NCBI RefSeq assembly: GCF_900166635.1
Contig: NZ_LT800497.1
Coordinates: forward strand, 2,962,344-3,026,343
Source: Oceanobacillus timonensis
GTDB lineage: Bacteria; Bacillota; Bacilli; Bacillales; Amphibacillaceae
Length of the DNA stretch: 64,000 nt
Direction: 5' to 3'
Position numbers and translations under genes: made by a program. The notes under the pieces were generated by a model, which did not search any database, was not told the DNA's origin, and worked only from the letters and a program-made list of their open reading frames with translations. Positions 1-64,000 of this stretch are shown piece by piece. Each line of letters opens with the position of its first letter. Position 1 is the first letter of the stretch.

Positions 1-18
1 AATCGTTACATCAGGCAT
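1..18 (-). CDS. 5' end of a gene cut by the window edge
   Basis: An ATG on the minus strand (codon at 18-16) is preceded at nine bases by a strong Shine-Dalgarno, GGAGGGG (28-34). The reading frame gives only MPDVTI before the window ends. The family cannot be named from six residues. The ribosome site and the lack of any other gene up to 317 support a real start transcribed leftward. Confidence 0.45.
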
Positions 19-316
19 CAATATAATCCCCTCCGCATATTATCATTCTTTATATAATATTATCGCTCCAAGCGCAAAAATGCAAATTTAACTTAAGTAT
101 TCTGTTAAATTTACATTGCTTATTCTTTTTTATAACAGATGGATTTTGACACATGTTATCGTTATCAACCGAAATAAAATAGATGAAAGTCATCTCGAAC
201 TTTGCTATTCTTGTAATTGGAAGTATGTGCAAACTGTATTTAAGAAGCAAGCGCTTCCGTATATTAGCTTGTAGTACTTGTATATAATTGAAATGAACTT
301 AGGGGGATAAAATAAG

Positions 317-763
317 ATGATTGTCATGATTAAAGGAAACGTAGGATATCCGATCACGCTTGATCCGACTGTATGGATTTTCGATGATCGAAAAGTGGAA
401 CTGGAGCATGCTTTTATTGAAAAAGAAGAAGGAGAGACAAGCACATCCATTTTTCATAAGCCGCCGGTAAATCGGAGCATCTCCAAGATGGAAGGAGAAG
501 AATATTTAAAAAATAGTTATGTGATTCCATTACATGATTTTCTGAACAACGCAGAACCAAAAAAGGACGCCCGGGAAATAGAATTTATTAAAAGCAGTGG
601 TGAAAATGAAAAAATATCATTAGAAGATGCCAAAAACGGCTATTTGCTTTTTTCATTGGAAGGCAAGCCGCTTTTTGAAGATGGTCCAGTTCATTTTTAC
701 GATAAGGACGGATCTAATAAAGATAATCCGATTAAATTTATTAAAGAAATTCATGTTCATTAA
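317..763 (+). CDS. YlaL-like conserved protein, function unknown
   Basis: A 148-residue soluble, acidic protein with no signal peptide or membrane segment. The N-terminal block (KGNVGYPITLDPTVWIFDDR, about residues 6-25) looks like a small Bacillaceae family that I associate with YlaL. Some homologues are, as I recall, labelled peptidyl-prolyl isomerase, for which I see no motif. The assignment leans on synteny, since YlaI, YlaH and YlaF relatives follow. The ATG at 317 has AGGGGG about ten bases upstream; an in-frame ATG nine bases on is a weaker alternative. It is monocistronic and ends at a strong hairpin terminator. Confidence 0.6.
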   Translation: MIVMIKGNVGYPITLDPTVWIFDDRKVELEHAFIEKEEGETSTSIFHKPPVNRSISKMEGEEYLKNSYVIPLHDFLNNAEPKKDAREIEFIKSSGENEKISLEDAKNGYLLFSLEGKPLFEDGPVHFYDKDGSNKDNPIKFIKEIHVH

Positions 764-773
764 TTATCAACAA

Positions 774-823
774 AGTCCGCTTGCCGTATGTTTCATACAA
801 ATTAGCAAGCGGACTCCTTTTTA
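774..823 (+). terminator. Rho-independent terminator
   Basis: Arms AGTCCGCTTGC (774-784) and GCAAGCGGACT (805-815) pair perfectly and are followed by CCTTTTT. The loop itself contains a small GTATG/CATAC stem. It ends the YlaL-like gene and reaches the stop of the convergent gene at 821. Confidence 0.85.
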
Positions 824-1099
824 TTTATTTTCATTTTTCCGAGACAGATGATTCATTTCATCCTTTTTTTCATTATAATATTGTACTCCAAATTGAGATC
901 CTTCAGAAACCATTTTAGCGTTTTCAAGCTGGTCCAATTCGTCTTCTTCAAATTGATCAGGTTTTCCTGCATTTTCAAAAACCCGCAATGTTTCAGTGGC
1001 CGAGTTTTCTTTTTTCCGTTTTTTTCTATCGGACAATAATACTCCGGCGACTCCTGCTCCTACTGCACCTAACGCTGATACAACATATCTTTTTTTCAT
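821..1099 (-). CDS. small membrane-anchored protein, unknown
   Basis: A 92-residue protein. Residues 5-22 are a Gly/Ala/Val-rich hydrophobic segment (VVSALGAVGAGVAGVLL) followed by a strongly basic stop-transfer patch (DRKKRKK). The rest is hydrophilic and acidic. This predicts one N-terminal membrane helix with a cytoplasmic tail, like YtxH-type small proteins, but I do not recognise the family. The start is backed by AAAGGATG a few bases upstream. It converges on the YlaL-like gene and shares its terminator region. Confidence 0.6.
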   Translation of the reverse strand: MKKRYVVSALGAVGAGVAGVLLSDRKKRKKENSATETLRVFENAGKPDQFEEDELDQLENAKMVSEGSQFGVQYYNEKKDEMNHLSRKNENK

Positions 1100-1263
1100 C
1101 CTATCATCCTTTCAAACAATCAGACATTTCTTTCATCTTTAATCTTATCATTCCCGCTTCTCAGGATTTCAAACTTTGATAATTTATTTCGGATGAAAAA
1201 ATATGCTATACTATATTTATAAAAGGTATTGTTTCATTATTTTTACCGAATTGAGGTGGAAAC

Positions 1264-1467
1264 ATGCAGGTTAAATGTACCATTTGTGATAAAGTGGAAG
1301 AAATAGACAAAGATTCACTGCATGCGAAAAGGTTACGTAACCGCAGAAAAAATATTCATTTATGTACCCCATGCTATAAACGCATTGAAGAGAATACGAA
1401 AAAAAGGCTGGCAACAGGAAATTTCCGCTTCTATCAAGAAGATAAGAAAGTAGATGACTACTTGTAA
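1264..1467 (+). CDS. ylaI: YlaI-like zinc-finger protein (DUF2197)
   Basis: A 67-residue basic protein with two CxxC pairs, C5-x2-C8 (CTIC) and C34-x2-C37 (CTPC), joined by an Arg/Lys-rich stretch (HAKRLRNRRKN). This is the treble-clef-like zinc-binding pattern of DUF2197/YlaI. The molecular role is unknown. The start has GAGGTGG spaced seven bases from the ATG. Neighbours are the other Yla genes, but here ylaH points the opposite way, so the two share a bidirectional terminator rather than an operon. Confidence 0.8.
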   Translation: MQVKCTICDKVEEIDKDSLHAKRLRNRRKNIHLCTPCYKRIEENTKKRLATGNFRFYQEDKKVDDYL

Positions 1468-1490
1468 GCAGCTTTTCTTTATTTCATATA

Positions 1491-1529
1491 AAAAGCAGGA
1501 ACCCGTATAGAAGTTCCTGCTTTTTTATT
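1491..1529. terminator. bidirectional terminator between ylaI and ylaH
   Basis: Arms AAAAGCAGGAAC (1491-1502) and GTTCCTGCTTTT (1513-1524) pair perfectly around a ten-base loop. A T-run on the plus strand and the matching A-run allow use in both directions. Confidence 0.85.
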
Positions 1530-1553
1530 TTGCCATGTAATCCGTATCCAATT

Positions 1554-1862
1554 TTATACGTTCTCTTCCTTTACCTCTTTACGATGTTTTCGTTCACGAT
1601 GTAATCGAAAACGATAAATGCCCAAAACTAAAATAATAACAATTAAACACTCAATCGTCGGCATCTGCATAACCGTTGAAAAAATGGTTATAACAAATGT
1701 GCCAATCATTAATAATATGTACACAATAATATTTTTCCCAATCGGGAGCTTCTTAGCAAACCCAAGCTGATAAGCGATTGCTAAAAGAATCAGGTTCATT
1801 ACATAAAAAATCCAGAAAATATTATCTGTTCCATTTACTTCAAAGACATAATCAAATACCAT
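1554..1862 (-). CDS. ylaH: YlaH-like membrane protein
   Basis: A 102-residue protein with three hydrophobic spans, roughly residues 14-32 (FWIFYVMNLILLAIAYQLG), 44-62 and 68-84. It ends in a charged tail rich in Arg/Lys/Glu. This matches the size and profile of YlaH. Its function is not established. The ATG follows AAGGTGG at a workable spacing. In B. subtilis, as I recall, typA (bipA) lies between ylaF and ylaH; here only a short divergent intergenic region separates them. Confidence 0.75.
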   Translation of the reverse strand: MVFDYVFEVNGTDNIFWIFYVMNLILLAIAYQLGFAKKLPIGKNIIVYILLMIGTFVITIFSTVMQMPTIECLIVIILVLGIYRFRLHRERKHRKEVKEENV

Positions 1863-2017
1863 CGTTTACATGCCACCTTATCTATGCGCTTCCTTTATCA
1901 TACTAAAAGTGCTTTCATATGACTAGAGAAAAATGAAAAATTATATGTATGTTTTTTGAAGTTCATGGTTATATGCTTTATACTATTTTGTGGACAGATA
2001 GCAAAGGCGGTTGAAAA

Positions 2018-2191
2018 ATGAAGAAATTAGATATTCCAATGCTATTATTAGCATGTCTTGTCGTATTGTTATTTATTTTAGTTGCATTAGCGATTGCTTT
2101 ACGAAGTGTATGGGCTATCATTTTATGCATTATTCTTGCATTCGCAGTCTTCGGATACGGCATATCCAAAAAGAAAAAAAGGAAGGGATAA
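2018..2191 (+). CDS. ylaF: YlaF-like small membrane protein (DUF5325)
   Basis: A 57-residue ORF from the ATG at 2018, with AAAGGCGG ending seven bases upstream. It begins MKKLDIPMLLLACLVVLLFI and ends with a basic tail (SKKKKRKG). Two hydrophobic helices span about residues 8-28 and 32-49. The size, the two-helix hairpin and the basic end fit YlaF. The role is unknown. It runs into the convergent yktC with no spacer: its stop ends at 2191 and the yktC stop begins at 2192. Confidence 0.7.
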   Translation: MKKLDIPMLLLACLVVLLFILVALAIALRSVWAIILCIILAFAVFGYGISKKKKRKG

Positions 2192-2210
2192 TTACTTCCT
2201 TCCTTCCTTT
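2178..2210 (-). terminator. terminator of yktC, lying across the ylaF 3' end
   Basis: Arms AAAGGAAGG (2178-2186) and CCTTCCTTT (2202-2210). The T-run (TTTTTTTCTTTTT) lies on the minus strand, so it should end yktC transcripts. The hairpin covers both stop codons. Confidence 0.65.
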
Positions 2211-2998
2211 AAAAATTCGATAATATAGTCGTGTATTGCAGGATTGGCTACGACAGCAGGTGACCTTTCCAGCGGATTCCACGGATTCCCGTCAACGTCA
2301 CCGGCAACTCCGCCAACTTCTGTATTCAATATAATTCCACCTGCCACATCCCACGGCGCAAGACTTAATGCCAGGTAAGCGTCTTGTATGCCTTCCGCAA
2401 CATGCGCCAGTTCTAATGCTGCAGATCCGATAGTCCGTGTGCCTCTTACTGTACGCACAAATTTTTGCATCACGGGATAATCCACTACCTTATTATCGCA
2501 CAACCAAAAGTGATTCATCCCGACAATGGCTTCTTTGATTTTTTTCTCCTTATCCAGCGGAGCTAACCGGCTATCATTTTTAAAAGCACCTTCTCCACGC
2601 TTAGCATGGTATAAAATATCATCCATGACGTCATAAACAAACCCGATTTCACCTACGCCATTATGTAAAATACCAATAGATATAGCAAATGTTCGTTTTT
2701 GATGGACAAAGTTCATCGTACCGTCAATCGGATCAATAATCCATATGGTTCCGTCAACATGGGATAAGGTATCTCCAAATCCTTCTTCACCAATAATGTG
2801 GTGTTTCGGGTAACGGTGATGAATACGATCTACAAAGAACTTTTCCGTCTGTTTATCCAGTATCGTTACCAAGTCGTTCGGATTGGATTTTGTTTCAATA
2901 TCTAAAGGTTCATTCATGTGCCCGCGAATTTGGGCGCCTGCTTCGTATATCCATTGTTTTGCTGTTTCATAAATTTCCTGTCTTTGTTGCTGATCCAT
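2192..2998 (-). CDS. yktC: inositol-monophosphatase family protein YktC
   Basis: A 268-residue Mg2+-dependent phosphatase of the IMPase/FIG superfamily. Visible motifs are the metal-binding GEE (70-72), DPIDGTMNF (89-97) and the C-terminal WDVAGG near residue 210, all intact, so it should be active. Likely substrates are inositol phosphates or other small sugar phosphates; the sequence does not decide between them. It has no signal peptide and should be cytoplasmic. The gene sits next to YkzI- and YktB-type genes as in B. subtilis. Confidence 0.9.
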   Translation of the reverse strand: MDQQQRQEIYETAKQWIYEAGAQIRGHMNEPLDIETKSNPNDLVTILDKQTEKFFVDRIHHRYPKHHIIGEEGFGDTLSHVDGTIWIIDPIDGTMNFVHQKRTFAISIGILHNGVGEIGFVYDVMDDILYHAKRGEGAFKNDSRLAPLDKEKKIKEAIVGMNHFWLCDNKVVDYPVMQKFVRTVRGTRTIGSAALELAHVAEGIQDAYLALSLAPWDVAGGIILNTEVGGVAGDVDGNPWNPLERSPAVVANPAIHDYIIEFLKEGRK

Positions 2999-3116
2999 TA
3001 TACATCGCCTCCCAAAAGTGCAATTACACTTATTTTATCAGACTGCTCTCTATTAAACCAATCCCAGCCATTCCATTCTTAAGTGAAAGGCGCCTGCTTC
3101 ATATAATCAACAAATA

Positions 3117-3166
3117 ACCCTAATATGCACTTTCTCATCAAGAAAGCTGCTATATATTAGGGTAGG
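3117..3166 (-). terminator. terminator downstream of ykzI
   Basis: Long interrupted hairpin: ACCCTAATAT at the left pairs with ATATTAGGGT at the right, with an inner CTTTCT/AGAAAG stem. On the minus strand it is followed by TTATTTGTT. Confidence 0.65.
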
Positions 3167-3177
3167 CGAGATGGATG

Positions 3178-3366
3178 TTAATCCATAAGATTCATCCACT
3201 GTTCACTGAGCTGTTTTAATTTCTCTTTTGATTTAATGATTTGTACCGTATCTTTTTCCTGCAACGCATCGTATAATGTTGCCAATTCATAATCAATCTC
3301 TAATTTAATGACAGGGAGACGTTCTTCTGCTTCTTTCCGTCGGAGAGCTTCCATCACATATTTCAT
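3178..3366 (-). CDS. ykzI: YkzI-like small helical protein
   Basis: A 62-residue charged protein beginning MKYVMEALRRKEAEERLPVI, predicted helical throughout. The ATG at 3366 is preferred over the longer frame from 3393 because AAGGAGTGATAGG lies directly before it and the resulting length matches what I recall for YkzI. Function unknown. It is followed by yktC on the same strand after a terminator. The upstream side is now occupied by an IS element, which probably separates it from its ancestral neighbour yktB. Confidence 0.7.
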   Translation of the reverse strand: MKYVMEALRRKEAEERLPVIKLEIDYELATLYDALQEKDTVQIIKSKEKLKQLSEQWMNLMD

Positions 3367-3564
3367 CCTATCACTCCTTATGAGAGGGGTCATTTTCCAA
3401 CTGCGAGCCGATTGTTATTTTCGTTTCATGTATGTGTTATATATTATGATTTACCGGATGAATTGTTCACCCTGAACAATAAATTTGGTTTATTGTTACC
3501 ACTCTATTCCCCTTAATCATCAAATTAAAACCTTTTCTTATTTGAATGAATTTCATAATTGCTC

Positions 3565-3615
3565 TTTTTAAAAATACAAAGACGAACCGAATTTTCGAAA
3601 GTGTATTTTTAAAAA
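3565..3615. terminator. AT-rich hairpin after the transposase gene
   Basis: A perfect 14-bp inverted repeat, TTTTTAAAAATACA (3565-3578) and TGTATTTTTAAAAA (3602-3615), lies just after the transposase stop. It may end transposase transcription or block transcripts entering from the flank. Confidence 0.5.
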
Positions 3616-3620
3616 CAAAA

Positions 3621-4982
3621 TTATGCAGTTTGTTGTTGTTGAATAAGCTCAGCTTGGATGCGATCCGCAGCTAATTTGGAAGCATTATAAATCAAAGCGA
3701 CCATATCAAAATGGACTTTCGCACGCTTTCCAGTACGATAACGAACATTGTTTAGCTGATAGAACTCTTTCAGATAAGCATTGACACGTTCTACTGCTGT
3801 CCGTTGTTTAAAAATCTTTTTCCAAGCTCTTGATCCGCGTGCAGGCGCAGTATAACGTCTTAAATCCGTAGTTATCTTGACTTTATACACTTTTTGACAG
3901 ATACCTTCGTTCGCAAGTGGGCAGTCGCTGCATTCCTTTGGTCTGGTATATTTCAATGTTTCGTATTTTGGATCAAAGCTATCATATTTATAGGAATGTT
4001 CTCGAAAACAGGTTGGGGCAAAATTCTTATCAAACCCAATCATTTCGCCTTCATTGCGCTTATTATAGGCAATGACAGACTGTTGTCCCATGCGATGAAT
4101 CTGTTCATAAATCGGCTCGAAATCGTAACCAGCATCTAGCGTATTATAATGAACAGTGGTAAGAGGAAGGCGCTGGTCCGTTCCCTTTAATAAGGCGATA
4201 GCGGCTTTTCCATCATTTAAGCTGCCAGATGAAAACAAGGATTGTAGAATATACTGGCTTGATGTACCAACTGCGAGATGTCCTTTGTAGCCAAACCAGT
4301 ATTCATTTTTACCGTCTGCATTCTTTTTCACACCCCATTTGGGGGCTAGTGGTACTTCTGCACGCAAGATGTCTAACGGAACGTCTAACTGTGCTTCGAT
4401 TTTCTTTTCATACAATGGCAGGTTTGCTTCCTTTTCTGCTTGTTCTTGAAGGTACTGTTCGCGTTCTTCTTTGGATTTACGCCCACGCTTTTTGGGCGCA
4501 GCTTCCGGTTTTTCTTCTTTTTGAACGGGTGCCTTATCTCGTGCTTCAAAATGGGTGGCATCAATGGCAATGACTTCATCGGCAATAAACCCTTCTGTGA
4601 CAGCTGCCAGCGTTACGCTTTCGAAGGATTTTTCTAAAATATCTGATTCACTCAGTTTCGTTACGAGACGAGAATACGCAGCTTCTGATGGAATAGCGTC
4701 GGAAACCAGAAATCCGCAGTTCATTTTAAAGATAAAGTCATCATTGAGACGCTTGATTAAGTCTTTGATCGTTGGGATGCGTTCGATGTAGCGAATAAAA
4801 AAGGAAATAATCATCCCTGCATAATTTAGCTCAACAGGCGCTCCCAGCCGGGATTTCTTATTAATCGCATGATAAATAAGATCCAGATCAATCGCTGAAA
4901 TAATCGCTTCATATTTTTGGGTAGGTTCCATGTCATATAATTCTTGGATGCCAAATAGGCTCGGTTGTCGTATAATGGTCAT
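3621..4982 (-). CDS. IS1182-type DDE transposase
   Basis: A 453-residue transposase that looks intact. An N-terminal DUF772-like domain (about 15-125) precedes the catalytic core. The first Asp sits in AIDATHFEA (D141), the second in TLDAGYD (D283/D287) and the Glu in RTAVERV (E398), the expected DDE triad. A basic insert with KKRGRKSK (about 164-171) and a Cys cluster CSDCP...C (351, 354, 362) are typical of the IS1182/IS5-like group. The gene ends in a Gln run. The start is preceded by GGAGGAG, which is also part of a hairpin with upstream IS sequence. Confidence 0.9.
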   Translation of the reverse strand: MTIIRQPSLFGIQELYDMEPTQKYEAIISAIDLDLIYHAINKKSRLGAPVELNYAGMIISFFIRYIERIPTIKDLIKRLNDDFIFKMNCGFLVSDAIPSEAAYSRLVTKLSESDILEKSFESVTLAAVTEGFIADEVIAIDATHFEARDKAPVQKEEKPEAAPKKRGRKSKEEREQYLQEQAEKEANLPLYEKKIEAQLDVPLDILRAEVPLAPKWGVKKNADGKNEYWFGYKGHLAVGTSSQYILQSLFSSGSLNDGKAAIALLKGTDQRLPLTTVHYNTLDAGYDFEPIYEQIHRMGQQSVIAYNKRNEGEMIGFDKNFAPTCFREHSYKYDSFDPKYETLKYTRPKECSDCPLANEGICQKVYKVKITTDLRRYTAPARGSRAWKKIFKQRTAVERVNAYLKEFYQLNNVRYRTGKRAKVHFDMVALIYNASKLAADRIQAELIQQQQTA

Positions 4983-5056
4983 AAGAAGTACTCCTCCAGT
5001 CTTTTTATGGTTTTCTTGTCAACTACCATTATACAAGATTTGGGGAGGTACTTCTT
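4983..5056 (-). promoter_or_regulatory. hairpin that can hide the transposase ribosome site
   Basis: In a minus-strand transcript, AAGAAGTACCTCCCC (5056-5042) is complementary to GGAGGAGTACTTCTT (4997-4983): eight perfect pairs, then mostly paired bases through the Shine-Dalgarno just before the ATG. Only transcripts starting upstream of 5056 would carry both arms. A TATAAT within the 44-base loop (about 5029-5034, minus strand) could give a shorter transcript lacking the upstream arm. Confidence 0.55.
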
Positions 5057-5206
5057 TTTTCATGTCCTGAACTCATTGGGGCACAAGGGATAAGAATTAT
5101 GAAATTCATTCATTTGTAAAAAGATCGGCTTTTTCCATTTTCTGCTCTGGCTTGACTTCTTTGTACAGATAAAGAATAATAATTTATATTAGCAATAGGA
5201 TTTACA

Positions 5207-5851
5207 ATGAAAGAAAGGATGACATTTGTGGAATTACGTCACTTTACAAAAGAAGATTTTCAAACGTTTACCATTGATGGTTTAGATGAACGTATGGAAG
5301 CTATACAGAAAAGAATCCAGCCAAAATTTCAAGCAATAGGTGAAGAACTTGTCTCCTATTTGTCAGAGAAAACAGATCAGGAGCTTTATTTACATATTGC
5401 GAGACACGCACGCAGAAGTGTTCATCCGCCTAATGACACATGGTTGGCAATTGCAGATAATAAAAGAGGATATAAAAAGCATCCCCATTTCCAAGTTGGA
5501 TTATTTGATGATCATTTATTTATTTGGCTGGCACTTATTTATGAATTACCGAACAAACAAAAAATTGCAGAAAGCTATTTAGATCATTTTGAGGAAATCA
5601 AAAAGCTTCCTGCATCATTTGTTGTTTCATTAGACCATACAAAAAAAGATGCGGTTTCCTTAGAAGCGTTATCTGAAAAGGATTTAGAACGTTTTCGGGA
5701 CGTGAAAAAAGCAGAATTTTTAATTGGCAGGCATTTATCCTATGATGATCCCATTTTACAAAATGATAAAGAATTATTTGCCACCATTACGGAAACATAT
5801 GAACAGCTGCTCCCGCTTTATCAATTAGCAATTGACAGTCGAGATGCATAA
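5207..5851 (+). CDS. yktB: YktB-like protein (DUF1054/UPF0637)
   Basis: A 214-residue soluble protein whose FTIDGLDERMEAIQKRIQPK block (about 21-40) and central HPHFQVGLFDDHLFIWLALI block are characteristic of the YktB/DUF1054 family. Function unknown. The start is uncertain: the ATG at 5207 has TAGGA seven bases upstream, while a GTG at 5228 (VELRHFTKEDF) follows GAAAGGATG at a good spacing and would give a protein seven residues shorter. The gene lies about 95 bases from the proposed IS end, so its promoter may have been altered by the insertion. Confidence 0.85.
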   Translation: MKERMTFVELRHFTKEDFQTFTIDGLDERMEAIQKRIQPKFQAIGEELVSYLSEKTDQELYLHIARHARRSVHPPNDTWLAIADNKRGYKKHPHFQVGLFDDHLFIWLALIYELPNKQKIAESYLDHFEEIKKLPASFVVSLDHTKKDAVSLEALSEKDLERFRDVKKAEFLIGRHLSYDDPILQNDKELFATITETYEQLLPLYQLAIDSRDA

Positions 5852-5854
5852 GTA

Positions 5855-5897
5855 AATACACCCCCTTAAGCAATTTTCATGCTTAAGGGGGTGTATT
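5855..5897. terminator. bidirectional terminator between yktB and yktA
   Basis: A perfect 17-bp stem, AATACACCCCCTTAAGC (5855-5871) with its complement at 5881-5897, around a nine-base loop. It reaches the stop codon of the convergent gene yktA. Confidence 0.9.
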
Positions 5898-6166
5898 TAT
5901 TTCATGGAAATCAGCGTTTCATCAGACTCTCTTGCTTTTTTCACAACATGGTAGCTGGAATATCCGGAAGACCGCTTAAATTCTTCAAATATTTGTTTTT
6001 CCTCGCTTTTTGACGGAACAATCTCTTTGAAACGGCGATATAAAGAAAGTAGGTCTTCTCGTCTTACACCTTTTTCATATGCCTGTTCGATTAATGAGAA
6101 AAAATTAACGACATCAATAATTTCATTCGTCGACCATGTCTCATCCATGGGATATGCATAATTCAT
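5897..6166 (-). CDS. yktA: YktA family protein (UPF0223)
   Basis: An 89-residue cytoplasmic protein beginning [20 protein letters not shown]. It has the size and N-terminal motif of the UPF0223 family; structure is likely all-helical and function is unknown. Its ATG overlaps the stop of the upstream flavoprotein gene by four bases (ATGA), and AGAGGTG precedes it inside that gene. The two are therefore almost certainly translationally coupled in one transcript. Confidence 0.85.
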
Positions 6167-7131
6167 TTTGACACCTCTTTATTCCATTTTTCTTTCACCT
6201 GATCCGCTTCCTGTATGATGGTATCTATTACTTCCTTCACACTCAAAATTTGATGAATACGGCTTGCCCCTTGACCGGCCCAACCGAAACCTGCTGTCGT
6301 TTCACCGGTAGCGATATATTTTTGATTTACCTCTCCACTAATATAATTCTTTAACTGCTCATAATTATTCTCGTACTTGTTTTCAAGGGATAAAATATTT
6401 TCTGTAAAAGGGGTTCTGAGAGCTCTTGCCGGGGTACCTAAGGATCGTTTAATAACAACGGTATCTCCTTCTCCCGCAGCCACTATCGCTTTTTTATAAT
6501 TTATATGCGCCTGAACTTCCTTTGTTGCAATAAACCTTGTCCCCATTTCAATCCCTTCTGCTCCAAGCGCAAGTGCAGCCATCAGCCCTCTTCCATCAAC
6601 GATACCGCCGGATGCAATAACAGGAATATCAAGTTCATCTGCGACTTGTGGAGCTAGAACAATGGTGCCGGTGTCACTTCTTCCTAAGTGGCCCCCGCCT
6701 TCCTGTCCGACAACCATCACAGCATCCGCACCTAATTCTTGTGCTTTCACTGCCTGTCTGACAGATGCAACCAATACAAGTTTTTTGATAGGGTGGTCTT
6801 TTAACATATTTAATACACCGGCAGGATTTCCACCTGTAACGGAAACAACAGGTACTTGCTCTTCTATAGCGACTTTTACCATATGGTCATACTTTCTGCC
6901 GTGCTGACCAATAGCAAAGTTTACACCGAATGGCCGGTCTGTTAACTGTTTTACCTTTTGTATTTCTTTCTGCAGATTTTCAGGAGAGGCCAGGCTCATT
7001 GCCGTAACCTGTCCCAGTCCTCCCGCATTGCTCACTGCCGCAGCCAAATCAGCATATGCCAAGTATGCCAATCCACCTTGAATAATTGGATATTTTATAT
7101 TTAACAGCTTGGTTATCCTTGTTTGATACAC
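6163..7131 (-). CDS. nitronate monooxygenase / FabK-like flavoprotein
   Basis: A 322-residue FMN-dependent TIM-barrel enzyme of the nitronate monooxygenase/2-nitropropane dioxygenase superfamily. Motifs are IIQGGLAY (16-23), the Gly-rich EGGGHLG (144-150) with the candidate active-site His148, and the phosphate-binding IASGGI and [13 protein letters not shown] segments. FabK-type enoyl-ACP reductases share the same fold, so the substrate is not settled. The start is a GTG with GGTGGAGGG seven bases upstream. It overlaps yktA by four bases and is probably its operon partner. Confidence 0.85.
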
Positions 7132-7151
7132 GCTTTTCCCTCCACCTGACT

Positions 7152-8039
7152 CTATTCTGATGTTTCAATTAAGTTGGGATCCGCTATCTCATAACCTTGA
7201 TCTCTCAGACCATCAATAACATCCCCTAAAGCTTCATTCGTCCATTCACGATCGTGCATAAGCAAATTCGAACCTGCATGAAGCAATGATTGATCCTCAC
7301 CTATTTCAGGCGCTTCTCCTGAAATCAGAGCTTCTTTTAATTTGTCCGCATCTTCATAAGGCTCAAAATAATCAAAGCCGTATGTCCAATTCATTAAAAC
7401 CATTCCTTCATCTTTGACGACCTCACGTGAATGATCGGAATTAGCGCCATGCGGTGCACGGAAAAATTCAGGACGTTCTCCAATAATATCTTCAATTTTA
7501 TCGTTTAGACTGACAATCTCCTCTGTCTGTTCATCCTCAGGGATATCTGGAATAACAGGATGAGAATATGTATGATTACCAATTGGAAATCCCATGTCAT
7601 GAATAGCTTTTAATTCTTCTTGCCCTTCCTCATCTTCAATGAAGTGGCCATTGACAAAGAAAATTGCTTTCGCATCCTTTTCCTGCAATGTTTCAGCCAT
7701 TTCCATCGCATACTCATCCGGCGCATCATCAATAGTGAGAAGGACAACATCTTCATCCGCGTCATCAATAGGATGGATAGAAGCTGTTTCTTCATCAATA
7801 TAATAAATCGGTTCTTGATTTTCTGCGCTCTCCTCCTCACTTCCTTCTTCCGCTTCTTCTTCATTTGTTCCGTCTTCATCAGAGCTTTCATTTTCTTGGC
7901 TCTCTGAATCATTTTCTGTTTCTTCTGTTTCATCCTCTGATTGTTCCGCACTGCTCTCTTCGTTATTATTTGAGCTGCACGCTGCCACCATGCCGAACAT
8001 CAAAAACAATACGACAATAAGTACATTTTTTCGTGACAT
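7152..8039 (-). CDS. polysaccharide deacetylase lipoprotein
   Basis: A 295-residue exported lipoprotein. The signal peptide ends in VAAC (lipid Cys21). A very acidic Glu/Ser/Asp linker runs to about residue 77, then a NodB-type carbohydrate esterase 4 domain begins. The metal His pair is in HTYSH (156 and 160), and RAPHGAN follows near 195. The first motif reads TIDDAPD (102-108) in place of the usual TFDDG, so the catalytic Asp and metal Asp are kept but the context is altered. It probably acts on peptidoglycan or another wall polymer at the outer membrane face. GGGGAGG precedes the ATG. Confidence 0.85.
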   Translation of the reverse strand: MSRKNVLIVVLFLMFGMVAACSSNNNEESSAEQSEDETEETENDSESQENESSDEDGTNEEEAEEGSEEESAENQEPIYYIDEETASIHPIDDADEDVVLLTIDDAPDEYAMEMAETLQEKDAKAIFFVNGHFIEDEEGQEELKAIHDMGFPIGNHTYSHPVIPDIPEDEQTEEIVSLNDKIEDIIGERPEFFRAPHGANSDHSREVVKDEGMVLMNWTYGFDYFEPYEDADKLKEALISGEAPEIGEDQSLLHAGSNLLMHDREWTNEALGDVIDGLRDQGYEIADPNLIETSE

Positions 8040-8154
8040 GTTATCAAAAACCTCCCCTATTTATTACTAAATTCTGATTTAATTATAGGTTAGTTTTTTA
8101 TAATGGGCAACCAGTGTATGACGATTGTGTTTTTTAAGAAAAAAGTCGAAACAT

Positions 8155-8179
8155 GTTTTGTTTTTATGAGAATGGGTAT
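8155..8179 (+). promoter_or_regulatory. candidate SigB promoter
   Basis: GTTTTG (8155-8160), 13 bases, then GGGTAT (8174-8179). The SigB consensus in Bacillus is GTTTAA, 12-15 bases, GGGTAT. It points toward the BCCT transporter, a class of genes known to have SigB promoters, but lies about 560 bases from it. Confidence 0.4.
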
Positions 8180-8266
8180 TTTACAAAGTAATATGTAAGA
8201 AGAATATACAGCACATAAAGAACTGCTGTCCTATTCTTATACATTTAGGAAACGGAGAGGGCTGAT

Positions 8267-8332
8267 GTGAATCCAAAACGTGTAAAGCATGGACATAAGA
8301 CTTATACAATTTTAAAATTCCTTATTCGATAA
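8267..8332 (+). CDS. possible 21-residue basic peptide
   Basis: A GTG-started ORF reading MNPKRVKHGHKTYTILKFLI plus Arg, preceded by GGAGAGG six bases upstream. It is strongly basic with a hydrophobic C-terminal third. It lies about 90 bases after the SigB-like promoter. Nothing else supports translation, and a chance ORF is quite possible. Confidence 0.25.
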   Translation: MNPKRVKHGHKTYTILKFLIR

Positions 8333-8739
8333 AACAGTTGACAATAAGGTTAAAGGATTGATAGTCTGATAAAGGTATTTTTTCTGATAAAGAGGCGCAG
8401 TGAATTGGTTTAATACCAGTCCAAACATAACATACAATTACTCTGGGCAGTGGATTATTTATGTTAAAATGCAGCAATTTGACCGACTTCATGCTTATTT
8501 GTAAACATCATTTGAAAAGTCTGGAAGCCTATTCCGGGAAACAGTGTAAATTAAAATTATATTTTATTCTTTTGGATTGTTTCATCTTACTTGTTCGTTT
8601 CCGGATAATCACCCCCTTCAAGGGAATAATAAACTGTACAAATCAGCTGAACTTTCCAAAATAACAACGATTAAACGGAATGGGTAATGATAGCACCCTC
8701 TAATCTACTTACTTTCCAAATTATAAGGAGGTCATAATT

Positions 8740-10365
8740 ATTAAATCGAAAACACTCACACCCGTTTTTTGGGTATCTTTAACATTGATACTTATATTTC
8801 TTATTTGGGGAACTTTTTTCCCTGCAAATGTTGAATACGTACTAGGGATAATTGATGGTTTTATTTCGGATACCTTTGGCTGGTTTTATATGCTGGTTAC
8901 TACAGGTTTCATTATTGTTGCATTGTTCCTCATCTTTGGACCATACGGAAAAATTAAACTAGGTAAACCGGATGATGAGCCGGAATATAACTATTTTACT
9001 TGGTTTGCGTTTTTATTCACCGCTGGTATGGGGGTTGGCCTCGTATTCTACGGTGTTACAGAACCTGTGTCTCATTATTATTCACCGTCTACTGCAGATC
9101 CTGAAACGACGGCTGCAACAGAAGAAGCATTACGTTATACCGTATTTCATTGGGGATTTCACCCATGGTCAACTTACGCAGTACTTGCTTTAGCACTTGC
9201 TTATTTTAAATTCCGTCATCGGGCTCCAGCTCTAATCAGTTCTGCTTTTGCACCACTGTTTGGTGACCGTACAAAAGGAATTCTGGGAATTTCTATTGAT
9301 ACACTTGCGGTATTTGCTACTGTATTTGGGATTGCAACGTCACTCGGGCTCGGTGCAACACAAATTACAGCAGGGTTAAATTTCACGTTTGAAGGGATTC
9401 CAAATAACTTCACAGTGAATATGATTGTGATTATAGTTATTACAGCCCTATTCATGCTTTCTGCTACGACAGGAATCAACAAAGGAATTCGCTATCTGAG
9501 CTGGACTAACGTTGTTCTTGCTATTGGATTGATGGTGTTTGTATTTGTTTTAGGTTCATCGACAAAAATGGTCGAAACTTTTACAACTACGTTGGGAAAT
9601 TATTTGCAGAATCTCCCTAGTATGACATTTAGTACAAATGCATTTGAAGGAAATAGAGGATTCCTAAATGATTGGACACTATTTTATTGGGCATGGTGGA
9701 TTGGTTGGTCCCCATTTGTCGGAACATTTATTGCCCGGGTTTCCAGAGGAAGAACAATTCGTGAATTTGTTATCGGAGTAACTGCTGTACCGGTGATATT
9801 CAGTGCCTTCTGGTTCTCTGTTTTTGGTATAGCAGGATTAGATATGGATATTTCGCAAGGCGGATCAATTTATCAGTTAATGAACGAACTGGGAGAAGAA
9901 GTAGCTTTATTCGCTTTCCTTGAGTCTTCACCGATGTCTTCCATTGTTATCGGTATTGCAGTACTCTTGATATCTTGTTTCTTTATCACTTCTGCCGACT
10001 CAGGAACTTTTGTACTCAGTATGCTTACAACAGGCGGTAAACTAAATCCGAATATGGGTGTAAAAGTTATCTGGGGAATCATTTTAGCGGCGATTGCTAC
10101 CGTATTATTATGGTCTGGTGGTTTAAGCGCCTTAGAAATGGCCATGCTGATTGCAGCATTCCCATTTGCCTTCTTAATGATTCTTATGACAATTTCACTT
10201 TTCAAAGCACTGAGAAGTGAGCATAAGATTTTAACATTGGAAGCCAGACAACGCAGATATGATCCAAGCTTCCGGGAAAATCAGAGAAAAGAAATAAGAA
10301 GAATGAAAGAAGGATTCCAAAAAACACTGCCTGATAAGGATGAAGAAAACAAAGACAACTTTTAA
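8740..10365 (+). CDS. BCCT osmoprotectant transporter (OpuD/BetP type), probable ATT start
   Basis: A Na+-coupled symporter of the betaine/carnitine/choline family with 12 predicted membrane spans, about 541 residues. It carries GMGVGLVFYGVTEP and the family signature WWIGWSPFVGTF plus the Trp-rich region around it. Glycine betaine is the likeliest substrate. The first in-frame start codon of the usual kinds is a TTG at 8785, but that lies inside the first helix with no ribosome site. A perfect AAGGAGG (8725-8731) sits eight bases before ATT at 8740. That start gives (M)KSKTLTPVFWVSLTLIL, the expected N-terminus. Confidence 0.85.
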   Translation: MKSKTLTPVFWVSLTLILIFLIWGTFFPANVEYVLGIIDGFISDTFGWFYMLVTTGFIIVALFLIFGPYGKIKLGKPDDEPEYNYFTWFAFLFTAGMGVGLVFYGVTEPVSHYYSPSTADPETTAATEEALRYTVFHWGFHPWSTYAVLALALAYFKFRHRAPALISSAFAPLFGDRTKGILGISIDTLAVFATVFGIATSLGLGATQITAGLNFTFEGIPNNFTVNMIVIIVITALFMLSATTGINKGIRYLSWTNVVLAIGLMVFVFVLGSSTKMVETFTTTLGNYLQNLPSMTFSTNAFEGNRGFLNDWTLFYWAWWIGWSPFVGTFIARVSRGRTIREFVIGVTAVPVIFSAFWFSVFGIAGLDMDISQGGSIYQLMNELGEEVALFAFLESSPMSSIVIGIAVLLISCFFITSADSGTFVLSMLTTGGKLNPNMGVKVIWGIILAAIATVLLWSGGLSALEMAMLIAAFPFAFLMILMTISLFKALRSEHKILTLEARQRRYDPSFRENQRKEIRRMKEGFQKTLPDKDEENKDNF

Positions 10366-10423
10366 TTTCTAAAATAAAGTATTTAAAAATAGGCTTTATA
10401 CTGCTGCAAAATAAAAATGATGT

Positions 10424-10479
10424 GCATTAAAAACGCTCCTTAAGTATCTTAATGATAACTTAAGGAGCGTTTTTAATGC
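10424..10479 (+). terminator. terminator of the BCCT gene
   Basis: A perfect 22-bp stem (10424-10445 with 10458-10479) around a 12-base loop. The descending arm contains GGAGCGTTTTTAAT. The remaining sequence up to 10727 is AT-rich promoter region with no gene seen. Confidence 0.9.
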
Positions 10480-10727
10480 CGTCTTCTTTTCGGTCATAAT
10501 GATATCCTTTTTATCCGTATCCTCCAAGCTGTATACGCATACATTTCCATGGTATGTTGCTTTTTCTTTAAAAAGTATTACACTTTGCTACAAACGAATG
10601 TTACTCTGATATCATTTTCTTTACTATTTTATAACATCTGCTGATTTCGTGAATTTATTTGTTAAGCTAAATATAGCGAACGAAAATAAAAGAAGCTGCT
10701 TTTGTTTTCGGGAAGAGGTGACATAGA

Positions 10728-11108
10728 ATGAAGAAAATTGGTATCATTCTACTATTATCTGTCTTCATGTCCCTGTTAAATAGCTGTCAGGCTGAAGAGG
10801 ACTTACAAGTTATCGAATTTCAATTTACAGACTATCAAGTGATTTATGTTCCCCCAGAGGAAGATAACGAAGGCTATATGAATACATTCATTGATTTGAA
10901 GGCAAAGTATCCAGAAGAAATTAGCAGTCCAGAAAAGCGTACCATGGGCAATCAGGACTTACCTTCAGATTATACATTAAATAATAACAGTATTTATTTA
11001 CTGAAAGACGAATCGGTTATTTACTCGAGTGAGAATGCCATGTCGTATGGAGACCTTATGAAGACATTGGAGTCCATTGTAAATACGGATGATCAATTGG
11101 TTTATTAA
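10728..11108 (+). CDS. small lipoprotein, unknown
   Basis: A 126-residue protein with a lipoprotein signal (MKKIGIILLLSVFMSLLNSC; lipid Cys20). The remainder is acidic and soluble, so it should be anchored on the outer face of the membrane. No family is recognised. AGAGGTGA precedes the ATG at a normal spacing. It stands alone between two strong terminators, so it is probably monocistronic. Confidence 0.7.
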   Translation: MKKIGIILLLSVFMSLLNSCQAEEDLQVIEFQFTDYQVIYVPPEEDNEGYMNTFIDLKAKYPEEISSPEKRTMGNQDLPSDYTLNNNSIYLLKDESVIYSSENAMSYGDLMKTLESIVNTDDQLVY

Positions 11109-11185
11109 TATGGAAAAGCGCCTTCAGAATGGATAGATAGCATAAAAAACACCATTTCTATCACGTCTTACTTATATAAAACATT

Positions 11186-11220
11186 AAAAAATGCTCCGGG
11201 GATATCCCCGGAGCATTTTT
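11186..11220 (+). terminator. terminator of the lipoprotein gene
   Basis: ATGCTCCGGGGA (11191-11202) and TCCCCGGAGCAT (11205-11216) form a near-perfect palindrome flanked by A5 and T5 tracts. Confidence 0.9.
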
Positions 11221-11322
11221 CTTTGTCTAAGCAATTATAAAGAAGACTTACGATGAGCAAGCCGACAGACGCAGACAGAAGTAAAGTCTTACTTATGCCC
11301 TGCGATAAGTCATCGGTTCGTT

Positions 11323-11410
11323 ACCTCATCGTGAGGTTCCTTTATCACAAGAAATAAAGGAAATTCAACCGCCCCAAAAACAGGGGCGCAGCTTCTCCGT
11401 TTTGAAGCGG
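11323..11410 (-). other. cluster of four hairpins after pdhD
   Basis: Four adjacent hairpins lie in the pdh 3' region: ACCTCA/TGAGGT (11323-11337), TTCCTTTAT/ATAAAGGAA (11337-11362), CGCCCC/GGGGCG (11370-11388) and GCTTC/GAAGC (11391-11408). None has a clean T-run on the minus strand. The segment from 11221 to 11322 is unusually GC-rich and holds no gene. Confidence 0.6.
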
Positions 11411-11429
11411 ACACTTACCACTTTTGCTC

Positions 11430-12836
11430 TTACATTGTATGAATTGGTGTACCCAAAGCAACTTCTGCAGCTTCCATTGTAATCTCACCTAATGTAGGAT
11501 GAGCATGGATTGTTAGTGCGATATCTTCTGCCGTCATACCAGATTCAATAGCCAATCCAATTTCAGCAATCATATCACTTGCATTTGGACCTGCAATTTG
11601 CCCGCCGATGATAAGACCATCTTCTTTACGGGTGATTAATTTCAGGAATCCTTCTGATGTATTTAATGATAGTGCACGTCCATTTGCTGCAAATGGGAAT
11701 TTAGATGCTTTTACATCATACCCTTCATCTTTCGCAGCTTGTTCTGATAAACCTACTGTTGCCAACTCAGGCTCAGTAAATGCTACCGCCGGAATGGCAT
11801 TGTAATCAATTGCTGCTTTTTCGCCGCTGATTGCTTCCGCTGCAATTTTCGCTTCATAAGATGCTTTATGCGCAAGCGCCGGACCAGGAACAATATCACC
11901 GATGGCAAAGATACTTTCTACAGAAGTTCTGCCTTGTTCATCCACTTTGATCAAACCTTTGTCATCCATTTCAACGCCGATTTGTTCTAAGCCAAGTTCT
12001 TCTGTGTTTGGACGGCGGCCTACTGTAACCAATACATAGTCAGCTTCAATGACTTCTTCTTCACCATTTGCTTCATAAGTCACTTTTACGCCGTTTTCTG
12101 TTTCTTCAGCACCTTTAGCCATTGCTTCCGTAACAACTTTAGCACCTTTTTTATCCAGCTCTTTTTTAACAACTTGTGTCAATTGCTTTTCAAATCCGCC
12201 AAGAATATCTTTTGCGCCTTCTAAGAAGGTTACTTCTGTCCCGAAGTTTGCATAAGCTGTACCAAGTTCTGTTCCAACATAACCAGAACCAATAACAACT
12301 AGTTTCTCTGGAACTTCAGACAGGTTCAATGCACCTGTAGAATCCAATACTCTTTCAGAGAATTTGAAAGAAGGAATTTCAATTGGTGAAGAGCCCGTAC
12401 CAAGAATACAATTGTTAAACTTATACGTTTGAGAGTCTTTTTCACCAGCAACTTTTACTGAATGCTCATCAATAAAGTAAACTTCCCCTTTTACAATATC
12501 TACTTTATTTCCTTTTAAGAGCCCTTGAACACCAGAAGTAAGCTTATTTACAACAGAACCTTTCCACTCTTGTACTTTAGAAAAGTCAAGACTTACATTT
12601 TCTGTTGTAATCCCCAGTTCGTCAGTTCCTTTGGCATTTTGATATTTATGTCCAGCTTCAATAAGTGCTTTGGAAGGAATACATCCAACATTCAAGCACA
12701 CGCCGCCTAAAGGTCCTTTGTCAACAATTGTAACCTTTTGTCCAAGCTGTGCCGCGCGGATTGCAGCGACATAGCCTCCTGGACCAGCACCAACGACAAG
12801 TGTATCTACTTCTACCGGAAAATCTCCTACTACCAT
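11430..12836 (-). CDS. pdhD: dihydrolipoamide dehydrogenase (E3) PdhD
   Basis: A 468-residue FAD flavoprotein that reoxidises dihydrolipoamide in the pyruvate dehydrogenase complex. The FAD-binding GAGPGG (16-21) is followed by the redox pair in [14 protein letters not shown] (Cys47 and Cys52). The NAD-binding GSGYVGTE lies near 185 and the C-terminal catalytic HAHPTLGE near 445. It is full length with all active residues. It is the last gene of pdhABCD, four bases after pdhC with GGAGGCG as ribosome site. It may also serve other 2-oxoacid dehydrogenases. Confidence 0.97.
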
Positions 12837-12840
12837 GAAT

Positions 12841-14112
12841 TTACGCCTCCATCATAATTAATTGTGGGTCATTCAATAAACGTTTGATTTGGTTCAATGC
12901 ATTTTGTGCAGTCGCACCATCAACAATACGATGATCAAAGCTTAAGGACAATGCAAGAACCGGTGCTACAACAATCTCCCCATCACGAACGACAGGTTTT
13001 TCTGCAATACGACCGATTCCGAGAATAGCTGCTTCCGGATAGTTTAATACAGGAGTAAACCATTGACCGCCAGCAGAACCAATATTGGTAATCGTATTAG
13101 AAGCCCCTTTCATTTCGTCTGGTTTCAGTTTACCATCTCTCGCTTTTACTGCCAATTCATTGATTTCACTGGAAATTTCAAAGATAGATTTTTTATCTGC
13201 ATTTTTGACAACAGGTACTAAAAGTCCGCGATCTGTGTCTGCAGCAATTCCGATATTATAATAATGTTTTTCCGCAATTTCGTCGGTTGCATCATCAATA
13301 TAAGAATTCAAAATCGGGAATCTCTTCGATGCAGAAATTAATGCTTTTACGACATATGGCAGATAAGTCAGCTTAATATCCTGCTCTGCTGCAACAGCTT
13401 TGAATTTCTTACGATGTGCTACTAAGTCCGTTACGTCCACTTCATCCAACAAGGTAACATGCGGTGCTTTTGATTTAGAGTTCACCATTGAATTTGCAAT
13501 GGCTTTACGCATCGCTGTCATTTTCTCGCGCGTTTCTGGGTACTCACCTTGTGGAGCAGCTGCTGCCTGTGCACCTTCAGAAGTTGCTGTTTCTGCAGAT
13601 TCAGAAGAAGCTTCCGTTTGGTCTCCACTTAAGAAGCTTTCTACATCTTCTTTTGTAATACGACCATTTTTGCCGCTGCCTTGTACATCTTTAATATTCA
13701 CGTCATTTTCACGTGCGAATTTACGGACAGAAGGCATCGCAATAACGCGAGTGTCATCTTCAGATCCTGATGCATCGCCCGACGCTTGTTCCATGCTTTC
13801 TTCAGCTTTTTCTTCTTTTGACTCAGAAGAAGTATCTTCCGATTTTGTATCTTCCTCTTCTTCATCATCGTAACCTTCTGCATCAAATGAAATTAATGTA
13901 TCGCCTACAACAGCAACTTCGCCTTCAGCCACATGAATCTTCGTTACTGTTCCGTCTACCTGTGATGGAATTTCAACGACGGATTTATCATTTTGAATTT
14001 CACAAAGCACGTCATCTTCTTTAACTTCGTCGCCTTCTTTTACGAACCATTTAACAAGCTCGCCTTCGTGAATTCCTTCACCGATATCGGGTAATTTAAA
14101 ATTAAATGCCAT
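12841..14112 (-). CDS. pdhC: dihydrolipoamide acetyltransferase (E2) PdhC
   Basis: The 423-residue core of the PDH complex. It has a single lipoyl domain with the modified Lys43 in QNDKSVVEI and an acidic Ser/Glu linker (about 85-120). A peripheral-subunit-binding domain follows ([10 protein letters not shown]...[11 protein letters not shown], about 125-160), then an Ala-rich linker. The catalytic acetyltransferase domain carries [11 protein letters not shown] near the C-terminus. It transfers acetyl groups to CoA. The one-lipoyl architecture is usual in Bacillus. AGGAGG precedes the ATG. Confidence 0.97.
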
Positions 14113-14131
14113 GAGTTTGACCTCCTAAAAA

Positions 14132-15109
14132 TTAAAAGTTGATTACTTCGTTTACTTTCTCAATAACGTCTTTATGGTCCGGCAACCAAACTTCTTCTGC
14201 ATCAGAGAATGCATATACTGTGTCCGGTGCAGTAACACGAAGAATAGGAGCTTCTAAATGCAATATTGCTCTTTCTTGAATTTCAGAAATGACTTGTCCG
14301 GCAACTCCCGCCTGACGCTGTGCTTCCTGAACGAATACAACACGGTTCGTTTTCTTCACTGATTCAATAATGGTGTCATAATCAACCGGAGAAATCGTAC
14401 GCAAGTCGATAACCTCTGCTGAAATGCCGTCTTTTTCCAACTCTTCAGCTGCTTTTAAGGAAGAATGCACCATTGCTCCATAAGCAACCAATGTTACGTC
14501 AGAACCTTCCCGTTTTACATCTGCTTTTCCGATATCAACCGTATATTCTTCTTCAGGAACTTCCCCGCGGAAAGAGCGGTATAATTTCATATGCTCTAAG
14601 AATAATACTGGATCATTATCACGAATAGCAGAAATAAGAAGTCCTTTTGCTTCATATGGTGTAGAAGGAATAATCACTTTCATACCTGGTTGCTGAGCAA
14701 TCAGACCTTCTAAAGAATCTGCGTGCAGCTCTGGTGTATGAACACCTCCGCCGAATGGGGCACGAATCGTAATCGGTGCATGATAGTGACCGCCGGAACG
14801 GTAACGCAAACGAGCCATTTGGCCGTTAATAGAATCCATCGCCTCAAAAACAAAGCCGAAAAACTGGATTTCCGGTACTGGACGAAATCCTTCCAATGCT
14901 AAACCAATGGATAAACCGCCAATTCCTGATTCAGCAAGCGGTGTATCAAATACACGATCTTCGCCGAATTCATCTTGAAGACCTTCCGTTGCACGGAAAA
15001 CTCCGCCATTTTGTCCAACATCTTCACCAAAAACAAGCACGTTTTCGTCATTTTTCAACTCGACGCGCATTGCATCAGTGATTGCTTGAATCATTGTCAT
15101 TTGTGCCAT
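14132..15109 (-). CDS. pdhB: pyruvate dehydrogenase E1 beta subunit PdhB
   Basis: A 325-residue beta subunit that pairs with PdhA to decarboxylate pyruvate using thiamine pyrophosphate. It shows the transketolase pyrimidine-domain pattern ([20 protein letters not shown], about 25-44), the PEIQFFGF segment and the C-terminal transketolase domain ([14 protein letters not shown]). It starts three bases after the pdhA stop, within one operon. Confidence 0.97.
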
Positions 15110-15112
15110 GAT

Positions 15113-16566
<1,454 letters not shown>

Positions 16567-16613
16567 AAAAAAAGCTTCCGTGATGCATTTTTATGCATCA
16601 CGGAAGCTTTTTT
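16567..16613 (-). terminator. terminator of ykyA
   Basis: Near-perfect stem of about 21 bp with core GCTTCCGTGATGCAT (16574-16588) and a TTTT loop, flanked by A and T runs on either side. Confidence 0.9.
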
Positions 16614-16616
16614 CAG

Positions 16617-17300
16617 TTATTCAGCAGCTTCTGCTTCGGAATCATCATTATAATTTACATTTAAGTCGGAGTCCTCATAAAATGTACGTTTTGCTTCATT
16701 GTAATCTGCTGTTAATTGATTGAACTCGCCATTTAATGCAATAATACTTTCATAATTTTCATTTAGCGCTTCTAAATGATTGGTTACCTCGTCCTGTTCA
16801 AGTTCTTCTAACTGCAGCATTTCATATAATTCTTTTTCCTGATCGACAGAAGCTTGATAAGTATCATTTAAATCATAATATGTGGTATACCGTTCTCCCA
16901 TTACATCATACATCGTTTCAGCGTCCTGCTGTACATTTTCATCTTCCAAATCGGAAATAATAGATTCTATCTCACTAAATTCTTCTTCAGAGGACTCAAT
17001 GCTTTCTTTTTCCTCCTCCAATTTTTCTTGTTTTTGGTCAACAACAGAGACAGCTTCTTCTGACAATTGTTGAATTTCATCGAATTGGTCCATATCCAAT
17101 TCAACGATTTGAGAATAGATTTCCTGCTCCTGCTGTTCCAGTTCTTGAATTTCCTGTTGTTGCGTTTCATATCCTTCTTCCAGCTGAATTGCTTCTTCAA
17201 GATGGTCGTGTATTTGTTCTTCGGAAGACTTACTGCTGCATGCGGCAATTATAAATAAAGAAGAAATAATGATTGCTGTTAGATAACCCTTTTTTGACAC
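16617..17300 (-). CDS. ykyA: YkyA-type coiled-coil lipoprotein
   Basis: A 227-residue protein starting at GTG with GGAGG seven bases upstream. The signal peptide ends in IIAAC (lipid Cys21). Nearly all the rest is Glu/Gln-rich helix with heptad character, so a long extracellular coiled coil tethered to the membrane is likely. Size, composition and position beside pdhA and def match YkyA of B. subtilis, a protein of uncertain function. It is divergent from def. Confidence 0.8.
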   Translation of the reverse strand: MSKKGYLTAIIISSLFIIAACSSKSSEEQIHDHLEEAIQLEEGYETQQQEIQELEQQEQEIYSQIVELDMDQFDEIQQLSEEAVSVVDQKQEKLEEEKESIESSEEEFSEIESIISDLEDENVQQDAETMYDVMGERYTTYYDLNDTYQASVDQEKELYEMLQLEELEQDEVTNHLEALNENYESIIALNGEFNQLTADYNEAKRTFYEDSDLNVNYNDDSEAEAAE

Positions 17301-17623
17301 AAAAAAACCTCCAATATATGATGCATTTCTTTTTTTAGCTATATACCTTTAAAATTGTAACACACTAAATATGTACCGGAAAAGAAAATTATTACGCGTC
17401 GACCGTATCTTTTTCCCCTCCTCTTCCTGTTTCAAACAAAAACTTTTACATTTCCTTTTTCTATTCTATATTATGTAAATAGCATACCACGCTTTAAATT
17501 ATGTGTTATGATAAGCACCAGACTTATTTAGCATAAAGGAAAACTTTATTCAAAGGGAGTTTCTGTGTGAAATTCCCGTAAAAAGTTTCTATTTGATATA
17601 ATTATTATAAAGGAGTCATAAAT
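17301..17623. other. divergent promoter region ykyA/def
   Basis: No gene seen. A TATAAT at about 17597 lies just upstream of the def ribosome site (AAAGGAG). The ykyA promoter must be on the minus strand near 17320-17400, where the sequence is AT-rich. Confidence 0.4.
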
Positions 17624-18175
17624 ATGATAACAATGAAGGACATTGTCAGAGAAGGATACCCCTCTTTAACCAAAAAAGCAGCTGAGGTAGAAGTTCCGTT
17701 GTCTGCAGAAGATAAGCAATTACTAGAAGATATGCTTCAGTTTTTAAAAAACAGTCAAGACGAGGAAATAGCTGAAAAATATGACTTAAGAGCTGGTGTA
17801 GGTTTAGCCGCACCACAGCTTGGTGTTGAAAAACAATTGATTGCATTGCACTTTGAAGACAGCAGAGGAAGACAATACAGCATGGGATTAGCAAATCCTA
17901 AAATTATCAGCCATTCTGTAGAGCAGGCATACTTGCAAGGCGGCGAAGGGTGTTTGTCCGTTGACCGTGTTGTTGAAGGGTATGTTCCAAGACACGCCCG
18001 CGTGACAATTACTGCAACAGATATAAATGATAATCCGGTGAAACTCCGCTTAAAAAATTACCCTGCGGTTGTATTCCAACATGAAATTGATCATTTACAA
18101 GGTATTATGTTTTTTGATCGAATTAACCAGGATAGTCCATTCGCTGTTCCGGATAATTCCATCGAAATTAGTTAA
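17624..18175 (+). CDS. def: peptide deformylase
   Basis: A 183-residue metal enzyme that removes the formyl group from nascent proteins. All three motifs are intact: GVGLAAPQ (58-65), EGCLS with the metal ligand Cys110, and QHEIDHLQG with His153/His157 as metal ligands and Glu154 catalytic. The longer form with an insertion before motif 1 ([16 protein letters not shown]) is the type 2 deformylase of Gram-positives. AAAGGAG precedes the ATG. In B. subtilis the corresponding gene by position is ykrB (defB). Confidence 0.95.
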
Positions 18176-18478
18176 CTTCACCACTTCCGGAAAAGGTTCA
18201 ACACCAAAATCGACGGGTGACTAACAGCTATCTTTTTGATAAAAGTAACCATGGACTTTGATGAGAAGCCTTGGAAAATTCATTTTAAAACTGTATAAAT
18301 TTGCTTTTTTGGACGATGATAGAAATAGTTTACCTGATGCGGGCAGAAGAATATTTTTTATTATTTATCGTTTTTTATTTAATTCTTTTCCATTTCGTAC
18401 TATACTATAGATAAGAGGATTGGACGGTAGAGGGTTAAATTTGCTTTTCTATATTATCGGAAGGAGAAGTGAGTCCTT
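18176..18478. other. intergenic region after def
   Basis: No terminator or gene is obvious in the first 200 bases. A TATACT at 18401 may be a -10 box for the small peptide ORF that follows; the -35 (TTTAAT at 18378) is poor. Confidence 0.35.
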
Positions 18479-18568
18479 ATGCTGAAACGTCTTAAAGAGA
18501 AACTAAAAAAACGTTTAAAGGATTTACTAGGCAAAGAGGGGCGCGTACCAACTACTAATAAAAATTAA
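18479..18568 (+). CDS. 29-residue cationic amphipathic peptide (candidate)
   Basis: The ORF starts MLKRLKEKLKKRLKDLLGKE and continues GRVPTTNKN. Leucines at 2, 5, 9, 13, 16 and 17 fall on one helix face while Lys/Arg fill the rest, with a net charge of about +8. AAGGAG lies 12 bases before the ATG, which is longer than usual. The sequence is far too regular to look like random AT-rich DNA. It sits alone, 143 bases before rpoY. I do not recognise a family; membrane-binding or nucleic-acid-binding roles are both possible. Confidence 0.55.
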   Translation: MLKRLKEKLKKRLKDLLGKEGRVPTTNKN

Positions 18569-18711
18569 TCGCCAAATACTATTTTTCAAACAGAAAAGCC
18601 ATTTTTCAGGTGAGCCGACGGAAACTTACCTTTTCATTTATAACGGAATAAATGATATCTATAATAACCCTGACTATATAATGTCGTTTTTAATTTTAAA
18701 GGAGAGATGAA

Positions 18712-18921
18712 ATGATTTTTAAAGTATTATATCAGGCATCGAGCAAAGAAGTGCCTGTAAGAGAACGGACGGAAAGCCTCTATGTAGAAGCAGCGTCCAT
18801 CAGAGAAGCAAGATCAAAATTAAGTGACCGCAACATTAACATTGAGTACATTCAAGTATTAGATGAGGCACATCTCGAATACGAAAAACGTACCGGCAAC
18901 TTCGAAGTGGAGAACGTATAA
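18712..18921 (+). CDS. rpoY: RNA polymerase epsilon subunit RpoY (YkzG)
   Basis: A 69-residue small auxiliary subunit of RNA polymerase found in Firmicutes. It begins [20 protein letters not shown] and has the acidic C-terminal half expected. AAAGGAGAGATGAA precedes the ATG, and two TATAAT-like boxes lie at 18660 and 18677. It is followed after two bases by rnjA, the conserved pairing in Bacillus, so both are probably cotranscribed. Confidence 0.92.
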
Positions 18922-18923
18922 GG

Positions 18924-20591
18924 ATGAAGTTTGTAAAAAATGATCAAACTGCTGTATTTGCCCTTGGCGGACTTGGGGAAATCGGCAAAAATACGTATGC
19001 AGTTCAATTCCAGGATGAGATTATCCTTATTGATGCGGGAATTAAATTCCCGGAGGATGACCTTCTTGGTATTGATTATGTTATCCCGGATTACACCTAT
19101 CTTGTGCAAAATCAAGATAAAATTAAAGGTCTTTTTGTTACACATGGTCACGAAGACCACATTGGTGGAATCCCATTTTTATTAAAACAAATTAATGTGC
19201 CAATTTATGCTGGAAAGTTAGCAATCGGTTTAATCCGTAATAAGCTGGAAGAACACGGTTTATTGCGCACTACCAAGCTAAATTCCATTCAAGAAGATGA
19301 TGTTATTAAATTCCGTAAAACTTCCGTTAGCTTTTTCCGTACAACACACAGTATTCCAGACTCTTTTGGCGTTGTCGTAAAAACACCACCTGGTAATATT
19401 GTGCATACTGGTGACTTCAAATTTGATTTCACACCAGTTGGAGAACCTGCAAACCTTGCAAAAATGGCTCAAATTGGCGAAGAAGGAGTATTATGTCTTC
19501 TTTCCGATAGTACGAATAGTGAAGTTCCCGGGTTTACAATGTCAGAAAGTGTCGTTGGCGAGAGCATCCAAGATATATTCGGCCGTGTTGACGGCAGACT
19601 GATATTTGCCACGTTTGCGTCTAATATCTACCGTCTTCAGCAAGTTGTCGAAGCAGCTGTCAAGCATCATCGTAAAGTTGCTGTATTCGGAAGGAGCATG
19701 GAATCTGCGATAAACATTGGATTGGAATTAGGTTATATCCAAGCTCCTAAAGATACATTTGTGGATGCCAACCAAATTAATCGTCTTCCGGCAAATGAAG
19801 TAACGATCCTCTGCACTGGTTCACAAGGTGAATCAATGGCTGCACTTTCCCGGATTGCCAACGGTACACACCGTCAAATTCAATTGATTCCTGGAGATAC
19901 GGTTGTATTTTCATCGTCACCAATCCCTGGAAATACAGTTAGTGTAAGCAAAACAATTAACAAATTGTACCGTGCAGGAGCAGATGTTATTCATGGAAAA
20001 TTGAGCAACATTCATACATCCGGTCACGGAAGCCAGGAAGAGCAAAAACTGATGTTGCGTTTAATTCAGCCAAAATTCTTTATGCCGATTCATGGTGAGT
20101 ACCGCATGCTGAAAGAACATGTGAAATTAGCTGAGTCATGCGGTGTAGAAGAAAGTCATTCTTATGTGATGGATAATGGGGATGTACTTGCTCTTGGAAA
20201 AGAACAAGCTGCCATCGCAGGTAAAATCCCATCTGGTTCTATCTATGTGGATGGAAGCGGCATCGGGGATATCGGAAATATTGTTCTTAGAGACCGTAGA
20301 ATCCTTTCTGAAGAAGGCTTAGTAATTGTTGTTGTAAGCATTAATATGAAAGAATTCAAAATTGAATCAGGTCCCGACATTATTTCCCGCGGCTTTGTAT
20401 ATATGCGCGAGTCCGAAGACCTTATCAAGGATGCACAAAAGCTGGTTTCCAAACACTTGGACAAAGTGATGGAACGCCGCACAACACAATGGTCAGAAAT
20501 TAAAAATGAAATCACGGATACAATCGCTCCGTTCTTATATGAAAAGACGAAGCGCCGCCCAATGGTATTGCCGATTATTATGGAAATATAA
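18924..20591 (+). CDS. rnjA: ribonuclease J1
   Basis: A 555-residue metallo-beta-lactamase/beta-CASP nuclease with endonuclease and 5'-3' exonuclease activity, a main mRNA decay enzyme in Firmicutes. The zinc motif [10 protein letters not shown] is intact (His74, His76, Asp78, His79). TGDFKFD and the beta-CASP motifs ([29 protein letters not shown]) follow in order. Length matches RNase J1. The start lies two bases after the rpoY stop. Confidence 0.96.
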
Positions 20592-20644
20592 AACGAAATT
20601 TCCATCAGCGGGAGTTTTTACGGGCAATGATTCCGTGATAATAT

Positions 20645-20687
20645 GAAAAGCTCCATTCTCCTGATTTTGTGGAGAATGGAGCTTTTC
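20645..20687 (+). terminator. terminator of rpoY-rnjA
   Basis: A perfect 17-bp stem, GAAAAGCTCCATTCTCC (20645-20661) and its complement (20671-20687), nine-base loop, with the T-run built into the descending arm. Confidence 0.9.
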
Positions 20688-20735
20688 TATCCATAAGTCT
20701 TTAAAAGGCCGTTAATATTAGAAAGAGGTATAACG

Positions 20736-21368
20736 ATGAAGGATAAATATTATGATAAGCTATTGCATATACATACCATGGAGGATAAGAAAACCATTTA
20801 TCCTGAATTCCAGCAATATAATCCATATGAACCAACTCCATATAATGCCTTGGAAAAATTAACAAAACATTATACGTTTGATAAGCAGGACACCGTAATT
20901 GATTTTGGATGCGGGAAAGGGCGCTTGCCTTTTTACCTTCATTATTTTCAACATATATCCGTAACCGGCATTGAAATGGATACACATTTTTTCCATGCTG
21001 CACAGCATAATTTGCAGTCTTATCAGCAATTAATCCGTTCCGAAAATAATCAAGCCAATATTCAATTTATTTGCAGTTTAGCAGAAGAATATAACATTGG
21101 CGCAACAGATAACCGGTTTTACTTTTTTAATCCTTTTTCGGTTAACATTTTTAAGCGTATTATCTCTAATATCTTAATATCGGTTAAAGATGTGCCGAGA
21201 GAGATTGATATTATTTTATATTATCCGCATCAAACGTATATCCATTTTCTTGAACATAACAGCCCTTTCGAATTATTAACAGAAATCAAATTAAAATCAT
21301 ACTGGTTGAATCCAGATGAACGGATAATGGTCTATCGTTATGATAATACATTGTTCGAAGCTAAATAA
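20736..21368 (+). CDS. class I SAM-dependent methyltransferase
   Basis: A 210-residue cytoplasmic protein. Residues 52-60 give the SAM-binding motif I (VIDFGCGKGR), followed by the acidic end of strand 2 (GIEMD, about 79-83). The motif IV-like FFNPF near 130 resembles the NPPF of methyltransferases acting on planar amino groups. The substrate is unknown. AGAAAGAGG precedes the ATG. The gene stands alone between rnjA and the GC-rich repeat at 21418. Confidence 0.8.
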   Translation: MKDKYYDKLLHIHTMEDKKTIYPEFQQYNPYEPTPYNALEKLTKHYTFDKQDTVIDFGCGKGRLPFYLHYFQHISVTGIEMDTHFFHAAQHNLQSYQQLIRSENNQANIQFICSLAEEYNIGATDNRFYFFNPFSVNIFKRIISNILISVKDVPREIDIILYYPHQTYIHFLEHNSPFELLTEIKLKSYWLNPDERIMVYRYDNTLFEAK

Positions 21369-21417
21369 AAAAAATCACTTGGCCGTTATCATACCGGTGT
21401 TCTTGCCGAGAAGATGT

Positions 21418-21528
21418 CCGCTGCGGGAAGTCGCTTTCCGCGGGCAACGCTTCAGCCTCTTCGGAAGAAGCCCACTTCCTGCGGGGGTCTTCAGCCGTTG
21501 CTTTTCCCGCAGAAGTCGACTTCCCTCC
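21418..21528. repeat. GC-rich inverted-repeat element
   Basis: This stretch is clearly richer in G+C than its surroundings. Its left arm (21423-21455, containing GGGAAGTCGCTTTCCGCGGG) is the imperfect complement of its right arm (21488-21525, containing GCTTTTCCCGCAGAAGTCGA). A large fold-back could form. Similar GC-rich interspersed repeats are, to my memory, scattered in Bacillaceae genomes. It has no ribosome site or credible ORF. Confidence 0.6.
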
Positions 21529-21591
21529 ACTCCCATCTAAGAGGAAATATATTTTCTTCGCTTTCTTATCAAGATATTAATGCCTAATCTT

Positions 21592-21638
21592 AAAAAAGGC
21601 CTTTCCATTTCTTACAACAGTCGTGGAAAGGTCTTTTT
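21592..21638. terminator. bidirectional terminator next to ktrC
   Basis: AAAAAGGCCTTTCCA and TGGAAAGGTCTTTTT pair with one wobble around a 16-base loop. Poly-A and poly-T flanks allow use by ktrC (minus) and by readthrough from the left. Confidence 0.85.
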
Positions 21639-21640
21639 AT

Positions 21641-22303
21641 TTAATCAAATATCAAAGCTTTTTCAAATCGGTTAATATCCTGATCCGCTCCAATAACTAC
21701 AAGCACGTCCCCTTCATACAACGGCTCCTCTGCATCCGGAGATACATCAATGTCTGCCCCTCTTTTTATTCCAACAATGTTACAACCGTATCTTGCGCGG
21801 ATATCAAGAGCAATTAAACTTTTTCCAATCATTTTTTTACCAGCAATAACTTCAACGATACTGTACTCATTTGAAAGTTCAAGGTACTCTAAAATATTAT
21901 TGGATATGAAATTATGCGCTAACCGCTTTCCCATGTCTCTCTCCGGATGCACGACATGATGCACGCCAATCCGGTTCAATATTTTATCATGATAATCATT
22001 CTGTGCCTTCACCGTAATTCTTCTAATTTCTAAATCGGTTAATATAACTGCTGCCAAAATACTGGCCTGGATATTTTCTCCGATAGCAACAATAACATGG
22101 TCAAAATTTGTAATACCGATTTCTTTTAAGGCATCCTCGTCCGTTGCGTCCAAAACAACAGAATGATAAGCAATATTTTTATATTCATTCACTTTCGTCT
22201 CGTCAGAGTCAATTGCCAGCACATGCATACCTTTTTCACTGAGCTCTTTACAAATACTGCCGCCAAATCTGCCGAGACCAATTACTGCAAAATCTTTTTT
22301 CAT
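21641..22303 (-). CDS. ktrC: KtrC potassium-channel gating protein
   Basis: A 220-residue RCK protein. The N-terminal Rossmann domain has VIGLGRFGG (7-15) and an acidic residue at the end of strand 2 (IDSDE), which bind ATP/NAD. The C-terminal RCK_C domain (from about 135) is the site that binds c-di-AMP in KtrA/KtrC homologues. It forms an octameric ring under the membrane subunit KtrD, which is also encoded in this window at 35320. TGGAGG precedes the ATG. Its closeness to rnjA matches B. subtilis ykqB next to ykqC. Confidence 0.92.
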   Translation of the reverse strand: MKKDFAVIGLGRFGGSICKELSEKGMHVLAIDSDETKVNEYKNIAYHSVVLDATDEDALKEIGITNFDHVIVAIGENIQASILAAVILTDLEIRRITVKAQNDYHDKILNRIGVHHVVHPERDMGKRLAHNFISNNILEYLELSNEYSIVEVIAGKKMIGKSLIALDIRARYGCNIVGIKRGADIDVSPDAEEPLYEGDVLVVIGADQDINRFEKALIFD

Positions 22304-22413
22304 ATGAGAACCTCCATTCTTTCGCTCCTACATATATTAACATAGAGCGTAACTTTATTCAGTGAGAAGGTTAGCGCAGAAATGTTTCACTAGCCTTCAA
22401 GTTATACTGCGAT

Positions 22414-22452
22414 AAAAGAAAGAAGAGAGCAGCTAAAATAGCACCTGCTCTC
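22414..22452 (-). terminator. terminator of the ABC exporter genes
   Basis: GAGAGCAG (22425-22432) pairs with CTGCTCTC (22445-22452). The minus-strand transcript continues into TTCTTTCTTTT. Confidence 0.75.
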
Positions 22453-22466
22453 CCCTGTTTTATATT

Positions 22467-24296
22467 CTACATGGCATCCAGCATCGTAAATTGTGATTTT
22501 ACCAGCTCGTAATACTTCCCGCGCTGCTGCATTAATTCCTGATGATTTCCGTTTTCTAAAATCTCTCCCTGCTCCAGAACATAAATACAGTCTGCCTCTC
22601 GAATCGTTGACAGCCGATGCGCGATAATAATCGAAGTTCTCCCTTTTAATAAGCTTTTTAAAGCATTTTGAATCTTCACTTCTGATTCTGTATCAATACT
22701 CGCTGTTGCTTCATCCAGAATAATAATACTTGGATTTGCCAAAAGCGCTCTGGCAAAGGATAATAACTGTCTTTCTCCGGCAGAAAGAATGTTCCCCCGC
22801 TCTTCTACTTCTGTCTCATAACCATCCGCCAACCGATTGATAAAACTATCCGCTCCGACAACTGTTGCTGCCTCTTTAACTTCTTCATCACTTGCTTCTG
22901 GTCTTCCAAAACGAATATTTTCCATAATGGTTCCTGAAAAAATAAATGTATCCTGAAGAACAACGCTAATTTTCTGTCTTAAGCTGTCTAATGTTACATC
23001 TTTAAGGTCGTGCCCATCTATATGGACCACCCCTGATGTAGGATCATAAAAGCGACTGATTAAGTTGGCAATAGTAGACTTTCCGCTTCCGGTATGCCCG
23101 ACCAGCGCAATCGTCTGGCCAGCCTCCATATGCAATGAAATTTTCTTTAAAGCCATACGGTCTGCATGATAAGCAAACGCTACTTCATCAAACGTAATAT
23201 GACCCTCCATCTTTTCAAATTCATACGCATCTTCTTTTTCACGAACATTAGGCTGTTCATCCAGGAATTCAAATATACGTTCTGACGATGCCATGGCCAT
23301 GAGCAGTTGGTTATACATTTGTCCCAGCCGGGAAATCGGCTCCCAGAACATGCCTAAGAAAAAAGCAAAGGAAATAAATGTACCCAATTCAACCGTCCCA
23401 TTCAAAATTAAATAGGAACCAAATGCAATTAATATAATCGTCCCTGCTGCATCGCAGATATCCACCAGCGGTCTGAAAAAGGCACTTTTCTTTGCTGCAT
23501 CACGGGATCTATGAAAGAAACCTCTATTTACTCCATCAAAAAAGGCAGCATTTTCTTTTTCCTGTGAGAAGGACTGGGTAATACGTATCCCCTGAAGACC
23601 TTCATTCAAATGTGAATTCATTCTGGATTGCTGCAAACGAACCAGCTGCCAGGAACGCCTGATTTTTCTTCTTAATGCCGTGGAAATGATAAACATTAAC
23701 GGGATGACGATGACGACTGCGAGCGCAAGAGGCGGGCTCATCACAAAAAGAATAATAACAATGCCGCTTAACATGAAAATATCCATTAGTAGATTAATAA
23801 TTCCATTGGTAAACAATTCTTGCAAAGAATTAATATCATTTAAAATCCGTACAAGGATAGAACCTGCTGAACGATTATCGAAAAAACGATGTGACAACCT
23901 CTGGACATGAGAAAATAGCTTTTGTCTTAAATCATAAATAACATTCTGCCCTAAGATATTTACCCATTTGATCCGGAAGCGGTTAGCAATAAAACTAATC
24001 ATATAAAGAATGGCAATGCCTATTACAAGATAAACTAACAAATTCCCATTATTTTGTGCAATCGCAATATCGACGGCTACCTTCCCAATTAGTATCGGAA
24101 TAGCCAGACGGACAGCTGTAGCAATCGCCATCGCTAGGACCGCCCCAGGTAAATACGTTTTGGAGTATGGTTTTAAAAACTGAAGTAACCGCCACATCTG
24201 TTTCCAGTTAAAAGGCTTTTCAATCGTCTGATCTGTTGTATAGTGAAATCGCTCCAAATGATGATGCTGTTTCTTAGGTTCTGTTACATTCGTCAA
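22467..24296 (-). CDS. ABC exporter half-transporter, catalytic subunit (YfiC-like)
   Basis: A 609-residue membrane-ATPase fusion: six membrane helices (about 40-330), then the nucleotide-binding domain. Walker A is GHTGSGKST, the Walker B end is IIILDEATASID with the catalytic Glu present, and the H-loop is IIAHRLST. The signature reads LSAGERQ rather than LSGGQ. Length and motif differences relative to its partner fit a heterodimeric multidrug-type exporter of the YfiB/YfiC or BmrC/BmrD class. Substrate unknown. It starts at TTG with GGAGGCGGG, 15 bases after the partner gene. Confidence 0.88.
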   Translation of the reverse strand: MTNVTEPKKQHHHLERFHYTTDQTIEKPFNWKQMWRLLQFLKPYSKTYLPGAVLAMAIATAVRLAIPILIGKVAVDIAIAQNNGNLLVYLVIGIAILYMISFIANRFRIKWVNILGQNVIYDLRQKLFSHVQRLSHRFFDNRSAGSILVRILNDINSLQELFTNGIINLLMDIFMLSGIVIILFVMSPPLALAVVIVIPLMFIISTALRRKIRRSWQLVRLQQSRMNSHLNEGLQGIRITQSFSQEKENAAFFDGVNRGFFHRSRDAAKKSAFFRPLVDICDAAGTIILIAFGSYLILNGTVELGTFISFAFFLGMFWEPISRLGQMYNQLLMAMASSERIFEFLDEQPNVREKEDAYEFEKMEGHITFDEVAFAYHADRMALKKISLHMEAGQTIALVGHTGSGKSTIANLISRFYDPTSGVVHIDGHDLKDVTLDSLRQKISVVLQDTFIFSGTIMENIRFGRPEASDEEVKEAATVVGADSFINRLADGYETEVEERGNILSAGERQLLSFARALLANPSIIILDEATASIDTESEVKIQNALKSLLKGRTSIIIAHRLSTIREADCIYVLEQGEILENGNHQELMQQRGKYYELVKSQFTMLDAM

Positions 24297-24311
24297 GTAT
24301 CCCGCCTCCTT

Positions 24312-26060
24312 TTAATGAACCACACTCATAATTTCTTCACGGTCTTGGTATTGTATATCATAAATACGTTCATAAGGACCTTTATTATTTAATAAAAAGG
24401 CATGCGTTCCCCGTTCAACAATTTCTCCGTCTTCCATGACTAAAATCTCATCTGCATGTTTTAAAGAAGAAATACGGTGTGCAATAATAAAAGACGTCCG
24501 GTTCTTCATTACTTCTTGCAGTGCCTTTTGAATCTTATGCTCGGTCTGCATATCGACAGCAGATGTCGCATCGTCTAAAACAAGAATAGCCGGATCAATA
24601 CATATAGCTCGTGCTATGGCTATACGCTGTTTCTGTCCGCCGGATAACCCCATCCCTCTTTCTCCTAAAAGCGTGTCATAAGCATTCGGAAGCTCCATGA
24701 TAAAATCATGTGCCTGAGCCATTTTAGCCGCTGCTATAATAGCTTCCTCACGAATTCCGGGCGTACCAAATGAAATATTTTCTTTAATTGTTGTTGAAAA
24801 CAGGAATGGCTCCTGCAGTACAAAACCGATTTGGCTGCGGAGACTTTTCAGCTTATAGTCCGAAACAGGACGTCCGTCAATGACTATATCTCCTGCTTCC
24901 GGTTCATAAAATCGAGTCATCAGCTGGGTTATACTTGTTTTCCCGGAACCCGTCGCTCCGATTAATCCGATTGTTTTCCCAGGCGGAGCATCAAAACAGA
25001 TATGTTTTAATGCCGCATCATCTTCTTCCACATACGTAAGTGTCACATTGTTAAATGTGACATGACCTCGAATCTTCGTATCGATAGCATCAACCTTTTC
25101 TTCCATATCCTCGTGTGCTTCCAGAATCTCTAATAATCGTTCCCCGGATGCTTTAGCCTGAGAAAATTGATTAATGATAAAGCCTAAGTTCATCAAAGGC
25201 CCCATAATGAACCAAACCAAACTAAAAAAAGCCATTAATTGTCCAGTTGTCATCGAACCATTGATGACGAAAAAACCTCCGAACGCTAATAAAATAACCG
25301 CACTAACATTCCCGATAAATTCCATTACCGGAAAATACTTAGCCCACAATCCGGAAGTGAATAAATATTTCCTGCGATAATTATCGTTACTTTCTGAAAA
25401 CCTCCCAATTTCAAAATCTTCTCTTGATAATGATTTTACGGTATTCATCCCGCTTATGTTCTCTTGAACCCTCGTATTTAATCGGCCAAAAGATCGCCGG
25501 ATGCTTCGAAAGGCAGGATGAACCTGTTTATCAAATTTATAAACAACGAATGCCAAAAATGGCATTGCAGCCATCGTGATAATTGCTAGGGGAATGGAAT
25601 AATAAAGCATTACCGAAATACTGATCAACATTAAGGAAACCACACGAATCAATTCTGCGAAACCAACAGATAAAAAGAAACGGAATCCTTCCACATCTGC
25701 AGTAAGGCGTGACATAAGATCTCCTGTTTTTGCATTATCATAATATTTAAATGCAAGCGATTGCAATTTGTCATATAATGATTCCCGCAACTTATAGACC
25801 GACGTCATTCCGAATAAATCTCCCAGATATTGAAAGAAAAAAGTAGATATACCTTTGACCATCATTAATCCTAAAAAAGCACCGCAGATATAAGGTATCA
25901 ATCCATATCTCTGTTCCGCGACCACTTCATCAATGGTGATTTGCAGGATAATTGGGTAAACAACGGTAATCACTGTCACAATAAGCATACTGAAAACAGA
26001 CCAGATAAAATACTTCTTATACGGCCAATAAAAGCGCTTTAATTTTTTAAAAATATTCAA
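24312..26060 (-). CDS. ABC exporter half-transporter, degenerate-site subunit (YfiB-like)
   Basis: A 582-residue half-transporter with an N-terminal six-helix domain and an ATPase domain. Walker A is GATGSGKTS and the signature is the canonical LSGGQKQR. Walker B ends LVLDDATSAVD, with Asp where the catalytic Glu is expected, so its own site should hydrolyse ATP poorly. This asymmetry is a hallmark of heterodimeric exporters. It starts at TTG with AAAGGAGG upstream and is the first gene of the pair. Confidence 0.88.
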   Translation of the reverse strand: MNIFKKLKRFYWPYKKYFIWSVFSMLIVTVITVVYPIILQITIDEVVAEQRYGLIPYICGAFLGLMMVKGISTFFFQYLGDLFGMTSVYKLRESLYDKLQSLAFKYYDNAKTGDLMSRLTADVEGFRFFLSVGFAELIRVVSLMLISISVMLYYSIPLAIITMAAMPFLAFVVYKFDKQVHPAFRSIRRSFGRLNTRVQENISGMNTVKSLSREDFEIGRFSESNDNYRRKYLFTSGLWAKYFPVMEFIGNVSAVILLAFGGFFVINGSMTTGQLMAFFSLVWFIMGPLMNLGFIINQFSQAKASGERLLEILEAHEDMEEKVDAIDTKIRGHVTFNNVTLTYVEEDDAALKHICFDAPPGKTIGLIGATGSGKTSITQLMTRFYEPEAGDIVIDGRPVSDYKLKSLRSQIGFVLQEPFLFSTTIKENISFGTPGIREEAIIAAAKMAQAHDFIMELPNAYDTLLGERGMGLSGGQKQRIAIARAICIDPAILVLDDATSAVDMQTEHKIQKALQEVMKNRTSFIIAHRISSLKHADEILVMEDGEIVERGTHAFLLNNKGPYERIYDIQYQDREEIMSVVH

Positions 26061-26110
26061 CTTTTATTCCTCCTTTCCCATTTTCATAATAACTAATATA
26101 ACGGTTTCCG

Positions 26111-26143
26111 AAATAAATTTCTACTGTTTCGCGAAATTTATTT
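26111..26143. promoter_or_regulatory. inverted repeat upstream of the ABC exporter
   Basis: AAATAAATTTC (26111-26121) and GAAATTTATTT (26133-26143) form a perfect 11-bp inverted repeat with an 11-base spacer, 50 bases before the first exporter gene. It could be a repressor operator or a leader hairpin. Confidence 0.4.
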
Positions 26144-26221
26144 GAAAATTTTTTAAAAAGATTTTTCTGTTGTTAGCTCTACTTTTTCGTGGTAATGTTT
26201 TTACAATATCTCTTCATATAA

Positions 26222-26250
26222 AAAACTCCATTCTGGAAAGAACAGAGTTT
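26222..26250 (-). terminator. terminator of the thioredoxin-like gene
   Basis: AAACTC/GAGTTT plus an imperfect inner stem; the minus strand continues in TTTTTT. Confidence 0.6.
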
Positions 26251-26323
26251 GCTCAGGATTAGTCACCAATGTACTTCATAGAGCATATCCAAATCATAAC
26301 CGTGCATTGGAGACACACATATA

Positions 26324-26764
26324 CTACCTTGTATGCATTAATCGTTTCAACCGCTGTTCTATTAAACTGACAGAAGATTTCCCGATTTGTTTAAACCGCA
26401 GCCTTTCCTGCTTATCAAACAAATATAACGCCGGAACATAACGAAACTGGAACAGAGATGTCAGCTTATCTGTTTTATCATCTAAACAAACGGCATTAAA
26501 ATATAACGGATCCAATTTCTTTTTTATATCGGCTAAGCTTACCTGCTCCCTATCTAAATAGGTATGGATTAATACAGGGGTGATTCTTTTTGACTTAATT
26601 TCTGGAATAGCTGCCAAGTTTTTCAGTAAATAACCACAGGATGAACAATTTACAGACCAAAAGATAACCAGTTTAGGCCCGTCATTTGATAACACCGGCG
26701 ACAGACTGCTTCCCTGCAATAAACGGGCACTTGTTAAATCGGGAAGTATATCATAAATCTGCAT
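26324..26764 (-). CDS. thioredoxin-fold protein (TlpA/ResA-like)
   Basis: A 146-residue protein with a redox pair in VNCSSCG (Cys39 and Cys42 region) following the strand KLVIFWSV, and a cis-Pro loop (RYVPALYLFD) in the last third. This is the thioredoxin fold of the AhpC/TSA-TlpA group. No signal peptide or membrane segment is present, so unlike ResA it should be cytoplasmic. The partner is unknown. GAAGGAGTGACGTC precedes the ATG. It is flanked by terminators and is probably monocistronic. Confidence 0.8.
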   Translation of the reverse strand: MQIYDILPDLTSARLLQGSSLSPVLSNDGPKLVIFWSVNCSSCGYLLKNLAAIPEIKSKRITPVLIHTYLDREQVSLADIKKKLDPLYFNAVCLDDKTDKLTSLFQFRYVPALYLFDKQERLRFKQIGKSSVSLIEQRLKRLMHTR

Positions 26765-26875
26765 GACGTCACTCCTTCTTTTTACTCTTTAACTGATATA
26801 TGACCGAAGCAGAAAATCTATGCGTCTGATTTTTATTGTCAAATGACTTCAGTTTAAAATATAACTCAGCAAATG

Positions 26876-26913
26876 ACAAAAAGACTTTCTCCAATATGGA
26901 AAAAGTCTTTTTA
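26876..26913 (-). terminator. terminator of dapH-dapL
   Basis: AAAAAGACTTT and AAAGTCTTTTT pair, with an inner TCCA/TGGA, around a very short loop. Confidence 0.8.
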
Positions 26914-26935
26914 TCATTTATTGCTTTATATACTG

Positions 26936-28054
26936 CTAATCAAATGAACGGAAAAATGTTTCTACTGCATCCACACCAATAGGAAGGGCAGCTTCATCCG
27001 GATTCAGTTTTGCATGATGAAGTCCATGAGATGAATCTACGCCAAGCCAGAACATCAATCCGGGAATCACTTTCAACATATCTCCAAAATCTTCGCCAGT
27101 CATTGCCGCAGAGGCTTGAACATATGTAATATCCGTATGTTGCAAGGCGTCTTTAAACTGTTCTACATATTCTTTATTATTAACTACCTGATAATAATTC
27201 GAACCGTAATCTACATCTATCTGACAATCATAAGCAATCTCAAAACCTTTGATCAGCTTTTCTAATTCTTCCTTCACTACCATAATCGAAGAAGCTTCCG
27301 TTGTTCGAATGGTTCCTTCCAGTCGAGCTGTTTCCGCTATAGCATTCTGGACAAACCCGCTTTCCATTTTTCCGATTGTCACAACGGAGCCGTCTAACGG
27401 GTTTAGCCTTCTGGAAACAATTTGCTGTGCCTGCACAACAAAATTACTTGCGGCTACGGTCATATCTTTCGCAAGATGCGGATAGGCAGCATGGCCGCCA
27501 AGACCTGTAAAATCAAGAAACAGTTCGCTTGTGTTCGCAAACAAGAGACCCGGTTTGGAAGATACTTCACCGACTGGCAGTTCCGGAGCAATATGCAATG
27601 CAAATATAGTATCCGGCTTCCAGGCAAGAAATTCTTCAGATGCCAGCATTGGTTTGGCACCGCCCGGCCCTTCCTCTGCCGGTTGAAAAATAAACAGTAC
27701 ATCTTCGTTTATCGGTTCTGCAATCATCCGGCTGAGTGCTGCCAAAGCAATCGTCATATGAAAATCATGTCCACACGCATGCATTTTCCCAGCATGCGTG
27801 GAAGCAAAGTCAAAACCTGTGTCTTCTGAAATTGGAAGACCGTCGATATCTGTCCGGAAACCAATCCGCTTGGAAGGGTTCGTTCCAGCCACGTGTACCA
27901 ATATACCGGTACGCCAGGTTTTCACTTCAACCCGGTCGGTCACCATTTCCTGAATTTTTGCCAGTAGATAACTTTGCGTTTTCTTCTCTTCAAAACCTAA
28001 TTCCGGAATTTGATGCAATTCTCTGCGGACCGTTTGCAAATCAAATGCTGTCAT
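26936..28054 (-). CDS. dapL: N-acetyldiaminopimelate deacetylase
   Basis: A 372-residue M20-family metalloamidase that removes the acetyl group from N-acetyl-LL-diaminopimelate, giving LL-DAP for lysine and peptidoglycan. Family motifs include GFRTDIDGLPI, HACGHDFH with the metal ligands, and PAEEGPGGA. In the Bacillus acetylated pathway the gene (ykuR in B. subtilis) follows dapH, as here after 15 bases. The ribosome site is weak (AAGGCAG), suggesting coupling to dapH. A general amidohydrolase (hippurate hydrolase-like) is less likely given the neighbour. Confidence 0.9.
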   Translation of the reverse strand: MTAFDLQTVRRELHQIPELGFEEKKTQSYLLAKIQEMVTDRVEVKTWRTGILVHVAGTNPSKRIGFRTDIDGLPISEDTGFDFASTHAGKMHACGHDFHMTIALAALSRMIAEPINEDVLFIFQPAEEGPGGAKPMLASEEFLAWKPDTIFALHIAPELPVGEVSSKPGLLFANTSELFLDFTGLGGHAAYPHLAKDMTVAASNFVVQAQQIVSRRLNPLDGSVVTIGKMESGFVQNAIAETARLEGTIRTTEASSIMVVKEELEKLIKGFEIAYDCQIDVDYGSNYYQVVNNKEYVEQFKDALQHTDITYVQASAAMTGEDFGDMLKVIPGLMFWLGVDSSHGLHHAKLNPDEAALPIGVDAVETFFRSFD

Positions 28055-28069
28055 AACGTTTCATCTGCC

Positions 28070-28777
28070 TTAATTATCTAATTTACGAAGCTCTTGTTTA
28101 ATTTCTGTTTTCGTTTTTGTCTGCTCGTCAATTTCTTTTAATACTTTCGCAGGTGTTCCGCCAACTAATGTGTTTGGCTCTACATCTTTTGTGACAATCG
28201 ATCCAGCTGCAACAATGGATCCTTTGCCAATCGTAATTCCTTCAAGGACAACCACATTCGCCCCAATCACAACATCATCTTCCACTGTAACCGGTTTTGC
28301 AGAAGGTGGTTCAATCACACCGGCTAAAACAGTACCGGCACCTACGTGGCAATTTTTTCCTACAGTTGCTCTGCCGCCAAGAACAGCATTCATATCAATC
28401 ATTGTTCCTTCACCAATAGCAGCTCCAATATTAATGGATGCCCCCATCATAACAACAACACCATCTCCAATTTCTACCTGGTCACGGATAATAGCGCCTG
28501 GTTCAATGCGTGCATTGATATTTTTTAAATCCAACATGGGAATCGCAGAATTACGACGGTCATTTTCAACCACATAGTCTTCAATAACCGCTTTATTCTC
28601 TTTCAAAAATGATTCTACTGCTTTCCATTCTCCAAATAGAGTACCACTTTTCGCATCAACAAATGCTTTTATCTCATCTTGTTCTGGAAGTTTGTCCAAA
28701 TCACCCTTCACATAGACTTTTACAGGGGTACTTTTCTTGCTATCAGAAATAAATTGTATAATTTCATTTGCATCCAT
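28070..28777 (-). CDS. dapH: tetrahydrodipicolinate N-acetyltransferase
   Basis: A 235-residue acetyltransferase that uses acetyl-CoA to acetylate tetrahydrodipicolinate, opening the acetylated DAP/lysine branch. Residues 90-200 form a left-handed beta helix from hexapeptide repeats ([20 protein letters not shown], then [12 protein letters not shown] and so on). A helical N-terminal domain precedes it. The active protein should be a trimer. The next aminotransferase of the pathway is probably the patA at 32887. GGAGTAGGTAACG precedes the ATG. Confidence 0.93.
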
Positions 28778-28906
28778 CGTTACCTACTCCTCCATTTTTT
28801 ATAATCTCTTTCTTACTTTAGCAGACGAAACCATCGTCAGCAACTAATATCATCAGAAAACCAGGTATTCGTCCTGCTTATGAAATATGGTTACGGCACT
28901 TATGTA

Positions 28907-28961
28907 AAGAAAGGCCTCCATGGAGTGAAAGACGCTCTTTTCTTTGACTCCCAGAGACCTT
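28907..28961 (-). terminator. terminator of darB
   Basis: AAGGCCTC (28911-28918) pairs with GAGACCTT (28954-28961), with a second inner GGAGT/ACTCC stem; the minus strand continues in TTTCTTT. Confidence 0.7.
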
Positions 28962-28965
28962 ATTG

Positions 28966-29415
28966 TTATTTTTTATATGCATTCATATAGATATCTTTTT
29001 TTACTTGCTTCAATATAGCTCTTCTTGTTAAAATACCGTCAAAATAGCCATCCGCATCTACTAAACATACAAATGGATGGTTAATGGACGCATTCAATCC
29101 GTCTAATAAACTATTCTCTCTTGTTAAGGTTGGCACATCTTCGGCCATAACGTCCATCACTCGGATTTCTGATAAACGTTCCATTTCAAAACTTTCTATT
29201 CCCAGTACTTCATTCAGGATGACCGTTTTGCCGATAATTCCAGCAAATTTATAGGTTGCGTCAAGGACTGGTACTGCTGTATAACCGGATTTCATTAATA
29301 CTAGTAATGCGTGTTCTAAAGGATTATTAAGTTGGACATGCGCCACCTTCTCAGCAGGTATGAGGACTTCACTAATCTTAATATCTGTCAATTGCTTATC
29401 TTGCGTTGCGCTCAC
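28966..29415 (-). CDS. darB: DarB/CbpB c-di-AMP-binding CBS protein (YkuL)
   Basis: About 150 residues made of two CBS motifs. The segment EKVAHVQLNNPLEHALLVLM is nearly identical to what I remember of B. subtilis YkuL. In that organism DarB binds c-di-AMP and, when free of it, activates the (p)ppGpp synthetase Rel and pyruvate carboxylase. The start is taken as GTG at 29415 (VSATQDKQ) because AGAGGGGG ends seven bases upstream. An ATG at 29436 would place the ribosome site inside the coding sequence. It precedes dapH on the same strand, but a terminator lies between. Confidence 0.88.
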   Translation of the reverse strand: MSATQDKQLTDIKISEVLIPAEKVAHVQLNNPLEHALLVLMKSGYTAVPVLDATYKFAGIIGKTVILNEVLGIESFEMERLSEIRVMDVMAEDVPTLTRENSLLDGLNASINHPFVCLVDADGYFDGILTRRAILKQVKKDIYMNAYKK

Positions 29416-29755
29416 CTTACTTCCCCCTCTCCTCATAAAAAAAACACTACGTTTACCCCATGATATACTCTGATTGCTTCATTATTCGATACAACCGTCA
29501 ACGATACACACTCTTCATTTTAACACACTTCTCCAGTTATCTCACGATTATTGCATTGACAGATTCCCAAAATGGAAAAATATAGACTTTCATGAATATA
29601 CTGCTTTCTTATGGAAACATGTTACATTCCATGCTTCAAAACTATTAAAAACCTTTTCCTATAGAATTCTTAAAACGATGCTATTTGCAAAGTGAAAAAA
29701 GCGCCCCATCCATGCTATAATTTTTGTATTGGAATATCAGAAAGGAAATTATTCA
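29416..29755. other. divergent region darB/ykuE
   Basis: No gene seen. It holds the darB ribosome site on the minus strand. A TATAAT near 29716 is about 40 bases before the ykuE start on the plus strand. Confidence 0.45.
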
Positions 29756-30604
29756 ATGAATCGCAGAACCTTTTTAAAAAGATCCCTAGGAAGCTTATTG
29801 ACATTGCTCGGCTTAAGCGGCGGAAGTTATTTTTACGCCCGTGAGATAGAGCCTGCTCTACTGACAATCACCGAAGAATCGATTTCAGATCCCCAAATTC
29901 CCAAAGCTTTTAATCAGTTTAAAATTGTCCAGTTTTCCGATACACATCTAGGTTTTCACTATACTTTAGAACAGCTGGAAACCCTTATTTCGAAAATCAA
30001 CGACTTGGAGCCTGATTTAATTTTGTTTACAGGAGATCTGGTTGATGAACCAAATAACTATGACTGGAATAACAAGCTTATTCAATTATTAAAGAATCTC
30101 AACGCCCCAAACGGGAAATTCTGGATATATGGAAACCATGATCATGGTGGTTATGGAACAGATATTTTATATGAAACCTTTGAAGCTGCAGATTTTACCC
30201 TCCTGCAAAACAGTGCGACCCGAATCCAGCAAGGAGATGCATCCTTTATACTGGCAGGGCTGGATGATGCAATGCTTGGAAACCCGGATATTGGCAAATC
30301 CATAGAAGAACGGGCTAATTCCGATTTTACCATCCTTTTAGCTCATGAACCCGACCTTGCAGATGCTGTAAAAGAATATCCGGTCGATATTCAAATATCT
30401 GGGCATAGTCATGGCGGACAAGTTCGTTTGCCATTTATCGGCCACTTGTATACACCTGCATATGCAGAAAAATATGTACAAGGAAAATATACGATTTCAG
30501 ACAGGCTGACGCTTTATGTAAATAGAGGAATTGGTACAACCAGACTGCCTTACCGATTTTTATGCAGACCAGAACTGCATACCTATACCTTACATTCCAC
30601 TTAG
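29756..30604 (+). CDS. ykuE: Tat-exported metallophosphoesterase YkuE
   Basis: A calcineurin-like phosphoesterase of about 282 residues. The ATG at 29756 follows AAAGGA and gives MNRRTFLKRSLGSLLTLLGL, a classic twin-arginine signal (RR at 3-4) with hydrophobic core. The longer TTG start at 29729 lacks support. Metal motifs are complete: FSDTHLG, FTGDLVDE, YGNHDHGG, LLAHEPD and SGHSHGGQ. YkuE in B. subtilis is a Tat substrate associated with the wall; the physiological substrate is not known to me. Confidence 0.9.
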   Translation: MNRRTFLKRSLGSLLTLLGLSGGSYFYAREIEPALLTITEESISDPQIPKAFNQFKIVQFSDTHLGFHYTLEQLETLISKINDLEPDLILFTGDLVDEPNNYDWNNKLIQLLKNLNAPNGKFWIYGNHDHGGYGTDILYETFEAADFTLLQNSATRIQQGDASFILAGLDDAMLGNPDIGKSIEERANSDFTILLAHEPDLADAVKEYPVDIQISGHSHGGQVRLPFIGHLYTPAYAEKYVQGKYTISDRLTLYVNRGIGTTRLPYRFLCRPELHTYTLHST

Positions 30605-30605
30605 G

Positions 30606-30719
30606 TTTTAAGAGGATGTTCAAAAGAACGCTTGTAAATACAGCAACAATGGCATCACCTCGTCAACGCAGAAATTTACGGCGTCCTATTTATCGGGCGT
30701 TTCGATCATCCTCTTAAAA
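30606..30719. repeat. MITE-like element, copy 1
   Basis: A 114-bp non-coding element with perfect 13-bp terminal inverted repeats, TTTTAAGAGGATG (30606-30618) and CATCCTCTTAAAA (30707-30719). Inside is CCTATTTATCGGG, which in reverse matches the CCGATAAATAGG of copy 2 at 56692. It begins two bases after the ykuE stop. Confidence 0.7.
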
Positions 30720-30807
30720 TGTCATAATTCCTTCATACGAGAGGCTTTCTCAAGGTATTCCCCGATGCTATAATGAATATAAGTATAGTGGGAAAGGATT
30801 TCGTTAT

Positions 30808-31380
30808 ATGAGAAATTATTTAATACTTATTGGTTTATTTTTTGTATTGGCTGGATGTGGACAGAGCCATGCGATTGAAACAACGATGTCAGAAGAAGTT
30901 CCCGAATTTGAATACACTACACAAGACGAAGAACAGCTCGGCTTGGATGATTTGAAGGGAGAATGGTGGATTGCTGACTTCATGTTTACAAATTGTAAAA
31001 CCGTTTGTATGCCGATGACAAACAATATGTCCCATCTGCAAGAAATGATGGAAGAAGAAGGAATCGATGCACAACTGGTGTCTTTCAGTGTTGATCCGGA
31101 CTTTGATACACCCGAGGTATTAAAAGATTACGCCTCTAATTATGACGCAGATTTTGACAACTGGTCTTTTGTAACCGGATACGACTTTGAAACCATTCGC
31201 GAATTTTCCATTAAACATTTTAAAAACCTCGTTCAAGCTCCCGCTGATGGAGACGATCAGGTTCTGCACGGCACATCCTTCTTTTTAGTCAGCCCAGAAG
31301 GAGAAGTTGTCAAAAATTATGACGGTGTGGAAATTGACAACATGGATGCCATTCTTGCTGATTTAAAAAAAGTAAATTAA
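30808..31380 (+). CDS. Sco/SenC-family copper protein (lipoprotein)
   Basis: A 190-residue lipoprotein (signal ending LAGC, lipid Cys17) with a thioredoxin fold. The Sco metal/redox motif is CKTVC (Cys63 and Cys67), and the third ligand is His154 in HGTSFF. Sco proteins deliver copper to the CuA site of cytochrome c oxidase or keep its thiols reduced at the outer membrane face. GAAAGGA precedes the ATG. B. subtilis has one such protein (YpmQ/BsSco). No oxidase genes are near. Confidence 0.9.
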   Translation: MRNYLILIGLFFVLAGCGQSHAIETTMSEEVPEFEYTTQDEEQLGLDDLKGEWWIADFMFTNCKTVCMPMTNNMSHLQEMMEEEGIDAQLVSFSVDPDFDTPEVLKDYASNYDADFDNWSFVTGYDFETIREFSIKHFKNLVQAPADGDDQVLHGTSFFLVSPEGEVVKNYDGVEIDNMDAILADLKKVN

Positions 31381-31404
31381 GAAATGACTTATAAAGATTA
31401 AAAT

Positions 31405-31480
31405 ACCTCTTCTGACATCCAGAGAGGTTCTTTATTTTTTTCACGGTAAAAAGACCTCAGCCTTGAAATTGAGGTTTTTT
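31405..31480 (+). terminator. two tandem terminators after sco
   Basis: ACCTCT/AGAGGT (31405-31428) followed by TCTTTATTTTTT, then ACCTCA/TGAGGT (31454-31475) followed by TTTTT. Confidence 0.75.
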
Positions 31481-31613
31481 GCTGAACAACATGTAACCAG
31501 TATAAACAAGTGCATTTGTTCGTGTTTTTTCTGATTAAGTATTGAAATTCCATAAAGTTTCAGTTAGAGTAATAATTAATATAATTCCTTTTTTAAAAAG
31601 GGAGGGACAAAAG

Positions 31614-32084
31614 ATGAAACATGACGTTGAAGTTCAAAAACTGGCACAAGCTTTATTTGTCATTAATAAACATGCAAAAACAGCCCCCGAGCCAAAGCAG
31701 TTATATCAATTAAAAAAACAAGCCATTGAAAAATTATTAAAAGAGAAAAAAGCTGTGAAAAAAGGATTGCATTTTTCCGATCATCCTAAGCTCAGTAATC
31801 AGCATTCAACAGTGCTTATTAAGGTTGGAGACTACTGTTTCCATATCCCCCCTGCCAAAGAAGATTTAAAACAATTGAAACATTTAGGCGCATTAAATCA
31901 AAGTTACCGCAATCCGCCGGTGAAAATGTCACTATCCCAGGCGAAACGCCTTATCTGTAAATACGTCAACTGGAAGCAGGAAAAAACAAGCTCCAAACCG
32001 GCCCGGAAACAGCATTCGAGCTACTACGTACCATCTTCACTTGGCAAAATGGATTGGCCTCCTGCACGCTCAAAAAAAAGATAA
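31614..32084 (+). CDS. ykyB: YkyB-like protein
   Basis: A 156-residue very basic cytoplasmic protein (many Lys, C-terminal PARSKKR). The start at 31614 follows GGGAGGGACAAAAG; the frame extends 24 codons further upstream without a ribosome site. The KLAQALFVINKHAKTAPEPK beginning and the HSTVLIKVGDYCFHIPP block are characteristic of the YkyB family. Function unknown; the charge would allow nucleic-acid binding, which is only a guess. Confidence 0.8.
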   Translation: MKHDVEVQKLAQALFVINKHAKTAPEPKQLYQLKKQAIEKLLKEKKAVKKGLHFSDHPKLSNQHSTVLIKVGDYCFHIPPAKEDLKQLKHLGALNQSYRNPPVKMSLSQAKRLICKYVNWKQEKTSSKPARKQHSSYYVPSSLGKMDWPPARSKKR

Positions 32085-32171
32085 ACATATCCAGCATGTC
32101 TAGGTATAGGAAGCATCTAATATATTTTTGTTTTATATTCAAACGAAAATAAAATATTTGTAAGTGTTATT

Positions 32172-32495
32172 TTACTTTCTTTTTAATAAAAATTGATGCA
32201 GTAACGGGAACACGGCTAAACTGAACCCTAAAAACACAAGACTCTGCATCGCTGTTTTTAAAAACGGCCAGACTTCCTTTTCCTGAACCATACCCGAAAT
32301 AATCGTAAAACATATGATAACAATGCTCGCACCAATATAAGCAAGGAAGCGCAGCATTTGATTTTTTATGGCCCATCTATATATTTTTTTCATTACAAAG
32401 TAAACGCCTAAACTGCATAAAAGCATCGTACCAACATAAATATATGCACTATTAATTCCAATATTTCCAATGGCCACTATCCCTGCTGACAACAT
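32172..32495 (-). CDS. small membrane protein, unknown
   Basis: A 107-residue protein with three predicted membrane helices (about 15-36, 46-68 and 80-101) separated by basic loops, ending KRK. AAGGTGAGAAT lies before the ATG. No family is recognised. It is isolated, with convergent ykyB on its downstream side. Confidence 0.6.
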   Translation of the reverse strand: MLSAGIVAIGNIGINSAYIYVGTMLLCSLGVYFVMKKIYRWAIKNQMLRFLAYIGASIVIICFTIISGMVQEKEVWPFLKTAMQSLVFLGFSLAVFPLLHQFLLKRK

Positions 32496-32616
32496 ATTCT
32501 CACCTTTTCTTCTAAAAAATCTGTTGTTATCACAGTTTCGACGCTTTAACTTTATTTTATACCGGAGTAAACTTGAAATATACGGTAAGAAAAAACCGCT
32601 TTTGCAGGAACTTCTC

Positions 32617-32778
32617 CTACTCAGCGGTTAATTCTTCATTCTTTTTATGATTCAAGAAAAAAGCTTCTTGTTTCTTTTCTAACTTCTCTTCAATTTGTGA
32701 TATACTTTTTTCATCGTTTAATAATTCTTGTCTATTCATATCGACAAGTTGTTCAAAATTAAGAGATCTTGGTCGCAT
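32617..32778 (-). CDS. FbpB-like small basic protein
   Basis: A 53-residue protein starting MRPRSLNFEQLVDMNRQELL. The ATG at 32778 follows GAAAGGAG; the longer frame from 32895 would overlap patA. The NFEQLV-N-x-ELL pattern resembles the Fur-regulated small basic protein FbpB family, which helps iron-sparing regulation by small RNA in B. subtilis. I found no convincing Fur box upstream, and the charge here is closer to neutral than in true FbpB. Treat the name as a family resemblance. Confidence 0.6.
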   Translation of the reverse strand: MRPRSLNFEQLVDMNRQELLNDEKSISQIEEKLEKKQEAFFLNHKKNEELTAE

Positions 32779-32886
32779 GTTGTATTCTCCTTTCGTTTCG
32801 TCTCTAATTTTATTATACCCATTTCTGTTCATATTAATCCAAATTATTTGAACATTTATTGAAAATTTTAAGTGAAGGTGATTTTG

Positions 32887-34059
32887 TTGAAGCATTTATT
32901 AAATAATAACGTAGAAAATATTGAAATATCCGGCATCCGGAAATTTTTTAATCTCGTTTCCGGTGAAAAAGATGTGGTCTCTTTAACTATCGGACAACCT
33001 GATTTCCATACTCCGGATCATGTTAAAGAAGCTGGAATTAACGCCATTGAAAATAATTTTACAACGTATACACCGAATCAGGGAATTCTTGATTTACGGA
33101 AAGCAATCCATCATTATTATAAAACAAATTATGAGCTGGTTTATCAGCCAGAATCGGAAATTATCGTTACCTCCGGCGCATCGGAAGCAATTGATATTAC
33201 TTTCCGGACCATACTTACACCTGGAGATGAGGTGATATTACCAAGTCCGATTTATCCAGGCTATGAACCGCTTATCACATTAGCCGGTGCTAAACCGGTT
33301 CATGTGGATACAACAAATACCGGGTTTAAATTCACACCGGAAACATTGGCAAATGTGATCTCGGAAAAAACAAAATGCGTTGTGCTTCCTTCTCCATCAA
33401 ATCCGACAGGTGCAGCCTATTCCAGACAGGAATTACAAGCACTCGCAGATGTCCTTCATGGAAAAGAGATTTTCATTTTATCAGATGAGATTTATAGTGA
33501 AATTATATTCGATTTTGCACATACATCCATTGCTTCCATTTCTGATTTAAAAAATCAAACCATTGTTATCAATGGAGTGTCTAAATCCCATTCTATGACA
33601 GGTTTCCGTATCGGATACACACTCGCTCCAGAATGGTTATCCAAACAAATGCTGAAGGTTCATCAATACAATGTATCCTGCGCTGCATCCATTAGTCAAT
33701 ACGCTGCATTAGAAGCGTTGACAAGTTACGAAGAACATACAGCACATATCAAAGAGGTTTTTAGAAAACGCAGAGATTATGTATATGACCGTCTGGTACA
33801 GATGGGATTAGAGGTGGAACGGCCTCAAGGCGCTTTCTACATTTTTCCGAAGCTGCAATTAAATGATATGACTTCCTTTGAGCTTGGTCTGGCTCTTGTC
33901 CATGATGCCAAACTTGCCCTTGTTCCAGGCAGCAGTTTTCCGCAAAACGGGGAAGGTTATATGCGTTTAAGTTATGCTTATCACGAAGATGTTTTAAAAG
34001 AAGGATTAGATCGGTTAGAAGCCTATTTAAACGAATCTGATTCCAAAAAGAACCGCTGA
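32887..34059 (+). CDS. patA: PatA, N-acetyl-DAP aminotransferase
   Basis: A 390-residue class I/II PLP aminotransferase. The PLP lysine lies in NGVSKSHSMTG, the phosphate-binding region is SGASEAIDI, and the aspartate that contacts PLP is in SDEIYSE. The fragment VHQYNVSCAASISQ and overall similarity point to PatA, which works between DapH and DapL in lysine and peptidoglycan precursor synthesis. The start is TTG at 32887, giving (M)KHLLNNN, because GAAGGTGAT ends four to five bases before it. The earlier GTG at 32872 has no ribosome site. Confidence 0.88.
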   Translation: MKHLLNNNVENIEISGIRKFFNLVSGEKDVVSLTIGQPDFHTPDHVKEAGINAIENNFTTYTPNQGILDLRKAIHHYYKTNYELVYQPESEIIVTSGASEAIDITFRTILTPGDEVILPSPIYPGYEPLITLAGAKPVHVDTTNTGFKFTPETLANVISEKTKCVVLPSPSNPTGAAYSRQELQALADVLHGKEIFILSDEIYSEIIFDFAHTSIASISDLKNQTIVINGVSKSHSMTGFRIGYTLAPEWLSKQMLKVHQYNVSCAASISQYAALEALTSYEEHTAHIKEVFRKRRDYVYDRLVQMGLEVERPQGAFYIFPKLQLNDMTSFELGLALVHDAKLALVPGSSFPQNGEGYMRLSYAYHEDVLKEGLDRLEAYLNESDSKKNR

Positions 34060-34066
34060 TTGCATG

Positions 34067-34090
34067 AGGCCCCGTCTTTCCGGGGCTTTC
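34067..34090 (+). terminator. weak terminator after patA
   Basis: GCCCCG (34069-34074) pairs with CGGGGC (34081-34086), loop TCTTTC, followed by only TTTC. Confidence 0.55.
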
Positions 34091-34166
34091 TGGCCGGTGT
34101 ATTTGCGCCTGATTGTGTAAACATGCTAGGATAAAAAGAGAATATGTATTTTTTGGAGATGAGTTT

Positions 34167-34688
34167 GTGGATAACAATCATAAAAAAGAATGGATAGGCT
34201 GGTTAAAGATTATTATTATCACAATAATGGTGGCCTTTTTTCTTAGAACATTTATTTTTGCCACTTCCATTGTAGAAGGAGAAAGTATGTACCCTACGCT
34301 TCAGGATGGGGAACGAGTCATTTTCAATAAAGTTGTTTATGCGATGGATGATCCGCACAGAGGCGATGTCGTCATTATCCAGCAATCCCCCAAAAATTAT
34401 GTGAAACGCATTATCGGTATGCCCGGGGAAACAATAGAAATTGAAAATGGACGATTATATATTGACGGCGAAATTTACCAGCAGCATTTTTTAAGTGATG
34501 AGGTCATTGCACAAACCAGTAATTTCGGGCCGTTAGAAATTCCCGAAGATAATTATTTTGTCATGGGGGATAATCGGCTAATCAGCAAAGACAGCCGTAA
34601 TGGACTGGGCTTTATTCCACGAGATGATATCATCGGTAAATCGGAATTAATTATCTATCCTTTAGATGAATTCGGCTGGATAGATTAA
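34167..34688 (+). CDS. type I signal peptidase
   Basis: A 173-residue membrane protease that cleaves Sec signal peptides. One N-terminal membrane anchor (about 11-33) is followed by the catalytic Ser40 in GESMYPTL and Lys80 in YVKRIIGMPGE. The MGDNR-x-SKDSR box is near 145, as in SipS/SipT. The start is GTG at 34167 because TGGAGATGA lies just before it; the frame runs on 18 codons upstream without a site. B. subtilis has several paralogues, so I leave the symbol open. Confidence 0.92.
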   Translation: MDNNHKKEWIGWLKIIIITIMVAFFLRTFIFATSIVEGESMYPTLQDGERVIFNKVVYAMDDPHRGDVVIIQQSPKNYVKRIIGMPGETIEIENGRLYIDGEIYQQHFLSDEVIAQTSNFGPLEIPEDNYFVMGDNRLISKDSRNGLGFIPRDDIIGKSELIIYPLDEFGWID

Positions 34689-35129
34689 AAGCAGAAAACT
34701 GCATTCTTTTTTCTTCTAGAGATGAGAAACAGCTTTCTGCTTTTATAATGATGAAAAACTATTCTCTATCCATCACACAATAACCAACATTCAATACAAG
34801 AATACCAAAACACACGACGCCGAAAAGCATTTCCATTCTGAAGCACTCCCTTCATTTATGTACAGAAATATTATTCTACTTGCATAGTTCTATCTTATCA
34901 ATATCTTCGCATAAAATAAAGGAAAAAAGAATTGTCTGTTAATTACCAAGTATGGCTCTTTTGTTTTAACAACTCTTGTCTTGTTCCTTCCGTACTGCCA
35001 ATTCATAGCGAATGCCATTCCACTGACATGCCTTTCTCCTCCCAGCGGTTTTAAAAATCAGGGCGAATGTCTATACACATTTTATCTAGCTGCATACAGT
35101 AATACTGTAAGTTCAGGAGGTGAAAAAGC
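34689..35129. other. intergenic region after the signal peptidase gene
   Basis: Starts with a hairpin where AAAAGCAGAAA pairs with CTTTCTGCTTTT (34687-34746), the likely signal-peptidase terminator. It holds one possible 25-codon ORF on the minus strand (34759-34836) and the upstream region of the YjcZ-type gene. Nothing else was seen. Confidence 0.5.
34759..34836 (-). CDS. possible 25-residue membrane peptide
   Basis: The ORF reads MEMLFGVVCFGILVLNVGYC and ends VMDRE, essentially one membrane helix with an acidic end. AGGGAG lies nine bases upstream. No family is recognised, and a random hydrophobic ORF cannot be excluded. Confidence 0.3.
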   Translation of the reverse strand: MEMLFGVVCFGILVLNVGYCVMDRE

Positions 35130-35258
35130 ATGGGCTATGGATATGGTGGCGGCTACGGCTACGGTGGCGGCTATGGTGGCGGCTACGGAAACGGCTTTGC
35201 GTTGATTGTTGTTCTTTTCATTTTACTAATCATCGTAGGAGCTGCATTTTACTGCTAA
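35130..35258 (+). CDS. YjcZ-family sporulation peptide
   Basis: A 42-residue peptide with a Gly/Tyr repeat head (GYGGG units, residues 2-22) and a hydrophobic tail ([20 protein letters not shown]). CAGGAGGTGA lies eight bases before the ATG. This is the standard architecture of the YjcZ family, seen in several copies in spore formers and annotated as sporulation proteins. Function is unclear; spore-coat or membrane association is assumed. Confidence 0.85.
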
Positions 35259-35262
35259 TCAA

Positions 35263-35302
35263 AAAATGGCTTGTGCTAAGGCACAGGCCATTTTATTTTT
35301 TC
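35263..35302 (+). terminator. terminator of the YjcZ-family gene
   Basis: AAAATGGC-TTGTGC pairs with GCACAGGCCATTTT; the T-rich sequence TTTTATTTTTT follows. Confidence 0.8.
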
Positions 35303-35319
35303 CTTTTGAAATAAATTCA

Positions 35320-36684
35320 TTAACCGATAATCATTCTTTCTTTTGGATAATTAAATTTTGCAGGCTCTTTTTTACGTCTGAAAATCAATAGAAACGTCAG
35401 TATTCCAACCCGCCCGATAAACATTAAAATCATCAATATTATTTTACTGACCACCGATAAATCTTCTGTAATTCCTAAAGACAAGCCAACCGTACCAAAA
35501 GCCGAAGTGACTTCAAAAATAATGGACTCTAATGACACAGGCTCCAGAATCGTCAGTAAAATAACCGAAGAAAAGACAATCATCATCGCAAAAATGGTAA
35601 CCGTTACCGCTTTATTTAAATCCACTTCATACACTTCACGGTGAAATACTTTAACACTTCTTCCACCGCGGATAAACGTAAATAGAAAAATAAGTACCAG
35701 CGCAAAGGTTGTTGTCCGAATACCTCCCCCTGCACTGCTTGGGGATGCACCAATAAACATCAGTGCAGACATAAATAAATGGTTCGTATTCGACAATATA
35801 TTCAAATCCATTGTTGCTAACCCGCCGCTCCTCGTAGTGACAGATTGAAATAATGTATAAAAAAAAGATTCATGCCAAGGAATACCTTTAAATAAACCAT
35901 TTAAATCAAATAAATAAATTCCAATGGCGCCAACGATAATCAAGCTGAAAAAAGTGGCTGTTGTCAGCTTTGTAAATAAACTGAAATGAAATCTTTGTTC
36001 TTGTTTTTTACGTTGAAATACATATTCCTTTATCTCGATAATGACTGGATATCCGATCGCGCCAACGATAATAAGTATCATCGTGATGGTTTGAACAAAA
36101 TAATCAGACTGAAAAGGAATCAGTGACTGGCCGGTAATATCGAAGCCTCCATTTGTCACAGCGCTGATAACAGCGAAAAACCCTTGTAAAAATGCTTCTT
36201 CAAATGAAGCATAATACGTCATAAAATAACTCCCTAAGATAACAAAAAATAGAGCTTCCACAATCAGCAGAAGATAAGCAATATTTTTAATTAGTTTCAC
36301 CATGCCGTCGAAATGAGTTTGATTCTGATCGGTCATAATCATATTTCTTTCTTTAAAACCGATACGTCTTCCCAGCATAACCCAAAGCATCGTACCAATT
36401 GTCATAATTCCGACGGCTCCAATTTGCATCATCAGGGCTAAAAAAATAATCCCCGTTGTGCTTAAGGAACCTGCAATGGAAATCGTACTCAGACCTGTTA
36501 CACTAATTGCACTGACCGCTGTAAATACAATATCAATAAAAGGGATATCGACTCCCGGCTGTTGCGAAACAGGTAAGGATAACAAAATGGTTGATAATGC
36601 GATTGCTGCTATATAATATAATAACAACAGCTGAAAAGAAGTCCATTGGTGAATACTTTTATATTTATTAAACATTTTCTTCAT
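35320..36684 (-). CDS. ktrD: KtrD potassium transporter, membrane subunit
   Basis: A 454-residue member of the Trk/Ktr/HKT family with four M1-P-M2 repeats. Selectivity-loop glycines lie in SAISVTGLS, SAVTNGGFD, SVTTRSGGLA and SAFGTVGLS. It forms a K+ (Na+-dependent) channel gated by a cytoplasmic RCK ring; KtrC, encoded 13 kb away, is the likely partner. KtrB and KtrD are close paralogues, and KtrD is chosen because KtrC is present and no ktrA adjoins. AGAGGAAGGG precedes the ATG. It lies 41 bases after the YwpF-like gene. Confidence 0.85.
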   Translation of the reverse strand: MKKMFNKYKSIHQWTSFQLLLLYYIAAIALSTILLSLPVSQQPGVDIPFIDIVFTAVSAISVTGLSTISIAGSLSTTGIIFLALMMQIGAVGIMTIGTMLWVMLGRRIGFKERNMIMTDQNQTHFDGMVKLIKNIAYLLLIVEALFFVILGSYFMTYYASFEEAFLQGFFAVISAVTNGGFDITGQSLIPFQSDYFVQTITMILIIVGAIGYPVIIEIKEYVFQRKKQEQRFHFSLFTKLTTATFFSLIIVGAIGIYLFDLNGLFKGIPWHESFFYTLFQSVTTRSGGLATMDLNILSNTNHLFMSALMFIGASPSSAGGGIRTTTFALVLIFLFTFIRGGRSVKVFHREVYEVDLNKAVTVTIFAMMIVFSSVILLTILEPVSLESIIFEVTSAFGTVGLSLGITEDLSVVSKIILMILMFIGRVGILTFLLIFRRKKEPAKFNYPKERMIIG

Positions 36685-36725
36685 TGTTATTCCCTTCCTC
36701 TAATCACACTTACGTACCAATCATA

Positions 36726-37127
36726 CTAATAAATCTCTTTAAATTTTTGAATTAAATGCTCTCCCTCATACCCCTTTTCTACAAGTTTCCTCAATAGTTG
36801 CTCCACATCATTCTTTTGTTTATCAATTATTTTACCCATCAGCATCACGTTCATTTGTTCACCGATTTCATGCATCTCAGTCATTTTCGTGATAAAGGAG
36901 GCAGGTTCATTTGACTCTTTTGTAATGGTAGCTTGAACCATCAATTCTTCATTTTGCTTATTTTCAAAATAACTCCAATAAGAACGATGGGTAAATCCTT
37001 CAATCAGCCATGTATCATAATCATCTTCCCGGTTAATAATCAGGCCGTCAATCAGATTCACTTCTGTCCCTTCCAGCCCTTTATCATAATCTAATATCAC
37101 CAATTTACGCAATTTAAATGTTTTCAT
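36726..37127 (-). CDS. YwpF-like protein
   Basis: A 133-residue soluble protein beginning MKTFKLRKLVILDYDKGLEG, with DGLIINREDDYDTWLIEGF near residue 30. The sequence resembles YwpF, a protein of unknown function. The ATG at 37127 is preferred over two earlier in-frame ATGs because GGAGG ends nine bases before it. It may be cotranscribed with ktrD, although the functional link is unknown. Confidence 0.7.
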   Translation of the reverse strand: MKTFKLRKLVILDYDKGLEGTEVNLIDGLIINREDDYDTWLIEGFTHRSYWSYFENKQNEELMVQATITKESNEPASFITKMTEMHEIGEQMNVMLMGKIIDKQKNDVEQLLRKLVEKGYEGEHLIQKFKEIY

Positions 37128-37378
37128 ATACATCATCCTCCAACGTATAGATCATTATGATTTCATTGACCTTTCCTATTGTACGCAAACGCATTTCTTT
37201 TTTTATAATAACACATCCCATCGTGATGCAACATTGATTCTTAACAGATATACAAGCAAGTTTCTTGGAATCAATCTTAGCCCCATGATACACTTAATTG
37301 GAATATTGTTTTTCATAATCGACAATGAAATAGTCCATTCACAAATATAGAAGAAATCATCGAAGGAGGAACAACGTT

Positions 37379-38125
37379 TTGAACCAAATCATTGAAACAA
37401 TTATGAACCACCGATCTATTCGGAAATTTTCAGATAAACCTTTAACTAACGATCAAATAAAAACCATTGTAGAAAGTGCACATCGCGCTTCAAGCTCCAG
37501 TAATGTGATGGCTTACAGCATTATAGGCGTGTCCGACCAGGAAGTCAAAGATAAGCTTCATGCTATTTCCGGACATGATCACGTCAAAACAAATGGCCAT
37601 TTACTTATCTTCTGTGCAGACTTACATCGCATTGAACAGTTGGATGAAGTGGAACACTCGGAAGCTTTTCAAGAGAACCTGGAAAGTACCGAACAATTTA
37701 TTGTAGGTACAATCGATGCTGCTTTAGCCGCACAAAATGCTGCTGTTGCAGCCGAATCGCTCGGGTTAGGTATCTGCTACCTGGGAAGCCTGCGTAATGA
37801 TATCCAAGCTTTTAACGATGTTGTAAAAGCACCATCGCATGTTGTTCCCTTGTTCGGCTTAGCAATCGGCCATCCAAGAGAAATACCGGATATTAAACCG
37901 CGCATGCCACTTCAAGCTATCTATCATGAAAATCAATACATTCCTTTTGATAAACAAAAGCACTATATCCAAGAATACGATCAAACCATGAAAGATTATT
38001 ATGAATCCCGAAGCTCTAATAATAAACAGGAAACATGGACAGAACAAATCAACCAAAAATACAAAAATCCAACTCGTATGGATGTAGGGCCTTTTGTCAA
38101 AGCAAAAAATTTAAATAAACGGTAA
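37379..38125 (+). CDS. NfrA-type FMN nitroreductase
   Basis: A 248-residue NAD(P)H-dependent flavin oxidoreductase. The N-terminal HRSIRKF and SSNVMAYS segments bind FMN. The C-terminal extension with PTRMDVGPFVKAKNLNKR fits the NfrA/FRP group that reduces nitro-aromatics, quinones or free flavin. It starts at TTG with AAGGAGG eight bases upstream. In B. subtilis nfrA1 is a stress gene; no matching promoter was identified here. Confidence 0.88.
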   Translation: MNQIIETIMNHRSIRKFSDKPLTNDQIKTIVESAHRASSSSNVMAYSIIGVSDQEVKDKLHAISGHDHVKTNGHLLIFCADLHRIEQLDEVEHSEAFQENLESTEQFIVGTIDAALAAQNAAVAAESLGLGICYLGSLRNDIQAFNDVVKAPSHVVPLFGLAIGHPREIPDIKPRMPLQAIYHENQYIPFDKQKHYIQEYDQTMKDYYESRSSNNKQETWTEQINQKYKNPTRMDVGPFVKAKNLNKR

Positions 38126-38146
38126 AACTAAAGAAAACTTGGAACC

Positions 38147-38173
38147 AAAACGGCAGTCTCCCTGCCGTTTTTT
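38147..38173 (+). terminator. terminator of the nitroreductase gene
   Basis: AAAACGGCAG (38147-38156) pairs with CTGCCGTTTT around a five-base loop, ending in T6. Confidence 0.9.
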
Positions 38174-38354
38174 CACGTTAAAAACACCTCTCCCCGAAAC
38201 CTCAAACCGTCTCTTCTCTTATCCATTAATAAATATCTTTCGTATTTCTTATACGCACGCTCCCATTTTTCTGACCAGATTCTTATCCATAAACGTGCAT
38301 TAAAAAATAATCTTTTCTTTCCATTCCGGCGCATAGCTTGGTAATTGTTTACAA

Positions 38355-38383
38355 GCATAAAAAATAACTTTTTCATCAAAATA
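38355..38383 (+). promoter_or_regulatory. candidate forespore (SigG/SigF) promoter of the spoVA2-like operon
   Basis: GCATA (38355-38359), 17 bases, then CAAAATA (38377-38383). The SigG pattern is about GHATR, 17-18 bases, CATNHTA; there is one mismatch in the -10. The ribosome site of the first gene begins 18 bases further on. The call relies on short degenerate motifs. Confidence 0.4.
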
Positions 38384-38415
38384 ATAAGTGCAAGATATAA
38401 AAGGGAGTGAAGAAA

Positions 38416-38619
38416 ATGACAGTAGGTACACAAGTTCAACAAACTGTTTCAGGTTTAAAAAGTGCGCAGGCAAGTCTAGAGCAGTTTGCACTTCAAACTG
38501 ACAACAAACAGGCAAAACAGCTATATCAAAATGCAGCACAACAGACACAAGGTATTTTAGATCAGTTAGAACCGAGAGTACAACAAGTCATGCAGGAAGA
38601 ACCTCAATATAAACAGTAA
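38416..38619 (+). CDS. DUF1657 protein, first copy (spoVA2-like operon)
   Basis: A 67-residue helical protein beginning MTVGTQVQQTVSGLKSAQAS and ending EEPQYKQ, the typical DUF1657 ends. The core ASLEQFALQTDN-x-QAKQLY is repeated in the C-terminus of the DUF421 protein at the operon end. The ATG follows AAGGGAG at eight bases; a GTG at 38407 is less likely. DUF1657 genes open spoVA2-type operons. The molecular role is unknown. Confidence 0.88.
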   Translation: MTVGTQVQQTVSGLKSAQASLEQFALQTDNKQAKQLYQNAAQQTQGILDQLEPRVQQVMQEEPQYKQ

Positions 38620-38707
38620 AAAGACTTGTACAAACATGTAAAGAATCGGGAGACTATCTGTACAGTCTCCCCTGCTACATATCAGATAAAGAACAGGATG
38701 TGACTAT

Positions 38708-39154
38708 ATGCAATATAAACAAATACCCCTGCTGCTTCTCTTTATTATATTTTTAGTCGGGTGCCATCATACGAATGAATCTTCTAATTCAGAAAATCCG
38801 AACATCCAACATCTGTCCACAAATTCGTCTCAGGACACTGCAACACAGGCGAAAGAATTTCTGGAGAGTAAAGATGACATTCAAGCTGTTCACGCAGCAA
38901 ATACAAAGGATACGCTGCTGGTTACTATTGAAATACCCCACCATGAACGTTTCGCACTGCAGGATAAAAGAAAAGCCTACCAGAAGAAACTACAGCAAAT
39001 GTTTCCAGATTTCACGGTAGAACTATCAACGGACAAAAAGATTGTTCTTGAAACATCCAAACTGGAAGAAAAAATACAAAACCAATCACTAACAGAAGAA
39101 GAAATCAAGAAAAAAATAGAGAAAATCATACAATTATCCAAGGAACAGACTTGA
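38708..39154 (+). CDS. YhcN/YlaJ-family sporulation lipoprotein
   Basis: A 148-residue lipoprotein (signal ending FLVGC, lipid Cys19) with a Ser/Asn-rich linker and a YhcN/YlaJ-type alpha/beta domain (DIQAVHAANTKDTLLVTIEI). It ends in a charged helix. In other spore formers YhcN-like lipoproteins are found in the spore inner membrane. It lies second in the operon, matching the spoVA2mob gene order. Confidence 0.82.
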   Translation: MQYKQIPLLLLFIIFLVGCHHTNESSNSENPNIQHLSTNSSQDTATQAKEFLESKDDIQAVHAANTKDTLLVTIEIPHHERFALQDKRKAYQKKLQQMFPDFTVELSTDKKIVLETSKLEEKIQNQSLTEEEIKKKIEKIIQLSKEQT

Positions 39155-39205
39155 TGTCTGTTCCATCATCCTCTCTATTTATAACCTGAAAAGGAGTGCT
39201 ATGTA

Positions 39206-39685
39206 ATGGGAGACAAAAAGAAACAAAAGCTAAATCCGAATCAACAGCGTTATCAAGCTTTTCAGCAAAAGCGGGAAACAAAACGGCCTATCTTCAAAAA
39301 CTGCATCAAGGCTTTTCTTATCGGCGGATTCATCTGTTTCATCGGACAGCTCATTTCTACTTTTTATATTTATCAATTTAATTTCACAGAAAAAACAGCC
39401 GGGAATCCAACGACTGCTACATTGATTTTTATTACGATGCTGCTAACCGGATTTGGTGTTTATGATCGTATTGCACAATTTGCCGGAGCAGGAACGGCTG
39501 TGCCGGTAACCGGGTTTGGAAATGCTGTTATTTCTTCAGCCATTGAATATCGTTCAGAAGGCTTTGTCCTGGGTGTAGGAAGCAACATGCTTAAACTCGC
39601 CGGACCGGTTATTGTTTATGGTGTTTTTGCTGCATTTATCGTAGCCATCATTAAAACCATCCTGACGCAATGGGGGGGATTCTAA
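39206..39685 (+). CDS. spoVAC: SpoVAC channel protein
   Basis: A 159-residue membrane protein. A basic cytoplasmic N-terminus (GDKKKQKLNPNQQRYQAFQQ) is followed by about four membrane segments. The core FAGAGTAVPVTGFGNAV is the family signature also seen, in related form, in SpoVAE. SpoVAC is described as a mechanosensitive channel for Ca-dipicolinate movement across the spore inner membrane. AAAGGAG precedes the ATG. It overlaps spoVAD by one base (TAATG). Confidence 0.93.
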   Translation: MGDKKKQKLNPNQQRYQAFQQKRETKRPIFKNCIKAFLIGGFICFIGQLISTFYIYQFNFTEKTAGNPTTATLIFITMLLTGFGVYDRIAQFAGAGTAVPVTGFGNAVISSAIEYRSEGFVLGVGSNMLKLAGPVIVYGVFAAFIVAIIKTILTQWGGF

Positions 39686-40701
39686 TGCTGAAAGGACATC
39701 AATCCTGGGTTTTCGAAAACCATCCGGCAATTATTTCGACAGGTACTATCGGCGGACCTTTTGAAGCAAAAGGAAACATTCCGGAAGCATTTGATATGCT
39801 TCACGAAGATATGTGGGTCAATCAAGATTCTTGGGAAAAAGCACAGCAGAAAATGCTGGAAGAAGCATTACAGACAACATTAAAAAAAGCGCGGATTGAA
39901 AAGGAAAACGTTGAATTTTTAATTGCCGGTGACTTAATTAACCAAATGACACCGACCAGTTTTGCTGCAAGTACTAGCAGCATCCCTTTTCTGGGAACTT
40001 TCAGTGCTTGTGCCACCTCAATGGAAAGCTTAGCACTTGCTGCTTCCATTATCAATGCGAAAGGAGCAAATTATATTCTGTGCGCAGCTTCCAGCCATAA
40101 TGCGGCAACAGAAAAACAATTTCGCTATCCAACCGAATACGGCGGACAGAAACCTCCAACATCACAATGGACGGTAACTGGAGCTGGTTGTGCGCTTGTT
40201 GCTCAAAATGGCACAGGACCATCAGTTACATCAGCTACGATTGGAAAAGTAGCGGACATGGGAATGACGGACCCATTCAATATGGGCGGGGCAATGGCTA
40301 TTGCTGCTGTTGATACAATAGAGGCGCACTTCCGGGATATGGAGATTGATCCATCTTATTATGATTTAATCATCACTGGCGACCTCGGACATGTGGGAAG
40401 AGAAGTTTCTTTGGATTTATTACATGAGAGAAATATACCGATTGAAGCAGAAAAATATAAAGATTGCGGCATTGCTATCTATCGCGAAGATCAGCCGGTT
40501 CTTGCCGGCGGAAGCGGTGCAGCCTGCTCCGCCATCGTCACATATGGGCATTATCTTCAAGAAGTGATGAAAGGCAATTTAAAAAGGATTTTAGTAGTGG
40601 CTACCGGGTCTTTACATTCTACCTTAAGTATTCAGCAAAAAGCACCTATACCATGTATTGCACATGCTGTGTCAATCGAAGCAAGAGGTGAACAGTTATG
40701 A
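39685..40701 (+). CDS. spoVAD: SpoVAD dipicolinate-binding protein
   Basis: A 338-residue thiolase-fold protein; SpoVAD binds dipicolinic acid and is needed for its uptake into the forespore. The start is ATG at 39685 ([20 protein letters not shown]), with GGGGGG just before it; the frame runs five codons further upstream inside spoVAC. Recognisable blocks are [14 protein letters not shown], the Cys region of the thiolase fold, and [11 protein letters not shown]. Full length. It overlaps spoVAEb by four bases. Confidence 0.95.
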
Positions 40702-41048
40702 TTTTTTTCTGGGCATTCGTTATCGGAGGGCTTATCTGCGTTATTGGACAAATAATGTTCGATGTATTTAAGTTATCTCCAGCACATACATTAACCATTT
40801 TAGTTATTTCTGGAGCTGTTCTCGATGGAATCGGCTGGTATGAACCACTTATTGATTTTGCAGGAGCGGGAGTAACCGTCCCCATCACAAGCTTTGGGAA
40901 TTCATTAGTCCACGGAGCCATACAAGAAGCGGAAACACATGGACTCATCGGCGTCGTAACCGGTATGTTTGAGGTAACAAGTGCCGGTATTTCTGCAGCT
41001 ATTATATTTGGCGTCATTGGAGCCATCATATTTAAACCAAAAGGTTAG
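40698..41048 (+). CDS. spoVAEb: SpoVAEb membrane protein
   Basis: A 116-residue membrane protein with about four helices and the signature [21 protein letters not shown]. The C-terminus ends in a short basic tail (FKPKG). It lacks the SpoVAEa domain, so it is the b-type subunit. It starts within the spoVAD stop (ATGA overlap), so the two should be translated together. It is expected to form the dipicolinate channel with SpoVAC. Confidence 0.93.
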
Positions 41049-41059
41049 GGAGATGCTTT

Positions 41060-41263
41060 ATGACAGTAGGATCACAAGTAAAAACATGTTACGCTACATT
41101 AAAATCAATTGAAGCAGGTCTGGACTTATTACATGCTTCAACAACTGAACAGGATTTAAAGAACACGATTGAGGAAGTAACTGGTTTCATAAAAGATGCA
41201 CGGCATGATATGCATCAGCAAGTTATTTATATGGATAAACAAGAGCCGCAATATAAGTCATAA
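41060..41263 (+). CDS. DUF1657 protein, second copy
   Basis: A 67-residue paralogue of the first operon gene. It begins MTVGSQVKTCYATLKSIEAG and ends KQEPQYKS, but the central FALQTDN block is replaced by LHASTTEQ, so it has diverged. It sits between spoVAEb and the DUF421 gene, the position seen in spoVA2mob operons. GGGAGATGC precedes the ATG. Confidence 0.88.
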   Translation: MTVGSQVKTCYATLKSIEAGLDLLHASTTEQDLKNTIEEVTGFIKDARHDMHQQVIYMDKQEPQYKS

Positions 41264-41275
41264 GGAGGGAAAATT

Positions 41276-42136
41276 ATGCCAGAATGGATATCGATTATTA
41301 TTCGCTCCATTATTTTAATCACCGTTTTATTTTTCTTTGTTAAGTGGCTAGGGGCAAAACAGCTGTCACAACTTAATATTTTTGAAACCATATCCGGCAT
41401 TGTACTTGGAGGAATAGCCGCTTTTCATACAGTCGATCCGTACAGCAGTTTTTATTATGCTTTATTAGCGATGTTTGTCTGGTTTATTGCTGCATTTACA
41501 ATTGAAAAATTATCTTTGAAAAGCAAACGAATCCGGGACTTCACAGATGGAAAGAGCACGGTTTTTATACAAAATGGAAAGATTATGGAGGAGAATTTAA
41601 AAAAAGAAGGTTATTCTACAGATGATCTGTTGGAAAAACTACGAAATAATAACCAATTTCTTGTTTCTGATGTGGAATTTGCTGTCCTGGAACCGACCGG
41701 AGAATTAAATGTGTTGCCCAAAAAAGAAAATCAGCCGGTTACCTTAAAAGACTTAAAAATTACCTCTGCACCGGCTAAAGAACCACAGACAGTCATCGCT
41801 GACGGAAATATACTACTGGAACCTCTGGCGAACGCCTCATTAAATCCCGCTTGGCTGGAGACAGAGCTAGAAAAACAAAATGTAACAGTAGACAATGTTT
41901 TCCTTGGCCAAGTCGATCATCAAGGCCAATTATTTCTGGACCTTTACGACGATCATATTGCAGTACCTGAACCTGCTCAACCGGCTCTGTTATTGGCCAG
42001 TATGAAAAAATGCCAAGCAGATTTAGAATTATTTGCCTTAGCAACAGACAACCCGGAAGCAAAAGTGTTATATGAACGAAACCAAAAACGGCTGCAAGAA
42101 GTTGTGAATCGAATGGAGCCTTTCTTAACATCATGA
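41276..42136 (+). CDS. DUF421 (YetF-like) membrane protein with fused DUF1657 domain
   Basis: A 286-residue protein. Three membrane helices fill residues 1-75 (IRSIILITVLFFFVKWLGAK and so on), followed by the DUF421 cytoplasmic domain (about 80-220). The last 50 residues (SMKKCQADLELFALATDNPE, then AKVLY...RMEPFL) clearly resemble the DUF1657 core of the operon's first gene. The fusion suggests that DUF1657 proteins work at the DUF421 membrane protein. AAGGAGG precedes the ATG. In spoVA2mob studies this gene type contributes to spore heat resistance, as I recall. Confidence 0.9.
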   Translation: MPEWISIIIRSIILITVLFFFVKWLGAKQLSQLNIFETISGIVLGGIAAFHTVDPYSSFYYALLAMFVWFIAAFTIEKLSLKSKRIRDFTDGKSTVFIQNGKIMEENLKKEGYSTDDLLEKLRNNNQFLVSDVEFAVLEPTGELNVLPKKENQPVTLKDLKITSAPAKEPQTVIADGNILLEPLANASLNPAWLETELEKQNVTVDNVFLGQVDHQGQLFLDLYDDHIAVPEPAQPALLLASMKKCQADLELFALATDNPEAKVLYERNQKRLQEVVNRMEPFLTS

Positions 42137-42183
42137 ATATATGTCAAAAACAGCATTATATTTCACCAGTACCAATAAAAAAG

Positions 42184-42235
42184 AAGGCAGCGGGACTTCT
42201 ATGCTGCATACTGGTCCCCTGCCTTTACTTTTTAA
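42184..42235 (+). terminator. terminator of the spoVA2-like operon
   Basis: AAGGCAGCGGGAC pairs with GTCCCCTGCCTT around a 17-base loop; TACTTTTTAAT follows. Confidence 0.85.
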
Positions 42236-42270
42236 TAAAATAAAACTGTTCCTAGTCTATATAATCATTT

Positions 42271-43251
42271 TTAAGAAATACGGATGATTACTTTTCCAAA
42301 CTGTTTTCCCTCATCTAAATAACTGAATGCTTCCAGACTTTGATCTAAGGAAAAGATGCGGTCGACAACGGGATGCAATTGATAATTTTCTGCATGCTTT
42401 AACGCTGCCCTCAGTTCTTCTCGACAACCCATCGTGGAACCAATCAGTTTATATTGACCATAAAAGAAGGCACGTAAATCAAAATCTATCACATCCTCTG
42501 TCGTTGCGCCGAATGTAACAAACCTGCCTCCTTTTTTCAAAATAGCCAGAGAACGGTGAAAAGTTGCTTTTCCATTACTATCAATGACCATATCAACCGT
42601 TTCATTACCTAATTTTTCTTCCCAATCATCTGCTGTATCAATGACAACATCAGCTCCAAGTTCACGAGCTTTTTCTCTTTTCTCTTCACTCCGGGAAGTG
42701 GTAATTACCCGCGCCCCGATATTTTTAGCGAATGCAATTAAATAAGTTGCAACACCGCCGCCTGCTCCAGGTATAAAGACCGTGTCTGTTTTTTGCAGCT
42801 GGCCTTTTGTAAACATTGCCCGATATCCCGTTAATGCAGCTAATGGAAAAGCCGCCGCTTCTTCCCAGCTCATATAAGCCGGTTTTGGCTCTACTTGATC
42901 TTCGGAAATGACTATCTTTTCTGCAAACGTGCCATGGTCAGGCATCCCCAGAATATCAAATTCTTTGGGCGGAGCTTCACTGTTTTGTTCCCAACGTAAA
43001 GACGGATTAATGATGACTTCATCTCCAATTTTTACATCAATAACGTTTTTACCGATTTCTTCAATGATTCCTGCTCCATCTGAACCAAGAATTAATGCTT
43101 CTTCCGATTCTTTTCTGCGGCCGGGGATACCCAGGTCCCTCCGGTTAAGTCCTGCCGCTTTCAATTTCACTACCACTTCTGATCCCCCTGGCTCCAGAGG
43201 TTCCATTTCTGTCATATGCAAACCGTCATTTTCATGTACTAATGCCCGCAT
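42271..43251 (-). CDS. zinc-type alcohol dehydrogenase-like oxidoreductase (YogA-like)
   Basis: A 326-residue medium-chain dehydrogenase/reductase. It has a GroES-like N-terminus (AGLNRRDL, GSDGAGIIEEIG) and a Rossmann domain with IPGAGGGVATYLI (about 156-168). The catalytic-zinc Cys/His set is not evident, so it may be a zinc-free quinone-reductase-type enzyme using NADPH. The substrate is unknown. GGAGG precedes the ATG. Its start overlaps the 3' end of the ArsA-like gene by 20 bases, so the two are probably cotranscribed. Confidence 0.85.
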   Translation of the reverse strand: MRALVHENDGLHMTEMEPLEPGGSEVVVKLKAAGLNRRDLGIPGRRKESEEALILGSDGAGIIEEIGKNVIDVKIGDEVIINPSLRWEQNSEAPPKEFDILGMPDHGTFAEKIVISEDQVEPKPAYMSWEEAAAFPLAALTGYRAMFTKGQLQKTDTVFIPGAGGGVATYLIAFAKNIGARVITTSRSEEKREKARELGADVVIDTADDWEEKLGNETVDMVIDSNGKATFHRSLAILKKGGRFVTFGATTEDVIDFDLRAFFYGQYKLIGSTMGCREELRAALKHAENYQLHPVVDRIFSLDQSLEAFSYLDEGKQFGKVIIRIS

Positions 43252-44188
43252 TCTCTTTTTCCTCCTTCAAATAAGTTCCCATCTGTTTTAATTGTTTTCG
43301 ACTGGTAATGTCTTCCGAAAAAAACGGAATATAGAATATCGTTTGTGCAGAAAAATCCGCCGCAATATGTTCTAGATACATTTTTTCGTTCTGTTTCCGT
43401 TTTTCAATGAAATCACCACTGGCCTTCTCCGGCAATACCTTATTTACAATAATATAAGGTATGACAATCTGAAATTTCTCCAAGAGAAGGATTGCTTTTT
43501 TTGTCTCGGCTATCGGCAATTTCTCCGGATTTAAAACAAATAGAAAGGTTGTTTCTTGCCTGTCCAATAGAATATCTCTTGCCTTCGCAAAGCGTTGTTT
43601 CCGTTTTTGTAATGTATCGTAAATCGGGTCATCAACGGGTTGACCATCGTTTAATAGTTGAGAATATTGTGTATTCGTTTTCTTTCTTTTCGTTAATAGA
43701 CCTTCAATCCAAATCCCCATTAATTCCGGAAGAGACAACAAGCGAATGGTATGTCCTGTTGGTGCCGTATCAAATACCAGTTTATCAAACCTGTCCCCTT
43801 CTTCCAAAATAATTGATATGAGCTTATCAAATAAGGCCGCTTCATCTGCGCCTGGAGAGGCTTTTGCTGTGTCTAATTGGCGGTGTACTTCTTCCATCAT
43901 ATCAACATGGACAACGCCTTGTATATTTTCCTTTACTTTTTTGATATACGCATCTGTTTCTTTGTCCGAATCAATCTCCAGTGCATATAAGTTTTTTTCA
44001 ACAGCTGTGATTTTTCCACCAATTCGCTGCTGAAAAATATCACTTACATTGTGCGCAGGATCGGTGGAAACGAGTAATGTACGGTATCCTGTCTCCGCAT
44101 ATTCCATTGCTAAAGCGGCAGCTGAGCTCGATTTTCCGACGCCGCCTTTGCCTCCCACAAAAATAATCCGATTCTTTTCTCCAAGCAT
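43232..44188 (-). CDS. ArsA/Get3-like ATPase
   Basis: A 318-residue single-domain ATPase of the SIMIBI class. The deviant P-loop is GGKGGVGKSS (12-21), the switch I region is STDPAHNVSDIF and switch II is FDTAPTGHTIRLL. The family includes arsenite pump ATPases and the tail-anchored-protein targeting factor Get3. No arsB, arsR or arsC is near, so arsenic transport is unlikely. The neighbouring small protein ending in Cys-Cys (44237) is a recurrent partner. GAAGGGGTGGG lies before the ATG. Confidence 0.88.
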   Translation of the reverse strand: MLGEKNRIIFVGGKGGVGKSSSAAALAMEYAETGYRTLLVSTDPAHNVSDIFQQRIGGKITAVEKNLYALEIDSDKETDAYIKKVKENIQGVVHVDMMEEVHRQLDTAKASPGADEAALFDKLISIILEEGDRFDKLVFDTAPTGHTIRLLSLPELMGIWIEGLLTKRKKTNTQYSQLLNDGQPVDDPIYDTLQKRKQRFAKARDILLDRQETTFLFVLNPEKLPIAETKKAILLLEKFQIVIPYIIVNKVLPEKASGDFIEKRKQNEKMYLEHIAADFSAQTIFYIPFFSEDITSRKQLKQMGTYLKEEKENAGIST

Positions 44189-44236
44189 CGTTTCCCACCC
44201 CTTCTATGTATTTTCACCAACGAATCATTGCCGCTT

Positions 44237-44497
44237 TTAACAACATCGAATCCCGTTAAGCGGGGATTTATCCATCCCCATCCGTAAATGCCAATCATGG
44301 AAAGATTCAATGATGTAAGGGTATAGCTCCAACGTATAATAATAAACTGGATTCGGTATACCCAGCATTTCAGAATATAGAAGCAGCAGGAAAAAATCAT
44401 CCTCATTTCTCAATTCCCTGGCAACCTCTGACTTGTGCGGCAGACTAATCACTTCCTCATAATACTGAATCAATTGTTTTATTCTATCTGTCAGCAT
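44237..44497 (-). CDS. small protein ending in Cys-Cys (cory-CC-star type)
   Basis: An 86-residue protein beginning MLTDRIKQLIQYYEEVISLP and ending GIRCC at the stop. The ATG at 44497 follows GGGAGG; the longer frame to 44545 has no site. From memory, a family named for its terminal Cys-Cys (cory-CC-star) lies beside ArsA-type ATPases, as here, 48 bases upstream of the ATPase gene. The pattern suggests a client or cofactor-binding partner. The function is unknown. Confidence 0.75.
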   Translation of the reverse strand: MLTDRIKQLIQYYEEVISLPHKSEVARELRNEDDFFLLLLYSEMLGIPNPVYYYTLELYPYIIESFHDWHLRMGMDKSPLNGIRCC

Positions 44498-44543
44498 ACT
44501 ACAACCTCCCAAATGATAGCTTTTTGCTTGCTTAGAAGTACCC

Positions 44544-44570
44544 AAACCTGTTTTCTCGTAAAACAGGTTT
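44544..44570. terminator. hairpin between cstA and the CC-ending gene
   Basis: A perfect 11-bp stem, AAACCTGTTTT (44544-44554) and AAAACAGGTTT (44560-44570), with a five-base loop but no T-run on either side. It may be a weak terminator for cstA. Confidence 0.45.
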
Positions 44571-44580
44571 GGATGTAAAA

Positions 44581-46314
44581 TCAGTCTTTATCAAATGGAT
44601 CTTCTATCTTTTTCATCAACTCTGAAAAAGAGGTCAAAGCTATCCATATCGCAAACACAAAGATAATCGAGCCTAATACGAACAGCAGCATATTCGATTC
44701 TGTCCCTATCCACGACCATTCAAAGACAACCTGTTGAAACATTGCATACATCGTCATGAAGATCAGAAAAATCATCGGGATAAGTGCCACCATATAATTG
44801 CTGCCTCTTCGTTTTAACCAAATCGCAATTAAAAATAAACTGATAGCAGCCAGCAATTGATTGGCTGTACCAAATAATGGCCAGATCAAATATCCGCCCG
44901 ATCCGAAACCATTCGGACCTTCAGGAATTAACACAAGTGCTGCACTGGAAAGCACGGCAATCGATGTCGCTACATGCGTTTTGGTTAATGGCTGTATTTT
45001 ATATTCAATGCCTAATTCCGCAATAATATACCGCATCAAACGAACAGATGTATCTAATGTCGTCGCAGCAAAACTGACTACAATAATCGATACAATGGTT
45101 GTTGCGATATCTGACGGAATTCCCAAGCCATTTGCTAATGTTGCCGCGCCTTCAATAAATGTCCCCAGTCCGATTGCATTTGCTTCAGTAAAGGAAGTAT
45201 AGGCTTGTGAAAATGCATCTGTATTTGCAAAGAATGTTCCAACAGCAATAATGGAAACAAGTGCCAAAATCCCTTCTCCCACTGCCCCGAAGTAACCTAC
45301 AAAACGTGCATCCGTTTCTTTATCCAGCTGTTTAGACGATGTTCCTGAAGATACTAAGCCATGGAACCCGGAAATCGCTCCACATGCGATGGTAATAAAA
45401 AGAAGCGGCAGGAAACTTTTATCCGGACTTTCATTTATTGCGGGAGCTGTCATATTCGGAGATGTAAAAAGTAACCCCAAATACAATATTGCCAGTCCAA
45501 CAACTAATTGATGCGAATTAATAAAATCTCTTGGCTGCAGTAACTTCCATACCGGCAGTGTCGATGCAATATATACATATACCATTAAAATAACAATCCA
45601 TATCAGGAACGCTGTGGAGACCGTACCCAGGCCAAATAAACCTGTTCCACCTTCTCCACCCATATACCCGACTAAATCAATCTGCAGAAAACCGACTCTG
45701 CTTGCCATAACGGCTGCTAAATACATGATGACTAAGGCAATAACCGAGGGCAACAGCATTTTTATATTCCGCTTATACGCTGCATAGCCAATCCAAATAG
45801 CTAATGGAATTTGAATAAAAACAGGAACTACGCTGGCAGGATAACTAATAAATAAATTCGAAATAACCCATGCAAAAACAGCGTTTACCATTAATACAAG
45901 AATGAGAATAATAAATAAAAATAATAACTTTGCTCTTCTACCTACTAAACGGTCTGCAATTGTCCCGATTGAATATCCCTTATTACGGACAGATAAAGCT
46001 AATGTTCCAAAATCATGGACACCAGCTGCAAAAATAGTGCCTAATACCACCCATAAAAACGCTGGAAGCCATCCCCAATAAATAGCTATTGCCGGTCCTA
46101 AAATAGGTGCAGCGCCAGCTACGGATGTAAAATGATGCCCCCACAAAACAAATTTATTGGTTGGAACATAGTCCACGCCATCTTTGAATCGATGTGCCGG
46201 AGTAACATAATTTGGGTCTAAGCGAAATATTTTTTCTGCAATAAACTTGGAATAATAACGATAACCGAATATAAATACGATTATCCCTACAACCGCAATT
46301 AAAATCGAATTCAT
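44581..46314 (-). CDS. cstA: CstA carbon-starvation peptide/pyruvate transporter
   Basis: A 577-residue membrane protein with about 16 helices. The N-terminus holds the family blocks GVDYVPTNKFVLWGHHFTSV and AGAAPILGPAIA. CstA proteins import peptides and, in several bacteria, pyruvate during carbon limitation. AAGGAGG precedes the ATG. A near-palindromic catabolite-response-like site lies 38 bases upstream, which fits glucose repression. Confidence 0.93.
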   Translation of the reverse strand: MNSILIAVVGIIVFIFGYRYYSKFIAEKIFRLDPNYVTPAHRFKDGVDYVPTNKFVLWGHHFTSVAGAAPILGPAIAIYWGWLPAFLWVVLGTIFAAGVHDFGTLALSVRNKGYSIGTIADRLVGRRAKLLFLFIILILVLMVNAVFAWVISNLFISYPASVVPVFIQIPLAIWIGYAAYKRNIKMLLPSVIALVIMYLAAVMASRVGFLQIDLVGYMGGEGGTGLFGLGTVSTAFLIWIVILMVYVYIASTLPVWKLLQPRDFINSHQLVVGLAILYLGLLFTSPNMTAPAINESPDKSFLPLLFITIACGAISGFHGLVSSGTSSKQLDKETDARFVGYFGAVGEGILALVSIIAVGTFFANTDAFSQAYTSFTEANAIGLGTFIEGAATLANGLGIPSDIATTIVSIIVVSFAATTLDTSVRLMRYIIAELGIEYKIQPLTKTHVATSIAVLSSAALVLIPEGPNGFGSGGYLIWPLFGTANQLLAAISLFLIAIWLKRRGSNYMVALIPMIFLIFMTMYAMFQQVVFEWSWIGTESNMLLFVLGSIIFVFAIWIALTSFSELMKKIEDPFDKD

Positions 46315-46350
46315 GTAAAACTCTCCCTCCTTCTTCTATTTTATTTTTAT

Positions 46351-46367
46351 TTGTAAGCGCTTTACAA
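46351..46367 (-). promoter_or_regulatory. candidate CcpA (cre) site upstream of cstA
   Basis: TTGTAAGCGCTTTACAA is one base short of a perfect palindrome and carries the TGTAA-GCGC-TTTACA core of catabolite response elements. Its central spacing is one base longer than the 14-base consensus, so this is a candidate only. Confidence 0.5.
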
Positions 46368-46503
46368 AATGACCTCCTTTTTCTCAATTTTTTATCAGTT
46401 TAACATATTTAAATATATATTCACTATATATTTAAAAAATTTCAAAAAATACTATGGATATATATAAATCGGTAGAATATTTCCTTATTACGCAACGCAA
46501 CCA

Positions 46504-46551
46504 TAAAAAAAGCATGCGTTAGAATCGATTTATCGAACAATCCTAACGCAT
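46504..46551 (-). terminator. terminator of the permease gene
   Basis: ATGCGTTAG (46514-46522) pairs with CTAACGCAT (46543-46551), with an inner ATCGAT-type stem. The minus strand continues in TTTTTTT. Confidence 0.85.
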
Positions 46552-46570
46552 ACAATTTATTTTCTGATAA

Positions 46571-47983
46571 TCAAAATAAAATGACCGCAGCAAGTGTTGC
46601 TGCCAAAAGCCCCAATATGACAGGGAAAAAGTTTTTTCTGACTAATTCCATAGCTGAAACACCACAAAATCCCGCTACAGCTATTAAAGATGACCAGGCA
46701 ATTAGCGCACCTCCACCAGTCCAAATAGCTCCCAGCTGACCAATTGCAGCCAGTGTACTTGCATCAATAGAAGTTGTCTCCAGCGAAGCAGCCAAAGCAC
46801 CTGCAATAGGTAAACCAGAAAAGCCGGATCCATCCAGACCCGTGATGATTCCGACAATTAATAAGCTGAAAGCAACAAATACCGTGCTATCCGGAAGAAC
46901 AGACTGGATCGAAGTAATAATCTCAAATAAAAAAGATGGTGCTTCTTCTACCAATAAAATATCTTTAGAAAATTCGGCACTGCCTAGAAAGAAAAAGCCT
47001 GCAATCGGAATGACCGGGCCCATTGCTTTAAATGCAAACACAAACCCATTTGTAATATGATTGCCCACATAATCTAATGCATTACGTCTTCCAAACACAC
47101 CTGTAGCAAATAACAATAAAATAACCGCTACGCCACCTACAAGTGCTGCTCCTTCTCCACCCACTAAATCACTGGAGCCGAAAAATTTATTATAAAGCAT
47201 ATATCCGACGACCGATATCAAAGCTATAGGTACAATCCAAGCAAAAATACGACTCCACGCGAATAAATGGTTGGAAGCAGGTTCATGCCCGGATGAATCA
47301 TAGTCTTGAATATTTTCTGCTTCTGTCTGATTTCTCGGATCTTCTTTGGAACGGATTGATTTTCTGTAAAATAAATAGGCTAGTAAAGAAGCAATAACCC
47401 CGGTAATAACAGATAAAACAAAAGCTCTGTCCGCAACTGCTGCTGTTTCTACACCGGCTGCTTTTGCTGATAAAGCTGGTGCTACCTGAACAATATAATC
47501 CGAAGACAATGCCATTCCCTGACCTGCAATCGTAATAGCAACTGCTGCTGTAATGGCAGGGAGCCCAGACCTTACGGCAGCAGGAACAAGTAATGCACAA
47601 ATAAGCGGAACAGCTGGAGTCGGCCAGAAAAACAAGGAAATAACATACGTAACGATCAATAAAACAAAATAAGATAGATGGCCGTTTACCATGACCTTCT
47701 GAATTGGCTGGATCATCAGCACATCCGCTTGTAAATCTTTTAACGCATTTAAAAGCGCAAGCATAAAAGTAATAATCAAAAAGATATTGAAAAGCTCTTG
47801 TGCAGCGACTAAATTGGCATAAAATATCGCCATAAATCCGCTGACGATACTTCCTTTATAAAAACTAGCAATTACAAACGTTCCTAGTAAACTCGGAAGA
47901 ACAATCCCTCTTCGAAAAATCATTGTCACCAAAATAAGCAAAGTAAAAAATCCATACAATACATGCGGGATAGTTAAACTCAT
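46571..47983 (-). CDS. multi-spanning permease, unknown substrate
   Basis: A 470-residue integral membrane protein with about 12 helices and a central cytoplasmic loop rich in charged residues (about 205-235). Two internal hairpin-like segments, WPTPAVPLICALLVPAAVRS and GLDGSGFSGLPIAGA, resemble the pseudo-symmetric organisation of the ion transporter superfamily (GntP, DcuC, SLC13). Substrates in that group are mostly organic anions; a dicarboxylate role next to mdh is only a guess. GGAGAGGG lies before the ATG. Confidence 0.75.
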   Translation of the reverse strand: MSLTIPHVLYGFFTLLILVTMIFRRGIVLPSLLGTFVIASFYKGSIVSGFMAIFYANLVAAQELFNIFLIITFMLALLNALKDLQADVLMIQPIQKVMVNGHLSYFVLLIVTYVISLFFWPTPAVPLICALLVPAAVRSGLPAITAAVAITIAGQGMALSSDYIVQVAPALSAKAAGVETAAVADRAFVLSVITGVIASLLAYLFYRKSIRSKEDPRNQTEAENIQDYDSSGHEPASNHLFAWSRIFAWIVPIALISVVGYMLYNKFFGSSDLVGGEGAALVGGVAVILLLFATGVFGRRNALDYVGNHITNGFVFAFKAMGPVIPIAGFFFLGSAEFSKDILLVEEAPSFLFEIITSIQSVLPDSTVFVAFSLLIVGIITGLDGSGFSGLPIAGALAASLETTSIDASTLAAIGQLGAIWTGGGALIAWSSLIAVAGFCGVSAMELVRKNFFPVILGLLAATLAAVILF

Positions 47984-48098
47984 CTCATTCAGACCCTCTC
48001 CTTCACTATGTACAGTAGCCTATGCAATAAGGAAGAGAGAGGGTACAAAATAATAAGAAAGGAAAGCAAGACCTTCCTATTTTTTCTGGCCATGCAAA

Positions 48099-48130
48099 AG
48101 CGCAATGGCTTTTTTCAAAACCATTGCGCT
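48099..48130 (-). terminator. terminator of the citZ-icd-mdh block
   Basis: A perfect ten-bp stem, AGCGCAATGG (48099-48108) and CCATTGCGCT (48121-48130). The minus-strand descending arm ends in CTTTT. Confidence 0.85.
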
Positions 48131-48143
48131 GTCACTGATAATG

Positions 48144-49082
48144 TTATTTTAAAATGTCTATTACTTTTTTAACCGATTCTGCCGATTTATCTAATTGTTG
48201 TTTTTCTTCGTCTGTTAAATCCAGCTCGATAATTTTTTCGATTCCACCTCCGCCAAGAACAGTTAGCACGCCTAAATAAATGCCATCATACCCATATTCT
48301 CCTTCTAAATAAGCAATGGCCGGTAAAATTCTGCGCTGATCCTTCAGAATCGCTTCTGCCATCACAGTTAAAGAAGCAGCCGGGGCATAGTAAGCACTTC
48401 CATTTCCTAACAAATCTACAATTTCACCGCCACCCGTCCGTGTTCTTTGAATAATCTCTTCCAGACGTTCTTTCGAGATCAACTTTTCAAGCGGAATACC
48501 TCCTGCATAGGAATAACGAATAAGCGGCACCATATCGTCCCCATGGCCTCCGAGAACAAATCCGGTGATATCTTTTACAGAAATATTTAATTCTTCCGCT
48601 ATAAAGGCTCGAAAACGGGCTGTATCCAAAACGCCTGATTGTCCGATAACACGTTCTTTTGGCAACCCGGAAGCTCTATAAACGCTGTAGGTCATCGCAT
48701 CTACCGGATTGGTCAATACAATAATCGTTGTATCTGGTGAGTATTTAACAATTTCTTTTGAAACCGTATTCATTATTTTGGCATTTGTATTCACTAAGTC
48801 ATCTCGGCTCATCCCCGGCTTCCGAGCAACACCTGCTGTAATAATGACCAGGTCCGAATCCTTTGTATCTGCATAATCAGATGTACCCGTAACTTTTGCA
48901 TCAAAACCTTGAACTGGCGCCGCTTCTGCCATGTCCAATGCTTTTCCCTTGGTTGGATTCTCCATATCCGGAATATCGACAAGGACGACATCACCTAATT
49001 CTTTTTGAGCTACCATTAATGCCGCCGTTGCTCCTGTAAAACCAGAACCAATAACGGAAATCTTTTTTCGTGCAGAAACCAT
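48144..49082 (-). CDS. mdh: malate dehydrogenase
   Basis: A 312-residue LDH-like NAD-dependent malate dehydrogenase of the TCA cycle. It shows the NAD motif VIGSGFTGA (10-18), the substrate-loop Arg in [13 protein letters not shown] and the catalytic His in [10 protein letters not shown]. The ATG at 49082 is chosen because AAGGGGGTAAGTAAA lies directly before it and the length equals that of B. subtilis Mdh; the frame extends six codons upstream. It is the last gene of citZ-icd-mdh. Confidence 0.96.
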
Positions 49083-49123
49083 TTTACTTACCCCCTTCAT
49101 GATTCTTTAAATGTTTATTTAAA

Positions 49124-49169
49124 GAAAATGTTTGCAACGACGGTTCTTTCCGCTGCTGCAAACATTTTC
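49124..49169 (-). terminator. hairpin between icd and mdh
   Basis: GAAAATGTTTGCA (49124-49136) and TGCAAACATTTTC (49157-49169) form a perfect 13-bp stem with a 20-base loop. On the minus strand the stem is followed by TTTAAAT rather than a real T-run. It may attenuate or be an mRNA processing site. Confidence 0.6.
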
Positions 49170-49211
49170 TCCCGTTCATCTTTTTACTTGATGCATCATG
49201 AATTTTACTAC

Positions 49212-50486
49212 TTATGCATCCATATTTTTAATTAGTTCATCAGCGAATTCAGAGCATTTCACTTCTGTTGCCCCATCCATCAGGCGGGCAAAATCATAAG
49301 TGACCACTTTTGAACCGATTGTTTTATCCATGGATTTTGTAATTAAATCAGCCGCTTCTCTCCACTCTAAATGCTCAAGCATTAATACAGCAGAAAGAAC
49401 AACAGAAGATGGATTCACTTTATCCATTCCTGCATATTTCGGTGCAGTTCCATGTGTTGCTTCAAAAATAGCATGTCCTGTGTCATAGTTGATGTTTGCC
49501 CCAGGAGCAATACCGATTCCACCAACTTGCGCAGCAAGAGCATCGGAAATATAGTCACCGTTTAAGTTCATGGTAGCAACAACATCAAACTCTTTTGGAC
49601 GAGTAAGAATTTGCTGTAAGAAAATGTCTGCAATGGAATCTTTTACAATCAGTTTACCAGCAGCTACAGCATCGTCTTCCGCTTTATTCGCTGCATCTTT
49701 CCCTTCCGCTTCTACAATACGGTCGTACTCTGCCCATGTGAATACTTTGTCACCGAATTCCTGTTCAGCAACTTCATATCCCCAACTTTTAAATGCGCCT
49801 TCTGTAAATTTCATAATGTTTCCTTTATGCACTAACGTAACATTCTTACGGCCTTCATTTAAAGCATAATTAATTGCCGCCCGGACAATACGTTTTGTTC
49901 CTTCTTCAGATACCGGTTTCACGCCAATACCAGATGTTTCAGGGAAACGAATATTCTTTACATCCATTTCATTTTGTAAAAAGTTAAGCACTTTTTTCAC
50001 ATCGTCCGTGCCTTTTTGCCATTCAATTCCTGCGTAAATGTCCTCCGTATTTTCACGGAAAATAACCATATCTACCTCTTCAGGACGTTTTACCGGAGAT
50101 GGTACACCGTCAAAATAACGGACTGGACGCAAACATGTGAATAAATCCAGTTCTTGGCGTAAAGCTACGTTAAGTGAACGGAATCCTCCGCCAATTGGAG
50201 TTGTTAGAGGCCCTTTAATAGCAATTTTATATTCATCGATTTTATCCAGCGTGTCTTGTGGTAACCATTCACCTGTTTTATCAAAAGCTTTTTGGCCAGC
50301 ATATACTTCTAGCCAGTCTACAGATTTTTCACCATTATAAGCTTTTTCAACAGATGCCTCGATAACACGGCGGGCAGCAGCCCAAATGTCCGGGCCAGTT
50401 CCATCCCCTTCAATAAATGGGATAATTGGTTTGTTTGGTACATTCATTTCGCCATTTTCTACTACAATTTTTTCACCTTGTGTCAT
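49212..50486 (-). CDS. icd: isocitrate dehydrogenase (NADP)
   Basis: A 424-residue enzyme that oxidises isocitrate to 2-oxoglutarate. The phosphorylatable and substrate-binding segment [18 protein letters not shown] (about 102-119), the metal site [17 protein letters not shown] and the NADP-binding [11 protein letters not shown] are intact. AGGAGG precedes the ATG. It follows citZ and precedes mdh, the standard Bacillus TCA block. Confidence 0.97.
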
Positions 50487-50541
50487 AGATAAAACCCTCC
50501 TAGTTATGATTCCTGTTACATTCTATCATATTTTAATGATA

Positions 50542-51663
50542 TTAGCCTCTATCTTTCATAGAAACATATTCCCGTAAATCCGGACCGTTATACTCTGCAC
50601 GCGGACGAATTAAACGGTTGTCAGCATACTGTTCCAGAATATGAGCTATCCAGCCGGAAGCTCTGCTTACAGCAAATATCGGCGTAAATAAATCTTCTTC
50701 AATTCCTAAGCTGTGGTATACAGACGCACTGTAAAAGTCAACGTTTGCAGGCAGTCCTTTATGCTCTTTCACATAGTCTTCAATTTTAATAGACATGTTA
50801 TACCATTTTTCTTCTCCTGTACGTTTGGTCAACTGTCTGGACATTTCTTTTAAGAATTTAGCCCGCGGGTCACCATTGCGATAGACGCGGTGTCCCATTC
50901 CCATAATTTTTTCTTTATTATCCAGCTTCTCTTTAATATATGGAATAGCATTTTCTTCTTCGCCGATTTCATGAAGCATCTTCATTACATTTTCATTCGC
51001 GCCGCCGTGCAACGGTCCTTTTAAAGCACCAATCGCTGCTACTATTCCGGAATAAATATCAGAAAGTGTTGCAACACAAACTCTGGCTGTGAACGTAGAT
51101 GCATTTAATTCATGATCAGCATGTAATACAAGTGCTTTATTAACCGCTTCCACTTCAATATCTTCCGGTTCTTTTCCATTCAGCATATATAAGAAATTAG
51201 CAGAATAACTCAAGCCTTCTTTCGGCTGTACCGGATCTTTCCCATCCCGTATTCTTGCAAATGCAGTTACGATAGAAGCAATTTTTGCCTGAATACGAAC
51301 CGCTTTTCTTTTATTGGATGCTTCATCTGTCTCGTCTGCTTCTTCATCATAAATTCCCAGCAGAGAAACTGCTGTCCGTAAAGCAGCCATCGGATGTACG
51401 CTTTTCAAATCATAAGAACGCAAATGATTAATAATAGCATCGGAAATAACCATATTCTTTGCCAACTCAGACTTTAATTCATCTAATTCTGATTTTGTAG
51501 GAAGCTTTTGATTCCAGAGTAAATAAATAATTTCTTCAAAACTGGAATTTTCAGCTAAATCATCAATCTTATAACCAACATAGGATAATTGATCATCAAT
51601 AATGGAACTAATTGCTGACTGCGTTGCGACAATATTTTCTAATCCTTTTGTTGAATTTGCCAT
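50542..51663 (-). CDS. citZ: citrate synthase CitZ
   Basis: A 373-residue citrate synthase. Catalytic residues lie in GPLHGGANE (first His), GMGHRVYRNGDPRA (second His) and NVDFYSASVYHSLG (Asp). The ATG at 51663 follows AAGGGAGAGGTAAT; the frame extends nine more codons with no site. It opens the citZ-icd-mdh block on the minus strand; CcpC/CcpA control is known for B. subtilis citZ, but I could not place a clear site here. Confidence 0.96.
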   Translation of the reverse strand: MANSTKGLENIVATQSAISSIIDDQLSYVGYKIDDLAENSSFEEIIYLLWNQKLPTKSELDELKSELAKNMVISDAIINHLRSYDLKSVHPMAALRTAVSLLGIYDEEADETDEASNKRKAVRIQAKIASIVTAFARIRDGKDPVQPKEGLSYSANFLYMLNGKEPEDIEVEAVNKALVLHADHELNASTFTARVCVATLSDIYSGIVAAIGALKGPLHGGANENVMKMLHEIGEEENAIPYIKEKLDNKEKIMGMGHRVYRNGDPRAKFLKEMSRQLTKRTGEEKWYNMSIKIEDYVKEHKGLPANVDFYSASVYHSLGIEEDLFTPIFAVSRASGWIAHILEQYADNRLIRPRAEYNGPDLREYVSMKDRG

Positions 51664-52160
51664 ATTACCTCTCCCTTTCCAGATAATCAAAATATTTCGT
51701 ATTTATTCCCATTTAAATAAATAATAATTGGGTAACAAACAAATCTTGGATGTTTCAAGCTATGTAAGAATAAACTTGTACTAATTTATATTCGCATCGC
51801 ATCGTTCAGGTGATGGAACGCGCATTTTGAAGGCAATAAAACGTGTACCAAAATCTTTTGAAAGTTACGAATCAATGCATGTATTATTCTCTCTTTTAAA
51901 ACATATTCAAAAACATCTTCTCTTTATTTGTACCCTTCAGCCTGATAAAAAAACTAATCTTTTCAGCTGCCCATCTTCCATTATAAAGGATAATAAGCAG
52001 AATGTGAATTGAAACCGTTTAAATTGTGTTAAATACCTATAAGATTTCTTTTATTTAAGTTATTCCTCTGCAGATGAATCTCGATTCAAACACCTGATTA
52101 CTTCTACTTTCATGGTTTGCAGCATAGATTATATCAGGTCTTTTTTTGGAGGAAATGTTG
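51664..52160. other. divergent region citZ/ytvI
   Basis: About 500 bases, AT-rich, no gene seen. A short frame at 51827 has no ribosome site and looks random. The citZ promoter should lie near 51700-51800 on the minus strand. The ytvI ribosome site (GGAGG, 52148-52152) is at the other end. Confidence 0.45.
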
Positions 52161-53267
52161 ATGCCATCAAAAATTATCGGACAACTTACCCGCAGCCTTA
52201 TTGTTATTATTATTTCAGGCAGCAGTGTGTTCTTGCTCTTTCTATTATTTCCTTACATCTACCCTATTTTGATAGCTTTTTTATTATCTTCTATTTTTCA
52301 GCCGTTTATCAGATTGTTTGTAAATAAGTTGAAAATGCCGCGATTACTGGCTTTAATATGCACTTTTTCACTTTTTCTCAGCGTATTCTTTATTGCTTTA
52401 TTCTTTTTAGTAAGCGAAGTCTACCAGGGTATCCTTTATTTATCAGACAAGCTCCCTGCCTATTTTCACTATGTCATGGAGCAATTTCAACAGCTGCTGG
52501 ACACTTACATTTTACCATTATATGATCAATTACTTTCGCTTTTAACAACGCTGCAGGTGGATTACAGGTTGGAGGTCTATGAGTATATACATTCTTTGAC
52601 AGAATCGATTACGCAGGCTTTCTCCCATTTTTTTCACATACTGCTGCAGCAAACTGCGAGCTTTTTGATGGTTCTGCCAAACTCCTTTACTGTTTTTATT
52701 TTTATAGTCCTGGCTACCTTTATGATCAGTTATGATTACCACAATATCCAGTATAAATTCCGTAAGACTATACCGTCTGATTGGTATGTTCTCTACAAAA
52801 AAATAACCTCTCATTTGAAAGAGGCTGTGATAGGTTATTTCAGAGCACAGGTAATACTGGTTTGTCTTTCTGCGGTTATTTTGTGCGCCGGTCTTCTCGT
52901 CCTTCGAGTAGAACATGCATTTACGATTGTTTTATTTGCAGCAATTGCTGACTTTATGCCTTATCTGGGTGTTGGCATTATTCTTATACCATGGATTCTT
53001 ATTAGTTTTTTAACCTTTAACTATCCATTAACGATTGGTTTATCCATACTTTATGCGCTGGTTATTATTATCAGACAGCTTTTAGAACCTAAAATTGTCG
53101 CAACATCTATCGGCATTTCTCCTTTAATGATGCTGATAAGTATGTTTTTAGGTGTACAATGGTTCGGCATTTTAGGCTTTATTTTTGCTCCTATTACGTT
53201 AGTTATGATGCTTGCGATTAAAAAATCCGGCGTGTTTCAGCAATTATTTCTCTATATCAAAGGATAA
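52161..53267 (+). CDS. ytvI: YtvI sporulation membrane protein (AI-2E transporter fold)
   Basis: A 368-residue protein with about eight membrane helices of the UPF0118/AI-2E exporter family. The conserved block FAAIADFMPYLGVGIILIPW lies near 260-280 and RQLLEPKIVATSIGISPL near 310-327. The ATG at 52161 has GGAGG eight bases upstream; the TTG at 52146 overlaps that site. YtvI is annotated as a sporulation integral membrane protein in Bacillus. In B. subtilis it neighbours fxsA and pyk, as here. Confidence 0.87.
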   Translation: MPSKIIGQLTRSLIVIIISGSSVFLLFLLFPYIYPILIAFLLSSIFQPFIRLFVNKLKMPRLLALICTFSLFLSVFFIALFFLVSEVYQGILYLSDKLPAYFHYVMEQFQQLLDTYILPLYDQLLSLLTTLQVDYRLEVYEYIHSLTESITQAFSHFFHILLQQTASFLMVLPNSFTVFIFIVLATFMISYDYHNIQYKFRKTIPSDWYVLYKKITSHLKEAVIGYFRAQVILVCLSAVILCAGLLVLRVEHAFTIVLFAAIADFMPYLGVGIILIPWILISFLTFNYPLTIGLSILYALVIIIRQLLEPKIVATSIGISPLMMLISMFLGVQWFGILGFIFAPITLVMMLAIKKSGVFQQLFLYIKG

Positions 53268-53271
53268 CTTG

Positions 53272-53667
53272 TTACCAGCGGCGGTAAATGATGGTATTTC
53301 TTCCCATAAATTGCATGATTATTTTCTTTAACTGCTTATTAAACCATTTCCTTGTCCATGGGATTAATAATAATAAGCCAGCTGCATCCAGCACAAATCC
53401 TGGAATAATAAGTAAGAATGCTCCAACGAATGTTGCTATTCCATCAAGAAATTCTTCGGCAGGGGGCACCCCTCTTTGTAATTGCTGCTGCGAGCGTCTA
53501 AATACTTCCATGCCTTGATATCTGGCAAGAAAAATACCTAACATGGCTGTCGCAATAATTAATCCAACGACCCATAACACGCCGATAAGCCGGCTCAACC
53601 ATAGAAAGACTCCGATTTCTATTGCCGGAATAATGATGAATGCTGGAAGAAGGTATTTCATTTTCAT
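53272..53667 (-). CDS. FxsA-family membrane protein (YtwI)
   Basis: A 131-residue protein with two to three membrane spans starting MKMKYLLPAFIIIPAIEIGV and the ALGIFLARYQG-like segment (AMLGIFLARYQGMEVFR). Ends with a basic, amphipathic tail. FxsA in E. coli affects phage F exclusion; in Bacillus the role is unknown. The ATG at 53667 follows AAAGGG at eight bases; an upstream GTG is too close to the site. It converges on ytvI. Confidence 0.85.
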   Translation of the reverse strand: MKMKYLLPAFIIIPAIEIGVFLWLSRLIGVLWVVGLIIATAMLGIFLARYQGMEVFRRSQQQLQRGVPPAEEFLDGIATFVGAFLLIIPGFVLDAAGLLLLIPWTRKWFNKQLKKIIMQFMGRNTIIYRRW

Positions 53668-53759
53668 TTTTAACACCCTTTCTCTTTTGCAACTGAACCG
53701 TTTTTGTTCTCAGCGCCTGGAATTACTTCTTTTATAAGAAGCTATCCACATTATAAAAT

Positions 53760-53790
53760 AGAACCTCCGAGTAGCTTTTTCGGAGGTTCT
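53760..53790 (-). terminator. terminator of pfkA-pyk
   Basis: AGAACCTCCGA (53760-53770) pairs with TCGGAGGTTCT (53780-53790) around nine bases; the minus strand continues ATTTTAT. Confidence 0.85.
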
Positions 53791-53836
53791 GTTCCTTTTT
53801 TAATCATCTATTATAGTAGATAGTAGACACTCATAC

Positions 53837-55597
53837 TTACAATACGTCCGCATGACCTGCATATACTTGGCCGCGGCTGCTATCTACGGTAATATCCTGG
53901 CCATCTTCCAGTAATTCGAAGACGCTCTCCACACCTACAACAACTGGAATACCAAGGCTGACGCCAACTACCGCTGCATGCGATGTCAAACCGCCTTCTT
54001 CCGTAATCACAGCACCAGCTTTTTCAATCGCCGGCATCATTTCTTTTTCTGTCGCATGTGTTACCAGAATATCTCCTTCATTCATACGGGAAAGTGCTTC
54101 TTCATTATTTTGAGCAAAGACAACATGCCCATATGCTCTACTTCTGCCGACACCTTGTCCTTTGGCAATAACATCACCAATCACATGCACTTTCATCAGG
54201 TTGGTTGTCCCTTTTTCACCGGCAGGGATTCCTGCAACAACAAGAACGGTATCTCCGCGTTTGCATACGCCTGCTTCCAATCCTCGTTTCACAGATACTT
54301 CCAACATTTCATCAGTGGATTTCGTTGGCGTTCCCATCACTGCATGAACTCCCCATACAAGCGCCAATTGCCGATTGACAGATTCATCTACTGTAACTGC
54401 AATAATGGTTGCCTTTGGACGGTATTTTGACATCATGCGGGCTGTCGATCCGCTTTCTGTCGGAGCAACAATCGTACCGATATTTAAATTATATGCTGTA
54501 TGGGATACAGATTGTGTAATGGCTTCTCTGATTTCCATATCTACATTTTTGGAACGTTCTTCTAAAATAACTTTATGGTTTAATCCCGATTCCGCTTTTA
54601 AAGCAATGTTACTCATTGTTTGCACGGATTCTACCGGATAAGCGCCTGCAGCTGTCTCACCGGAAAGCATGATAGCATCTGTACCATCAAAAATAGCATT
54701 AGCTACGTCAGAAGCTTCTGCACGGGTTGGACGAGGATTGCGCTGCATGGAATCCAACATTTGTGTTGCCGTAATAACCGGTTTCCCTGCTGTATTACAC
54801 TGCTTAATAAGTTTTTTCTGTACGAGAGGAACATCTTCTGCAGGTATTTCTACACCAAGATCTCCACGTGCAACCATTAAACCATCACTTACTTCCAGGA
54901 TGCTGTCAATATTATCCACACCCTCCTGGTTTTCAATTTTAGGGATGATTTTTATATGTTCTGCACCATGGTTCTCCAGTACCTCTTTAATTTCCAAAAC
55001 ATCAGAAGGCCGGCGAACAAAAGATGCCGCAATAAAATCGATGCCCTGTTCAATTCCAAAAATAATATCATTGGTATCTTTCTCTGTAATTCCGGGAAGG
55101 TTAACCGATACATTCGGCACGTTTACGCCTTTTTTATTTTTAATTTCTCCAGAGTTTAATGCCACAGTGGAAATTTCTCCACTGTCCGTATTAATTTCCT
55201 GTACCTCTAACTCAATAAGCCCATCATCCAGCAAAATTTTAGAACCTGCATGGACATCGTTGATTAACCCATCATAAGTAACACTGAACTTTTCAGCGGT
55301 ACCTTCTACTTCATCCATGGAAACAATCACATTTTCACCTTGAACAATATCTGCTCTTCCTTCTTTAAAGCTTCCTGTACGGATTTCAGGACCTTTTGTA
55401 TCCAGAAGAATCGCTACTGTTCTATTTTTATTCGCAGCTGCTTCGCGAATATTATTAATCCTTGCACCATGCTCATCATAATCTCCATGGGAGAAGTTTA
55501 ATCTGGCTACATTCATTCCTGCATCGATTAACTGCTCTAATCTTTCTACTGATTCCGATGCTGGACCGATTGTACAAACTATTTTTGTGTTTCTCAT
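53837..55597 (-). CDS. pyk: pyruvate kinase
   Basis: A 586-residue glycolytic enzyme converting PEP and ADP to pyruvate and ATP. Active-site blocks include [46 protein letters not shown] and TATQMLDSM. After the normal C domain comes the extra PEP-utiliser domain ([20 protein letters not shown]) found in Bacillaceae pyruvate kinases. The ATG at 55597 follows AAGGAGGAAATAAAA; the frame extends six codons upstream. It is 70 bases after pfkA. Confidence 0.96.
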
Positions 55598-55667
55598 TTT
55601 TATTTCCTCCTTCAATTCATAACCAAAACTTCATCAGGTACTTCATATGGGCTTTTAGCCTTCCTCA

Positions 55668-56627
<960 letters not shown>

Positions 56628-56671
56628 TTATTTACCCACCTTCATGTTAAAGTATTGCCATGCACCGTTTT

Positions 56672-56920
56672 TAGTACGTGTTCAAAAAGTCCGATAAATA
56701 GGACCAAGTCGGCTAAGGTCTCAGGTGTCCTGGAGCTGGGCTTACTCGCCCGATCGGAAACATTTGGGGCTGCGCTTACTTGCCCCATCGTAAAGAGCTG
56801 TGCGTCGAAAGTTTAAGGCAATGAGCTTTTACGTACAGACTTCCACAGGACGCAGACATTCTTAACAGAAGTCCCCTTTCCTGCCGTGTCATTTTTATTG
56901 GTTTTTGAACATCCTCTTTA
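56672..56920. repeat. MITE-like element, copy 2
   Basis: A 250-bp non-coding element upstream of pfkA. It has inverted TGTTCAAAAA (56679-56688) and TTTTTGAACA (56902-56911) ends, the right one extended as GAACATCCTCTTTA like copy 1. Inside is CCGATAAATAGGAC, matching copy 1 in reverse. The centre holds GC-rich stems such as GGGCTTACTCGCCC. The rest of the gap, 56921-57185, shows no gene. Confidence 0.6.
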
Positions 56921-57185
56921 AGTATATTCAAATGTTGATTCCATCCGGTATTCTTCTTCGGCTGAAAACCAGCTGCTATCATCAAATAACTTTCTATTTA
57001 ACTGCATTCCCGGTACCGGACTTTCAAAACACGTGAAACCTTTTAAGTATACATACAAGATAAAGAAACTCGTTGGGAAGAGTTATTATAAATCAAAACA
57101 GATAAATCATTGATGATAGAATGTATCTTTCGTCTGCCACATCATCTATTTTACATGATTCTTTCATTATAATCCAAATTAAAAT

Positions 57186-57212
57186 AAAGGCTGATATTCA
57201 TTCTCAGCCTTT
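57186..57212 (-). terminator. terminator of accD-accA
   Basis: AAAGGCTGA (57186-57194) pairs with TCAGCCTTT (57204-57212); the minus strand continues ATTTTAATTT. Confidence 0.85.
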
Positions 57213-57220
57213 ATAAACCA

Positions 57221-58177
57221 TTATACCTTTTGAAATGAACCAATCTTTTTATATTTTTGCCATCTTTCTTCTACAATATCCTCAGATGACAATCCTTTCA
57301 ATTCATTTATTGATTTTTCAAGTACTTGATCAATAAAGACAGCTTGCGCGTCAATATCCCGATGTGCTCCACCTTTTGGTTCCGGTATCACTTCATCAAT
57401 AACATCCAATTTTTTTAAGTCCGGAGCTGTAATCTGCATGGTTTCAGCAGCCCGCTGTGCTTCCCCTGCATCTTTCCAAAGAATAGCAGCTGCACCTTCT
57501 GGAGATATCACGGAATATGTAGAATTCTCCAGCATATGGACACGATTTCCTACTCCGATTCCTAATGCACCGCCGCTTCCGCCTTCACCAATGACAATAC
57601 ATACAATAGGCACTGTTAATCCGGCCATTTCCATTAAGTTTTTAGCAATCGCTTCACTCTGCCCTCTTTCCTCGGCAGCTTTGCCCGGGTAAGCTCCTTT
57701 TGTATCAATAAAAGTAATGATAGGTCGATGAAACTTCTCTGCCTGTTTCATGTGGCGCAGCGCTTTTCGATAGCCTTCCGGATGCGGCATTCCAAAATTA
57801 CGTTTAATATTTTCTTTCGTATCTTTTCCGCGCTGATGACCAATCACAGTGACCGGTTGTTTCTTATAATAAGCTATACCAGACACAATTGCTTCATCTT
57901 CACCAAATAGACGGTCTCCATGAAATTCAATAAAGTCTTCAAATAACCTATCCACATATTCAAGCGTGGTAGGTCGATCAGCATGTCTTGCCATCTGTAC
58001 CCGATTCCATGGCTTCAGATTCCCATAGATATCATCTTCCAGTTTGGCTAAACGCTCTTCCAGCGTCTTGATTTCTTCTCGTAAATCAATATCACTGTTT
58101 TCTGTGAATGTTTTCAGCTCTTTAATCTTTTCTTTTAAATTTACGATCGGTTGTTCAAATTCTAATATCTGTGTCAC
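57221..58177 (-). CDS. accA: acetyl-CoA carboxylase carboxyltransferase alpha subunit
   Basis: A 318-residue subunit that with AccD transfers CO2 from carboxybiotin to acetyl-CoA, the first committed step of fatty acid synthesis. Crotonase-fold features include [24 protein letters not shown] [25 protein letters not shown] and the [11 protein letters not shown] loop. It starts at GTG with GGAGG, six bases after accD, so the pair is coupled. Confidence 0.96.
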
Positions 58178-58183
58178 GTTTGA

Positions 58184-59038
58184 TTACCTCCCATCCGCAT
58201 GCATGGATAGTATCTTTCCAAGCGTTTTTTTCATATCATGGCGGTGAATAACCTTGTCTAATTGACCATGCTGCAATTGAAACTCAGCAGTCTGGAAATC
58301 ATTCGGCAGTTTTTCCCGAATGGTCTGCTCGATAATTCTGCGGCCTGCAAAACCAATGAGCGCTCCCGGTTCAGCAAAATTATAATCTCCAATCGAAGCG
58401 AAACTTGCGGATACACCACCAGTAGTTGGATGGGTCATAACAGAAATCATTAAATTACCGCTATCCCTGAATCGTTTCACAGCAAAAGATGTCTTTGCCA
58501 TCTGCATTAAGCTTAAAAGGCCTTCTTGCATACGTGCCCCACCAGAGGCTGTAAATATAATAAAAGGAATGGATTCTTCTCTGGCATTCTCGATAGCTCT
58601 TGTAATCTTTTCTCCGATTGCAGAGCCCATACTTCCCATTCGGAAGTTGGAATCCATCACTGCAAAAGCAATCTGATTCCCCTCAACTGCTCCTGTTCCG
58701 GTAACTATTCCTTCATTAAGGCCTGTTTTTTGACGGTCTTTTTTAATCTTAGACTCATAGTCAGGAAAATCAAGCGGATTTGCTGATGTCAATCCCTGGT
58801 CCCATTCTTCAAATGTTTCTTCGTCAAATAAACTCTCAATTCTTGTCCAAGCTCTCAACGGATGGTGGTACCCGCAGTTTGGACAAACATATAAAGCGTT
58901 GGCTATTTCTTTTCGATAATAAATCTGTTTACAATTATCACACTTCTGCATTAATCCCTCTGGAACATCTACTTTTGCTTTCTCGCTCGGGATCGATGCA
59001 TACTTTTTACGCTTGCCGAAAAAATCTTTAAGTGGCAA
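58184..59038 (-). CDS. accD: acetyl-CoA carboxylase carboxyltransferase beta subunit
   Basis: A 284-residue beta subunit. The N-terminal zinc ribbon is visible (CDNCKQ near 33-38 and CPNCGYHH near 52-59), followed by the crotonase-fold domain with [13 protein letters not shown] and [10 protein letters not shown]. It starts at TTG with AAGGGGGG six to seven bases upstream. The pair accD-accA is the usual Bacillus order. Confidence 0.96.
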
Positions 59039-59540
59039 AGCTTATCCCCCCTTTTGCTACTGCTAGGTCATGTTTGTATAAAGTATATATTAAATAAATT
59101 GCAAATACTAACCAGCATTCTATTAGATGTCAAATAAGAACGTTTTTCTTATCTTACCATTGTAAACTATTTTACCGAGTTATAATAGTACATGTTCAAA
59201 AAGAATCTGGAAAAGGTTCTGTCGACTAAAAACTCCGAGTCTGCTTGGTTACAGCGCCTTAAACCGCTTCAGATTGTGATTGCTCATTCTGTTGCAAGAA
59301 GCCAGTTCTTTTTAAACAATCACTGTAAAATGAAATAGAAACCCAACCAATAGATTACCACCTGATGGCGAGTCGCGCAATCACGTTGTTTTCATTCATA
59401 CTAATTTATATATCAATGTAATGGTAATAAAAGGTTTTTATTCGCTTATTCACACGTTTTTTAGTCGCTTCATCTAAAACGTAAAAAAGGAAAAATCTAC
59501 ATATGCCCGTAAGAATGACTTGAAAAATTTCCGCCAGCAA
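59039..59540. other. intergenic region upstream of accD
   Basis: AT-rich, no gene seen. It contains the accD promoter area (59041-59170, minus strand) and a third diverged MITE-like element at about 59191-59320. The 59321-59540 stretch is featureless. Confidence 0.45.
59191..59320. repeat. MITE-like element, copy 3
   Basis: A 130-bp non-coding stretch bounded by TGTTCAAAAAGAATCTGG (59193-59210) and CCAGTTCTTTTTAAACA (59302-59318), an imperfect terminal inverted repeat. The end sequence resembles copies 1 and 2, but the interior has diverged. Confidence 0.45.
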
Positions 59541-59583
59541 AAAATCCCCCTGAGACATTTTAAGATCAAAAATATCTCAGAGG
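59541..59583 (-). terminator. terminator of the malic enzyme gene
   Basis: CCCCTGAGA (59547-59555) pairs, with a G-T wobble or mismatch, with TCTCAGAGG (59575-59583). The minus strand continues GGATTTTTTGC. Confidence 0.8.
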
Positions 59584-59601
59584 AATCACAATCAAGTCAA
59601 A

Positions 59602-60840
59602 TTATTTATTAATTTCTTTGGTAAGAACTCTCGTCTTTTCCGCTACTTCCTCAGGATCAACTTGAATACGGGCGACCCCCGTTTTCATCGCTGCATCAGC
59701 AACGTGTTTGGCTACAAGTGGTGCTACCCTGCTATCAAACGGAGAAGGGATGACATAATCTTCATTCAGTTCCGCCTCTTCAATCAAAGAAGCAATTCCT
59801 TCCGCAGCAGCAATTTTCATCTCTTCATTGATACGAGTTGCTCTCACATCTAAAGCTCCTCGAAAAATCCCTGGGAACGCAAGCACATTATTTACCTGGT
59901 TTGGGAAATCAGACCGGCCTGTGCCGATAACTTTTGCTCCAGCTTCTTTTGCTGGCTCCGGTAGAATTTCCGGATCCGGGTTCGCCATCGCAAAAATAAT
60001 GGCATCATCATTCATCTTCTCAACCATCTCTTTTGTTAAAGCACCGCCTACGGAAACACCGATAAATACATCTGCACCTTCTAATACATCTTCCAGACTT
60101 CCTTCGATTTTTTGTGCATTCGTATATTTGGCAACCTTTTCTTTTACCTTATTCATTCCTCCGGTGCGCCCTTCATAAATTGCTCCTCTGGAGTCACACA
60201 TAATCATATCATGAACGCCTAAACTTCTTAATAACCGGATAATGGCAATACCAGCAGCACCTGCTCCATTTGCCACCACTTTTATATTTGAAAAATCTTT
60301 ACCCACTAATTTTAAAGCATTCATCAGACCTGCAATGGTGACAATTGCAGTACCATGCTGGTCATCATGAAAAATAGGAATATTCGTCTCTCTTTTCAAT
60401 TGTTCTTCTATAATAAAGCAATTGGGCGCTGCGATATCTTCCAAATTAACTCCGCCAAAGGTCGGCTCCATTAATTTAACAGTCTCTACGATTTTATCGA
60501 CGTCTTGGGTACCCAGACAGATTGGAAAAGCATCTACCCCTGCAAACCCTTTAAATAGTACTGCCTTCCCTTCCATAACCGGCAGGGAGGCCTCTGCACC
60601 AATATTGCCAAGACCCAAAACAGCAGAACCGTCACTTACTACTGCAACCATATTCCCCTTCATTGTATAATCATAGACCGTTTCTTTATGCTCGTAAATT
60701 TCTTTACAAGGCTCCGCTACTCCCGGAGAATATGCTAAACTTAAATCTTCCTTGTTTTTAACTGGTACCTTTGCTTTCACTTCCAATTTACCTTGTTTCT
60801 GTTCGTGTAAATGTAATGCCTCATCTCGTAGCTTTGCCAT
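59602..60840 (-). CDS. ytsJ: malic enzyme (YtsJ type)
   Basis: A 412-residue enzyme of the short bacterial malic enzyme type without a C-terminal phosphotransacetylase domain. It decarboxylates malate to pyruvate, probably with NADP(H) as in B. subtilis YtsJ. Motifs: SLAYSPGVAEPC with the catalytic Tyr, FGGVNLEDIAAPNCF, HDDQHGTAIV and NGAGAAGIAI for the cofactor. The ATG at 60840 follows AAAGGAGCGG; the frame extends 22 codons upstream without a site. It lies downstream of dnaE, as in B. subtilis. Confidence 0.93.
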   Translation of the reverse strand: MAKLRDEALHLHEQKQGKLEVKAKVPVKNKEDLSLAYSPGVAEPCKEIYEHKETVYDYTMKGNMVAVVSDGSAVLGLGNIGAEASLPVMEGKAVLFKGFAGVDAFPICLGTQDVDKIVETVKLMEPTFGGVNLEDIAAPNCFIIEEQLKRETNIPIFHDDQHGTAIVTIAGLMNALKLVGKDFSNIKVVANGAGAAGIAIIRLLRSLGVHDMIMCDSRGAIYEGRTGGMNKVKEKVAKYTNAQKIEGSLEDVLEGADVFIGVSVGGALTKEMVEKMNDDAIIFAMANPDPEILPEPAKEAGAKVIGTGRSDFPNQVNNVLAFPGIFRGALDVRATRINEEMKIAAAEGIASLIEEAELNEDYVIPSPFDSRVAPLVAKHVADAAMKTGVARIQVDPEEVAEKTRVLTKEINK

Positions 60841-61138
60841 TGAATTCCGCTCCTTTGAATACTGTAAGTAATATGTAAAATGACTCACGCTTACATATTG
60901 GTTCAAGCCTTTTAAATCCCTTTCATTATAACAGATGAAGAGCTTGTGTAAAGTATCTGCAACTGTTAAATTATGATCTTTTCAATAACAGGATAGTGTG
61001 TGTATGTGCAGCAAAATGATAAAAGGATTCTCCGGTTAAACGATGCCGGACCATACACCATTGGAAGTGTATCGGCAGCCAGCTATATTGTTTTAACCGA
61101 AGATCCATTTATATTCTTTTGCTGATGTTATTTGCACG

Positions 61139-61156
61139 TTCTCTTAAAAGAGAACA
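61139..61156 (-). terminator. short hairpin after dnaE
   Basis: GTTCTCTT (61139-61146) and AAGAGAAC (61149-61156) with a two-base loop, no T-run, just two bases after the dnaE stop. The rest of the 250-base gap to the malic enzyme gene shows no gene. Confidence 0.4.
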
Positions 61157-61157
61157 G

Positions 61158-64000
61158 TCATCTTACAATCACATTATCATTTCCGAATTTATTTTTCAGC
61201 TGCCTCATTTCCTTTTCTGTTAACTGAAGCGAGTAACTGTTTGCAAGCCGGTAAGTTTCTTTATTGGCAGGATGATACACAATTATCGGCGTAATCCCCG
61301 GATGTTCCTCCGCCAGCTGCTGCAAATAGTTTAAAACATTCCTTTTATCTTGATTCGTCATTCGGATAAATAATTTACTTGTCTCTGGTATACTTACTTC
61401 AGAGAGGTCAAAAGCGGTTATTTCTTTTATAATAAACTGCAGCTTCCTGTTCCGTTCTTCTACAACTACACGCATCCAAACCATTTGTTCTTCCTCCAGA
61501 CGGTTTGAAATGTGGCGAAATAAATCCGGAAAAATGACAGCGTCCATCTTTTTATCTTCATCCGATACAGTCAAAAAGGCCATTCTTTCTTTGTTTTTGG
61601 TGCGAATCACTTTTATTTCTTCCACAACGCCGGCCGTGAAAATTTCTTTTCTTTTCCCAACAAACTGCTCCGCCTGTTTGAAAGAAAGAATGCCGTTTGC
61701 TCTTAACACATTCCGGTAACTTTCAAATGGATGATCCGATAGATAGATCCCCATCAATTCTTTTTCAAAAGTGAGTTTCTGTATCATCGTATAATCTTCT
61801 GCCTCCGTATATTCCAATGCATTTTGGAATAAGGAAGCATCTTCAAACATCCCCTGAAAAAGCTCCTTTTGTTCGAGCGCCGGCTCAATAGTGGCGATTA
61901 GGCTTGCCCGGTTGGAATGAAATGTATCAAACGCACCAGCTAAAACAAGATTTCGAATCGAGGCACGATTTACTTTTTTTATATCAATCCGCATACAAAA
62001 ATCAAAAAAATTGGCGAAAGGAGCTTCTTTACGGATCTCTAAAATATGAACCAATGCTTGATAGCTCATTCCTTTAATAGCAGCTAAACCCGTACGCACC
62101 TTCTTTTTTTCAACCGTGAATTGCTGGTAACTCCGATTAATATGCGGCGGAAGCATATCAATAGCAAGTTCTTTTAAGGACTCCTGATAAGCAGACATTT
62201 TTTCAGGCTGATTTTTCGCATCCGTTAACAGACATGAAAAGAATACTTCCGGATAATGTGCTTTTAAAAAGCTGAGCTGATAAGATATTTTACTATAAGC
62301 TACCGCATGACTTCTTGGAAATCCATAATTGGAAAAACGGACAATCCAGCTAAAAATTTCACCGGCTACAGCTTGAGAGTAACCATTCTTGAGGCACCCT
62401 TCGATAAAAGCTTCTTCCTGCTGCTGCATGACGCCTTTTTCCTTCTTGCTGACAGCCCTTCTTAAAATATCTGCCCCGCCAAGGCTGAATCCGGCAATGC
62501 GATGGGCAATCTGCATAATTTGTTCCTGATAAATCAGTACACCATATGTCGATTTTAAAATCGGCTCCAAATCTGGGTGCGGATAAGTGACTGGCTCCTG
62601 CTTAAATTTCCGTCGGATATAAACAGGAATGAAATCCATCGGACCTGGACGATACAATGCATTTACTGCCACAATATCCTCGAATGAGGATGGTTTCAAT
62701 TCTTTAAGAACATTTTGCATCCCCGCGGACTCCAATTGAAAGACTCCGCTCGTTTTGCCGTTTCGTAACATAGCAAACGTCTTTTCATCCTGCTCAGGAA
62801 TATCTGCTAATACCTCATCCTTCTTATAGGTAAAGGCCACTCCCTTTGCTACTCTTTCTATTAACGAAAGGTTTCTGAGTCCCAAAAAATCCATTTTCAG
62901 CAGTCCTGCTGCTTCCAATTCATTCATGGCGTATTGCGTCAGATAAGTTTCCCCTGTTCCATTTGTTAGAGGAACATCTGCAACTAAAGGCCGTTCACTG
63001 ATAACAACGCCTGCAGCATGGGTAGATATATTTCTTGGTAATCCCTCTAATTTAATGGCTATTGTAAACAAAACCTTTAATTTTTCAGATGTTTTCACAT
63101 ACACAGCTAACTCGGTTGCATCCTGTAAGAATTGTTGAATATTTCCTGGAGACACCCGCTTCATCTCTTGTAAAATATAACGGGCATCCTGTTCATGAAC
63201 ATCCATTGTCTTCATCAGTTCACGAAGCACAGAACGTGCAGCAAACGTGCCAAACGTAATAATCTGCGCAACATGTTCCTCCCCGTATTTGTTTCTCACA
63301 TAATCAATGACTTCATCACGCCGCATATCGGAAAAATCTACGTCTATGTCCGGCATGGTCAGTCTCTGGGGATTTAAAAACCGTTCAAATATCAGATTAT
63401 ATTTTAGTGGATCGACCTCTGTGATTCCTAAAATATAAGCAACGATGGAGCCCGCTGACGATCCCCTGCCCGGTCCGACCATAATATGATTCGCTTTGGC
63501 AAATTGAATAAAATCAGCAACAATTAAAAAATAATCACTATAATGCATGTTTGTAATTGTTTCCAGTTCATATTCCAACCGATTCCGATGTGCTTCTGTA
63601 ATCGTTTTATAGCGTTCCTGCAATCCTTTTTCACAGCATTCACGCAAATAAGTATCTGCTGTGAATTGATCCGGTGTAGGAAAAGATGGCAGATGCTGTT
63701 CATCAAAATGTAAATACGTTGTACACTTATTCGTGATTTCTTCCGTTTTATCCAACAGTTCCGGCCAGGCACGAAACCATTCCTTCATTTCCTCTGGAGA
63801 AGCAAAATGATGACCTTGGGGTAAATCTTGCTTTTTTTTAGGGGCCCACTTTTCTCCCAAACGCATTGATTGCAAGCAATCATAAGCAAATACATCTTGT
63901 TCATCCAAATAAAAAACATCCAGCATAGCAACATAGTGGAAATCGAACGCTTTCCATATTGGCAGCTGATGCCATTCGGCATCCAGGCCAATATAAAAAT
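61158..64000 (-). CDS. dnaE: DNA polymerase III subunit alpha DnaE, N-terminus beyond window
   Basis: The last about 946 residues of the C-family replicative polymerase DnaE; the frame stays open to the window edge, so roughly the first 170 residues (most of the PHP domain) are outside. An internal ATG at 63926 is not the start. The polymerase core shows VGPGRGSSAGSIVAYI and PDIDVDFSD with the catalytic Asps. The fingers/helix-hairpin-helix region follows, then a C-terminal OB-fold (VVEEIKVIRTKNKERMAFLT). In Bacillus, DnaE extends RNA primers before PolC takes over. Confidence 0.95.
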   Translation of the reverse strand, partial: FYIGLDAEWHQLPIWKAFDFHYVAMLDVFYLDEQDVFAYDCLQSMRLGEKWAPKKKQDLPQGHHFASPEEMKEWFRAWPELLDKTEEITNKCTTYLHFDEQHLPSFPTPDQFTADTYLRECCEKGLQERYKTITEAHRNRLEYELETITNMHYSDYFLIVADFIQFAKANHIMVGPGRGSSAGSIVAYILGITEVDPLKYNLIFERFLNPQRLTMPDIDVDFSDMRRDEVIDYVRNKYGEEHVAQIITFGTFAARSVLRELMKTMDVHEQDARYILQEMKRVSPGNIQQFLQDATELAVYVKTSEKLKVLFTIAIKLEGLPRNISTHAAGVVISERPLVADVPLTNGTGETYLTQYAMNELEAAGLLKMDFLGLRNLSLIERVAKGVAFTYKKDEVLADIPEQDEKTFAMLRNGKTSGVFQLESAGMQNVLKELKPSSFEDIVAVNALYRPGPMDFIPVYIRRKFKQEPVTYPHPDLEPILKSTYGVLIYQEQIMQIAHRIAGFSLGGADILRRAVSKKEKGVMQQQEEAFIEGCLKNGYSQAVAGEIFSWIVRFSNYGFPRSHAVAYSKISYQLSFLKAHYPEVFFSCLLTDAKNQPEKMSAYQESLKELAIDMLPPHINRSYQQFTVEKKKVRTGLAAIKGMSYQALVHILEIRKEAPFANFFDFCMRIDIKKVNRASIRNLVLAGAFDTFHSNRASLIATIEPALEQKELFQGMFEDASLFQNALEYTEAEDYTMIQKLTFEKELMGIYLSDHPFESYRNVLRANGILSFKQAEQFVGKRKEIFTAGVVEEIKVIRTKNKERMAFLTVSDEDKKMDAVIFPDLFRHISNRLEEEQMVWMRVVVEERNRKLQFIIKEITAFDLSEVSIPETSKLFIRMTNQDKRNVLNYLQQLAEEHPGITPIIVYHPANKETYRLANSYSLQLTEKEMRQLKNKFGNDNVIVR

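Follow-up and report, generated by a model that had tools for sequence, protein, structure and literature searches.

The SpoVA proteins form the spore channel through which calcium-dipicolinate (Ca-DPA) is loaded and released. In the model picture a single spoVA operon encodes them in seven genes, and spoVA2mob is an optional addition carried by mobile DNA. A 64-kb window from Oceanobacillus timonensis (the window being the whole stretch of DNA that was analysed) contains an operon resembling spoVA2mob, which is known for its link to heat resistance, and raises the question of whether these genes are an acquired supplement in this organism or its own source of the SpoVAC-SpoVAD-SpoVAEb (AC-AD-AEb) channel core.

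A seven-gene spoVA2-type operon

An ORF check of the window revealed seven intact open reading frames between positions 38416 and 42136 of the forward strand (Table 1). The original prediction had named these genes in this order, with overlaps of 1 and 4 bases within spoVAC-AD-AEb. All seven were recovered with profile scores, two of the small genes falling below threshold, and the overlaps were found to be real, consisting of TAATG between spoVAC and spoVAD and ATGA between spoVAD and spoVAEb. The starts adopted for the first DUF1657 gene (ATG 38416) and for spoVAD (ATG 39685) differ from those of the ORF list, which are GTG 38407 and an upstream ATG at 39670, respectively. The two sub-threshold genes, encoding the YhcN/YlaJ-type lipoprotein and the second DUF1657 protein, were assigned by the fit of their position. 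Pfam analysis showed a YetF C-domain and a DUF1657 domain fused in one protein, 2Duf, which also matched the YetF crystal chain 3c6f (E 8e-18).

Table 1. Features of the operon and its putative regulatory elements, in window coordinates
Feature	Position	Strand	Evidence
Sigma-G-like promoter, GCATA-17-CAAAATA	38355..38383	+	Ends 32 nt before first ATG; 11/12 consensus positions
DUF1657 gene 1	38416..38619	+	PF07870, 78.9 bits
Hairpin, GGGAGACT-loop-AGTCTCCC	38648..38671	+	Between DUF1657 gene 1 and the lipoprotein gene
YhcN/YlaJ-type spore lipoprotein gene	38708..39154	+	PF09580, 23.6 bits, below cut-off 26.3; position as in annotated relatives
spoVAC	39206..39685	+	TIGR02838 equivalog, 214.2 bits, cut-off 164
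spoVAD	39685..40701	+	PF07451, 515.1 bits; single SpoVAD match in own genome
spoVAEb	40698..41048	+	TIGR02839 (SpoVAE equivalog), 160.7 bits, cut-off 131.1
DUF1657 gene 2	41060..41263	+	PF07870, 25.2 bits, below cut-off 27.7; position as in relatives
2duf (YetF N-domain, DUF421/YetF C-domain, DUF1657)	41276..42136	+	Pfam

The claimed match to spoVA2mob was also borne out, the seven-gene order being equal to that given in the available text of PMC5133452. The complete order was observed at 27 of 57 loci from the host family and at 28 of 80 loci outside it (these sets contain duplicates of one locus from the family and of two from outside). Given this recurrence, the order is not the product of chance.

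The only intact channel core in the genome

A second SpoVA set was sought by profile search of the genome, which is 99.99% complete. One SpoVAD was found, and beyond the operon itself the SpoVAC/AEb family gave only a third match, 1.7 Mb away, where another copy survives as a broken remnant. Given the single SpoVAD, the operon is the only intact AC-AD-AEb channel core of this genome.

The classical site, about 650 kb from the operon, reads spoIIA-sigF-spoVAA-AB-AF-lysA. On direct reading AC, AD, AEb and AEa are absent from it, so that AA-AB-AF, and not a contiguous AA-AB-AC-AD-AEb, stands between sigF and lysA, with 94 nt separating AB from AF. SpoVAB was recognised there by PF13782 (115 bits), and a GerA-family protein at the site was called AF from its position. 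FigP (YqhR), encoded at a third place, and DpaB are also present in the genome. The original prediction had proposed a genome search for a spoVAA-AF operon and had allowed for either a sole or a second SpoVA set. What the search recovered was spoVAA-AB-AF, with AC-AD-AEb-AEa missing; the word "sole" thus holds for the intact AC-AD-AEb core and fails for the spoVA locus, a part of which lies elsewhere.

Phylogenetic placement of the channel proteins

Trees of SpoVAD and SpoVAC against other copies had likewise been suggested. A SpoVAD tree of 151 rows and a SpoVAC/AD/AEb tree of 64 rows picked by hand were used; in these quick trees, built without bootstraps, the classical rows formed one clade at 100 (13 of 151 and 11 of 64 rows, respectively). 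The stem of this clade is long in the 151-row tree, and long-branch effects are therefore possible. The SpoVAD of the window was placed with 38 host-family rows at 99 in the 151-row tree, where several family rows lacking 2Duf fell outside its group, some of them on long branches. In the 64-row tree, from which most of these stray rows were left out, 26 of the 27 chosen non-classical family rows formed one clade at 98, and forcing the window's SpoVAC/AD/AEb into the classical rows was rejected (AU p 0.0142). The window proteins thus fall among 2Duf-bearing loci of their own family rather than in the classical clade, and do not group with ordinary spoVA operons. In both trees the Tn1546-like plasmid copy (L191) belongs to another group. 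With a non-classical AC-AD-AEb and a linked 2duf, the operon has the make-up of a resident spoVA2-type core.

Separation of channel and gating genes across the family

A survey of 119 genomes of the host family, Amphibacillaceae, returned 98 in which the two gene sets are split, 8 in which they are adjacent, 10 with SpoVAD and no SpoVAA, and 3 with neither (genome G074, with a weak SpoVAD match below cut-off, being counted as lacking SpoVAD). SpoVAA therefore lies far from SpoVAD or on another contig in 98 of the 106 SpoVAA-bearing genomes; the two are on different contigs in 58 of the 98, and the classical site was read in 2 of these 58. The classical operon is kept in the remaining 8, all of one genus. 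At each of the 26 split family sites read (23 survey genomes and three named Oceanobacillus), AC-AD-AEb is missing between AB and AF, and AB and AF adjoin SpoVAA. The same split was observed at seven sites read in other genera, including Cytobacillus and Neobacillus. Among the 116 SpoVAD genomes, SpoVAD is partial or broken in four (G025, G029, G070 and G072); SpoVAA exceeds the cut-off in 106, with no stop inside the match. FigP was found in 113 of the 119 genomes, including that of the host. A literature search that included the available text of PMC5133452, PMC10126465, PMC3533761 and PMC11841064 returned no earlier description of the split, and reviews in subscription journals may hold one. 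The gene kinds are known; the separation of channel core from gating genes is apparently undescribed.

We infer that the classical core was lost from this lineage rather than originally absent. Thalassobacillus and genus g15, placed next to and within the family by the classical-site tree, carry the core at that site, and their SpoVADs group together within the classical clade (96 in the 151-row and 94 in the 64-row tree), which suggests that the family ancestor had the core. A less likely but plausible alternative is that the split is original, with no core ever having stood between AB and AF in this lineage; classical operons would then have arisen by core insertion elsewhere. The outgroup Aneurinibacillus is also split, and SpoVAD sets occur with no SpoVAA match in a genome of Clostridium (G146); a parsimony count on the classical-site tree came to 4 changes and favoured neither direction.

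Putative promoter and covarying hairpin

The sigma-G-like site upstream of the operon was scored against what we take to be the sigma-G consensus, and its match is suggestive only, given that 22% of shuffled sequences reach the same level. A match of at least 11/12 was present in 24 of 31 family upstream stretches, and in 20 of the 31 the best site lay 32-54 nt from the stretch end. The corresponding match at the classical site was 10/12, a level reached by 77% of shuffled sequences. Internal sigma-70 sites in the operon numbered 21, as against 18.3 expected.

The locus sets behind the promoter, hairpin and neighbourhood counts include duplicated genomes (L100/L116, L146/L257 and L181/L275) and some near-identical copies; a strong stem was found in 51 of 79 gaps between the first and second genes of the operon, compared with 2 of 79 shuffled sequences at one shuffle per sequence, and in 46 of 74 distinct gaps. 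Compensatory change was observed at all 9 of 9 pairs in 27 sequences chosen from the 79 gaps for having the hairpin. No Rfam family was matched up to E = 1 between positions 38200 and 42300. An intrinsic terminator was considered and rejected: the window copy has no T-run, and a T-run follows 9 of the 51 strong stems of relatives.

Proposed working of the split channel

With the classical core missing and the sole core encoded here, it is probable that the resident spoVA2-type operon supplies the one intact channel core and that the Ca-dipicolinate machine is coded by distant operons. The best reading is that the AC-AD-AEb channel was replaced by the spoVA2-type one, 2Duf-linked in this host, and that the classical gating module of AA, AB and AF/FigP was kept. 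Gene content, the sole intact copy, the split, synteny and phylogeny were observed directly; expression, protein partnership and phenotype we infer. The available text of a review (PMC11841064) describes AC-AD-AEb as the minimal channel, premature germination on loss of AA or AB, and AF/FigP as an ion channel. In the proposed scheme, sigma-G would transcribe both operons in the forespore. The operon described here would supply a channel module of AC, AD, AEb, 2Duf, the two DUF1657 proteins and the YhcN-type lipoprotein, in which AC and AEb would form the inner-membrane pore and AD its DPA-binding plug, and 2Duf may render the inner membrane more resistant. The classical site would supply the gating and amplifier module of AA, AB and AF, joined by FigP from the third place: AA and AB would prevent opening of the pore too early, and ion release by AF/FigP would help to trigger the channel.

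We consider it unlikely that AA-AB-AF is now only a vestigial operon and that the spoVA2-type channel works alone. The ten family genomes with SpoVAD and no SpoVAA indicate that channel genes can exist without SpoVAA, and the minimal-channel designation would fit such a state. Against this stand the stop-free SpoVAA matches in most SpoVAD genomes and the presence of AB and AF beside SpoVAA at every family site read.

Resident status of the operon

The possibility, raised in the original prediction, of a resident version without mobile flanks was upheld. The neighbour genes of the operon recur at 53 of 57 host-family loci and at 1 of 80 outside loci. The 15 flanking proteins scanned contained no transposase, and the operon is surrounded by ordinary chromosomal genes; no long inverted repeat was found flanking it, and neither Tn1546-like carriage with a transposase or resolvase nor the mobile-element remnants named as a refuting result were seen beside it. 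The GC content is 40.3% in the operon and 38.3% in the flanks. Given the shared neighbours, the position among the family in the trees and the lack of a transposase in the scanned proteins, the operon is best explained as old, resident and probably vertically inherited. A recent Tn1546-type acquisition with decayed transposon ends is very improbable and was rejected by the synteny, tree and flanking-repeat tests: the chromosomal neighbours are the same throughout the family, and the 64-row tree places the operon apart from the lineage of the plasmid copy, even though the gene order is identical to that of a B. velezensis plasmid copy adjoining a Tn3-family transposase and a recombinase, and family members occasionally acquire such copies, as with L109 of genome G003, which both trees place outside the clade of the family.

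Comparison with known SpoVA systems

The spoVA2mob operon carried on Tn1546 in the B. subtilis group (available text of PMC5133452) shares the seven genes and their order with the present operon, and its SpoVAC/AD/AEb likewise lie on the non-classical side of the tree. A hairpin follows gene 1 in plasmid copy L191 also, which is called Tn1546-like because its neighbours match the available legend of PMC5133452. By contrast, the operon described here has no transposon, belongs by tree to a separate lineage, and provides the one intact channel core instead of adding to another. According to the available text of PMC10126465, the B. cereus group has on its chromosome a three-gene spoVA set with 2duf, likewise resident and of the same seven-gene layout. 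Those bacteria have the classical seven-gene operon as well, whereas the host is missing the classical core. In comparison with the classical spoVAA-AB-AC-AD-AEb-AEa-AF operon (B. subtilis in the available text of PMC11841064; family locus L052), the host retains AA, AB and AF between sigF and lysA, the position that the operon takes in L052, lacks AC, AD, AEb and AEa there, and uses a core belonging to another clade. In Geobacillus, Parageobacillus, Fictibacillus, Metabacillus and others and, according to the available text of PMC10126465, in B. cereus, such an operon accompanies a full classical one. That it should likewise be a supplementary set here, adding heat resistance to a complete classical operon, has almost no credence, in view of the single SpoVAD and the lack of AC-AD-AEb at the classical site.

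In this host the supposedly optional type supplies the sole intact channel core and the classical operon is reduced to controlling genes, an arrangement that gene-by-gene scoring ("has spoVAA", "has spoVAD") would hide. It also shows that spoVA2-type operons have long been resident in bacteria other than the B. cereus group. Across the family and Cytobacillus/Neobacillus, we see an even chance for the following taken jointly: that a non-classical pore core encoded elsewhere (2Duf-linked in many) has taken the place of the original, with the old gating proteins controlling a foreign pore; that in 2Duf-linked members the spoVA2-type channel is standard and not an optional heat-resistance trait; and that the conserved, covarying hairpin determines how much DUF1657 is made relative to channel protein. 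Split species offer natural experiments for telling the pore-forming SpoVA proteins from those that gate the pore, and they also inform on the role of 2Duf when the classical channel is absent.

Composition of the Operon and of the Classical Site

All seven genes predicted as a tightly packed set are present and intact, as judged by reading frames and profile scores, and the overlaps of 1 and 4 bases are found in the sequence. The predicted spoVA2mob gene order equals that in a legend of PMC5133452. The last gene encodes 2Duf, in which a YetF N-domain and a DUF421/YetF C-domain (hit to crystal chain 3c6f, E 8e-18) are joined to a DUF1657 domain. Two of the small genes fall just short of their Pfam cut-offs and were named by score and position. 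The nearest named SpoVAD proteins are those of Oceanobacillus oncorhynchi (94%) and O. sojae (93%).

The original prediction asked whether this is the sole or a second SpoVA set. The assembly (4.49 Mb, 99.99% complete) contains a single SpoVAD match and three SpoVAC/SpoVAEb-family matches, two in the window and one in a remnant, such that the window holds the only intact spoVAC-spoVAD-spoVAEb core. The remnant retains a SpoVAEb with an early stop, an apparently whole DUF1657 frame and a stop-interrupted 2Duf frame; neither spoVAC nor spoVAD was detected alongside. A catalase gene flanks the remnant on one side and a CotF-domain gene on the other, with a second catalase gene farther out and an integrase-core transposase frame, here labeled IS3-like, ∼5 kb away.

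Features and their positions
Feature	Position	Description
Window	G000:C3:2962344-3026343	own genome, contig C3
Seven-gene operon	window 38416..42136	
Hairpin	window 38648-38671	between first DUF1657 gene and lipoprotein gene; AAGGTTGG..CCAACCTT in many relatives
Remnant (locus L004)	L004 7207-8653, G000:C3 about 1315206-1316652	decayed partial second copy; SpoVAC/SpoVAEb-family match at C3:1316323
SpoVAA	C3:2354479	classical site
FigP/YqhR	C3:2636110	SpoVAF partner
DpaB	C3:2780219	
Core-less spoVAA-AB operons in other genera	L266, L267, L268, L269, L270, L274, L276	spoVAC-AD-AEb absent

A search for a spoVAA-AF operon recovered spoVAA, spoVAB and spoVAF, but the core is absent from that site, which reads spoIIAA-spoIIAB-sigF-spoVAA-spoVAB-spoVAF-lysA with 94 nt between spoVAB and spoVAF and lies 647,558 bases (SpoVAA to SpoVAD) from the window operon. 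Here, SpoVAA and SpoVAB were assigned by PF12164 and PF13782, respectively, and SpoVAF is a GerA-family protein named by place; the joined proteins of the site are 91% identical to those of O. oncorhynchi. In the classical layout, represented in the family by locus L052, spoVAC-AD-AEb-AEa lies exactly between spoVAB and spoVAF, and the L052 reference spoIIAA, spoIIAB, sigF, spoVAEa and lysA proteins all score above NCBIfam cut-offs.

Distribution of the Split

Among 119 family genomes, SpoVAD was above cut-off in 116 (partial or broken in four: G025, G029, G070 and G072) and SpoVAA in 106; ten had SpoVAD without SpoVAA and three had neither. The two genes are split in 98 of the 106, on the same contig 80 to 648 kb apart in 40 and on different contigs in 58, and adjacent in eight, all of genus g15. 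SpoVAEa is retained in 22/98 split and 8/8 adjacent genomes, and DUF1657 matches, counted at any genomic position, occur in 73/98 split, 0/8 adjacent and 0/10 SpoVAA-less genomes. The core was missing between spoVAB and spoVAF at all 26 split sites read (21/40 same-contig and 2/58 different-contig, 23/98 in total, plus three named Oceanobacillus) and present at 5/5 g15 sites (L052, L071-L074); a complete classical operon was seen in no other genus of the surveyed family. Two genomes, G008 and G051 (loci L080 and L079), encode divergent SpoVADs (319 and 328 bits versus about 450-530 for most full-length ones) and gave no SpoVAA or FigP matches.

Outside the family, core-less classical sites were found in Cytobacillus oceanisediminis, C. 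gottheilii, a record named Sporosarcina globispora (L267, which clusters with Cytobacillus on the classical-site tree), Aneurinibacillus, B. testis, Neobacillus niacini and B. massiliglaciei; the split is seen more than once. Core-bearing sites were found in Fictibacillus, Metabacillus, Geobacillus, Alkalihalobacterium, B. solitudinis, Parageobacillus, Thalassobacillus and Thermolongibacillus, all eight genomes also holding at least one further SpoVAD. The genomes behind these counts of seven and eight came from a list ordered by similarity to the SpoVAD of the window and are therefore not a fair sample. No prior description of the split was found in the literature searched, from which subscription papers were mostly missing.

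Phylogeny and Origin

In the SpoVAD tree (151 rows), a long stem leads to a single clade of the 13 classical-operon rows (support 100). The window falls within 39 family rows (support 99), of which 32 are 2Duf-linked; further family rows lacking 2Duf are placed elsewhere, some on long branches. In a joined SpoVAC-AD-AEb tree of 64 rows picked by hand, 11 classical rows form one side of a branch (support 100), grouping of the window with them is rejected (AU p 0.0142), and 26 of 27 non-classical family rows fall in a single clade (support 98). The exception, L109, is an extra spoVA2-type copy in genome G003 that was likely acquired.

On the classical-site tree (45 rows), core presence at the site requires four changes, two of them forced by well-supported branches. 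Given that Thalassobacillus and g15 kept the classical core and that their cores cluster together, the core was likely lost from the classical site within the window's family; for the whole order, change may have run in either direction.

Recent mobile acquisition of the window operon is opposed by its separation from the plasmid copy in the trees, by the absence of transposon-like inverted repeats around it and by shared neighbors. Upstream nitroreductase/YwpF/TrkH or downstream ADH/ArsA genes accompany 53/57 family loci (both sides in 32) and 1/80 others, and this, with its place among family rows, bears out the predicted resident status. The four family loci without these neighbors are L063 and three from genomes with two sets (L095, L107 and L109); G094 (L107/L108) and G048 (L095) each hold two spoVA2-type copies, and G027 and G065 hold decayed second SpoVADs. 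Farther out lie ordinary chromosomal genes, e.g. for citrate synthase, isocitrate and malate dehydrogenases, CstA and SCO1. The Tn1546-like plasmid copy of B. velezensis (L191), of a different lineage, adjoins a Tn3-family transposase and a recombinase; further plasmid copies occur in Priestia and Metabacillus. spoVA2-type operons under ill-fitting record names (L124, Sphingomonas sp. PsM26; H14, a Klebsiella grimontii plasmid record; L139, named B. subtilis DE0224, whose genome has no SpoVAA match) perhaps reflect contamination or mislabeling.

Promoter-like Sites and a Conserved Hairpin

Candidate promoters were scored against a sigma-G consensus. A sigma-G-like site 32 nt ahead of gene 1 matches at 11/12 positions, a level of at least 11 reached by 22% of shuffles and by 24/31 family upstream stretches; the best-scoring site falls 32-54 nt from the stretch end in 20 of the 31 and elsewhere in the other 11. 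Classical sites match at 12/12 in 18/45 loci versus 0.6% of shuffles, the window genome's own at only 10/12, a level reached by 77% of shuffles.

A strong stem follows gene 1 in 51/79 gaps before the lipoprotein gene versus 2/79 shuffled, or in 46/74 distinct gap sequences (46/60 non-clostridial and 0/14 clostridial-type), and local folds of -8 kcal/mol or better occur in 56/61 gaps versus 18/61 shuffled. Compensatory changes affect 9/9 pairs among 27 hand-picked sequences. The hairpin, which has no Rfam match, is found at the equivalent position in many relatives as well as in L191; it may end or stabilize the gene-1 transcript, as an attenuator or a 3' stabilizer.

Implications

According to a review (PMC11841064), SpoVAC-AD-AEb is the minimal Ca-DPA channel, loss of SpoVAA or SpoVAB causes premature germination that gerA removal suppresses, and SpoVAF/FigP acts as an ion channel, accelerating germination. 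The gene split follows the boundary between this minimal channel and SpoVAA/SpoVAB/SpoVAF, and the simplest working model would place a putative spoVA2-type pore under the control of classical SpoVAA/SpoVAB.

In summary, the genes and gene order of the window operon, a resident spoVA2-type member, are already known. Its unusual feature is its standing as the sole intact channel core, the classical operon being reduced to its controlling genes, an arrangement found in most surveyed family genomes and recurring in other lineages. Spores with a spoVA2-type pore may carry the associated trait as standard.
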